A stretch of 39,084 nucleotides of DNA from Siphonobacter sp. BAB-5405 (lineage in GTDB: Bacteria; Bacteroidota; Bacteroidia; Cytophagales; Spirosomataceae), in assembly GCF_002872335.1 (NCBI RefSeq), contig NZ_NJAG01000032.1, positions 7 through 39,090 of the forward strand. The letters run 5' to 3'. Within the stretch, counting starts at the first letter, position 1, and each line of letters opens with the position of its first letter. Below are positions 1-39,084 of this stretch, one piece after another. A model generated the notes under the pieces. That model saw only the letters and a program-made list of their open reading frames with translations, did no database searches and was not told the DNA's origin. The translations under genes were made by a program, and so were the position numbers.

Positions 1-60
1 AAACGGAAAACGGAAAACGGAAAACGGAAAACGGAAAACGGAAAACGGAAAACGGAAAAC
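1..60. repeat. AAAACGG short tandem repeat
   Basis: The first 60 bases are an uninterrupted array of the 7-base unit AAAACGG, about 8.5 copies, and it runs off the left edge of the window. It is followed by CTCAAAAC, a GC-rich patch that includes a GCGGCCGC octamer (74-81), and CTCAAAACTC. The array lies downstream of the ileS terminator. Single degenerate copies of the same word occur in other intergenic gaps (16485-16500 and 29808-29820), so it may belong to a dispersed intergenic repeat. The units are too short and have no spacers, so this is not CRISPR. Confidence 0.9.
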
Positions 61-91
61 TCAAAACCGCAGCGGCGGCCGCTCAAAACTC

Positions 92-130
92 AAAAAAAAA
101 GGATGCAGTCCATGTGTATGAACTGCATCC
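92..130 (-). terminator. Rho-independent terminator of ileS
   Basis: Read on the minus strand, a perfect 9-bp stem (GGATGCAGT / ACTGCATCC) with a 12-base loop is followed directly by nine T residues. It lies 23 bases after the ileS stop codon, which fits an intrinsic terminator for that transcript. Confidence 0.9.
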
Positions 131-152
131 CATCCTATGAAAGCTATTTTCC

Positions 153-3100
153 TTACGCTACGACCTCCACCTTCACGCCCAATTCCGCTTCATCCAGTTC
201 TACCGCTACACTGTCGGCCAGCGTATCGAGTAGATTCAGACTCAGGGCCTGTACTTCGGTGCAGATGTATTCGCGGTTCGTTTCCAAAGCCGTTTTGACC
301 AATGCTTCCGTAGTAGTCACCGAAATGGCAATCTTATCCGCTACTTCGAACCCACTATCTTTCCGCAGGTTTTGAATCCGGTTGACAAACTCACGGGCAA
401 TTCCTTCGTAACGCAGCTCTTCCGAGATGCTTACATCCAGAGCTACCGTCAGGCCGTTTTCCTGAGCGGTAAGGAAGCCGGGCAGATCTTCCGTCAGAAT
501 TTCCACGTCGCTCAACGTGATTTCATGCGTACCGCCTACGGTCAGCGTACCGGCCTTTTCCAGCTCGGCAATATCGCTCGTCGTCATGGACTGGATACCG
601 GCAGCTACTTCCTTCATTTTTGGGCCAAATTTGGGTCCCAACGCTTTGAAGTTCGGTTTCACCTTTTTGTTCAGTACGCCAGAGGCATCATCCAGTAAGT
701 CAACCGATTTTACGTTCACTTCGGCCTTGATGAGTTCTTCAACCCGAGCCAGCCGCTGTTTCGTGAATTCGTTGAGTACGGGTACCAGTACCCGCGAAAG
801 CGGTTGCCGTACCTTGATTTTATTAACTTTCCGAATGGAGTGTACCAGCGACGAAACCCGCTGAGCCAGTTCCATCGAAGCTTCCAGTTCCAGATCAATG
901 TAATGCTGATTTGCCGCCTGCAAGTCCGTCAGGTGTACGGAAGGATACTGCAGGGACGAACCATTGGCTACGGCCGCTTCGCGAACGCCTTCCGTCAGGT
1001 TACGGTACAGCCAGTCGGCATAGAACGGGGCAATGGGTGACATCAACTGTGATACTTTCAGCAGACATTCCTGCAAGGTTTCAAACGCCGCCCGTTTGTC
1101 AGCGGTCAGTTCACCTTTCCAGAAACGTCGGCGTGACAGACGCACGTACCAGTTCGATAAATGATCGGATACAAACTCCTGAATGGCCCGGCCTGCTTTT
1201 GTAGGTTCATAGTCGGCGTAGAAACCATCTACATCTTTGATGAGCGAATGGAGTTTTGAAAGAATCCAACGGTCCATTTCGCTCAATTGCTCGTACGGTA
1301 CCCGATTGCTTTCGTCCAGCGTATAGCCGTCGAGGTTGGCGTACAGAGCAAAGAAGTTATACGTATTCGTCAGCGTACCGAAGAATTTGTTCCGTACTTC
1401 GGTAACGCCTTCCAGATTAAAACGCAGGTTGTCCCAGGGATTCGAGTTGGTAATCATGTACCAGCGAATCGGGTCCGTACCGTACTTGGCCAGAGCTTCA
1501 AATGGATTCACGACGTTGCCTTTCCGCTTCGACATTTTCTCGCCGTCCTTATCGAGTACCAGACCCGTTGACACGACGTTTTTGAACGCTACCGAGTTAT
1601 TCAGCATGCCTGAAATCGCGTGCAACGTAAAGAACCAGCCCCGGGTTTGATCCACGCCTTCGGAGATAAAATCGGCAGGGTAGCTTTTTTCGAAGATATC
1701 CTGATTTTCGAAGGGATAATGCCACTGAGCGTACGGCATCGCTCCTGAATCGAACCATACGTCAATCAAATCGGACTCTCGGTACATCACTTTACCAGAG
1801 GCCGATACCAGGAAAATATCGTCTACATACGGCCGGTGCAGATCAAATTCGCCCGTACCCACTTTGGCCAGATAGCCTTCGTTGGCAGTCTGTTGTTCCG
1901 CACTCAGACTGTCGGATTTTAGAGAATGCTCTAAAGCAGCTTTCAACTCCGCAATTGAGCCAATACAAACTTCTTCTCCGTCTTCGCTCCGCCAGATGGG
2001 CAGCGGCGTACCCCAGTAGCGGCTCCGGCTCAGGTTCCAGTCGACCAGGTTTTCCAGCCAGTTGCCGAAACGACCCGTACCCGTACTTTCGGGTTTCCAG
2101 TTGATGGTTTTATTGAGAGCGACCAGTTCGTCTTTTTTCGCCGTTGTACGGATGAACCAGCTATCGAGCGGGTAATACAGTACAGGCTTGTCCGTCCGCC
2201 AGCAGTGCGGGTAGGTGTGGTCAAACTTCTGAACGTTAAAGGCTTTGTTTTCCGTTTTCAACAAAATACCGATGCGTTCATCGACCGACAGGTATTTGTC
2301 ACGGCCCTGCTTTTCACGTTCGGCTTCTTTCTGTTCGTCGGACAGGTATTGTTCCTTCACGAACTCACCCGCAAAATCCGTCACCTCCGCTACAAAGCGA
2401 CCCCGTTTGTCCACGAGTGGTACGTCTTTTCCGGTTTCATCCTTCACCATGATGGCGGGGATACCGTTTTGCTGCGATACCCGGAAATCGTCCGCTCCGA
2501 ACGTAGGAGCTGTATGTACCACACCCGTACCGTCTTCCGTCGTCACGAAATCACCCATGATGACGCGGAACGCCGGACTTTCGGGTTGTACGTAAGGCAT
2601 CAGTTGTTCATACTCGATGCCTTCCAGGTGTTCGCCTTTCAAATCCATCAGGACTTTCCAGGGAATGAGTTTGTCACCCGGCTGATAGGCCAGCAAATCG
2701 CCGTCTTTTCCTTTTTCGGAGAAGTACGCACTCACCCGATCTTTCGCAAGGATGACGTTGATCGGCAGATGCGTATACGGGTTATAGGTTTGGATTAACT
2801 GGTAATTAATGTTTTTACCCACCGTCAGGGCCGCGTTGGAAGGCAGCGTCCAGGGCGTGGTCGTCCAGGCCAGAATGTAGACATCATCGCTATCCGCCGT
2901 ATCGAACAGGTAACCCGATTTTCCGGTCAGTTTTACTTTAAACTGGGCGACAATGGATACGTCCTTGATTTCCTTGTACGTACCCGGCTGGTTCAGCTCA
3001 TGCGAACTCAGGCCCGTACCCGCCGCTGGCGAGTAGGGCTGAATGGTATATCCTTTATAGAGCAAGCCCTGGTTATGCAATTGCTTGAGCAGATGCCAGA

Positions 3101-3575
3101 CACTCTCAATGTATTCGTTGTGGTAGGTCACGTACGGACTTTCCAGATCGACCCAGTACCCCATTTTTTCGGTCAGGTCATTCCACTGGTCCGTATACCG
3201 CATGACCGTTTCCCGGCACTTGCGGTTGTATTCCTCTACGCTGATTTTTTTACCGATGTCTTCTTTGGTGATGCCCAGCTCTTTTTCCACCTGTAACTCA
3301 ATGGGCAGCCCGTGGGTATCCCAGCCACCTTTCCGTTTGACCTGGCGACCTTTGAGGGTTTGGTATCGGCAGAAAATATCTTTAATCGACCGAGCCATCA
3401 CGTGGTGGATACCCGGCGTACCATTGGCCGACGGGGGTCCTTCAAAAAACGTAAAGCTGGGCTTACCTTCCCGCAGTTCAATCGATTGCTCGAAAATCCG
3501 GTTGTCTTTCCAGAATTGCCGGATTTCGTCGGCGACAGCGGCGTAATCGAGATTTTTGTATTCGGGGAAATTCAT
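153..3575 (-). CDS. ileS: Isoleucyl-tRNA synthetase, long eukaryote-like type with GIHH motif
   Basis: This cytoplasmic class Ia synthetase charges tRNA-Ile with isoleucine and edits misacylated valine. The protein has 1140 residues, about 200 more than the E. coli enzyme, as expected for the eukaryote-like clade common in Bacteroidota. The Rossmann core, the inserted editing domain, the KMSKR loop (residues 680-684) and an anticodon-binding/C-terminal extension follow in the usual order. The first signature motif is altered. Where HIGH is expected, the context PPSANGTP is followed by G55-I56-H57-H58, so the first and third positions are exchanged. ValS in this window has a normal HMGH at the same place. 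GXHH variants of IleRS2 are known from work on strong mupirocin resistance. The gene has its own terminator downstream and a TAnnTTTG box 96 bases upstream. The family assignment is certain; the resistance phenotype is inferred. Confidence 0.97.
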   Translation of the reverse strand: MNFPEYKNLDYAAVADEIRQFWKDNRIFEQSIELREGKPSFTFFEGPPSANGTPGIHHVMARSIKDIFCRYQTLKGRQVKRKGGWDTHGLPIELQVEKELGITKEDIGKKISVEEYNRKCRETVMRYTDQWNDLTEKMGYWVDLESPYVTYHNEYIESVWHLLKQLHNQGLLYKGYTIQPYSPAAGTGLSSHELNQPGTYKEIKDVSIVAQFKVKLTGKSGYLFDTADSDDVYILAWTTTPWTLPSNAALTVGKNINYQLIQTYNPYTHLPINVILAKDRVSAYFSEKGKDGDLLAYQPGDKLIPWKVLMDLKGEHLEGIEYEQLMPYVQPESPAFRVIMGDFVTTEDGTGVVHTAPTFGADDFRVSQQNGIPAIMVKDETGKDVPLVDKRGRFVAEVTDFAGEFVKEQYLSDEQKEAEREKQGRDKYLSVDERIGILLKTENKAFNVQKFDHTYPHCWRTDKPVLYYPLDSWFIRTTAKKDELVALNKTINWKPESTGTGRFGNWLENLVDWNLSRSRYWGTPLPIWRSEDGEEVCIGSIAELKAALEHSLKSDSLSAEQQTANEGYLAKVGTGEFDLHRPYVDDIFLVSASGKVMYRESDLIDVWFDSGAMPYAQWHYPFENQDIFEKSYPADFISEGVDQTRGWFFTLHAISGMLNNSVAFKNVVSTGLVLDKDGEKMSKRKGNVVNPFEALAKYGTDPIRWYMITNSNPWDNLRFNLEGVTEVRNKFFGTLTNTYNFFALYANLDGYTLDESNRVPYEQLSEMDRWILSKLHSLIKDVDGFYADYEPTKAGRAIQEFVSDHLSNWYVRLSRRRFWKGELTADKRAAFETLQECLLKVSQLMSPIAPFYADWLYRNLTEGVREAAVANGSSLQYPSVHLTDLQAANQHYIDLELEASMELAQRVSSLVHSIRKVNKIKVRQPLSRVLVPVLNEFTKQRLARVEELIKAEVNVKSVDLLDDASGVLNKKVKPNFKALGPKFGPKMKEVAAGIQSMTTSDIAELEKAGTLTVGGTHEITLSDVEILTEDLPGFLTAQENGLTVALDVSISEELRYEGIAREFVNRIQNLRKDSGFEVADKIAISVTTTEALVKTALETNREYICTEVQALSLNLLDTLADSVAVELDEAELGVKVEVVA

Positions 3576-3670
3576 AGGTGCTATGGTATGGAAACAAAAG
3601 ACTAGATCTACCTATCAACACTGATACTCGTGTACTTCGTTCCAGCCTTTCGGAGAAGACGATAGATTTG

Positions 3671-3678
3671 CAAAAGTA
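3671..3678 (-). promoter_or_regulatory. Putative -7 box of the ileS promoter (TACTTTTG)
   Basis: TACTTTTG on the minus strand matches the Bacteroidota -7 consensus TAnnTTTG and lies about 96 bases before the ileS ATG. A T-rich stretch (TTTTC) lies about 20 bases upstream, where a -33 element would be. The rest of the recG-ileS gap (3576-3857) shows no convincing gene. Confidence 0.55.
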
Positions 3679-3857
3679 GGATTTTCAGGCGAGAAAAGAT
3701 AGTAATAAGTCCCCACGGCCCGTATGACAAACGTTACGATAGAAAGCGAAGCTGACCGAAAAGCCGTACCCAATACCTTTATTGAGCACTTGCCCGTAAA
3801 CGGTACACGTAAACCTAGAAAACGCACTACTGGCCAGCAACAAACAACCATCAACCA

Positions 3858-5960
3858 CTAACTAATCCTCGCCCAGTTACTTTCATTCTCCCGAATCTGA
3901 TCGAGCTGGCTCCGGATGGCCTGGTTTTTCGGCAGTACCAATTCGGGGTCTTCTTCCAGAATACCCTGAGCCGATTCGCGGGCCGCTTTCAGGATTTCCC
4001 CATCTTTCGATAAATCAGCCAGTAGCAAGTCTACTACCCCGCTTTGCTGGGTACCGGCCATGTCACCCGGTCCGCGAAGGCGTAAGTCGGTATCGGCAAT
4101 CACGAAGCCGTCGTTGGTTTCGGTCATCACCTTCATGCGGGTACGGGTTTCGGCACTGAGTTTCAAACCCGTCATCAGAATACAATAACTCTGATCTGCC
4201 CCCCGCCCGACGCGGCCCCGTAGCTGGTGCAACTGCGACAAACCAAACCGTTCGGCACTTTCAATGATCATGACCGACGCGTTGGGTACGTTCACTCCTA
4301 CTTCGATTACGGTCGTAGCTACCATAATCATGGTTTCCCGACTGATGAACCGCTGCATTTCGAAATCCTTGTCCTTGGCGGGCATTTTGCCGTGCACAAT
4401 ACTGATCTGATAGTCCGGGAACGCCCGCACTACGCTTTCATAGCCATCCATCAAATCCTTGAAATCCAGCTTTTCGGATTCTTCAATCAGCGGATACACC
4501 ATGTAAATCTGCCGTCCTTTCTGGAGTTCATTGCGTACAAAACCGAATACTTCCAGCCGGTGCTGGTCGGATTTCCAGCGGGTTACGATGGGCTTCCGAC
4601 CCGGTGGTAATTCGTCAATCTGCGAAAGATCCAGATCTCCGTATAGGGTCATGGCCAGCGTACGCGGAATGGGCGTGGCCGTCATGACCAGAATGTGCGG
4701 ATAGATGACTTCGTTTTTCTGCCAGAGCTTCGCCCGCTGGGCTACGCCAAAGCGGTGTTGCTCATCAATCACCACCAGGCCGAGGTTCTTGAATTGGACA
4801 ATATCTTCCAGCAGGGCGTGGGTGCCTACCACAATATGAATCGAACCATCGAGTAAGCCTTCGTGCAGTACTTTCCGGTCTTTTTTCGAGGTCGAACCCG
4901 TCAGCTTGGACATACGCAGGCCCATGGCTTCCGCAAAAGGCATCAAGCCTTTGAAATGCTGATCGGCCAGAATTTCGGTAGGGGCCATTAAACAGGCCTG
5001 AGCCTCGTTTTCGATGGCCAGCAGCATGCAGATAAAGGCTACGATGGTTTTGCCAGACCCCACATCACCCTGTAGCAGCCGATTCATCTGCTTTCCCGAA
5101 CGCATGTCTTCGAAAATCTCGCGAATAACCCGTTTTTGAGCTCCGGTCAGATCGAAGGGCAGGTGCTGTTCGTAAAAGTCACGAATGAGCTGCGTGCGTT
5201 GAAAAACCTGTCCGGGATACTCCGTTCTCCGTAGGATTTTCTGTTTGATGAGTCGGAGCTGATTGTAAAAAAGCTCCTCGAATTTCAGGCGTCGTTTGGC
5301 CTGATGAATGTGCTGTTCGTTTTCCGGAGCGTGAATCCCCCACAAAGCCTGAGCCTTGGACGCCAGCCGGTATTTTTCGATAAGGAAACTGGGTAATGTT
5401 TCCCGAATGTGCTGCCCAGCCAGTTCGAGTACCTGTCGCTGCCATTTCGCAATCGCTTTGGCGTCTACGTACCGTTTCCGAAGTTTTTCCGTCAGGTTGT
5501 AGACCGGTTGCCAGTAGCCCCCTTTTTCGTTTTCGGCCGTCAGCAGGTCCATTTCCGGATGTACGATCTGAAACCTGCCGTTGAAACTCGTTGGCTTGCC
5601 GTAAACAATGTATTGCCCATCCCGGTGTAAGCTTTTTTCCAGAAATGAAATGCCCTGAAACCAGGTCAGCTCCATTGTTCCCGAACCGTCGCTGAACTGG
5701 CCGACCAGACGAGCTTTGTGCCCTTCGCCAATCACTTCCCAGGTACGCAACCGGCCTTTGATTTGGGCTCCGGCCAGATCTTCCCGTAATTCCGAAATTC
5801 GATAAAACCGCGTACGGTCTTCGTACCGGAAGGGATAGTGTTGGAGTAAATCGCCAAACGTAAAAATATTCAATTCCGTATTGAGCAATGCCCCTTTCTG
5901 CGGGCCTACGCCTTTGAGGAATTCAATCTTTGTATCAAAAAAATTTGTTGGTCGGTCCAT
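3858..5960 (-). CDS. recG: ATP-dependent DNA helicase RecG
   Basis: RecG is a cytoplasmic superfamily 2 DNA translocase that remodels stalled replication forks and branch-migrates Holliday junctions. At 700 residues the protein has the usual family length. An N-terminal wedge/OB-fold region (about residues 1-230, including LKGVGPQK near the start) precedes the helicase core. Walker A is GDVGSGKT at 298-305 and the DEQH box (motif II) is at 399-402. A TATPIPRTLA motif and the late motif QLRGRVGRG, typical of RecG, follow. The ATG at 5960 gives the expected N-terminus. About 280 bases separate it from ileS downstream, and ileS has its own promoter-like box, so the two are probably separate transcripts. 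Nothing abnormal was seen. Confidence 0.97.
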   Translation of the reverse strand: MDRPTNFFDTKIEFLKGVGPQKGALLNTELNIFTFGDLLQHYPFRYEDRTRFYRISELREDLAGAQIKGRLRTWEVIGEGHKARLVGQFSDGSGTMELTWFQGISFLEKSLHRDGQYIVYGKPTSFNGRFQIVHPEMDLLTAENEKGGYWQPVYNLTEKLRKRYVDAKAIAKWQRQVLELAGQHIRETLPSFLIEKYRLASKAQALWGIHAPENEQHIHQAKRRLKFEELFYNQLRLIKQKILRRTEYPGQVFQRTQLIRDFYEQHLPFDLTGAQKRVIREIFEDMRSGKQMNRLLQGDVGSGKTIVAFICMLLAIENEAQACLMAPTEILADQHFKGLMPFAEAMGLRMSKLTGSTSKKDRKVLHEGLLDGSIHIVVGTHALLEDIVQFKNLGLVVIDEQHRFGVAQRAKLWQKNEVIYPHILVMTATPIPRTLAMTLYGDLDLSQIDELPPGRKPIVTRWKSDQHRLEVFGFVRNELQKGRQIYMVYPLIEESEKLDFKDLMDGYESVVRAFPDYQISIVHGKMPAKDKDFEMQRFISRETMIMVATTVIEVGVNVPNASVMIIESAERFGLSQLHQLRGRVGRGADQSYCILMTGLKLSAETRTRMKVMTETNDGFVIADTDLRLRGPGDMAGTQQSGVVDLLLADLSKDGEILKAARESAQGILEEDPELVLPKNQAIRSQLDQIRENESNWARIS

Positions 5961-6024
5961 GGTACTAACGTATTCGCTCTTCCGCTCCCCGGTTGTATTG
6001 ATTCGGCATTTCCAGCCTGCTACA

Positions 6025-6032
6025 CAAAAATA
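6025..6032 (-). promoter_or_regulatory. Putative -7 box of the recG promoter (TATTTTTG)
   Basis: TATTTTTG on the minus strand fits TAnnTTTG and lies 65 bases before the recG start codon. I found no clear TTTG -33 element at the ideal spacing, so this rests on the -7 box and its position alone. Confidence 0.45.
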
Positions 6033-6097
6033 ACATCGGTAAGCTCCTTTGATGACCCGATGGAATGGTTAAATTAATTCGGGAAAGGGAAGGAACC

Positions 6098-6133
6098 AAA
6101 AAAGGCACTACCCTTTCGGAATAGTGCCTTTTT
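6098..6133 (-). terminator. Terminator after the susC-susD operon
   Basis: A hairpin with stem AAAAAGGCACTA / TAGTGCCTTTTT and an 11-base loop lies 25 bases after the susD stop codon. On the minus strand the stem ends in a run of six T residues. The A run on the other side would let it also work in the opposite direction. Confidence 0.9.
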
Positions 6134-6157
6134 ACAAACCAGTAGTGCAGAGACCGC

Positions 6158-7636
6158 TTAGGGATTTTGCACCACCTTGGGGTTTACGTTCAGCTCCGCC
6201 CGCGGGAAGAGGTACTGCCATTGCGGATCACCGGCGGGAATAGTCATCACCAGAGCCAAGGCTTGCTGATGATTGGTTCCTGTACGATCCAGAGATTGGT
6301 TGAGGCGTTTCAAATCAAAGAAACGGAATCCTTCCCCCCAAAGCTCTACCCGACGTTGCGTCAGAATTTCGTTCAGCAGAGCCATACCCGTAGCCGTACT
6401 TTGCTTGTAGGCCGGATCACGCGATACCACCAGATCATAAAGCACTTTAGCAGCGTCGGCATCTTTACCGGCGTGAGCCAAGGCTTCGGCTTCGATCAGG
6501 TACATTTCGGCTGCCCGCATAAAAGCTACATCGCCTAAGCTACTGCTGGAGCTTTCGGAAAGGAACTTACGGTTCATATAAGCGGCCCGGTTACCTGAAG
6601 GAGGAATCGGGAAAGCGGTATTTTTACCCGTTGGATCCCACAATTGCTTCCGAACGTCTGTACTGGCAATCGTTTCGTACAACTTGGAATTGATGGCTTT
6701 CGGATTCGTACGAATGTTCGTGGAATTGAAATTCGCCGACATAAAAGCAAAGAACGAGTGGAAATACGTCGGCTGCGTCGACAGGGGGTTACTGCCCCAG
6801 ATCCACTCCGGATTGCTGATGCTGTTGAACCCTTGCAGGTACTGAGCCTGTGACATCAGCGTGTATTTCGCACGAGCGTCTTTGGCCAGCGTAGCCGCTT
6901 TCGTCCAGTCACCCATCGTTAGAGCGACGCGGGCATAAATACCCTTCGTCGAGCTAATGTTGAAGTGTGATTTAGGGTGCGTAGCGGTCACGGTACCGAA
7001 CAACGAAACGGCTTCATCCAGGTCTTTCGTTACCTGAGCATACACTTCAGCTACCGTAGCCCGAGCCTGGTTTTCCGTCGTATTGATGGTCATGATGGGT
7101 ACACCCAGCTGCGTGTTGGCTGCTCCTGCTTCGTACCGCTGTCCGTATAACTGAACCAGCATGAAGTGACTCCAGGCCCGGTAGGTCAACGCCTGAGCCT
7201 TGATATCGTTCTTCTCTTTCTCATCGCCCGTAATTTTATCGATGTTGGCGATAATCATGTTGGCATTGGCAATGAGCTTGTAGTAGAACAGGTACGTGAA
7301 CCGTACGGTGCTGGCCGCATCACTGCGGTGCATCGTCCAGCGGTATGTACCGTTGTACCAGCCGTTTCCGGTGCTCGTCATGACCACGTCGTCACCCAGG
7401 GCATCAAAGTGGATCATCAGGCCCATTTGACCGGCCTGATCCATATCACCCTGCTGGCTGTATAGCTGACGGTGAATACCGTTCAGAGCAGCCCAGGCGT
7501 TAGGCAAACTGGTGAACACATCCTGCTCGGATACGGCATTGGTCGGTTGTGTTTCCAGGTAATCTTTATCACAGGCCGTGAGCGAGAAGGCCAGGCCGGC
7601 CATAAGCAGATACTTACTGATCTGATTAATTTTCAT
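6158..7636 (-). CDS. SusD/RagB-like outer-membrane nutrient-binding lipoprotein
   Basis: SusD-like lipoproteins sit on the cell surface as the lid of a SusC transporter and capture oligosaccharides or peptides. The 492-residue protein starts with a lipoprotein signal peptide: a hydrophobic stretch from about residue 9 ends in the lipobox LTAC, with the acylated Cys at 22. It then shows SusD-type sequence, with the early LETQPTNAVSE segment, TPR-like helices (for example YRAWSHFMLVQLYG) and the conserved C-terminal RRVELWGEGFRFFDLKRL. The gene lies 13 bases downstream of susC and is followed by a strong terminator, so the pair forms a two-gene operon. No glycoside hydrolase, sulfatase, peptidase or sigma/anti-sigma gene is adjacent, so the substrate cannot be read from context. 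Confidence 0.95.
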   Translation of the reverse strand: MKINQISKYLLMAGLAFSLTACDKDYLETQPTNAVSEQDVFTSLPNAWAALNGIHRQLYSQQGDMDQAGQMGLMIHFDALGDDVVMTSTGNGWYNGTYRWTMHRSDAASTVRFTYLFYYKLIANANMIIANIDKITGDEKEKNDIKAQALTYRAWSHFMLVQLYGQRYEAGAANTQLGVPIMTINTTENQARATVAEVYAQVTKDLDEAVSLFGTVTATHPKSHFNISSTKGIYARVALTMGDWTKAATLAKDARAKYTLMSQAQYLQGFNSISNPEWIWGSNPLSTQPTYFHSFFAFMSANFNSTNIRTNPKAINSKLYETIASTDVRKQLWDPTGKNTAFPIPPSGNRAAYMNRKFLSESSSSSLGDVAFMRAAEMYLIEAEALAHAGKDADAAKVLYDLVVSRDPAYKQSTATGMALLNEILTQRRVELWGEGFRFFDLKRLNQSLDRTGTNHQQALALVMTIPAGDPQWQYLFPRAELNVNPKVVQNP

Positions 7637-7649
7637 GGATTTTTAATGC

Positions 7650-10600
7650 TTAAAGAGTCAGGTTCAATCCTACCGACACAACCCGGTTGGGGATGTAGGC
7701 ATTATTCACAATACCGTTGAATTGCTGGGATACGTTCATACCCTTGCGAGCGGAGAACAACCACAGGTTTTCACCACTCAGAAATACCGACGCATTCTTT
7801 ACATTAATTCGGTTCAACACAGCCGGAGCGAAGTTGTACGACAGGTTTACCGTACGAATACTCAGATACGAAGCACTCGTCAACCAGCGATCCGAAGCCG
7901 CATTAAAGAAGCTACGTCTGGCTTCATCCATCCGGGGTACATCCGTTACGTCACCTGGGTTCTGCCAGCGTCTGAGTTGGTCTTTGTGCAGAGCGGTTCC
8001 GTAATTACCACCGGCCATCAGCTGAGCGTAGGAGTTATCCAAAGCCAGACCACCAATTTGGTAATTCAAAAGAGCCATCAACGTAAACCGCTTGTAGCTA
8101 AAGGTATTCGAGATACCACCGTATACATCCGGGATAGAGCTACCGGCGTAGTGGAAACGGGCGTTGTTGGAGTTGTTGGTTACCGTATCCTGACCGATGA
8201 CATACGTTTTCGTCGTCGTGTTGTTTACCCACTGATCAGCCCGGTACAAGCCATCGCCATTTTCTGAATCTACACCATACCACTCTCTCAGCCAGAAATC
8301 ATAGATCGACTGCCCTACCGCCCGGCGGAAGCTTCCGCTGATGATGGGCTTGTTGTTTTCGGGCAACGACGTAATGCGGTTTTTCAGCATCGTAGCGTTC
8401 ACATCAATGTTCCAACGGAAATCGTTTTTACGAATGATGTCGGCATTTACGTGAAGCTCGATTCCTTTGTTCCACATCGAACCAATGTTGGCCAGTCGCT
8501 CCGAAAGACCACTTGCCAGCGAAATAGGTACGCTAAAGAGCAGGTTATCTGACTTGCGGTGGAATACTTCAATGCTACCCGACAGGCGATTGTTGAGTAA
8601 GCCGTACTCCAGTCCCAGGTCAACGCTGCGGTTGGACTCCCACTGCAAGTTGTTCGCCGCCAATTGACTCTGGATGAAACCAGATTCGCTATTGTTGTTA
8701 TAGCTTTGACCAAAGGCGTACAGGGCCGGATACGCGTAGTAAATACGGTTTCCGTCTGAATCAAGAATACCATCGTTTCCGGAAGTACCCACGGAGCTTC
8801 TCAGCTTCAACAGGTTTACCCAGGAAATACTCTTCATGAAATTCTCATTGTCCAGACGCCAGCCGGCTCCTACGGACCAGAAATTACCCCAACGTGACTC
8901 GCGGGCAAACTTTGAAGTACCATCCCGACGGAACGAGGCAGACAGGATGTATTTACCATCGTAGTCGTAATTCACGCGGGAGAAATAGCCTTCCGTGCGA
9001 TACTTGTCCGTGTAGGAAGTTGACGAGTTGATCGTCGTGAAGTTCCCCAGTTCATCGTTACCCGTTACAATCTGACCCTGACTCATCGCGTAGATGTAGT
9101 TAAAAGTCCAGTCGTAATTTTCGTGACCCACCAACGCGTCAATCGTATGGTGCGTATTGAACGTTTTTGAATAGTTCAATAACTGGTTGATGTTATACGT
9201 AGTTGTCTGACGATTGGCACGGTTCGCACGACCTGCGGGAGCTCCGTCCCCTACTAACGTGTTGTCATAACCAATGCCTAAATCGCTCGTAATATCTACG
9301 CTGACGTTGGTCGTAAACTTGAAGTCTTTCAGGAACGTTACTTCGCCATACGTACGGGCACTCAGTACATTCCGACGACGCAGGTTTTTATTCAGTTCCG
9401 TTTCAGCAACAATGTGACGACCGGGACTTGCTCCAGCCGGACGGGAAGGCAGACCCAGAGCCGTCATGTTACCCAAATCGTACTGAGCATTACCAGCAGC
9501 GTCCAGAATCAGTTCACCCGATTGCGGATTGCGAGCATACACCGGATAAATCGGTCCCATACCCCGGGCAAAATTGAAGGGGTTGGCATACCCGCTGCTA
9601 TTGTCTACCGTATTCGCCTGTTTGGCATCGGTTACCGTTCCAGCCAGGTTCAAGCCCGTTTTAAGCCACTTCGTAGGTTTGAAGTTCGCGTTCAAACGAC
9701 CCGTATAGCGTTTAAATTCGGAGTTGATCAGATAGCCTTTTTCATTGACATAACCCATGGAAACGAAGAAATCACTCTTATCGCTACCACCACTGTAGTT
9801 CAGGTTATAATCCGCACGGCTTCCCTGACGCGTCAAGGGATCCGCCCAGTTCAGATCATTCGGGTATTTCAACCGAGCATTCGGGTTGATTTTTCCGTCA
9901 GCCGTAACGATTTCGTTATCGGCTACATTGAAGGGATTGTAGCCCAACAAACCTTTGATACCTGCCGTAGCCCGAGCGTTAGCGGCATCCAGACCGATTG
10001 CTGAAGCAGCAGGAGCTCCGTAGGAAAGGCTGTTCCGGTACGCTTCCCACATCAGCGGGTAGTACTCAAATGCATTCACGCGATCGTACTCCGGAATACC
10101 CCGGGACATCACACCCTGACTGGCGTTGATCGTGAACTGGCTTTTGTTGGTTCCTTTACGGGTCGTAATCATAATTACGCCGTTGGCCGCCCGTGATCCA
10201 TAAATGGAAGAAGACGCCGCATCTTTCAGCAGGGAAATGCTCTCAATATCCGAAGGGCTGATGTTAGCGATATTACCCGAGTAAGGTACCCCATCGACTA
10301 CATACAGGGGATCATTGGAAGCATTGATCGATCCAAAACCGCGTACACGGATGGAAGGACCATCGCCCGGCTGACCACTACCCGCACTCGCCTGAATACC
10401 CGCAGCTACCCCGGCCAGAGCGTTGTTGATATTGGAAATCGGACGGGTCTGGAAATCCTTTGTACTCAGCTGGTTTACCGAACCCGTAAACAATGCTTTT
10501 TTCGCCTGTCCGTACGGTACCTGAACAACCACTTCTTCCAGGTCTTTCGCATCCTGCTTCAACTGCACATCAATCACCGAGTTGTTACCAATCGGCATCT

Positions 10601-10841
10601 CCATCATGATAAATCCAATGGACTTGAAGACAAGCACGGTACTTCCAGCCGGAACGTTAAGGGAGTATTTACCCTGACTGTCCGTAACGGTTCCGGTAGT
10701 GGTTCCCTTCACCAGTACGCTTACGCCCGGCACTGGAGAGTTGTCCTCTACCGCCGTAACCGTTCCCCTCACCAATGTTTGAGCATAACTCAAACTTATG
10801 CTTAGCAGGAATGCCAAGCACAGAAGTAACTTTTGTTTCAT
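7650..10841 (-). CDS. SusC/RagA-family TonB-dependent outer-membrane transporter
   Basis: SusC proteins are TonB-dependent beta-barrels that import glycans or peptides delivered by their SusD partner. The 1063-residue protein has a Sec signal peptide (cleavage likely after the SYA at 18-20), a carboxypeptidase-regulatory-like beta-sandwich domain (about 22-95), a TonB-box-like EEVVVQVPYG at 102-111, and a plug domain containing RVRGFGSINASNDPLYVVDG, which is the SusC/RagA signature. The rest is barrel, ending in a hydrophobic alternating strand (VVSVGLNLTL). Length and domain order are normal. The gene precedes susD by 13 bases. A TATTTTTG box about 175 bases upstream could drive both genes. 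No FecR-type anti-sigma gene lies nearby. Confidence 0.96.
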   Translation of the reverse strand: MKQKLLLCLAFLLSISLSYAQTLVRGTVTAVEDNSPVPGVSVLVKGTTTGTVTDSQGKYSLNVPAGSTVLVFKSIGFIMMEMPIGNNSVIDVQLKQDAKDLEEVVVQVPYGQAKKALFTGSVNQLSTKDFQTRPISNINNALAGVAAGIQASAGSGQPGDGPSIRVRGFGSINASNDPLYVVDGVPYSGNIANISPSDIESISLLKDAASSSIYGSRAANGVIMITTRKGTNKSQFTINASQGVMSRGIPEYDRVNAFEYYPLMWEAYRNSLSYGAPAASAIGLDAANARATAGIKGLLGYNPFNVADNEIVTADGKINPNARLKYPNDLNWADPLTRQGSRADYNLNYSGGSDKSDFFVSMGYVNEKGYLINSEFKRYTGRLNANFKPTKWLKTGLNLAGTVTDAKQANTVDNSSGYANPFNFARGMGPIYPVYARNPQSGELILDAAGNAQYDLGNMTALGLPSRPAGASPGRHIVAETELNKNLRRRNVLSARTYGEVTFLKDFKFTTNVSVDITSDLGIGYDNTLVGDGAPAGRANRANRQTTTYNINQLLNYSKTFNTHHTIDALVGHENYDWTFNYIYAMSQGQIVTGNDELGNFTTINSSTSYTDKYRTEGYFSRVNYDYDGKYILSASFRRDGTSKFARESRWGNFWSVGAGWRLDNENFMKSISWVNLLKLRSSVGTSGNDGILDSDGNRIYYAYPALYAFGQSYNNNSESGFIQSQLAANNLQWESNRSVDLGLEYGLLNNRLSGSIEVFHRKSDNLLFSVPISLASGLSERLANIGSMWNKGIELHVNADIIRKNDFRWNIDVNATMLKNRITSLPENNKPIISGSFRRAVGQSIYDFWLREWYGVDSENGDGLYRADQWVNNTTTKTYVIGQDTVTNNSNNARFHYAGSSIPDVYGGISNTFSYKRFTLMALLNYQIGGLALDNSYAQLMAGGNYGTALHKDQLRRWQNPGDVTDVPRMDEARRSFFNAASDRWLTSASYLSIRTVNLSYNFAPAVLNRINVKNASVFLSGENLWLFSARKGMNVSQQFNGIVNNAYIPNRVVSVGLNLTL

Positions 10842-11375
10842 TGATAGTTTGTATAGTTAGGTAAAACCTAAGAGAAGTGTAAAAAAATTATTGACTTAAT
10901 TCCTATTTCTGAAAATTAGATTTTTCTAATATCCCACCTGGCTCGTTGCACGCGAAATAATAATAAATCTTTCAGAGAAGAATAAACCACATCACTTCTT
11001 ACTCGGATAATTTTACAAAAATATAAAACAAGCGTTAAAAATAAAGCCCTTTTAGTAACAAAAAATAAATTTACATTAAAACCAGGTTAATGAAAGAATA
11101 ATCTTTGGTAAGCTAAAAATGCATTTGAAGATTGTACTTTGTAAATAAACTAAGGATTAATTACTCAAATAGGCTAACCTAATTATTATAATATGTTTTT
11201 ACTATTTAATCTGTTTATAAAATATTATTTTACCACACGAGCCAATAACCAATTTTTATTAACCGCTTTTAAAATTTACCCATATCTTCTATACGTCGCT
11301 TTACATAAGTCTGTGTCTGGTGAAATGCAAACCCTGGATTTAACGTTTTTCCGGAGATAGTCTTCATCTTCGTAT
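10842..11375. other. AT-rich divergent intergenic region
   Basis: This 534-base gap separates the divergent susC gene and the secreted-protein operon. It is much richer in A and T than the flanking genes and contains no credible open reading frame. It must hold both promoters. A TATTTTTG box on the minus strand (11016-11023) is the best susC candidate. On the plus strand I saw only an imperfect TACTTTG (near 11136), so the promoter of the rightward operon is not resolved. No tRNA, riboswitch or clear palindromic operator was recognised. Confidence 0.6.
11016..11023 (-). promoter_or_regulatory. Putative -7 box of the susC promoter (TATTTTTG)
   Basis: TATTTTTG on the minus strand matches TAnnTTTG and would give a 5' leader of about 170 bases before susC. 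The region is very AT-rich, so a chance match is possible, and no good -33 element was seen. Confidence 0.35.
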
Positions 11376-13748
11376 ATGCCTATAAATAAATGGTACCTTG
11401 GATTAGTCCTCTTTTGGGGCGTGCTTTCGCCTGCCTGGGCCAATCATATTGTTGGCGGAAATTTTGAAATGGTAGCGGTACCCAACCGGCCCGGTCGGTT
11501 CCATTTGTACATGAATCTGTTCTTCGATGAAATTGGCGGAAGAACGTCTCCCAAGGAACGCGACATTGTCATTTCAATTTTCCGGAAACGGGATAATAAC
11601 CGTGAGGTAAATATTCGGATGGATCTGGAAAGTGATCAGCCCCTTCGTTATACCAATCCGAGCTGTGCGGAAGCCCGAAATTTAAAGACATCCGTCCTCC
11701 GCTATCATTATGAGCTCAATCTGGACCCCAGGCAATACAGTGACCCCCAGGGGTACTACGTCGCTTTCGAACGGTGCTGCCGGAATACTGCCACGGTGAA
11801 TCTGGTATCACCCGGCCGGTCGGGGATGGTTTTTTACCTGGAATTTCCGGCTCTGCAACGCAACGGACAGGCTTTCCAGAACTCGTCGCCCGTTTTTGGT
11901 ACGCCCAACGGCGAATACCTCTGCGTGAATAAACCCTTTACGCTCAACTTTGGAGCCAGCGATGCCGACGGTGATCAATTACGATATTCGCTGGAAACGC
12001 CTTACATGGGTTTTACGACGGATGCCCGGCCGAGTCCTTCGATACCAGCTCCCAGCCCCTACCCTTTGGTGAGTTGGGGGAATGCGTACGGGGTCAACAA
12101 CCAGATCCCGGGAAATCCTGCTTTACAAATCAATCCGAATACGGGCACGCTCAGCGTAACCCCCTCGCAACTGGGACTTTTCGTGTTTTCCGTACAGGTA
12201 GAAGAATACCGGAATGGGGAAAAAATCGGTATGGTTCGACGGGATTTTCAGCTACTCGTCGTCGATTGTCCGGACAATACCTTACCCGATCCGATCGTGT
12301 TTCAGACGGACTCGACGAAGCAACTACTAAAAGGCGAAGTTTGCGAAAGCGGCTCTTTTGACCTGAAAACCCGACAACTTCCCAATGCCTCCTACCAGTG
12401 GCAGAAAGACGGACGTAATATCGAAGGAGCCACCTCCTGGCAGTACCAGGCTCAATCGCCAGGCACCTATCGCGTAGTTATCAGTTCGACCACTGTTTGC
12501 TCGGCCTCGAAAGAATCCGAATCCGTTACGCTGACGCTCAAGCCCGGTCCTTCGGCCAGCATTACGGCCAACGTACCCCTACCCGCCTGTGCTACGCAAC
12601 AAATTATACTCTCGACGCTGACGGGTAACTATAGCTACCGCTGGCAACGAGATGGTGTATCGCTACCCGAAACTACGTCGTCAATTACGATCACCCGGGG
12701 CGGGTTGTATGCGGTACGGGTACAAAGTCTGGACGATGCCTGTTACTATACCCCTTCCCAGCAGATTGACATTTACGACACGCCGCAGGCCCGCTTTCAG
12801 AATCTGCCTCCGGCGAATCGTTTTTGCCGGGATGCGAACGTAACGCTGATCGCCTACGATTCCACGGGTTATCAGTTTCAGTGGTACCGCAACGGCCAGC
12901 TCATGGCCGGAGCTACGCAGAATCGCTACGTCGTTCAGGCGTCGGGTACGTATTCTTTTCAAGTCAAAATTGGAAACTGTACGGCTTTTTCACCGGACTA
13001 TACGGCAGAACTTTACCCGGAAACACCCGCCACGTTTGAAGCCATCCCTTCCATTTGTCAGAGTAACGTGACCAAACTTACCCTTCAAGGTACGCCTGCG
13101 GGAGGCGTTTTTGCGGGCCAGGGCGTAATTTCGGGTACGGATCAGTTCGACCCTTCGCTGGCGGGCGTGGGCAGTTTTCCGCTGACTTACACGTATATCA
13201 ATGAACAGGGTTGTAAAACAGTAGTGGAACAAACGGCAACCGTTTCGCCCGCTCCGCGACTCAATGCGGGGCCGGACTTAGGCTTTGTCCGCGGTGAATC
13301 GGTCGTCATCCAGACGCAAAGCGACGACGACCTGACCTTTGAATGGACACCCGCCACCGGCCTTAGCTCGACTACCATTCAAAGCCCTACAGCTACTCCG
13401 GATCAGACGACCCGTTATACCGTTCGGGCTACCTCAGCAGCGGGTTGCCAGGTGGAGGACGACGTACTGGTGACGGTGTGGGAAGCCCTTACCATTCCCA
13501 ATGCCATCACCCCCAATGGAGATGGTACCAATGACACCTGGGAACTACCGGGCATTGAGTTCTATCCCAACGCCGACGTGCGGATTTTTAACCGCTGGGG
13601 TACGGAAATCTTCGTTTCCAAAGGTTACGGTACTACTTTTGATGGCACGTACAAGGGAACACGCTTACCGCAGGCTACGTACTATTACGTCATCCAGCCT
13701 AACAATGGTCGCCCGACCCTGAAAGGCACGCTGACGCTGGTCTACTAA
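11376..13748 (+). CDS. Secreted protein with Ig-like repeats and CHU_C-type (T9SS type B) C-terminal domain
   Basis: This is a 790-residue cell-surface or secreted protein. A Sec signal peptide (cleavage probably after AWA, residues 20-22) begins the protein. A region of about 300 residues follows that resembles the N-terminal part of other gliding-motility-associated C-terminal-domain proteins (it starts NHIVGGNFEMV and has a DADGDQLRY segment). Three Ig/PKD-like repeats come next, each with a YQWQKDG-like strand (YQWQKDGRNIEGA, YRWQRDGVSL, FQWYRNGQLMAGA). The last 85 residues (about 706-790) are a type B sorting domain with ITPNGDGTND, VRIFNRWG and a final KGTLTLVY. This domain directs export by the type IX secretion system. 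Three genes follow within a few bases, two of them glycosyltransferases, which suggests a shared cell-surface role. The actual ligand or function is unknown. Confidence 0.9.
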   Translation: MPINKWYLGLVLFWGVLSPAWANHIVGGNFEMVAVPNRPGRFHLYMNLFFDEIGGRTSPKERDIVISIFRKRDNNREVNIRMDLESDQPLRYTNPSCAEARNLKTSVLRYHYELNLDPRQYSDPQGYYVAFERCCRNTATVNLVSPGRSGMVFYLEFPALQRNGQAFQNSSPVFGTPNGEYLCVNKPFTLNFGASDADGDQLRYSLETPYMGFTTDARPSPSIPAPSPYPLVSWGNAYGVNNQIPGNPALQINPNTGTLSVTPSQLGLFVFSVQVEEYRNGEKIGMVRRDFQLLVVDCPDNTLPDPIVFQTDSTKQLLKGEVCESGSFDLKTRQLPNASYQWQKDGRNIEGATSWQYQAQSPGTYRVVISSTTVCSASKESESVTLTLKPGPSASITANVPLPACATQQIILSTLTGNYSYRWQRDGVSLPETTSSITITRGGLYAVRVQSLDDACYYTPSQQIDIYDTPQARFQNLPPANRFCRDANVTLIAYDSTGYQFQWYRNGQLMAGATQNRYVVQASGTYSFQVKIGNCTAFSPDYTAELYPETPATFEAIPSICQSNVTKLTLQGTPAGGVFAGQGVISGTDQFDPSLAGVGSFPLTYTYINEQGCKTVVEQTATVSPAPRLNAGPDLGFVRGESVVIQTQSDDDLTFEWTPATGLSSTTIQSPTATPDQTTRYTVRATSAAGCQVEDDVLVTVWEALTIPNAITPNGDGTNDTWELPGIEFYPNADVRIFNRWGTEIFVSKGYGTTFDGTYKGTRLPQATYYYVIQPNNGRPTLKGTLTLVY

Positions 13749-13751
13749 CCT

Positions 13752-14534
13752 ATGAAACTCAGTATCATCACCATCCACTATAATCAGGTCGAGGGTTTAC
13801 GGAAAACGCTGGAAAGTGTCTGGAGTCAGTCCGTACAGGATTTTGAATTCCTGGTGATTGATGGCGGATCGACGGACGGTAGCGTGGCGTTCCTGCGGGA
13901 ACAGGAGGCAAAGCTTACCTACTGGTGCAGCGAACCGGATGGCGGTATTTACCCCGCCATGAATAAAGGCATTGCCAAAGCCCGCGGTACATACCTGATG
14001 TTTCTTAACGCGGGCGATTGCCTGAGCGATGCCTCCGTCATTAAAACCTGCCTTGAACAAATCGAAGCCCACCCGACCGTGGACGTTTTCTACGGCGATA
14101 TGTACGGCTTTCAGGGCGATGTTACCCAAAAATGGCTACACACGCACCCGGCTACGCTGGATTTACTTTTCCTGGAAACGCAGAATCTGAATCACCAGTC
14201 GTCGCTTTTTCGGGCGGACCTTTTTCGGGAATTGGGTCCGTATCCAGCTTCGTATCCACTGGCGGGGGATCACTGGCTTTTCCTCCGTAGCTTTCTGGCG
14301 GATAAAATATTTCATCATATTAGTTATCCACTGGTTGTCTTTGACTACGGCGGCGTGGGTTCCCGCAACCGGGAGCAGTACGTACGGGAAATGGCGGCAC
14401 TCTGGGAGGAACTTGTCCCCGCTTACGTCCGCAGGCTCATGCCCGAGTACCGATCTTTAAAACATCAAACGTCCCGCGGATTCATTCGTACGGCCATTCG
14501 GCTATACCAGACGTTTCATCGACAGAAAAAATAA
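13752..14534 (+). CDS. Glycosyltransferase family 2, WcaE-like
   Basis: This is a 260-residue GT-A fold enzyme that would transfer a sugar from a nucleotide-sugar to a surface glycan in the cytoplasm. The N-terminus SIITIHYNQVEGLRKTL and VIDGGSTDGS (36-44) are the nucleotide-binding start of GT2. GGIYPAMNKGI and FLNAGD (metal-binding DxD-like site, NAGD 86-89) are characteristic of the WcaE-like branch. There is no transmembrane segment. The gene begins 3 bases after the secreted-protein gene and 9 bases before a second GT2 gene, so it is almost certainly cotranscribed with both. Donor and acceptor cannot be told from sequence. Glycosylation of the neighbouring surface protein or an exopolysaccharide is possible but inferred. 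Confidence 0.9.
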   Translation: MKLSIITIHYNQVEGLRKTLESVWSQSVQDFEFLVIDGGSTDGSVAFLREQEAKLTYWCSEPDGGIYPAMNKGIAKARGTYLMFLNAGDCLSDASVIKTCLEQIEAHPTVDVFYGDMYGFQGDVTQKWLHTHPATLDLLFLETQNLNHQSSLFRADLFRELGPYPASYPLAGDHWLFLRSFLADKIFHHISYPLVVFDYGGVGSRNREQYVREMAALWEELVPAYVRRLMPEYRSLKHQTSRGFIRTAIRLYQTFHRQKK

Positions 14535-14543
14535 GCTCCTTGC

Positions 14544-15353
14544 ATGTCCCCGCTTGTATCCGTTATCATTCCCTGTTATAATTCCGGAACGTATCTACCC
14601 GAAGCCCTGGCCAGCGTAGAAGCGTATCAGGGATCGTACGCATACGAAATCATTATTATCAACGACGGCTCAACCGACGCGTATACGCTTGAGTACTTAC
14701 GGGAACTGGAAACGCGGGGGTATTCCATTCTTCATCAGGAAAACAAGGGAGCCGCTGCCGCCCGGAATACGGGTGTTCGGGCCGCTCGGGGGAAGTATCT
14801 GTTACTGCTGGATAGTGACAACCGAATTCGGCCGGCATACCTTGAGAAAGGAATTCCGGTCCTGGAATTTCGACCCGAAGTGGGTGTGGTTTACGGAAAT
14901 GCTCATTTTTTCGGAGATACCACGCGGAAAGGTTTCAAAGCTTCGGTATTCGATGGTTCGCAGCTGTTTATTTCCAATGCTCTGGATATGTGTACGCTCG
15001 TTCGGAAAACCATCTGGGAGCAGGTTGGAGGGCTGGACGAACAAATACCGGGTTGCGAGGACTGGGAGTTCTGGATTCGCGTGACGCAAACCGACTGGCA
15101 GTTTTTCCACATTCCGGAAACCCTGTTTGACTATCGGATTCGTTCGGGTTCGTTATCCGATTTTACGAATCTGGAAACGGACGACCGGATTTACGCGTAC
15201 ATCTACGCCAAACACGCCCGTATCATTCGCGAGCAGTATCAGATTAATCTGAAGAAAGCCCGTTTGTACGACAAAGCCATTGAGCAGCCGTTTCGGTACT
15301 TCTTCAAATTCATTTTCAATAAGTATTTCAAGAAAACGAAAGACAAAGTATAG
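14544..15353 (+). CDS. Glycosyltransferase family 2 (GT-A)
   Basis: This is a 269-residue GT2 enzyme. VSVIIPCYNSGTYLPEAL at the start and IINDGSTD (38-45) form the nucleotide-binding region. NKGAAAARNTGVRAARGKY leads to the metal-binding DSD motif at 90-92. CEDWEFW near residue 171 is the acidic ED motif thought to supply the catalytic base. The C-terminal 50 residues are rich in Lys, Phe and Tyr (FFKFIFNKYFKKTKDK) and could be a membrane-associating tail. It lies between another GT2 gene and the omega-amidase-like gene, with gaps of 9 and 2 bases. Sugar specificity is unknown. Confidence 0.9.
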   Translation: MSPLVSVIIPCYNSGTYLPEALASVEAYQGSYAYEIIIINDGSTDAYTLEYLRELETRGYSILHQENKGAAAARNTGVRAARGKYLLLLDSDNRIRPAYLEKGIPVLEFRPEVGVVYGNAHFFGDTTRKGFKASVFDGSQLFISNALDMCTLVRKTIWEQVGGLDEQIPGCEDWEFWIRVTQTDWQFFHIPETLFDYRIRSGSLSDFTNLETDDRIYAYIYAKHARIIREQYQINLKKARLYDKAIEQPFRYFFKFIFNKYFKKTKDKV

Positions 15354-15355
15354 CC

Positions 15356-16138
15356 ATGCCCGAGCCTCTACGCGTAACGCTGGTACAGACCGACCTGTAC
15401 TGGGAAAATCCAACGGCAAATCTGGCGATGCTGGAAGAAAAGCTGAGTGAACACTCGCAACCAACGGATGTCATCATTCTGCCCGAAATGTTCACGACGG
15501 GTTTTACGATGAATCCGGCCGCTGTGGCGGAACCCATGAATCTGACCACTACCCGCTGGATGCGGCAAATCGCTGCTCAGTACGAAGCGGTGGTGCTGGG
15601 AAGTTTTGTAGTACAGGAAAGCGGAAAGTATTACAACCGGCTTGTGTGGATGCAGCCCGATGGGACTTACGAAACCTATGACAAACGGCACCTCTTTCGG
15701 ATGGGCAATGAACATGAGGTATACACGGCGGGTACCCGGCGACTTATCCACACCTGGAAGGGCTGGAAGATTTGTCCCCTCATCTGTTACGATCTGCGAT
15801 TCCCGGTCTGGAGTCGGAATGTGGATAACCAGTACGATCTGTTGATTTACGTAGCCAACTGGCCCGCCGCCCGGGAAAATGCCTGGAAGAGCCTGTTAAC
15901 GGCCCGAGCCATTGAAAATCAGTGTTATACCGTAGGCGTCAACCGCGTAGGCAACGATGGTAAAGGCGTACCGCATGCTGGAGCTTCGGGTTTAATTGAC
16001 TTCAAAGGCAACTGGATAAGTTATCCACATAGCGATCCACTTATCCACACCTATACCTTGAATCACGAAGAGTTATCCACATTTCGGGATAAGTTTCCAG
16101 CGTATCTGGATGGGGACCACTTTGAAATTGTGATGTAG
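15356..16138 (+). CDS. Carbon-nitrogen hydrolase, omega-amidase (YafV/NIT2) type
   Basis: A nitrilase-superfamily amidohydrolase of 260 residues. The Glu-Lys-Cys catalytic triad is intact: E44 in ILPEMFTTGF, K110 in TYDKRHLF and C144 in LICYDLRFP. The DLRFPVWSRN segment and the length fit the YafV/omega-amidase group, which hydrolyses alpha-ketoglutaramate or alpha-ketosuccinamate in metabolite repair. The start follows the preceding glycosyltransferase stop by 2 bases, so it is the last gene of that operon, and a hairpin terminator follows the stop. The coding sequence is odd in one respect: it contains five perfect copies of the DnaA-box 9-mer, three of them in the last 120 bases. Function is fairly sure; the reason for its operon position is not clear. 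Confidence 0.88.
   Translation: MPEPLRVTLVQTDLYWENPTANLAMLEEKLSEHSQPTDVIILPEMFTTGFTMNPAAVAEPMNLTTTRWMRQIAAQYEAVVLGSFVVQESGKYYNRLVWMQPDGTYETYDKRHLFRMGNEHEVYTAGTRRLIHTWKGWKICPLICYDLRFPVWSRNVDNQYDLLIYVANWPAARENAWKSLLTARAIENQCYTVGVNRVGNDGKGVPHAGASGLIDFKGNWISYPHSDPLIHTYTLNHEELSTFRDKFPAYLDGDHFEIVM
15744..16081. promoter_or_regulatory. Cluster of five perfect DnaA boxes (TTATCCACA)
   Basis: The 9-mer TTATCCACA occurs at 15744-15752, 16021-16029, 16041-16049 and 16073-16081, and its reverse complement TGTGGATAA at 15820-15828. A sixth perfect copy is at 17084-17092. I found no other perfect copy in the 39-kb window. At 16014 a degenerate box in opposite orientation abuts the second copy, so GGATAA-G-TTATCC forms a palindrome. 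The copies are read in three different codon phases (Leu-Ile-His-Thr, Ser-Tyr-Pro-His, Glu-Leu-Ser-Thr), which argues that the DNA word rather than a peptide repeat is conserved. That DnaA binds here is an inference from the consensus. Confidence 0.6.
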
Positions 16139-16142
16139 CTCA

Positions 16143-16176
16143 ATCCGAGCGATGCCTTTACGAACCTCGCTCGGAT
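16143..16176. terminator. Convergent hairpin terminator
   Basis: A perfect 10-bp stem (ATCCGAGCGA / TCGCTCGGAT) with a 14-base loop fills the 41-base gap between the convergent omega-amidase gene and gatC. The plus-strand side is followed by CGTTTATT, a short U-rich tail. It probably terminates the operon on the left; the gatC side lacks a good T run. Confidence 0.75.
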
Positions 16177-16179
16177 CGT

Positions 16180-16467
16180 TTATTCCAGTACTTTTGGTAC
16201 GCGGAAATAGTTCTCATCCCGCTTGGGAGCATTCACCAGCCCCTGCTCGTGCGTAAGGGTTTGCAGGGCTTTATCGGGCCGTAAAGCATTTACCTCCAGA
16301 CTCATGTGAGTCAGGGGTTCTACCTGCGTAGTATCAAGTTCGTTGAGTTGTTCCATCCAGGTTAGTACGCTGCTGAGCGTGTTTGTCAGCTCTGTTTCTT
16401 CTTCGGGACGAATGGTCAAACGGGCCAGCTGGGCCATTTTGTGGAGGGTATGTTTTTCGACTTGCAT
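16180..16467 (-). CDS. gatC: Asp-tRNA(Asn)/Glu-tRNA(Gln) amidotransferase subunit C
   Basis: GatC is the small clamp subunit that joins GatA and GatB in the complex converting Glu-tRNA(Gln) or Asp-tRNA(Asn) to the correct aminoacyl-tRNA. The 95-residue protein has the family length and pattern: an N-terminal helix with LARLTIRPEE, a middle WMEQLNELDTTQVEPLTH, and a C-terminal RPDKALQTLTHEQGLVNAPKRDENYFRVPKVLE-type end. It stands alone: neither gatA nor gatB is adjacent, which is common in Bacteroidota. The amidase gene at 21.4 kb is not its partner because it encodes a probable exported protein. Confidence 0.95.
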   Translation of the reverse strand: MQVEKHTLHKMAQLARLTIRPEEETELTNTLSSVLTWMEQLNELDTTQVEPLTHMSLEVNALRPDKALQTLTHEQGLVNAPKRDENYFRVPKVLE

Positions 16468-16484
16468 AAATGAGTTGTCAGTTT

Positions 16485-16568
16485 GCGGTTTTCCGTTTTC
16501 AGAAGTTAACCACGGAGTTACTCAAAGTGAAGCACCGAGGTAAAGGATTTTTTCCTGGTGAACCTTGG
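16485..16568. repeat. Degenerate intergenic repeat with imperfect hairpin
   Basis: The gatC-plsC gap (16468-16584) starts with GCGGTTTTCCGTTTTC, the reverse complement of the AAAACGG word that forms the tandem array at 1-60. It continues with CCACGGAGTTACTC and GCACCGAGGT, which resemble the degenerate CACGGAG-type intergenic repeats seen in many bacteria. From about 16533, ACCGAGGTAAAGGA and TCCTGGTGAACCTTGGT form an imperfect nested hairpin. The element has no open reading frame. Its family is a guess. Confidence 0.45.
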
Positions 16569-16584
16569 TGGCAATGCACTACGC

Positions 16585-17370
16585 TTAAATCACCGTCAGC
16601 CGTTTGTATTCACGGGTATGAGCCTTCGGATTTGCCGTGTACTCATCCAACGTACGTTGAATCGTTTCGAAGACCTGATGCCGTAAGTTTTCCACATCTG
16701 CTTCGGTCAGACCCTTCGTTGGAATGGGCGTATGAATTACTGCCCGGACGGCTCCAGGATTCAGCCGCATATTTTTCTTATCGGGCAATAACAGGTAATT
16801 GTTCAGTAACGAAATAGGCACCAGCGGTACCTGCTGGCGAATGGCCATCCGAAACGCTCCATCCTTAAAGGCTGGGTGCATCTGCGGTGGGTCCGTTGCT
16901 CGAATGCCTCCTTCCGGATAAATCACCATGCTCCGACCCGACTCCAAAGCCCGGTACGAGCGTTGCAAGGATTTCGAACGACTCTGCGGATCATTCCGAT
17001 CTACCTGAATGTGCAGTTTGGCAAACATATAACCAAAGAGCGGGGCTTTCTTCAGAACGCTTTTTCCCAGAAAGGCAAAATAGTTATCCACAATCAGCAT
17101 CATCGAAGCCACGTCCAGGTACGAAAAGTGATTGGACGCAAAGACGTACGCCTGCTTAGGATCGGGTTTACCGCTTTCGTATCGCACCAGAATCGGCATA
17201 CCTACCAGGGGAAAAAACAGGTGAGCCCACACCCGGTTACAGCGGTGAGCCAGGGGTTTCCAGGCTTCTTTTTGCAGGAAAATATACTGAAACGGGAAAA
17301 TCAGCAGAAACGTAAATACAAACCAAAAGGCCGCCCAGATGGAATACACATTCACGAAAAAACGCCGCAT
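16585..17370 (-). CDS. plsC: 1-acyl-sn-glycerol-3-phosphate acyltransferase (PlsC family)
   Basis: This membrane-associated acyltransferase would add the second acyl chain to lysophosphatidic acid during phospholipid synthesis. From the ATG at 17370 it has 261 residues. A hydrophobic N-terminal segment (about 10-32) anchors it. The catalytic NHFSYLD box puts His at 81 and Asp at 86 (HX4D), and YPEGGIR (151-157) is the phosphate-binding motif. A frame open to 17445 would add 25 residues, but a TATTTTTG promoter box lies inside that stretch and MRRFFVNVYS is a more natural start. It is divergent from valS and downstream of no other gene, so it likely starts its own transcript. One of several PlsC paralogues is possible, hence the exact substrate is not certain. 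Confidence 0.88.
   Translation of the reverse strand: MRRFFVNVYSIWAAFWFVFTFLLIFPFQYIFLQKEAWKPLAHRCNRVWAHLFFPLVGMPILVRYESGKPDPKQAYVFASNHFSYLDVASMMLIVDNYFAFLGKSVLKKAPLFGYMFAKLHIQVDRNDPQSRSKSLQRSYRALESGRSMVIYPEGGIRATDPPQMHPAFKDGAFRMAIRQQVPLVPISLLNNYLLLPDKKNMRLNPGAVRAVIHTPIPTKGLTEADVENLRHQVFETIQRTLDEYTANPKAHTREYKRLTVI
17084..17092 (+). promoter_or_regulatory. Isolated perfect DnaA box
   Basis: TTATCCACA lies inside plsC, about 1 kb from the cluster in the omega-amidase gene. It is the only other perfect copy in the window. Confidence 0.4.
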
Positions 17371-17431
17371 GGTTCGGATCAACAAGGGTGAATCGTTCGA
17401 CTTTCGTCTACTTGAACTAGAGTACAGTCCG

Positions 17432-17439
17432 CAAAAATA
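17432..17439 (-). promoter_or_regulatory. Putative -7 box of the plsC promoter (TATTTTTG)
   Basis: TATTTTTG on the minus strand matches TAnnTTTG and lies 61 bases before the ATG at 17370. Its position supports that start over an in-frame upstream start at 17445. Confidence 0.5.
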
Positions 17440-17517
17440 AGGCATCCATCAGCAAATCAGTGCGTTTGTGAAACGTCAATTCGAGAAATGCCCCTTCCGA
17501 GCCGCTTCCGAATTGCG

Positions 17518-17525
17518 TATCTTTG
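17518..17525 (+). promoter_or_regulatory. Putative -7 box of the valS promoter (TATCTTTG)
   Basis: TATCTTTG is an exact match to TAnnTTTG and lies 40 bases before the ATG at 17566. It falls inside an in-frame extension that begins at 17488, so it argues against that upstream start. Confidence 0.65.
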
Positions 17526-17565
17526 CGTAATAAATTCTGTTGAGGGTGATTTTTCCTCCCGAACG

Positions 17566-20208
17566 ATGACTACCATGAGCACGATTTCCAAAACGTATTC
17601 GCCCACCGAGGTTGAAGATAAGTGGTACGCCTACTGGCTCCAGCACAAGCTTTTCGCGTCCCAGCCTAATCCTGAAAAAGAGCCGTACACCATTGTGATT
17701 CCTCCCCCAAACGTCACGGGAATCCTGCACATGGGCCACATGCTCAACAATACGATTCAGGATATTCTGGTCCGCAAGGCCCGCATGGAAGGTAAAGAGG
17801 CGGTATGGGTGCCGGGTACGGATCACGCCTCCATTGCCACGGAAGCCAAAGTCGTAGGCATGCTCAAGGAGCGGGGAATCGCCAAGACCGATCTGAGTCG
17901 CGAAGAGTTTCTTTCGTATGCCTTCGAATGGAAAAACAAATACGGCGGAATCATTCTCGAACAACTCAAAAAACTCGGAGCTTCCTGCGACTGGGACCGT
18001 ACGCGGTTCACGATGGACGAGAAGTACTACGAGTCGGTCATTGATGTATTCGTTCGTCTGTACAATAAAGGACTGATTTACCGGGGTGTACGGATGGTCA
18101 ACTGGGATCCCCAGGGGAAAACGGCTCTGTCGGACGAAGAGGTAATCTTTAAGGAAGTACAGTCCAAGCTGGTCTACATTCAGTATCCGGTAGTCGGTGA
18201 AGAAGGAGCCTCGGTAACCATTGCTACCGTTCGCCCGGAAACCATCATGGCTGATGCGGCCATCTGCGTTCACCCGGAAGACGAACGGTATACGCACCTG
18301 CACGGCAAGAAAGTACGGATTCCGTTGATTGACCGGGAAATCCCGGTGATTCTGGATGAATACGTAACAATGGATTTCGGTACGGGAGCCCTGAAAGTAA
18401 CCCCGGCTCACGATTTGAATGACTACGAACTGGGCCAGAAACACCGGCTACCCGTGATCGATATCCTGAGTGATGACGGTACGCTCAACGAAAAAGCCCA
18501 GCTTTTTGTGGGCATGGATCGTTTTGCGGCCCGCAAAGCCATCATCAAGGAACTCGAAGAAAAGGGTTACCTGGAAAAAATTGAGGAATATAAGTCAAAC
18601 GTCGGTACGTCCGAGCGTACGGGAGCCGTTATCGAACCCAAGCTGTCCATGCAATGGTGGCTGAAGATGGATGACATGGCCAAACCTGCTCTGGATTCAG
18701 TGATGAACGACGACGTAGCTTTGATTCCCGCTAAATTCAAGAATACGTACCGCGTGTGGATGGAAAACATCCACGACTGGTGTATTTCCCGGCAACTCTG
18801 GTGGGGCCAGCAGATTCCGGCCTTCTATTTGCAGGACGGTACCATCATTGTTGCTAAAAACAAACGGGAAGCCCTGCGAAAAGCTCAGCACGAAATGCAG
18901 CTATTCGCCTTGACCGAGCAGGATTTGGAGCAGGACCCGGACGTACTTGATACTTGGTTTTCGTCCTGGCTATGGCCGTTTGGCGTATTTGATGCCCTCT
19001 CGAATCCGGACAACGAAGACATTAAATTTTATTACCCCACCAGCGATCTGGTGACGGGTCCGGATATTCTGTTCTTCTGGGTTGCCCGGATGATTATGGC
19101 AGGCTTTGAATTTATGGGCGAGCGTCCGTTCAAGAATGTGTACCTGACGGGTATTGTTCGGGATGCGAAGGGTCGGAAAATGTCCAAGCAACTCGGGAAT
19201 TCTCCTGACCCACTGGACCTGATTGCCAAATTCGGTGCCGATGGCGTTCGTACGGGACTGCTGTTCTCCGCTCCCGCTGGCAACGATTTGCTGTTCGATG
19301 AAAAACTTTGCGAACAGGGACGGAATTTCTGTAACAAAGTATGGAATGCCTTCCGTCTGATCAAGGGCTGGGAGATTTCCACGGAATCCGCTCCGGCTTC
19401 GAATCAGCTGGCCTTTACCTGGTTTGAATCCAAACTCAACGCCACGCTGGCCGAGATTCTGGATCACTTCAGCAAGTTCCGGATTTCGGATGCCCTGCAC
19501 GCGGCATATAAATTGATCTGGGATGAATTCTGCTCGAATTACCTGGAAATTATCAAGCCCGAATTCGGCAAACCCATCGATGCCGAAACGTACGAAACGA
19601 CGGTCGCTTTCTTCGAACGCCTGATGGCTTTGATGCACCCGTTCATGCCGTTCATTACGGAAGAAATCTGGCAAAACCTCCGCGAGCGTTCCGAAGGCGA
19701 AAGCCTCTGCCGGGCGGCGTACCCCACCGTGGGCACCATCGACGCTGCACTGGTAGCGGACTTCGATATCCTGTTTGAAGTAGTAACGAAAGTTCGGGAA
19801 ACCCGTAACTCGAAAGGCCTTTCGCCGAAAGAAACCCTGCCACTGGTGGTTCGTACGGATAACACCGAACGCTATCAGAACGTAGACCCGATCATTCAGA
19901 AACTGGCAAACACGACGCCAATTGAGTTTGTGGCGGAAGATGTAGCGGGTGTTTCTCCGTTCCTGATCAAAGCCGATAAAATCTTCATCGCTTTGGGTGA
20001 AAAGATCGACGTGGAAGCCGAACGCGAACGTTTACAGAAAGAAATCGAGTACAACGAAGGATTTATGAAATCCGTAGACGCGAAACTTTCCAATGAACGC
20101 TTCGTACAGAATGCGAAACCCGAAGTCGTAGAGAAAGAACGTCAAAAGAAAGCCGACGCCGAATCAAAGCTGGTAGCTTTGCGTGAAGCGTTGGTGAATT
20201 TGGGTTAG
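17566..20208 (+). CDS. valS: Valyl-tRNA synthetase
   Basis: This cytoplasmic class Ia synthetase charges tRNA-Val. From the ATG at 17566 it has 880 residues, normal for bacterial ValS. PPPNVTGILHMGH contains the HIGH motif (HMGH, 55-58), followed by the editing domain, the KMSKQ loop (538-542), the anticodon-binding helical bundle and a C-terminal coiled coil of charged residues (about the last 65, KEIEYNEGFMKSVDAKL and onward) that is typical of ValS. A second ATG three codons later (17575) is an equally possible start. A TATCTTTG box lies 40 bases upstream and a strong terminator 22 bases downstream, so the gene is probably monocistronic. Confidence 0.97.
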   Translation: MTTMSTISKTYSPTEVEDKWYAYWLQHKLFASQPNPEKEPYTIVIPPPNVTGILHMGHMLNNTIQDILVRKARMEGKEAVWVPGTDHASIATEAKVVGMLKERGIAKTDLSREEFLSYAFEWKNKYGGIILEQLKKLGASCDWDRTRFTMDEKYYESVIDVFVRLYNKGLIYRGVRMVNWDPQGKTALSDEEVIFKEVQSKLVYIQYPVVGEEGASVTIATVRPETIMADAAICVHPEDERYTHLHGKKVRIPLIDREIPVILDEYVTMDFGTGALKVTPAHDLNDYELGQKHRLPVIDILSDDGTLNEKAQLFVGMDRFAARKAIIKELEEKGYLEKIEEYKSNVGTSERTGAVIEPKLSMQWWLKMDDMAKPALDSVMNDDVALIPAKFKNTYRVWMENIHDWCISRQLWWGQQIPAFYLQDGTIIVAKNKREALRKAQHEMQLFALTEQDLEQDPDVLDTWFSSWLWPFGVFDALSNPDNEDIKFYYPTSDLVTGPDILFFWVARMIMAGFEFMGERPFKNVYLTGIVRDAKGRKMSKQLGNSPDPLDLIAKFGADGVRTGLLFSAPAGNDLLFDEKLCEQGRNFCNKVWNAFRLIKGWEISTESAPASNQLAFTWFESKLNATLAEILDHFSKFRISDALHAAYKLIWDEFCSNYLEIIKPEFGKPIDAETYETTVAFFERLMALMHPFMPFITEEIWQNLRERSEGESLCRAAYPTVGTIDAALVADFDILFEVVTKVRETRNSKGLSPKETLPLVVRTDNTERYQNVDPIIQKLANTTPIEFVAEDVAGVSPFLIKADKIFIALGEKIDVEAERERLQKEIEYNEGFMKSVDAKLSNERFVQNAKPEVVEKERQKKADAESKLVALREALVNLG

Positions 20209-20229
20209 TAGTTGGATTGATGGTTCGTG

Positions 20230-20270
20230 GCCTCCTGAAAAGACTTTGTTTTTTTCAGGAGGCTTTTTTA
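20230..20270 (+). terminator. Rho-independent terminator of valS
   Basis: The stem GCCTCCTGAAAA / TTTTCAGGAGGC is perfect over 12 bp and is followed by six T residues. It starts 22 bases after the valS stop. Confidence 0.92.
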
Positions 20271-20304
20271 TTAGTCGGTTGGTTGATTCACTTTCTCACG
20301 ACAA

Positions 20305-20754
20305 CTAAAACTTCCGAATCAACACCACTCCCCCCACAATCAGCATGGCACCCACGATTCGTCCGATGGAAATAGGTTTGACGGCTACGCCCAGCCAGCC
20401 GTAATGATCGAGCAACAGGGATACGATCATCTGTCCCAGTACCACTAGTCCAAAAGTTAAGGCTACCCCCAGTCGCGGCATTACCACAATGACCGTACTG
20501 ATATAATAGGCTCCCAAAACACCAGCAAACCAGATGTACCAAGGAGCCGTTTTCGCCGCTGCCACCGCTTCCCCAAAAGAGGTTCGGGTCGTCAGGCTTG
20601 CCAGGAACAGAACCACTACCCCCATAACAAAGGAAAAGAAAGCCGCCCAGAGTGCCTGTCCGGTCAGGCGGGCCATCTGAGCGTTTAGCCCCGCCTGCGT
20701 AGGAAAAACAGCCCCGCATAAAATGGCCAGTACGAAGAAGAGAAGCTGTTGCAT
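20305..20754 (-). CDS. DMT-type small membrane transporter (DUF606/YdcZ family)
   Basis: The 149-residue protein is almost entirely hydrophobic, with about five membrane segments. It fits the DUF606 (YdcZ) branch of the drug/metabolite transporter superfamily. Recognisable parts are FPTQAGLNAQMARLTGQ near the first helix, WAAFFSFVMGVVVLFLAS, a GAYYISTVIVVMPRLGVALTF stretch, and a LDHYGWLGV loop followed by ISIGRIVGAMLIVGGV. I placed the start at MQQLLFFVLA (20754). The frame stays open upstream to 20880, but that part overlaps the left portion of a repeat element and codes for no recognisable sequence. Substrate unknown. It is convergent with valS and lies against the large intergenic repeat. 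Confidence 0.85.
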   Translation of the reverse strand: MQQLLFFVLAILCGAVFPTQAGLNAQMARLTGQALWAAFFSFVMGVVVLFLASLTTRTSFGEAVAAAKTAPWYIWFAGVLGAYYISTVIVVMPRLGVALTFGLVVLGQMIVSLLLDHYGWLGVAVKPISIGRIVGAMLIVGGVVLIRKF

Positions 20755-20825
20755 AGAGGAGTTTGAATGGGTTTGATAAAGGTATGAGATGGTTTGTTTT
20801 ATCCAAGAACAGAAATCTCTTTCGT

Positions 20826-20950
20826 CCCGTAAGCACGGCGGGTCTTTTAGTCCGTATGCATTCCATGCCGGCACGCCCACCGCTCACTTCATCCCGCTCT
20901 AGGCCACCGCGTTGCGGATAAAGTAGGCGGCTTAAGCCCGACATGGAATG
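20826..20950 (+). repeat. Structured intergenic repeat, copy A
   Basis: This copy contains, in order, CCCGTAAGC (20826), TAGGCCACCGCGTTGCGG (20900-20917) and CATGGAATG (20942-20950). An internal CATTCCATG (20859-20867) can pair with the last word to form an 83-base closed loop. The same three words occur in the same order on the opposite strand in copy B. Confidence 0.65.
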
Positions 20951-21063
20951 TGATAGGACGGGGATCGGCTTTAAGTTGCCCATGCAGTAACTTACTCAAA
21001 ATCAGCAACTACCAACCATTAAGCAGTAACTTTCAAAGATGTCAGAAGAAGAAAGCCTCTCCC

Positions 21064-21175
21064 GCCCGTAAGCCATTCCATGGCGGCAACTGAACGACCT
21101 ACGACAGCCGCAATGCGGTGGCCTAAACGGGCTGTCGTTAGGCATGGAGAGGTCCAGCCTGGAAGGCTTACGGGC
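21064..21175 (-). repeat. Structured intergenic repeat, copy B (nested hairpin)
   Basis: This copy is closed by an 11-bp perfect outer stem, GCCCGTAAGCC (21064-21074) with GGCTTACGGGC (21165-21175), and has a 9-bp inner stem ACGACAGCC (21101) with GGCTGTCGT (21130). Read on the minus strand it carries CCCGTAAGC, TAGGCCACCGCATTGCGG (17 of 18 identical to copy A) and CATGGAATG, with the last two words 43 bases apart against 42 in copy A. It has no credible reading frame. It could act as a DNA cruciform or as a folded RNA. Confidence 0.7.
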
Positions 21176-21433
21176 TACTAGCCAGCCATACTTGCCGGAC
21201 CAGACCCGGTCTAGGTTAATCACGAATTTTCAATATATCTGAAAGAAGAAATCTCTCTAAGCGAAGATTGCTGGCTATAAAATAGACATCGACTAGTAAC
21301 GCGACTGTATTGCTGGGACGAAATAGCGTCTACTCCAAGCGATAAAACAAACCATCGTTTGACAAAGCCTCTCCCATTACTACAACCAACTTCAACCTTT
21401 ATTCACTAATTTAACAGGTCAACGATTTTTCCC

Positions 21434-23116
21434 ATGCAAAAAAAGAGAACCCTTTTGTCCCTGTGCCTGCTCAGCATGGGCTTCGGAGCTTTTGTCATGA
21501 AAGCCGTCGATGATCGGGCTATTACCGTCTCCGTCGTCAAAGAAGCCGAAAAGCTACTGGGTCTGGAATTTACCGCCGCCGAAGCCGACTCCATGCGGGG
21601 CGAGTTACTCAGCAAACGTCAGAGTTACGAGCGTATGCGGAAAGTCGAACTAAGCAATGACGTCGCTCCCGCTCTGTACTTCAATCCCTTACCGCCAAAC
21701 TTTGTTTTTGAAAGTCAGACGCTGCCCTTCAAAGTCGCTCCCGCTGGCAAGGTAAAATTACCAGATAATCGTGACGAGCTGGCCTGGTATTCCGTACGCG
21801 AACTGGCTGAATTACTGCGAACCCGGCAACTCACGTCCGTTGAACTGACCCGCTTTTTTCTGGAACGTTTGAAGAAATACGACGTACACCTACACTGTGT
21901 CGTTACCCTGACGGAGACCCTGGCCCTGCAACAGGCGGCACAGGCCGATGCCGAAATCAAGGCGGGTAAATACCGGGGTCTATTGCACGGTATTCCCTAT
22001 GGAGCAAAAGACCTGCTGGCTCAGAAAGGCTATCCAACCACCTGGGGTTCGGCCGCCTACAAAGATCAACAGTTCGCCTATACTGCCACGGTCATCGAAC
22101 GACTCGAAAAAGCCGGAGCCGTACTCTGTGCCAAGCTCACGCTGGGCGAGCTGGCGATGGGCGACGTCTGGTTTGGGGGTAAAACCCGGAATCCCTGGAA
22201 TCTCAACCGGGGTTCCAGTGGCTCCTCGGCGGGTTCGGCCTCGGCCGTAGCGGCGGGCCTACTGCCCTTTGCCATCGGTTCGGAAACCCTGGGCTCCATT
22301 GTTTCCCCGTCGAGCGAATGCGGTACGACGGGATTACGGCCCAGCTTCGGTCGCGTGCCCCGCACGGGAGCCATGACGCTCAGCTGGAGTATGGACAAAC
22401 TCGGTCCGCTGGCCCGTACCGTGGAAGACTGTGCCATCGTTTTCAACGCCATCCAGGGTCCCGACCAGAAAGATTATACGATCATGAAGGCTCCGTTTAA
22501 TTACGACGGCACCCAAACGTCCCTGAAAGGCTTAAAGATCGGATATCTTCCCACGGCCTTTGATCGTAACTATCCTACTAAAACGCAGGATTCGCTAACC
22601 CTGGCTACCTTACGATCCCTGGGTGCCGAACTTGTACCGATGCAGTTGCCGGAGTATCCCGTCAGTGATATGGCTTTGTTATTAACGGTGGAGGGAGCTT
22701 CCGCCTTTGACGATTTAACTACTAGTAACCGCGACGATCTGCTGGTTCAACAGCATAAAAACGCCTGGCCCAATTATTTCAGAGCCAGTCGCTTCGTACC
22801 AGCTGTGGAATACCTGCGGGCAAATCGGTTACGGACGAAACTCATCGCGGCTATGCAGGAGAAAATCAAAGGCCTGGACGTATATGTAACGCCTGCTTTT
22901 GGAAATCCTAACCTGACGCTGACGAACCTGACGGGCCACCCCTGTATAGTGTTGCCGAACGGTTTCCGAAGCGAGCAGGGCGTGCAGCGACCAACCAGTA
23001 TTACGTTTATGGGATCCTTATTCGGGGAAGCCAAGCTGCTTCAGGTAGCCAAAGCCTATCAACAGGCCACGAACTGGCATCGGCAACACCCCAAGCTTTC
23101 GTACAACCATGATTAA
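21434..23116 (+). CDS. Amidase-signature family enzyme, probably exported
   Basis: This is a 560-residue amidase-signature hydrolase. The Ser-cisSer-Lys triad is visible: K192 in GIPYGAKDLL, the cis-Ser pair S264/S265 in GSSGSSAGS, and the nucleophile S288 in GSETLGSIV. The usual GSDTGGS is changed to GSETLGS, but the nucleophile itself is kept. A hydrophobic N-terminus (residues 6-20, LLSLCLLSMGFGAFV) after a Lys/Arg-rich start suggests a signal peptide or anchor, so it is likely periplasmic or membrane-bound rather than the GatA subunit. The 110-residue N-terminal region before the amidase core is longer than in GatA. Its stop codon overlaps the start of the next gene by 8 bases. Substrate unknown. 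Confidence 0.87.
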   Translation: MQKKRTLLSLCLLSMGFGAFVMKAVDDRAITVSVVKEAEKLLGLEFTAAEADSMRGELLSKRQSYERMRKVELSNDVAPALYFNPLPPNFVFESQTLPFKVAPAGKVKLPDNRDELAWYSVRELAELLRTRQLTSVELTRFFLERLKKYDVHLHCVVTLTETLALQQAAQADAEIKAGKYRGLLHGIPYGAKDLLAQKGYPTTWGSAAYKDQQFAYTATVIERLEKAGAVLCAKLTLGELAMGDVWFGGKTRNPWNLNRGSSGSSAGSASAVAAGLLPFAIGSETLGSIVSPSSECGTTGLRPSFGRVPRTGAMTLSWSMDKLGPLARTVEDCAIVFNAIQGPDQKDYTIMKAPFNYDGTQTSLKGLKIGYLPTAFDRNYPTKTQDSLTLATLRSLGAELVPMQLPEYPVSDMALLLTVEGASAFDDLTTSNRDDLLVQQHKNAWPNYFRASRFVPAVEYLRANRLRTKLIAAMQEKIKGLDVYVTPAFGNPNLTLTNLTGHPCIVLPNGFRSEQGVQRPTSITFMGSLFGEAKLLQVAKAYQQATNWHRQHPKLSYNHD

Positions 23117-23732
23117 ATACCGTCTCTATCCCACCCTGATGCAGCTGTTTTCGTGGTACCATCACGAACTCCGAAACGCGGATGGAGAACTATACGTAAC
23201 GGAGCGGCACCTGCTGGATCGGATCAACCGGGTCCCACAACCCACTACACCCGCCCAGCAGCGGGGCATTAGTTTTGAAACCGCTTTGACTACCGGGCGG
23301 GGAGAAGAGCAATTTCCGGCTCCCATCATCGAAGCCATGCGAAAACAGCTTCCCATGCGGTACAAAACCCAGTTTTTCGTGCGTACGGCGATTAAGAATG
23401 TGGAGTTTTATGGACTGATTGACATTGTGGGCGGCGACCGGGCGATTGATATTAAAACGACCTCCCGGTACGAGCCTCCCAAGTTCGCCCATCACTTTCA
23501 GACCCTGTATTTGCTGGGTTTGAAAAGCTGGAATATTAAACAACTGGATTACCTGATTACGGATTTCAAGGAAGTGTATACCGAAAGTTATCATTACGAC
23601 ACCTATGACTTCCAGCCTTTACTCGACGAACTGGAGTTGTTCACGGATTTTTTAGAGACGCACCGTCCGCAGATTACGGACAAGAAGATATTTAACAATG
23701 CCCAAAACGGTTTACAAACATCTCTTTTTTGA
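23109..23732 (+). CDS. PD-(D/E)XK nuclease-like protein
   Basis: A 207-residue protein with a RecB/Cas4-like PD-(D/E)XK core. GISFETAL supplies a possible leading Glu (E57), FYGLIDIVGGD gives D105, and AIDIKTTSR gives the D-X-K pair D114 and K116. HFQTLYLLGL (Q131, Y134) resembles the QxxxY motif of RecB-family nucleases. There is no Cys cluster, so it is not Cas4, and no helicase domain. It overlaps the amidase gene by 8 bases and the following nucleotidase gene by 35 bases, so all three are probably cotranscribed. No CRISPR, restriction or phage genes are near. The DNA or RNA target is unknown. I am confident in the fold and unsure of the role. Confidence 0.7.
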   Translation: MIKYRLYPTLMQLFSWYHHELRNADGELYVTERHLLDRINRVPQPTTPAQQRGISFETALTTGRGEEQFPAPIIEAMRKQLPMRYKTQFFVRTAIKNVEFYGLIDIVGGDRAIDIKTTSRYEPPKFAHHFQTLYLLGLKSWNIKQLDYLITDFKEVYTESYHYDTYDFQPLLDELELFTDFLETHRPQITDKKIFNNAQNGLQTSLF

Positions 23733-24402
23733 CCTGGACCATACCCTCTGGGATTTCGAACGCAATACCAACGAAACGCTCGTAGAGCTTTTTGAAACCT
23801 TCGATTTACGGAAAATCGGCGTAAAAAGTGCGGAGGATTTGCAGCAAACGTTTCACCGGGTCAACGCCGAACTCTGGGAACTGCACGATACCCGTCAGAT
23901 CTCGCAAGAAGAACTCCGTAGTCGTCGTTTCCGGCAGGTACTGCAAGTACTCGGCTGCCCGGATGATAGCTCCTGCGATGAATGGACGGACTGGTATCTA
24001 GCGAATTGCCCGTACAAACCGCATTTACTGCCCGGAGCCCTGGAATTGCTGGAGTATCTGGCTCCCCGCTACGAAATGCACATCATTACCAACGGTTTTG
24101 GCGACGTGCAATACATCAAAATGGATAGCAGCGGGCTAACGGGTTATTTTAAGGAAGTCATCACCAGCAAGCGGGCTGGAGCCAAGAAACCCGAACCCGA
24201 AATGTTTCAGTATGCCATGACGGCCGCGGGTTGTAGGGCCTGCGAATCGCTGATGATTGGTGATAACCCCGAAGCCGACGTAGCCGGTGCCCTGGGCGTA
24301 GGTATGCACGCCGCCTATTTCCGGCCCCGGCAATCACTCTACCCGGAACGGGAGGCGACGTATCAGCTAAGTTCGTTACTGGAATTGAAGCAGTGGCTGT
24401 GA
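23698..24402 (+). CDS. HAD-superfamily nucleotidase, YjjG-like
   Basis: This is a 234-residue HAD hydrolase that matches the YjjG group, which dephosphorylates non-canonical pyrimidine nucleotides in house-cleaning. Motif I is FFDLDHTLWDF (nucleophile D12, acid D14), which is distinctive of YjjG. Motif II is in HIITNGF, motif III is the Lys in AKKPEPEMF, and motif IV is IGDNPEADVAGA. The helical cap lies between about residues 20 and 95. The start overlaps the upstream nuclease-like gene by 35 bases. It is followed after 36 bases by the NrtR regulator gene, which has its own promoter-like box. The exact substrate is inferred from the family. Confidence 0.87.
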   Translation: MPKTVYKHLFFDLDHTLWDFERNTNETLVELFETFDLRKIGVKSAEDLQQTFHRVNAELWELHDTRQISQEELRSRRFRQVLQVLGCPDDSSCDEWTDWYLANCPYKPHLLPGALELLEYLAPRYEMHIITNGFGDVQYIKMDSSGLTGYFKEVITSKRAGAKKPEPEMFQYAMTAAGCRACESLMIGDNPEADVAGALGVGMHAAYFRPRQSLYPEREATYQLSSLLELKQWL

Positions 24403-24418
24403 TTAAACTGTATACGCT

Positions 24419-24426
24419 TACTTTTG
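24419..24426 (+). promoter_or_regulatory. Putative -7 box of the nrtR promoter (TACTTTTG)
   Basis: TACTTTTG matches TAnnTTTG and lies only 12 bases before the ATG at 24439. The resulting leader would be under 10 bases, or the gene starts at the second ATG (24445). An upstream frame opening at a TTG inside this box is therefore unlikely to be the start. Confidence 0.5.
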
Positions 24427-24438
24427 TGGACTACTATC

Positions 24439-25143
24439 ATGCGTATGTCCGAAGCTTTTCAGTATCCCCAACAGGGAATTCGTTTAACGGTAGATGCCGT
24501 GGTGTTTGGATACCACTCGGATCGGTTACAGGTTCTGTTGATTCGTCGCAAGTATGCCCCTTTTGAAGGACAGTGGGCCTTACCGGGCGGTTTCGTTGCG
24601 GAGCCAGAGAGCCTGGAACAGGCCGTTGAACGCGAACTTTCGGAGGAAACGGGCCTGAAAATCAACTACCTCGAACAACTCTTCAGCTTCGGCGAACCCC
24701 GCCGGGACCCCCGGTTTCGGGTGGTTTCGATTGCCTATATGGCCATTATTCGTTCGGACAACATGCCGCTACAAGCTTCGACGGATGCCACGGACGCCCA
24801 GTGGTTCGATACGCAGGAACTGCCCCCGCTGGCCTTCGATCACGCTCAGATTCTGGAGAAAGCCATCAGCCGACTCCGCTCCAAACTGCGGTATCAGCCG
24901 ATTGGCTTCGACCTGCTGCCGGAAAAGTTTTTATTCAGTGATCTGGAACGGCTCTACAGTACCATCCTCAATCAACCGCTGGATCGGCGGAATTTTCGCA
25001 AGAAGATGCTCAGCTTTGGTATCCTTGAAGAGTTATCCACCAAAGTTTCCGACGGCCGGGGCCGCCCCGCTTCGCTGTATCGCTTCGATCTGGAACGCTA
25101 TCAGGCCCTGCAACACGAAAATTTCTACTTCGAAATTCCCTAA
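24439..25143 (+). CDS. nrtR: Nudix-related transcriptional regulator NrtR
   Basis: NrtR is a repressor of NAD synthesis and salvage genes; the family senses ADP-ribose. From ATG 24439 the protein has 234 residues. An N-terminal Nudix domain (about 1-150) contains a complete Nudix box, G51-X5-E57-X7-R65-E66-L67-X-E69-E70-X-G72, so hydrolase activity may be retained; many NrtR proteins have a degenerate box. The C-terminal part (about 160-234), with RNFRKKMLSFGILEEL and DGRGRPASLYRF, is the winged helix-turn-helix typical of NrtR. The target genes follow directly: a PRPP synthetase homologue and NadV, with two palindromic operators between. This context makes the assignment strong. An alternative reading as a plain Nudix hydrolase is unlikely because of the C-terminal domain. 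Confidence 0.92.
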   Translation: MRMSEAFQYPQQGIRLTVDAVVFGYHSDRLQVLLIRRKYAPFEGQWALPGGFVAEPESLEQAVERELSEETGLKINYLEQLFSFGEPRRDPRFRVVSIAYMAIIRSDNMPLQASTDATDAQWFDTQELPPLAFDHAQILEKAISRLRSKLRYQPIGFDLLPEKFLFSDLERLYSTILNQPLDRRNFRKKMLSFGILEELSTKVSDGRGRPASLYRFDLERYQALQHENFYFEIP

Positions 25144-25149
25144 TTTCTA

Positions 25150-25172
25150 TTTTGCGTAATTTTTACACAAAA
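25150..25172. promoter_or_regulatory. NrtR operator 1 (imperfect palindrome)
   Basis: TTTTGCGTA (25150-25158) and TACACAAAA (25164-25172) are inverted repeats separated by 5 bases, matching at 8 of 9 positions. The layout of 9-5-9 is the same as in operator 2, whose centre lies 64 bases downstream (about six helical turns). TATTTTG at its left edge may be part of the promoter. That NrtR binds here is inferred from position, symmetry and family knowledge. Confidence 0.75.
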
Positions 25173-25211
25173 CTTTTTCCGATTTGGTTGCAGAATTGAT
25201 CGGACCTCTAC

Positions 25212-25238
25212 ATATTTGCGTAAAATATACGCAAATAT
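25212..25238. promoter_or_regulatory. NrtR operator 2 (perfect palindrome over the prs start codon)
   Basis: ATATTTGCGTA (25212-25222) and TACGCAAATAT (25228-25238) are perfect 11-bp inverted arms around the 5-base centre AAATA. The right arm runs into the ATG at 25237. The TACGCAAA core resembles published NrtR sites with TAC/GTA cores. Binding here would block transcription and covers the start codon. Confidence 0.82.
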
Positions 25239-26064
25239 GAAAGTCATCAATCTCGAACCCACCTTTCAGCCCTACGGCCCTGGTTTGGCTTATGAGGCGT
25301 TTACGTTCAACGGCGGCGAGCCGCACATTCGCATTCAGGAACCCGTCGCTGGAGCCGACGTTCAGGTCACTACCCGCATCCAGTCGTTCCAGGATATGGG
25401 GCTTTTACTGGTAGCCGTTGATGCCCTTCGGCGGGCGGGTGTACAAAACCTGTATTTGTTTCTTCCTTATTTTCCCGGTGCCCGTCAGGATCGTTGTACG
25501 CAGGTGGGGGAAGCCCTTACGGTGAAGATCTATGCTGATCTGATCAATGCTTTAGCGTTCAAAGAAGTACAGATTTTCGATCCGCATTCCGACGTAACGC
25601 CTGCTTTACTACAGAACGTAAAAGTCATTTCTAATCAGACGTTTGCTCAAACCTGCCTTGCTTCTCTTTCAGACTACCTACTCATTTCACCGGACGCCGG
25701 AGCTTTGAAAAAGACCGTAGTCCTGGCCCAACGTCTCGGCGTTGATTACGTGGAATGCAGCAAAAAACGCAATACCCTTACGGGTCAGCTCAGTGATGTT
25801 CGGGTATACGCGGACGATTTGCAAGGACAGACCTGCGTCGTAGTCGATGACATTTGCGACGGCGGTGCTACGTTCCTGCAACTGGCTCAGGCCCTACGCC
25901 AGCACGGAGCGGGTTCACTGGTTCTAATCGTTAGTCACGGAATCTTTAGCCGAGGCTTCACCGAGTTATCCGCCTACTACGATCAGATCTTCAGTACTGA
26001 TTCCTTCCAGACGCTTTCCAGCGACGCCCTGACCCAAATTCATCTTTCACCCGCTCTTTTCTAA
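25237..26064 (+). CDS. prs: Ribose-phosphate pyrophosphokinase (PRPP synthetase) homologue of the NAD salvage locus
   Basis: PRPP synthetase makes PRPP from ribose 5-phosphate and ATP. This 275-residue version is about 35 residues shorter than the usual housekeeping enzyme. It keeps LPYFPGARQDR (76-86, the flexible catalytic loop; canonical enzymes have FGYARQDR), FDPHSD after it, and a PRPP-binding loop VVVDDICDGGAT (about 201-212) in place of the usual DDxxDTAGT. A frame open from a TTG at 25216 would run through the operator, so ATG 25237 is preferred. The gene is 11 bases upstream of nadV. PRPP is the cosubstrate of NadV, so this is probably a dedicated paralogue; prs-nadV pairs under NrtR are known. 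The standard prs must then lie elsewhere. Confidence 0.87.
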   Translation: MKVINLEPTFQPYGPGLAYEAFTFNGGEPHIRIQEPVAGADVQVTTRIQSFQDMGLLLVAVDALRRAGVQNLYLFLPYFPGARQDRCTQVGEALTVKIYADLINALAFKEVQIFDPHSDVTPALLQNVKVISNQTFAQTCLASLSDYLLISPDAGALKKTVVLAQRLGVDYVECSKKRNTLTGQLSDVRVYADDLQGQTCVVVDDICDGGATFLQLAQALRQHGAGSLVLIVSHGIFSRGFTELSAYYDQIFSTDSFQTLSSDALTQIHLSPALF

Positions 26065-26075
26065 CGCCTTTCGCT

Positions 26076-27560
26076 ATGAATCCCATCCATCTCTCCGACG
26101 GTTACAAAGTCGATCACCGCAACCAATACCCAAGCGGTACCGAACTGGTCTACAGCAACTTCACGCCCCGTAAAAGTCGCATCGAAGGCGTTGATCATGT
26201 AGTTTTCTTTGGCTTGCAGTACTTCATCAAAAAGTATCTGCTGGAAGAATTTGAAGAGCAATTTTTTAAAAAACCGAAAACTACAGTCGTAAAAAAATAC
26301 CAGCGACGAATTGAAAACTACCTCGGCAAAGGTGCCATCACGTACGATCACGTCAAAGCCCTGCACGAGTTGGGTTACCTGCCGCTGGAAATTCGGGCCT
26401 TAGCCGAAGGAACACTGACGCCCTTCCGCGTGCCGATGTTTACAATTCAGAATACACAACCGGAATTTTTCTGGCTGACCAATTTTCTGGAAACGCTGCT
26501 TTCCTGCATTCTCTGGCTACCCTGCACCAGTGCCACCACGGCATTTCACTACCGGAATCTGCTGGATCAGTACGCCGAAAAAACGGGCGGTGATGCCGCT
26601 TTCGTCCCCTGGCAGGGACACGACTTCAGCTTTCGCGGGATGGCCGGACTCGAAGCTGCCGAGCTGAGTGGAGCCGCTCACCTGCTGAGTTTTACGGGTA
26701 CCGATACCATTCCGGCCATCGACTTCCTGGAAACCTATTACGGGGCCAACGTCGATACGGAACTGGTCGGCGGTAGTGTTCCCGCTACCGAACACAGCGT
26801 CATGTGCATGGGTACGCAAAGCGGTGAGATTGATACCTTCCGTCGTTTGATCCACGAAATTTATCCACGCGGCGTGGTCAGTATTGTCAGCGATACCTGG
26901 GATTTCTGGCAGGTGATTACGGAATTCATGCCACAGTTGAAGGACGCTATTCTGAGTCGGGAAGGCAAAGTGGTGATTCGTCCCGACAGCGGCGATCCGG
27001 TTTTGATTCTGTGTGGAGATCCGGCAGCTCCTGTGGGAACGCCCGCCTACAAAGGAGCCGTGGAGTGTTTGTGGGAAACGTTTGGCGGTACGATTACCGC
27101 CACGGGTTACCGCCTACTCGACGCTCACATTGGGTTGATTTATGGAGACAGCATTACGCTGGAACGTTGCCGAACCATCTGTCAGCGGTTGGCAGATAAA
27201 GGTTTTGCCAGTACGAATGTAGTTTTCGGCATTGGGAGTTATACCTATCAGTACGTCACCCGCGACACCTTTGGTTTTGCCATGAAGGCGACCTATGGTG
27301 TGGTCAATGGCGAAGGACGGGCCATTTTCAAAGATCCGAAGACCGATGACGGTACCAAACGTAGTGCCAAAGGGCTCATAAAAGTGGAAGGAGAAAACGG
27401 CTGGGTAAGCGGTCTGAGTGACGAGGTAAGCCCGGAGGAGGCCACCCGCGGCCTGTTGCAAACCGTATTCAAAGATGGGAAATTACTGGTAGAACACCGG
27501 CTGGCCGACATCCGTATCCGATTACAGCAGCAGCAATTTCTTTTGCAGGCCAGTAACTAA
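26076..27560 (+). CDS. nadV: Nicotinamide phosphoribosyltransferase (NAMPT/NadV)
   Basis: NadV joins nicotinamide and PRPP to nicotinamide mononucleotide, the first step of the direct NAD salvage route. At 494 residues it has the length of human NAMPT. Family features include LSDGYKVDHRNQYP at the start, FRGMAGLEAAELSGAAHL in the middle, the catalytic His at about 240 in VPATEHSVM, SDTWDFWQVI, and RPDSGDPV (302-308), which binds ribose phosphate. It lies 11 bases after the prs homologue and shares its operator control. Its stop codon overlaps by 4 bases the stop region of the convergent PIN-like gene, and no terminator hairpin is visible between them. No NMN adenylyltransferase gene is in the window. 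Confidence 0.96.
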   Translation: MNPIHLSDGYKVDHRNQYPSGTELVYSNFTPRKSRIEGVDHVVFFGLQYFIKKYLLEEFEEQFFKKPKTTVVKKYQRRIENYLGKGAITYDHVKALHELGYLPLEIRALAEGTLTPFRVPMFTIQNTQPEFFWLTNFLETLLSCILWLPCTSATTAFHYRNLLDQYAEKTGGDAAFVPWQGHDFSFRGMAGLEAAELSGAAHLLSFTGTDTIPAIDFLETYYGANVDTELVGGSVPATEHSVMCMGTQSGEIDTFRRLIHEIYPRGVVSIVSDTWDFWQVITEFMPQLKDAILSREGKVVIRPDSGDPVLILCGDPAAPVGTPAYKGAVECLWETFGGTITATGYRLLDAHIGLIYGDSITLERCRTICQRLADKGFASTNVVFGIGSYTYQYVTRDTFGFAMKATYGVVNGEGRAIFKDPKTDDGTKRSAKGLIKVEGENGWVSGLSDEVSPEEATRGLLQTVFKDGKLLVEHRLADIRIRLQQQQFLLQASN

Positions 27561-27904
27561 AGCAAACTCCGCAAACGACTGGCGTTCAGATCGCAGCGGT
27601 AGGCCGAAACTTCTGGGTGCTTGTTACACTTTTTGAGCACCTCGGCCCATTTCTTCCGGCGGGTTTCGCTTTCGTTCAAGTACCAGACCCCTTCGGCGGG
27701 CATGGTTACGAAAACCATCCGCAGGCCCAGCCGTTCGTAGACGGCCCGCTGGGACGGCGTTCGGTGTACGTTGAATTCCGGTAAAAGCAACAATCCATCC
27801 GCCTGACGAATGGTTTCCTCGCTCGTAATCGGACGTACGCTGAATTCATTTAGGAACGCTTCGGGAAAAAAGGGCACTAAATTTTCGTCAATATATACGT
27901 TCAT
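27557..27904 (-). CDS. PIN-like (DUF5615-type) putative toxin
   Basis: This is a 115-residue protein that starts MNVYIDENLV, the DEN motif at 6-8 that opens DUF5615/Mut7-C-like PIN domains. A further acidic cluster is EETIRQAD (29-36), and a hydrophobic strand with LRMVFVTMPAEGVWYL follows. The usual late NDxDF motif of the family is not obvious, so this is a divergent member. The start overlaps the DUF433 gene stop by 4 bases (ATGA), which is typical of a translationally coupled toxin-antitoxin pair. PIN-domain toxins are RNases; activity here is inferred. It is convergent with nadV. I am fairly sure of the pair and less sure of catalytic competence. Confidence 0.6.
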   Translation of the reverse strand: MNVYIDENLVPFFPEAFLNEFSVRPITSEETIRQADGLLLLPEFNVHRTPSQRAVYERLGLRMVFVTMPAEGVWYLNESETRRKKWAEVLKKCNKHPEVSAYRCDLNASRLRSLL

Positions 27905-28584
27905 TGAACCGGGCGATTAACAAAAAACAACGCTTCTTCCACCTGTGTCTCCGTCAATCCGTACAGTTGAGCAATCGTGGGCGTATCCTCGCCGCCCAGA
28001 TGGAGTCGATGCAGGGTTTCGGCCAGAATATTCGTACCCTGGATGGTAGGCTGTCCGAGTTGCCGTTGCGGATCAATCACTACCGAACGGTCTTTACCGA
28101 GGGGCCAGAATTTCGACGCCAGTTTGTCGGCATCGAATTCAATCTTCCGGCAAAAGCCTTCCATGACTTCCTTGATCTCGTACTGAAGCCGGGCATCCGC
28201 CGTAATCAGGATTTCATTACCAATTTCGACGAATAACGTCTTGCTATCGGTTAATAAAAACGAGGAAGCAAAGGGGAAAGGCGTCTGTAACAGGCGGGAA
28301 CTAACTTCGTGAGCCTGAAGGATCTTAGGCGTGGAAATGCCCAGTTCCCGCAGTTTGAAGAACACGTAAAACTCGATGAGTGTCTGAAAATTCACCACCC
28401 GCTCCCGGCCTTTCCCCCAGGAATAGGATATTTTGGTCGTTGCCGAAAGTCGTCCGTTCCAGAATTCATCCAGCCAGCGGCGTACCCGGGTGAGGGGAAG
28501 TCTCAAAATCTGAGCCACATCGGGCACCGTGTAGATACCCGTTCCCAACGCAGGTTCAATCGACTGGATTTCTTCTGGATTCAT
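27901..28584 (-). CDS. DUF433-domain putative antitoxin with N-terminal helix-turn-helix
   Basis: The 227-residue protein has two DNA-binding-like parts. Residues 17-45 (YTVPDVAQILRLPLTRVRRW) look like a MerR-type helix-turn-helix. The last 60 residues fit DUF433, with VIDPQRQLGQPTIQGTNI followed by DTPTIAQLYGLTETQVEEAL, a second helix-turn-helix. The middle (about 60-160) has no recognised domain. Standalone DUF433 antitoxins are usually 70-90 residues, so this is a long form. It precedes the PIN-like gene with a 4-base overlap and would be the antitoxin and autoregulator. It starts 34 bases after purM, and no separate promoter was seen, so it may be read from the purM transcript. Confidence 0.72.
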   Translation of the reverse strand: MNPEEIQSIEPALGTGIYTVPDVAQILRLPLTRVRRWLDEFWNGRLSATTKISYSWGKGRERVVNFQTLIEFYVFFKLRELGISTPKILQAHEVSSRLLQTPFPFASSFLLTDSKTLFVEIGNEILITADARLQYEIKEVMEGFCRKIEFDADKLASKFWPLGKDRSVVIDPQRQLGQPTIQGTNILAETLHRLHLGGEDTPTIAQLYGLTETQVEEALFFVNRPVQ

Positions 28585-28618
28585 ACGTCGTACGCACTTC
28601 GGGATTTACCGAATGAAC

Positions 28619-29776
28619 TTAATACACAAACTCACCAAACTCGCTGCGTACGGTTACGCGTTTGCCTTCGAAGGCCTCCACGCGACCGATCACCTGAGCC
28701 TCAATTCCAAACGAATGGGCAATGTCAATCACTCGCTGGGCCTGACCCTCGGGCAGGTATACCTCCAGGCGGTGACCCATATTGAAGACTTTGTACATCT
28801 CCGACCAGGCCGTACCGCTTTCCTGCTGAATAAGCTTGAACAGCGGCGGAATCGGGAAGAGATTATCCTTAATGACGTGTAGATTGTCGATGAAATGCAG
28901 CACTTTCGTCTGGGCACCACCCGAGCAGTGCACCATTCCATTCGGACGGATTTCACTGAGCAGGGCTTTCACGAACGGAGCATACGTCCGCGTGGGTGAC
29001 AGCACCAGTTGGCCTACATTCAGCGGCGTACCTTCCACAGGTTCAGTCAGTTTTTTCGAACCACTGTAAACCAAGTCAGATGGCACTTCCGGATCGAAGC
29101 TCTCGGGGTAGAGCGAGGCCAGATAATGGCCCAGTACATCATGGCGGGCGGAAGTCAGTCCGTTTGAACCCATTCCCCCATTGTACTGATCTTCGTACGT
29201 GGCCTGTCCGAACGAAGCCAGACCTACCACGACATCTCCCGCCTGAATGTTATCATTCGAAATGACATCCGAACGTTTCATGCGGGCCACTACCGTACTG
29301 TTCACCGTTATTGTGCGTACCAGATCGCCTACATCCGCCGTTTCACCGCCCGTTGAGTAAATCTCGACGCCGTGTTCCCGCAACATCGCCAGCACTTCTT
29401 CCGTACCGTTGATGATCTGGGAAATGACCTCGCCGGGAATCCGATTTTTGTTTCGGTCAATCGAACTGGAAAGCAGAATAGGACCCGTACAGCCTACGCA
29501 CAGCAGGTCGTCGGTATTCATGACAATAGAATCCTGAGCAATGCCTTTCCATACGGAAACATCGCCGGTTTCTTTCCAGTACAGATACGCCAGAGCGGTT
29601 TTCGTACCCGCTCCATCGGCGTGCATGACGGTACAATAGTCCGGGTCGCCCGCGAGCGTATCGGGAACGATCTTACAGAAAGCTTTAGGAAAAAGGCCTT
29701 TGTCGAGAGCCGCAATGGCCTGATGAACGTCTTCTTTGGAGGCTGAAACGCCCCGTTGTGCATAGCGATCTTGCAT
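28619..29776 (-). CDS. purM: Phosphoribosylformylglycinamidine cyclo-ligase (AIR synthetase)
   Basis: PurM converts formylglycinamidine ribonucleotide to aminoimidazole ribonucleotide using ATP, the fifth step of purine synthesis. The 385-residue protein has the PurM/PurL fold. MHADGAGTKTALAY (51-64) is the phosphate/metal-binding motif, MNTDDLLCVG carries a conserved Asp pair, and YSTGGETADVGD and MVHCSGGAQTK follow. The length exceeds the E. coli enzyme (about 345) but is usual in Bacteroidota. A TACCTTTG promoter box ends only 4 bases before the ATG, and the next Met is residue 51, inside the conserved core, so the transcript appears leaderless or nearly so. The DUF433/PIN-like pair follows 34 bases downstream. 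Confidence 0.9.
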   Translation of the reverse strand: MQDRYAQRGVSASKEDVHQAIAALDKGLFPKAFCKIVPDTLAGDPDYCTVMHADGAGTKTALAYLYWKETGDVSVWKGIAQDSIVMNTDDLLCVGCTGPILLSSSIDRNKNRIPGEVISQIINGTEEVLAMLREHGVEIYSTGGETADVGDLVRTITVNSTVVARMKRSDVISNDNIQAGDVVVGLASFGQATYEDQYNGGMGSNGLTSARHDVLGHYLASLYPESFDPEVPSDLVYSGSKKLTEPVEGTPLNVGQLVLSPTRTYAPFVKALLSEIRPNGMVHCSGGAQTKVLHFIDNLHVIKDNLFPIPPLFKLIQQESGTAWSEMYKVFNMGHRLEVYLPEGQAQRVIDIAHSFGIEAQVIGRVEAFEGKRVTVRSEFGEFVY

Positions 29777-29780
29777 GCCG

Positions 29781-29788
29781 CAAAGGTA
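29781..29788 (-). promoter_or_regulatory. Putative -7 box of the purM promoter (TACCTTTG)
   Basis: TACCTTTG is an exact TAnnTTTG match and lies immediately upstream of the purM start codon. Transcription would start at or within a few bases of the ATG. Confidence 0.6.
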
Positions 29789-29807
29789 GGGCGATTTTAC
29801 GAGTTTA

Positions 29808-29829
29808 GGGTTTTCCGTTTCGAGTTTTC
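29808..29829. repeat. Single degenerate copy of the AAAACGG-type word
   Basis: GGGTTTTCCGTTTCGAG in the purM-lptB gap contains GTTTTCCGTTT, the reverse complement of the tandem unit at 1-60. The word also occurs at 16485-16500. No function is apparent. Confidence 0.4.
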
Positions 29830-29873
29830 TACGGATACCAGCCCAGGGAATATACGCCCTTCGGAGAGTTTTT

Positions 29874-30608
29874 TTAAATCTTCCGTTTCAATTCAAAGTG
29901 TTTACCCAGATATACCCGCCGTACCACCGGGTCAGCGGCCAGCTCTTCGGGTGTACCCGATCGCAGGATTTTTCCTTCGAACAACAGGTAAGCCCGGTCG
30001 GTAATGGACAAGGTTTCGTCTACGTTGTGGTCGGTGATAAGAATACCGATGTTACGGTACTTGAGCTTGGCGACGATCCCCTGAATTTCTTCGACGGCAA
30101 TCGGGTCCACCCCGGCAAAGGGTTCATCCAGCAGAATGAACTTGGGATCTACCGCTAAACTCCGGGCGATTTCCGTCCGACGACGTTCTCCTCCTGACAG
30201 TACCTGCCCCTTGTTTTTGCGAACGTGGGTTAAACTCAGCTCTTCCAGTAGCGATTCCATTTTCTCCTTGCGTTCGACCTTATTCAGGTTGCCGCGTAGT
30301 TCGAGTACCGCCAGCAGGTTTTCCTCCACCGTCAGACTTCGAAATACGGAAGCTTCCTGAGCCAGATACCCAACGCCCAGACGGGCCCGCTTGTACATCG
30401 GCAGATTCGTTACGTCCAGATTATCCAGGTATACTTTTCCACTGTTGGGCTTCACCAGGCCCGTAGCCATGTAGAAAGAGGTCGTCTTTCCAGCTCCATT
30501 GGGCCCGAGTAGTCCTACAATTTCTCCCTGAGCCACCTGGTAACTCACGTTATCATTCACCAGCCGCTGTCCGTATTTTTTTACCAGGTTTTCCGTGCGA
30601 AGAATCAT
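29874..30608 (-). CDS. lptB: LPS export ABC transporter ATP-binding protein LptB
   Basis: LptB is the cytoplasmic ATPase that drives lipopolysaccharide extraction from the inner membrane with LptF and LptG. The 244-residue protein has Walker A GPNGAGKT (35-42), the Q-loop in [15 protein letters not shown], the signature [16 protein letters not shown], Walker [14 protein letters not shown] and the switch His in [16 protein letters not shown] and the [12 protein letters not shown] run separate LptB from other ABC ATPases. It lies 32 bases downstream of recJ on the same strand, so the two are likely cotranscribed. None of lptF, lptG, lptC or lptA is present in the window. Confidence 0.95.
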
Positions 30609-30640
30609 GTCGATAGTGGAAAAGTATAAGGCTTTACTAG

Positions 30641-32353
30641 CTAAAATTTGATGTCTTTAATCTGTAACTGAAGGCTTCGCTTTCCCTGGAACTCATTGAT
30701 TTCAATCTGGTAACAGAGATCAAAGGGCCGTCCGTCGAGCAATCGTTCGTAAAAGTGTGCCATGCCGAATCCGATACACGAGAAAATAGCCGAGCCTTGC
30801 TGGCGAATGTCCATTTTCAGATGTTTTTCTTTCAGGATTCGCGGTGTGCCGTATAAATGCACCTGTTCGGCAACAAATACGGGTGTCATATTTTCCGGAC
30901 CAAAGGGTCCCATTTGACTGATTATGGCGTGAAATTTCTCTGAAATGGCGGATAAAGGTAATTTCATATCTACCTCCACCAGCGGTTTCAGATGTTCCAC
31001 CTGAATTTTCCGGGATACTACTTCTTCAAATCGCTGCTGGAAGGCTGGAACGTTTTCTACTTTCAGCGTTAAGCCCGCCGCGTACATGTGTCCGCCAAAC
31101 TGTTCCAGTAAGTCCGAACAGGCTTCGATGGCTTCGTAAACGTCAAAACCAGGAACCGAACGGGCCGAACCCGCCGCTTTTTCATTGGATTCCGTGAGAA
31201 TGATCGTGGGGCGATAATACTGCTCAATGCAACGACTCGCGACGATACCAACGACGCCCTTGTTCCAGTCATTTTTGAAGAGTACCGTCGATTTGGCGGA
31301 CTTCATCAGTTGATCCCGTTCAATCATTTCCAGGGCTTCCTGGGTGATTCGGGTATCAAACTGGCGGCGGTCCGTATTATGAACGTTGATAATTCGGGCG
31401 AATTCTTCGGCCTCGTGTTCATCCTCGCTCAGCAAAAGATTCACGGCATCGTAGGCATGCTTGATGCGTCCGGCCGCATTGATTCGCGGGCTGAGTCCAA
31501 ACACCACATTGGTAATGTCCAGCGGTGGTTTGAGTGAAGCGGCCTTGATGAGAGCCTGAAGACCCGTACGCGGAGCGGCATTGAGTCGTTTTAAACCGTA
31601 ATGAGCCAGGATCCGGTTTTCGCCGGTAATGGGTACGATATCGGCGGCGATACTAATGGCCAACAGATCCAGATACTCGAATAAGGGCTCAACGGGTAGC
31701 TGATGATACTGGTTGTACGCTTGCAGCAGTTTGAAACCGACCCCACAACCGGTTAGCTCTTTGAACGGATACGGGCAATCTTCCCGCTTGGGATCAAGTA
31801 CAGCGACGGCATCGGGTAATATCTCACCGGGTCGGTGGTGGTCACAAATGATAAAATCAATACCCAGACTTTTAGCTTCCGCAATCAGCTCTACGGACTT
31901 GATCCCGCAGTCGAGTGTGACAATGAGCGAAAAGCCTTTTTCAGCGGCGTACCCGATACCCGGACGCTGAACGCCGTACCCTTCCTTGTAGCGATCCGGA
32001 ATGTAAAATTCGAGGTTGGGATAAAATGTCTTGAGATAGCCGTAGAACAAAGCTACCGAAGTAGTACCGTCTACGTCATAATCGCCATAAATCAGAATTT
32101 TTTCCCCCTTGTCAATTGCCCGGCTCAAACGCTCGACGGCCCGATCCATATCCTTCATCAGATTCGGATCGTGCAACTGACTCAACTGCGGACGAAAGAA
32201 CGACTTCGCCGTATCAAATTCGGTGATGTTTCGTTGCCAGAGCAGCGTTGCTAAAAACGAGTTCACATTGATTGCCTGAGCCAGGGAATCAATGGCTTGC
32301 TGCTCTTCCGTCGTTCCAGGAAGTTTCTGATATGTCCAACGCTTCTCAACCAT
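30641..32353 (-). CDS. recJ: Single-stranded-DNA-specific 5'-3' exonuclease RecJ
   Basis: RecJ degrades single-stranded DNA from the 5' end in RecF-pathway recombination and mismatch or base-excision repair. The 570-residue protein belongs to the DHH phosphoesterases. Motifs are DYDVDGTTS (91-99), LDCGI (about 147-151), DHH at 171-173 in ICDHHRPG, and the DHHA1 domain [14 protein letters not shown] together with the [14 protein letters not shown] and [13 protein letters not shown] motifs. The C-terminal OB-fold follows. Length and motifs are normal. It precedes lptB by 32 bases. No clear TAnnTTTG box was found upstream; TATTTTG at about 32359 is one base short. Confidence 0.97.
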
Positions 32354-32431
32354 ACGTGCAAAATAACAAAGAAACCGGGCGGGGTCGGCACCATTTAGAA
32401 ATTTTAAGCCACCTCAGGTACTGGTATATAA

Positions 32432-32465
32432 CAAACGAGTCGCCCTTTTCAGAACGACTCGTTTG
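32432..32465 (-). terminator. Hairpin terminator after the fatty acid hydroxylase gene
   Basis: A perfect 11-bp stem (CAAACGAGTCG / CGACTCGTTTG) with a 12-base loop lies 25 bases after the stop of the 32.5-kb gene and before recJ. The trailing minus-strand sequence TTATATA is U-rich but lacks a long T run. Confidence 0.75.
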
Positions 32466-32489
32466 ATTCACTCAAGTTCTACGTCCCGC

Positions 32490-33146
32490 TTACAGCGTTT
32501 CCATAGCCTTGCTGGTATCCTTACTCTGGCGTTTGTCATCCATGGTATTAAATATATAATCCCAAAGTGGAGAGGATACGCCAAATACTACGTTGCCGTC
32601 CTTGTAATGATGGATTGCATGATTAATCCACAAATGCTTTAAAAAGTTCTTCGGTGGTGCGTACGCGTGTACACAATAGTGCACGAGCAAATAACCGGCG
32701 TATCCCCAAATGAAGCCCGGGAAAAACGCATAGGCGGCTTCACCCATCAACAGGAAGAAAATAGCGAACAGCGTACCGGAAATGATCACGGCCAGAATCG
32801 GAGGCATCGCCAGACGGCTTTTATCTTTCGGGTATTCGTGGTGTACGCCGTGTGTAGTATACTGAAACTTGGCCCGAGCGGGTGTCGTCGGCTCAATATG
32901 GTATACGCTCCGGTGCATCCAGTACTCAACGAAAGTAAATGCCACTAAGCCTACAACGAACAAAACACCGATCAACCAGTTGGTTAAGTCCGTATGCGTG
33001 AATGCGTACCAGCCCAATACGGCTCCAAGAATAAAAAACAAAGAAACCGGAATCGCAATGTGGGTCCGGGAAAGAGCTTCTAGAATGGGATTATCGAAAA
33101 GCTGTTTGGTGCCGTTATTTTTCGGCTTGATTTTATGTGGTTCCAT
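32490..33146 (-). CDS. Fatty acid hydroxylase / sterol desaturase superfamily membrane protein
   Basis: A 218-residue integral membrane di-iron oxygenase with about four membrane segments. The histidine boxes are complete: HRSVYH (78-83), HGVHH (99-103), HYCVH (156-160) and HAIHH (176-180). The EYPKDKSRL run after the second box and the size match the Scs7/FA2H-like group that adds a 2-hydroxyl to the fatty acyl chain of ceramides. Cytophagales and relatives make sphingolipids, so that substrate is plausible, but it is inferred. The gene has a TACCTTTG box 47 bases upstream and a hairpin terminator downstream, so it is probably monocistronic. A carotenoid hydroxylase (CrtZ-like) is a less likely alternative. 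Confidence 0.82.
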   Translation of the reverse strand: MEPHKIKPKNNGTKQLFDNPILEALSRTHIAIPVSLFFILGAVLGWYAFTHTDLTNWLIGVLFVVGLVAFTFVEYWMHRSVYHIEPTTPARAKFQYTTHGVHHEYPKDKSRLAMPPILAVIISGTLFAIFFLLMGEAAYAFFPGFIWGYAGYLLVHYCVHAYAPPKNFLKHLWINHAIHHYKDGNVVFGVSSPLWDYIFNTMDDKRQSKDTSKAMETL

Positions 33147-33193
33147 GGCTACACGTAAGGAGGAAAGTGTAGAGAAAGTATAACTAACGGGGG

Positions 33194-33201
33194 CAAAGGT
33201 A
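33194..33201 (-). promoter_or_regulatory. Putative -7 box of the fatty acid hydroxylase promoter (TACCTTTG)
   Basis: TACCTTTG on the minus strand is an exact TAnnTTTG match 47 bases before the start codon. No matching -33 TTTG was found. Confidence 0.55.
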
Positions 33202-33237
33202 CGGCTGAATGGCTTTTCTTGCTCCTTAAATTTTTAA

Positions 33238-34572
33238 TTAGGATGGATTTACGTGCGTAGGTTCCGCTTCTTCGACTTCTGATTTGATGATGGGCTCTTT
33301 TGAACGGATGATTAAACGTAAGGACTGATCGTAGGTAATGTAGTTCCAGACCCAGTTAATGAAGATCATCAGACGGTTTTTCACCCCAACAATGGAAACC
33401 AGGTGAACAAACATCCAGGTAAGCCAAGCCAGAAAGCCCTGAAACTTCAGGAAGGGTAAATCTACTACGGCCAGATTGCGACCCACCGTAGCCATCGAGC
33501 CAAGATCTTTGTATTTGAACGGTACCAGGTTTTCCTTCCGAATGATTCGTACTAGGTTTTTAGCTAACAATTTTCCTTGCTGAATGGCCGGCTGAGCTAG
33601 CTGTGGGTGACCGTCCGGAAATTTTTCGTCACCCATTACCGCCGCAATGTCACCAATGGCAAATACGTTGGGCAGACTTTCAACCTGACAGTAGGCATTG
33701 GTTTTGATCCGGCCCCCGCGACCCATGACTTCCGACGGAATCCCTTCAAACGTAGTGGCTTTAACGCCCGCCGTCCAAACCAGGTTATCCGTGCGAAGTT
33801 TCGTACCATCGAGCAGATACACGTATTTTCCGTCGAAATCCGTTACCCGGGCGTTCAGCATGACATTGATACCCAGTTTTTTCAGGTATTGTTCCGACTT
33901 AATCTGCGACTCTCGGGACATGGGCTCCAGCAGTTCGCCTCCGGATTGCACCAGATAGATCTGCATTTGCCGGAAATCCAGCTCCGGGTAATCTTTAGGC
34001 AGAATGTGTACTTTCATTTCAGCCAACGTGCCGGACAACTCGACACCCGTTGGCCCACCCCCTACCACGACGACGTTCATTAGCCCCTGCCGCTCGTCCA
34101 GGTCATCGGAAATCAAAGCCCGTTCGAAATTTTCCAGCATTCGGTTCCGTAAAGCCAGGGCTTCACCAACGGACTTCATAGGTAAGGCCCGCTCGATGAT
34201 ATTCTTCATCCCGAAAAAGTTGGTTTCCGCACCCGCCGCAATAATCAGGTAATCGTACGAAATCGCCCCCATCGTGCTGGTTTCTACTTCCTGCCGTTCA
34301 GTATCGATGCTTGTTACACTGGTCACCCGAATGTGCATATTCGAGCGATTTTGAAAAGCTTTCCGTAAGGGAAATGAAATCGAACTGGGTTCCAGCCCCG
34401 CCATCGCTACCTGATAAAACAGCGGCTGAAACTGGTGAAAGTTATTGCGATCCAGTAATACGGTCTGAATTTCCGGGTATGTCGCCAGTTTTCGAGCCAC
34501 GGCGAGTCCGCCGAAACCAGCTCCAATAATCACGACCCGCTTTTGAGATGTCTTGGGAATACCTGAATACAT
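33238..34572 (-). CDS. ndh: Type II NADH dehydrogenase (NDH-2)
   Basis: NDH-2 is a single-subunit peripheral membrane flavoenzyme that passes electrons from NADH to quinone without pumping protons. The 444-residue protein has the FAD-binding VVIIGAGFGGLAVA (13-26), a second Rossmann motif VVVVGGGPTGVELSG for NADH, LDRNNFHQFQPLFYQVA near the flavin and AIGDIAAV. The quinone-site signature AQPAIQQGKLLAKN is present. The C-terminal region with FLAWLTWMFVHLVSIVG is hydrophobic and probably membrane-bound. It starts 48 bases downstream of bshA, so the two may share a transcript. No promoter box was found in that gap. Confidence 0.94.
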   Translation of the reverse strand: MYSGIPKTSQKRVVIIGAGFGGLAVARKLATYPEIQTVLLDRNNFHQFQPLFYQVAMAGLEPSSISFPLRKAFQNRSNMHIRVTSVTSIDTERQEVETSTMGAISYDYLIIAAGAETNFFGMKNIIERALPMKSVGEALALRNRMLENFERALISDDLDERQGLMNVVVVGGGPTGVELSGTLAEMKVHILPKDYPELDFRQMQIYLVQSGGELLEPMSRESQIKSEQYLKKLGINVMLNARVTDFDGKYVYLLDGTKLRTDNLVWTAGVKATTFEGIPSEVMGRGGRIKTNAYCQVESLPNVFAIGDIAAVMGDEKFPDGHPQLAQPAIQQGKLLAKNLVRIIRKENLVPFKYKDLGSMATVGRNLAVVDLPFLKFQGFLAWLTWMFVHLVSIVGVKNRLMIFINWVWNYITYDQSLRLIIRSKEPIIKSEVEEAEPTHVNPS

Positions 34573-34620
34573 ATGGTAATCGGTTGAGAAGAACGCTACA
34601 GCGTACAGGCCCGCCTCTCT

Positions 34621-35772
34621 CTACTCTGCTACCTGATACCCTGCTATGGTGCTTTGTTTCAATACCTTTTCGTAGAAAAATTCGTACCTCGGTAAAATAC
34701 GGTTAATGTCAAATTCTTTCGCCCGAGCCAGGGCATGAGCCCTAAAAACAGGCAATTGATCATCCTGAAGGATAATCGCCGCTTTTTCGGCCATATCGGC
34801 GAAATCGCCAATGGCTGAGATAAAACCGGTTTTGCCCTGAATATTTACTTCGGGAATACCTCCGGCGTCGGAAGAAATAATCGGTACTTCACAGGCCATG
34901 GCTTCCAGAGCGGCCAGTCCAAAACTTTCCTTTTCGGAAGGCATCACGAATAAATCGGCAATGGAAAGTACTTCTTCGATGGCATCGAGCTTACCCAGGA
35001 AGCGGACGTCCGAGCTAATGCCTAATTCACGGGCCAACTTTTCCAAACCAGCCCGTTCGGGTCCGTCACCAATCAACAGAAGTTTCACGCAGGCTTTTTC
35101 CCGTAACAGGGCAAACATGCGTAAGATGTCGTCAATCCGTTTAACTTTCCTGAAATTGGAAATATGAACCAGAATCTTTTCGCCGTTGGGGGCAATGGCC
35201 GTTTTAAAGTGGTCCTTTTTCTGTTTGCGGAAACGCTCTAAATCAATAAAATTTGGAATCACCTCGATTTCCCGCTCAATGGCAAACTGGTCGTAGGTAT
35301 CTTTCCGTAAACTTTCTGAAACCGTAGTTACGCCATCCGAAGCATTGATGCTAAACGTGACGACGGGCTCGAAGGAGGGATCTTTTCCAACTAAAGTAAT
35401 ATCTGTTCCATGCAGTGTAGTAATGACGGGAATATGGATGCCCTGCGTGCGTAAAATCTGCTTGGCCATGTAAGCTGCAGAGGCATGCGGAATGGCATAA
35501 TGAACGTGCAGTAAGTCGAGCTGGTGATTTTTTACTACTTCCACCATCTTACTCGAAAGAGCTAATTCATACGGTGGATGCTGAAACAGCGGGTAAGAAG
35601 GAATAAAAACCTCGTGGTAGAAGACATTTTCATTAAAGAAGTCCAGACGGGGAGGTTGACTGTACGTAATAAAATGAACACGATGTCCATTTTTGGCGAG
35701 TGCTTTCCCAAGCTCGGTAGCTACTACGCCACTTCCGCCGAAGGTTGGGTAGCACACAATGCCGATATTCAT
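34621..35772 (-). CDS. bshA: N-acetyl-alpha-D-glucosaminyl L-malate synthase (bacillithiol synthesis)
   Basis: BshA is a GT4 (GT-B) glycosyltransferase that joins L-malate to N-acetylglucosamine from UDP-GlcNAc, the first step to the thiol bacillithiol. From ATG 35772 it has 383 residues. The start MNIGIVCYPTFGGSGVVATELG is that of BshA, with the conserved HVHYAIPHA and TTLHGTDIT; EKESFGLAALEAMACE is the GT4 EX7E region. A frame open to 35829 would add 19 residues without similarity, so the internal start is preferred. The other genes of the pathway (bshB, bshC) are not in the window. It is divergent from the UbiA-type gene. Confidence 0.93.
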   Translation of the reverse strand: MNIGIVCYPTFGGSGVVATELGKALAKNGHRVHFITYSQPPRLDFFNENVFYHEVFIPSYPLFQHPPYELALSSKMVEVVKNHQLDLLHVHYAIPHASAAYMAKQILRTQGIHIPVITTLHGTDITLVGKDPSFEPVVTFSINASDGVTTVSESLRKDTYDQFAIEREIEVIPNFIDLERFRKQKKDHFKTAIAPNGEKILVHISNFRKVKRIDDILRMFALLREKACVKLLLIGDGPERAGLEKLARELGISSDVRFLGKLDAIEEVLSIADLFVMPSEKESFGLAALEAMACEVPIISSDAGGIPEVNIQGKTGFISAIGDFADMAEKAAIILQDDQLPVFRAHALARAKEFDINRILPRYEFFYEKVLKQSTIAGYQVAE

Positions 35773-35849
35773 AGTGATAAGTAAGTTAGTCGGGTGTACA
35801 ACAGAATGAATTCCGGGTTGGTTTCGCAAGGAAGCTACAAGTCCTGTAT

Positions 35850-35857
35850 TAATTTTG
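35850..35857 (+). promoter_or_regulatory. Putative -7 box upstream of the UbiA-family gene (TAATTTTG)
   Basis: TAATTTTG fits TAnnTTTG. It lies 1 base before an in-frame ATG at 35859, too close for that to be the start, and 88 bases before the preferred ATG at 35946. Confidence 0.45.
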
Positions 35858-35945
35858 GATGACCTGTTCGTTCAAGACTACGTTTTCATTCGCTGTTCTT
35901 AGCCTAGCACGGGTACTCGTTCTGATTTTTCAAAGCCATCGCTTT

Positions 35946-36821
35946 ATGCGTCATAAACCCAAACCTACTAGTAGTCAGATTACAAACGGCTTTCTTCGAT
36001 TGATTCGGTGGCCTAATTTACTCATTCTGGCGGCTACGCAATATTTGGTCTATACTTGTCTTATTTTTCCGGAACGTTCCTGGACGGCGGGCTTCCGGGA
36101 TGCTCCTCTCTTCTGGCTGATTTTTTCAACCACCTGTATTGCCGCTGCGGGTTACATCATCAATGACTACTACGACATTAAGATTGACCTGATCAACAAA
36201 CCAGATAAGGTCATTATTGGTCGCTATCTGAAACGCCGCTGGGCGATGGGCATCAACCTCGGACTGAATTTTATGGGCATTGCTGCGGGATGGCTGGTAG
36301 ATAAAAAGATTTTTCTCATCAACGCGTGTGCTTTCTTTTTTCTCTGGCTGTATTCCAATCACTTAAAACGCCTACCGTTTTGGGGTAATTTGATGGTTGC
36401 TTTTTTAACGGCCCTCTCCCTGATTGTACTAGCGGTTCATTACCAGATTCACGAACGGGAGGTGTACATCTACGCCCTGTTCGCGTTTACCATATCCTTG
36501 ATTCGGGAAATCATCAAGGATATGGAAGACGTTCGGGGCGATGCGTCATTCGGCTGTCAAACCTTACCCATTCGCTGGGGACTGGTACGAACCAAGTATT
36601 TTCTGGAAGTACTCATTGCCGTCTTCCTGGTGATTCTCTTCGTTATGACGCGGCCCCTACACGCTCCTACGCTCATGTATATTTTTATGGTGATTTCTGT
36701 ACCGATCCTATTTATGGCTTACCGACTTTTCTACGCGGATACCAAGCAGGACTTTGCCTTTTTGAGCAGTTGGTGCAAGTACATCATGATGGCTGGCGTA
36801 TTAACCATGCTCTTGGTATGA
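35946..36821 (+). CDS. UbiA-family prenyltransferase (geranylgeranylglycerol-phosphate geranylgeranyltransferase-like)
   Basis: This is a polytopic membrane enzyme of 291 residues that transfers a polyprenyl group. It has the two Asp-rich motifs of UbiA: NDYYDIKIDLINKPDK (73-88) and DMEDVRGDASFG (about 193-204). The start LRLIRWPNLLILAATQYLV is typical of the geranylgeranylglycerol-phosphate type annotated in Bacteroidota, rather than of MenA. I chose ATG 35946 because the family similarity begins there and the upstream box at 35850 overlaps the alternative start. It ends 1 base before the convergent LD-carboxypeptidase gene. The acceptor is inferred; a menaquinone or heme-related role cannot be excluded. 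Confidence 0.82.
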   Translation: MRHKPKPTSSQITNGFLRLIRWPNLLILAATQYLVYTCLIFPERSWTAGFRDAPLFWLIFSTTCIAAAGYIINDYYDIKIDLINKPDKVIIGRYLKRRWAMGINLGLNFMGIAAGWLVDKKIFLINACAFFFLWLYSNHLKRLPFWGNLMVAFLTALSLIVLAVHYQIHEREVYIYALFAFTISLIREIIKDMEDVRGDASFGCQTLPIRWGLVRTKYFLEVLIAVFLVILFVMTRPLHAPTLMYIFMVISVPILFMAYRLFYADTKQDFAFLSSWCKYIMMAGVLTMLLV

Positions 36822-36822
36822 G

Positions 36823-37725
36823 TTAGGAGAAGGCTAATGTTGTTCCCTGAGCAGTAACGGTCAATTCAGCGGTTCTGCCCAGCGGTAAGGCTACATTAAT
36901 GGCCTCATGACCTACGGGAAAATCAAAGGCAATTGGGAAATCATACGCATCCGTCCAGTACCGAACGATTTCGTAAATGGAGCTACCAAAATCTTCGGGC
37001 TGGTCTTTCAGATCCGAAAAACTACCTACTAGTAATCCAGCCAAGTTTCCTAGCTTTCCAGCCCGATGTAAATGTACCAGATAGCGATCCAGAGCATAAT
37101 GATATTCATCCGTATCTTCCAGAAAAAGGATACAGCCTTCGGTATTAATTTCCGAGCGAGTACCCATCAGATGAGACAGCAGGCATAAATTTCCACCGAT
37201 TAAAGGAGCCTGTACCTTGCCTAAACGATTATAAGTTTGTGGAGGATTCTGATACTGTACCGATTCGCCAAAGAGTACCTTTCGCAGCGATTGTAGTGAA
37301 AGTTCATCCCAGGCAAAGGTCTTCGGCATCGGTCCATGAATACTTTCGTATCCTAAAGCGTAAACATCACAGAGTACAGCGGTAATATCCGAAAAGCCAA
37401 CGATCCATTTCGGCGATTTTCCAAAAGCCTCATAGTTAATCTGATCCAGGAAACGAGTCGTTCCATACCCCCCGCGAGCAGAGAAAATAGCTTTTACGGA
37501 AGCATCATCCAGAAACTGTTGGAAGTCTTCACAGCGTCTGGTATCAGGGCCTGCAAAGCCGTGAAAACTTTCGTTCAGGGATTTACTTTCTACAACGTTC
37601 AGTCCCCAGCTTTCCAGAATTTCTCTGGCAGGAATTACGTATTGATCATAATCGATTTTACTGGCTAAAGCAGTAATGGCTACGGTATCACCGGCTTGTA
37701 GGGCATTGGGACGAATCATATTCAA
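36823..37725 (-). CDS. ldcA: LD-carboxypeptidase (LdcA/MccF, peptidase S66)
   Basis: A serine carboxypeptidase of family S66 that removes the terminal D-Ala from the muropeptide tetrapeptide during murein recycling; MccF relatives act on microcin C7. The 300-residue protein has the complete triad: Ser112 in VGFSDITAV, Glu203 in LFLEDTDE, and His273 in FPVGHEAI. IFSARGGYGTTRFL (80-93) is the conserved N-terminal motif and LIGGNLCLL follows. No signal peptide is present, so it acts in the cytoplasm. It starts 4 bases after the SDR gene stop, which makes the two an operon. The start could be Met1 or Met3. Confidence 0.92.
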   Translation of the reverse strand: MNMIRPNALQAGDTVAITALASKIDYDQYVIPAREILESWGLNVVESKSLNESFHGFAGPDTRRCEDFQQFLDDASVKAIFSARGGYGTTRFLDQINYEAFGKSPKWIVGFSDITAVLCDVYALGYESIHGPMPKTFAWDELSLQSLRKVLFGESVQYQNPPQTYNRLGKVQAPLIGGNLCLLSHLMGTRSEINTEGCILFLEDTDEYHYALDRYLVHLHRAGKLGNLAGLLVGSFSDLKDQPEDFGSSIYEIVRYWTDAYDFPIAFDFPVGHEAINVALPLGRTAELTVTAQGTTLAFS

Positions 37726-37729
37726 ATCA

Positions 37730-38518
37730 TTACAGACAGTCTAGCCGACCGCCGTCTACGGGTAAGTTAATGCCGTTGATGTAAGCGGCAGCAGGGGTAC
37801 AAAGGAAAGCCGCAGCAGCTCCGAATTCTTCGGGTTTTCCGATGCGTCGGAGCGGTACGCCCTGAGCCATTTCCTGCTTAACTTCTTCAGCGGTTTTGCC
37901 TTCTTTCTGAGCCCGACTTTCGGCTAGCGAAGTCAAACGACTGGTGTCGGTATAACCAGGCAAGACATTGTTAACCGTAATCCCCCAGGGACCTAATTCA
38001 GTAGCCAAGGTTTTAGACCAGCTAGCAACGGCTCCCCGAATGGTATTCGAAACGCCCAAACCCGCTAGCGGAGCTTTCACGGAAGTAGAAATCACATTGA
38101 CGATACGCCCATACCCAGCTTCCTTCATACCAGGCACCAATAATTGAACCAATAGCTGATTACAAATAAGATGGCTGTTGAATCCCTGCAGAAAGGATTC
38201 TGGCTTAGCTTCCAGGATAAATCCTCCCGCTGGGCCGCCCGTATTATTGATTAAAATATGAATCGTGGCATGTTCAGCTAAAGCTGTATGCACGGCTTCC
38301 TGAACCTGTTCTGGGTAAGTAAAGTCAGCAACGAGATAGGAATGACGTTGGTCGTTCGTTTTCGCTAATAGGGAAAGCTTTTCCTGAAGAGTTTTTTCGT
38401 TACGAGCTAATAAGATGACGTTAGCTCCTAGTAAGGCCAATTCCTGAGCAGTGGCCCATCCGAGTCCCTGCGTACTACCGCAAACCAAAGCGGTTTTATT
38501 ACGAAGATTTAAATCCAT
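37730..38518 (-). CDS. SDR-family protein with altered catalytic residues
   Basis: A 262-residue short-chain dehydrogenase/reductase fold protein. The nucleotide-binding motif GSTQGLGWA (14-22) and NNTGGPAGG (91-99, related to NNAG) are present, and Ser144 is in NVIST. The YxxxK catalytic pair is replaced. The segment SNTIRGAV (157-164) aligns with YSASKAAV, which puts Ser157 for Tyr and Arg161 for Lys. The closing VDGG motif and the GITVNNVLPG segment (179-188) are normal. A subgroup of SDRs with SNxxR is common among Bacteroidota annotations, so this may be a real variant and not decay. The reaction is unknown. The gene is the first of an operon with ldcA, just downstream of the rRNA operon terminator. 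Confidence 0.85.
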   Translation of the reverse strand: MDLNLRNKTALVCGSTQGLGWATAQELALLGANVILLARNEKTLQEKLSLLAKTNDQRHSYLVADFTYPEQVQEAVHTALAEHATIHILINNTGGPAGGFILEAKPESFLQGFNSHLICNQLLVQLLVPGMKEAGYGRIVNVISTSVKAPLAGLGVSNTIRGAVASWSKTLATELGPWGITVNNVLPGYTDTSRLTSLAESRAQKEGKTAEEVKQEMAQGVPLRRIGKPEEFGAAAAFLCTPAAAYINGINLPVDGGRLDCL

Positions 38519-38698
38519 AGCAACTGAGTTTATTGCAAGTTTATGGATTTATAGGAAGAATAGAGAAGAAGATTATAAAACCTATACTCAACGTATTGAT
38601 GCGATTAGCAACAACAAGACTAAGCGTACTATTGAAAAGGAATATGTATTCAATACAGCTATTCTTTAGCTACAGCTTTGGTGTGTAGGGTAGCTAGC

Positions 38699-38732
38699 AA
38701 AAAAAAGAAGCTCCTTTGGGGGGAGCTTCTTT
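38699..38732 (-). terminator. Rho-independent terminator of the rRNA operon
   Basis: On the minus strand a perfect 11-bp stem (AAAGAAGCTCC / GGAGCTTCTTT) with a 7-base loop is followed by a run of T residues. It lies about 10 bases after the 5S 3' end. The region between this and the SDR gene (38519-38698) is AT-rich and shows nothing I recognise. Confidence 0.9.
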
Positions 38733-38742
38733 GGAGTAAAGG

Positions 38743-38853
38743 GGAGGCGATTACCTACTTTCCCGGGGGTGAACCCAGTATCATCGGCGGAGCGGGGCTT
38801 AACGGCCCTGTTCGGGATGGGAAGGGGTGAACACCCGCCCTATGATCGCCCTT
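38743..38853 (-). rRNA. rrf: 5S ribosomal RNA
   Basis: On the minus strand the sequence has the 5S hallmarks CCATCCCGAACAGGGCCGTT and AAGCCCCGCTCCGCCGATG followed by a GGGAAAGTAGGTAATCGCC tail. The 5' GGCGATCAT can pair with the 3' GTAATCGCC to close helix I. Ends are estimates to within a few bases. It is followed by the T-rich terminator and lies about 100 bases after the 23S gene; no tRNA is in the spacer. Confidence 0.93.
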
Positions 38854-38952
38854 GGTCTTTCAGATTGTCGCCCGAACGCAACAATCAATACCTTCAAGGT
38901 TTTTGATGTGATGTGGAAAAGACAATAGTCGTATTCAAGCGATAATAAAAGT

Positions 38953-39084
38953 AAATAAGAAGTCTTGGAGGCATTAGTACTACTTGGCTTTGCGATCACT
39001 CGCTTTAGACCGGTAGCCTATCAACGTCATCGTCTCTGACGGCTCTCATAGGAATTCTCATCTTGAGGCAAGTTTCGCACTTAG
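38953..39084 (-). rRNA. rrl: 23S ribosomal RNA, 3' end (partial)
   Basis: The minus strand at the right edge reads CTAAGTGCGAAACTTGCCTC, AAGATGAGAATTCC, GACGATGACGTTGATAGGCT and TAGTACTAATGCC, all hallmarks of the last 130 bases of 23S rRNA. The 3' end is placed about 20 bases beyond ACTAAT by analogy with E. coli. The gene continues beyond the window to the right. Transcription runs leftward. Confidence 0.93.

Follow-up and report, generated by a model that had tools for sequence, protein, structure and literature searches.

Paired NrtR-type operators around a predicted promoter of the prs-nadV genes in Siphonobacter, and their spacing across the Bacteroidota

Introduction

Two palindromic sites between the regulatory gene nrtR and the NAD salvage genes prs and nadV of Siphonobacter appear to frame a promoter of the Bacteroidota -33/-7 type, in which the TTTG of the predicted -7 box is also the left half of the proximal operator. 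Taken as a whole, the best explanation, and in our judgement a probable one, is that a pair of NrtR dimers would frame the prs-nadV promoter, with repression that is reinforced in a phase-dependent manner and relieved by ADP-ribose. Both palindromes would be operators of the NrtR encoded just upstream. The window is the whole stretch of DNA analysed (39,084 nucleotides). The original prediction, made from the window, had proposed the two operators; it had left out two features that are found here, the promoter candidate between the sites and an intact Nudix box in the regulator.

NrtR control of NAD genes, tandem AraR sites and one-turn steps in SusR sites are known already, and NrtR control of prs-nadV in Shewanella has reportedly been described by Rodionov 2008 and Huang 2009. 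No description of operator pairs of NAD-type NrtR in Bacteroidota, or of their spacing, was found in a part of the open literature that did not include the founding 2008 NrtR paper.

The operators at the prs-nadV locus

The locus comprises the following features, given in positions of the window.

24445-25143, + strand: nrtR, predicted repressor with a Nudix domain and an NrtR winged helix, an intact Nudix box GGFVAEPESLEQAVERELSEETG, recognition helix DRRNFRK and Arg90
25151-25171, no strand: predicted distal NrtR operator TTTGCGTAATTTTTACACAAA, 7 bases from the nrtR stop codon, predicted -72 to -52
25188-25190, + strand: candidate -33 box TTG, 24 bases before the proximal operator
25211-25218, + strand: candidate -7 box CATATTTG, its first letter off TAnnTTTG, its TTTG the left end of the proximal operator
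25215-25235, no strand: predicted proximal NrtR operator TTTGCGTAAAATATACGCAAA, predicted -8 to +13, within a perfect palindrome (25211-25239) that includes the ATG
25223, + strand: predicted transcription start inside the proximal operator, placed by the F. johnsoniae -7 numbering, with a 5' leader of about 14 nt
25237-26064, + strand: prs paralogue, PRPP synthetase-like, 275 aa
26076-27560, + strand: nadV, nicotinamide phosphoribosyltransferase

The nrtR start was set at an ATG by choice, while the mechanical list of open reading frames begins the gene at 24424 with a TTG. Two inverted repeats of common layout do lie between nrtR and prs-nadV where they had been predicted, both inside a single 93-bp intergenic gap, and the 64-base separation claimed for them is borne out by the distal and proximal 21-bp operators (64 bp start to start). 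The full layout of the distal repeat is TTTTGCGTA-ATTTT-TACACAAAA (25150-25172), with arms that differ by one mismatch. The proximal repeat is a perfect palindrome, as had been proposed, but its arms measure 12 bp (25211-25222 and 25228-25239), one pair more on each side than the 11 bp first given, so that the whole ATG (25237-25239) and its matching CAT lie inside it. The proposed overlap with the start codon holds for this longer palindrome and fails for the conserved 21-bp core, which ends one base short of the ATG.

A chance origin of the two sites is excluded by shuffling, by a genome-wide count and by matrix scores. When the pattern TTTGCGTA-N5-TACGCAAA, allowing up to 3 mismatches, was sought in shuffles of the whole window, the mean was 0.19 matches and two matches were reached in 2 of 100 shuffles; the real window holds two, with 0 and 1 mismatches. 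Throughout the 6.49-Mb genome, the only matches with at most one mismatch are the two prs-nadV sites. A scoring matrix built from relatives, whose training loci include the window's own two sites, gives the two operators 31.7 and 30.2 and the next-best position in the window 1.3. The matrix scan found no autoregulatory operator before the window nrtR (best score -14). A 2-mismatch site elsewhere in the genome (C2:8456, score 17.8), whose two long neighbours start about 370 and 640 bases away, was considered as a second target and judged to be a chance match.

Conservation within the genus was observed directly. Among six Siphonobacter genomes searched, the four that carry nadV (G000, the genome of the window, G001, G002 and G005) all have both sites, while the two with neither nadV nor an nrtR orthologue, G003 and G004, hold no pair: G003 has a single isolated match, with 1 mismatch, and G004 lacks any. 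The palindromes, whose absence upstream of prs-nadV in close relatives had been named as evidence that would count against the original prediction, are present in four of four. The distal 21-mer is identical in three of these genomes and shares 20 of 21 letters in the fourth.

The prs gene of the operon (25237-26064) is a divergent second copy, scoring 142.7 bits against TIGR01251, and a canonical prs lies elsewhere in the genome (G000:C109:157594-158505, 362.2 bits against the same model), which suggests that the salvage operon brings along a PRPP source of its own.

Operator spacing across the Bacteroidota

A strict double-site pattern, in which spacings of 41-71 bp were allowed, was run on 395 Bacteroidota genomes and matched 17, of which 14 have a spacing of 52 bp and one each 51, 50 and 64 bp, the last being the window; the reversed pattern, used as a control, had no match among the genomes listed. 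The matrix, whose training on relatives favoured no particular spacing between 20 and 110 bp, gave 82 distinct pairs on 199 loci. Seventy-three of these are spaced at 50-54 bp and four, all from Siphonobacter, at 63-64 bp, the remaining five standing at 25, 28, 29, 72 and 124 bp (one each). Thirty further loci were obtained by Prs similarity after the matrix had been fixed, with L221 and L224 left out as repeat genomes; 28 of them hold a pair at 50-55 bp, one of which repeats a known pair, and two hold a single site near prs. Pooled, the 111 distinct pairs divide into 100 at 50-55 bp (mean 52.21, SD 0.83), five at 63-64 bp and six elsewhere. The fifth 63-bp spacing separates the distal from a third site in locus L213, which also has a 54-bp pair.

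As the main pair, 63-64 bp is seen only in Siphonobacter, while other Bacteroidota with pairs space them by about five turns. The six-turn layout first described is therefore right for Siphonobacter and does not stand as a rule for the phylum. Measured against a 10.5-bp turn, 52.2 and 63-64 bp fit five and six turns, a fit that comprises one shift event and has a 29-bp exception. In a tree of 104 NrtRs, built by a short search with no bootstrap, the 50-54-bp pairs fall in three separate clades and the 63-64-bp pairs form one (SH-aLRT 100). Paired promoters are diverse, preceding prs, nadV, nrtR, an NMN adenylyltransferase-Nudix gene and a microbial PARG gene, and spacers of equal length among 39 thinned pairs are 45% identical, against 33% after shuffling.

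Counts by gene start, which omit starts less than 160 bp from a locus end and Prs hits below 45% identity, show where the pairs reside. For prs, 60 distinct starts comprise 45 with a pair at 50-54 bp, four with a pair at 63-64 bp, one with a pair at 29 bp, eight with a single site and two with none. The nrtR family (104 distinct starts) has a pair at 15, a single site at 41 and none at 48; nadV (114 distinct starts) has a pair at 6, a single site at 10 and none at 98, many nadV genes trailing prs or nrtR in a cluster. Genes for NAD salvage with paired sites are a minority trait in the Bacteroidota: a prs of the window type was found in 16 of the 395 genomes from the window's class and in 19 of 299 from the family to which G079 belongs, and nadV in 39 of 222 genomes of the window's family.

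Exceptions to the common spacing are found in L069, where the only pair is at 29 bp, and in L193, where three sites follow one another at 25 and 28 bp; additional sites occur at 72 bp (L009) and 91 bp (L211). Single sites only are present in Chitinophagaceae, in Larkinella and at several nadV promoters of Tenacibaculum. Three of five distinct Larkinella promoters have a possible decayed site 51 bp upstream, with scores below zero; if this remnant is real, about 52 bp would be the older state.

A predicted promoter between the operators

The -7 box of F. johnsoniae is given as T-12 A-11 nn T-8 T-7 T-6 G-5, with a -33 motif that is much less evident, in the available part of PMC6847099. The promoter set consists of the 70 of 82 pairs with a recognisable downstream gene (the 72- and 124-bp rows being excluded), 65 of them at 50-54 bp. 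In 53 of these 65 oriented pairs, a TA at -4 and -3 from the proximal operator completes TAnnTTTG together with the operator's own TTTG, and in 59 of the 65 a TTG stands at -28 to -25, where a -33 box would be expected. This consensus geometry is directly observed, and the transcription start is a prediction from it. All four Siphonobacter promoters have the TTG at -27. In the predicted numbering, the usual distal operator spans about -60 to -40 and that of Siphonobacter about -72 to -52; with the TTG offset kept, the additional 11-12 bp fall between the distal site and the -33 box.

A scan of 25000-25400 for sigma-70 promoters and terminators returned nothing, which for sigma-70 is expected because Bacteroidota use other boxes. 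A compensation test, relating the distal-to-TTG gap to the TTG-to-proximal gap, gave a negative relation in 39 thinned pairs, with the observed variance equalled in 10 of 10,000 permutations; misplacement of the TTG would give the same sign, and the test was not used as evidence.

Phased pair or simple occlusion

Under the preferred explanation, for which binding, repression and cooperation are predictions, an NrtR dimer on the proximal operator would block RNA polymerase, since this operator overlaps the -7 box and the start point. A distal dimer would bind that same helical face, at a distance of five turns in most paired relatives and of six in Siphonobacter, and would strengthen repression by a contact sensitive to rotational phase, made either between the dimers by DNA bending or with the polymerase. 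Such a same-face requirement is suggested by the fixed spacing, the five-turn value and the one-turn shift that keeps the distal site. Cooperation or looping between the sites, suggested in the original prediction along with a very tight switch, is plausible, and 52 bp is very short for a DNA loop. The case for rotational phase dependence is suggestive only, because the 63-64-bp pair arose once, and by our own estimate roughly a third of single shifts would end close to a whole turn.

Several observations count against a phase requirement, namely the single sites, the 29-bp pair of L069, the sites of L193 and the extra sites at 72 and 91 bp. In addition, AraR pairs mostly stand 24 bp apart start to start, which is no whole number of turns and speaks against explanation by phase, and the Siphonobacter -7 box, one letter off the consensus, counts against the best explanation as a whole.

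The closest competitor, which we regard as a serious possibility a little short of an even chance, is that the two operators occlude independently and without cooperation, the proximal one covering the -7 box and the start and the distal one the space by the -33 box, in which case the near-constant 52 bp would be set by the length of the promoter core together with a small gap. Consistent with this, the gap from the distal operator to the TTG is 4-5 bp in 56 of the 59 pairs at 50-54 bp with a TTG in range (6 of 65 being excluded), and a single site seems to be enough in several lineages. The engineered PompA of F. johnsoniae likewise places a Bacteroidota promoter between repressor operators, lacO3 and lacO1, while differing in being synthetic and using the Lac repressor (PMC6847099, available part). 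Independent occlusion, however, has no need for a precision of +-1 bp on the distal side, and the distal site of Siphonobacter, 15-16 bp from the TTG, is nevertheless kept.

A broader form of the phase-dependent explanation extends it to a "two-operator clamp" across the Bacteroidota, in which NrtR dimers on one face would hold the spacing at about 52 bp, Siphonobacter would represent a natural one-turn insertion that preserved the phase, and the repressor would destroy its inducer while supplying ribose-5-phosphate to Prs; this is put forward tentatively, as a doubtful combination. The locus is a natural setting in which to test helical phasing where a promoter has two operators, within a phylum that uses a promoter code of its own.

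The regulator, its effector and the start-codon palindrome

In a profile search the window NrtR matches PF00293 (5.3e-21) and PF21906 (4.9e-24). Against NF050029, the NCBIfam NtrR equivalog, it reaches 164.6 bits where the curated cut-off is 400, making it related to that equivalog and outside it. Among 55 NrtRs of at least 50% identity, the window included, 49 have prs or nadV beside them and the remaining 6 come from short loci.

Arg98 of S. oneidensis NrtR contacts ADP-ribose and has Gly89 as its AraR counterpart, according to the available part of PMC4666351. It was one of three ligand positions compared at which S. oneidensis NrtR and AraR differ, and Arg90 of the window aligns with it; at the other two, Tyr37 and Glu68, the window matches neither protein. 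An equivalent arginine is present in all 55 close NrtRs (window included), in all 30 more distant ones beside nadV or prs and in 5 of 13 others, and is found in none of the six NrtR-family paralogues of the window's own genome. The DNA-contacting Arg182 and Asn183 (Arg180 and Asn181 in AraR) are kept in 85 of 85 proteins, the 55 close and 30 distant prs- or nadV-linked ones. Arg90 and its distribution among NrtRs, set against the paralogues, favour ADP-ribose as the probable effector, although the five of 13 remaining control NrtRs with the arginine, like the sites of L193 for phase, leave the ligand and phase arguments slightly less clean. The proposal that NrtR-type operators control prs-nadV is supported, at the level of sequence, by the family's two domains together with Arg90 and by the occurrence of both sites in all four nadV-bearing Siphonobacter.

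In M. smegmatis and S. suis, ADP-ribose antagonises the binding of NrtR to DNA (PMC6800001, available part). By the preferred explanation, ADP-ribose from NAD breakdown would bind the Nudix domain and NrtR would release the DNA, whereupon Prs and NadV would convert ribose-5-phosphate and nicotinamide into PRPP and NMN.

The Nudix box GGFVAEPESLEQAVERELSEETG is intact in the window NrtR. In NrtR regulators of NAD metabolism the box is described as impaired, a description and no strict criterion, in the available part of PMC4666351. Of the 55 NrtRs sharing 50% identity or more (the window's own counted), 36 have the strict box and 54 have the box once N is accepted for the final G, against 2 of 49 below 50% identity. 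Position 68 is the Glu of the box in 55 of 55 close NrtRs, while among the 30 distant prs- or nadV-linked ones 25 carry Lys, as does S. oneidensis NrtR, and 5 carry Glu. Protein family and residues are read directly, and catalysis is predicted from them: with its box intact, the window NrtR may cleave ADP-ribose to AMP and ribose-5-phosphate, degrading its own inducer and so ending the signal, and, since ribose-5-phosphate is the substrate of Prs, such cleavage could feed Prs.

It is very unlikely that the regulator is a sugar-responsive paralogue of AraR/XylR type rather than an ADP-ribose-responsive NrtR. The protein has an AraR_C Pfam match, its closest solved structures by sequence are AraR of B. 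thetaiotaomicron (1.5e-47) and then S. oneidensis NrtR (5.1e-38), and NrtR-family regulators that respond to sugars are known from Bacteroidetes (available part of PMC4666351). Its gene, however, sits with prs-nadV, and a scan of eight neighbouring proteins showed no arabinose-utilisation or other sugar gene; prs-nadV is the only place in the genome with close operator matches; and the Arg98 equivalent is kept, whereas all six paralogues of the same genome lack it.

These six further paralogues lie on C163 (three), C7, C43 and C192, have neither the arginine nor the Nudix box, and are perhaps sugar regulators. One arginine may be suggested as a simple marker to distinguish ADP-ribose-sensing from sugar-sensing regulators of the NrtR family in Bacteroidota.

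That the downstream palindrome acts as an mRNA hairpin hiding the start codon is extremely unlikely: the whole palindrome, if transcribed, folds at -14.5 kcal/mol (z -6.6), but the predicted transcript begins within it and the fold is then gone (-2.5 kcal/mol, z -0.5), and relatives keep the motif while its distance from the start codon varies. Over 65 pairs the SD of this distance is 13.4 bp, or 6.6 bp once the two largest values are dropped, whereas that of the spacing is 0.7 bp.

Comparison with known systems

The NAD-type NrtRs of Shewanella oneidensis, Synechocystis, Mycobacterium smegmatis and Streptococcus suis resemble the window system in a regulator with a Nudix domain and winged helix and in NAD genes as targets. 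Unlike them, the window group has other operator letters (TTTGYGT-N7-ACRCAAA), paired operators around a predicted Bacteroidota promoter and an intact Nudix box. The Mycobacterium NrtR site is palindromic with a 7-bp inner spacer, as in the window (available part of PMC6800001).

AraR of Bacteroides thetaiotaomicron, also of the NrtR family, has tandem 21-bp semipalindromic sites before an operon, 3 bp or 42 nt apart, equal to 24 or 63 start to start. Its operator GTGT-N7-ACAC has the same geometry as the GYGT-N7-ACRC found here, and the recognition helix is nearly identical (DKRNFRK in AraR, DRRNFRK in the window). AraR differs from the window NrtR in its arabinose effector, its impaired Nudix box and a Gly in place of the ADP-ribose-contacting Arg (all from the available part of PMC4666351, except the window letters). 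SusR-like sites in Bacteroides consist of paired boxes at distances of 67 or 77 bp, which the authors interpret as six or seven helical turns along one side of the DNA, and show the same one-turn step (available part of PMC3878776); they differ in belonging to another regulator family and in being direct repeats, where the sites described here are two full palindromes.

Other loci with paired operators

Three loci of Flavobacteriaceae (L083:1632-1704, L096:485-558 and L130:1501-1573, two of them from Tenacibaculum) carry an operator pair at 52-53 bp in gene clusters. Jointly, these clusters encode a microbial PARG (PF10021), an ADP-ribosylglycohydrolase (PF03747), a NADAR protein (PF08719), an adenylosuccinate synthetase-like protein, two proteins with no Pfam match, and NadV. 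They form a candidate ADP-ribose-recycling regulon, and the shared paired operators point to ADP-ribose-processing genes in this family. At L115:1501-1571 (G307) two strong operators spaced by 50 bp stand before an NMN adenylyltransferase-Nudix gene and a divergently oriented nadV; within this 1.7-kb locus no nrtR, prs or nadV of the window type lies beside the pair.

A contig assigned to Saccharospirillaceae (Pseudomonadota; L084) carries nrtR-prs-nadV of the Bacteroidota type with a 51-bp pair, either by transfer or as a misbinned contig. Finally, in 26 of 35 nrtR-prs neighbours (for example L073:1341) the stop codon of nrtR starts within the distal operator, at offset 6, and half of a binding site is thereby encoded by the end of the regulator gene; in the four Siphonobacter the stop codon begins 10-11 bases ahead of the distal operator.
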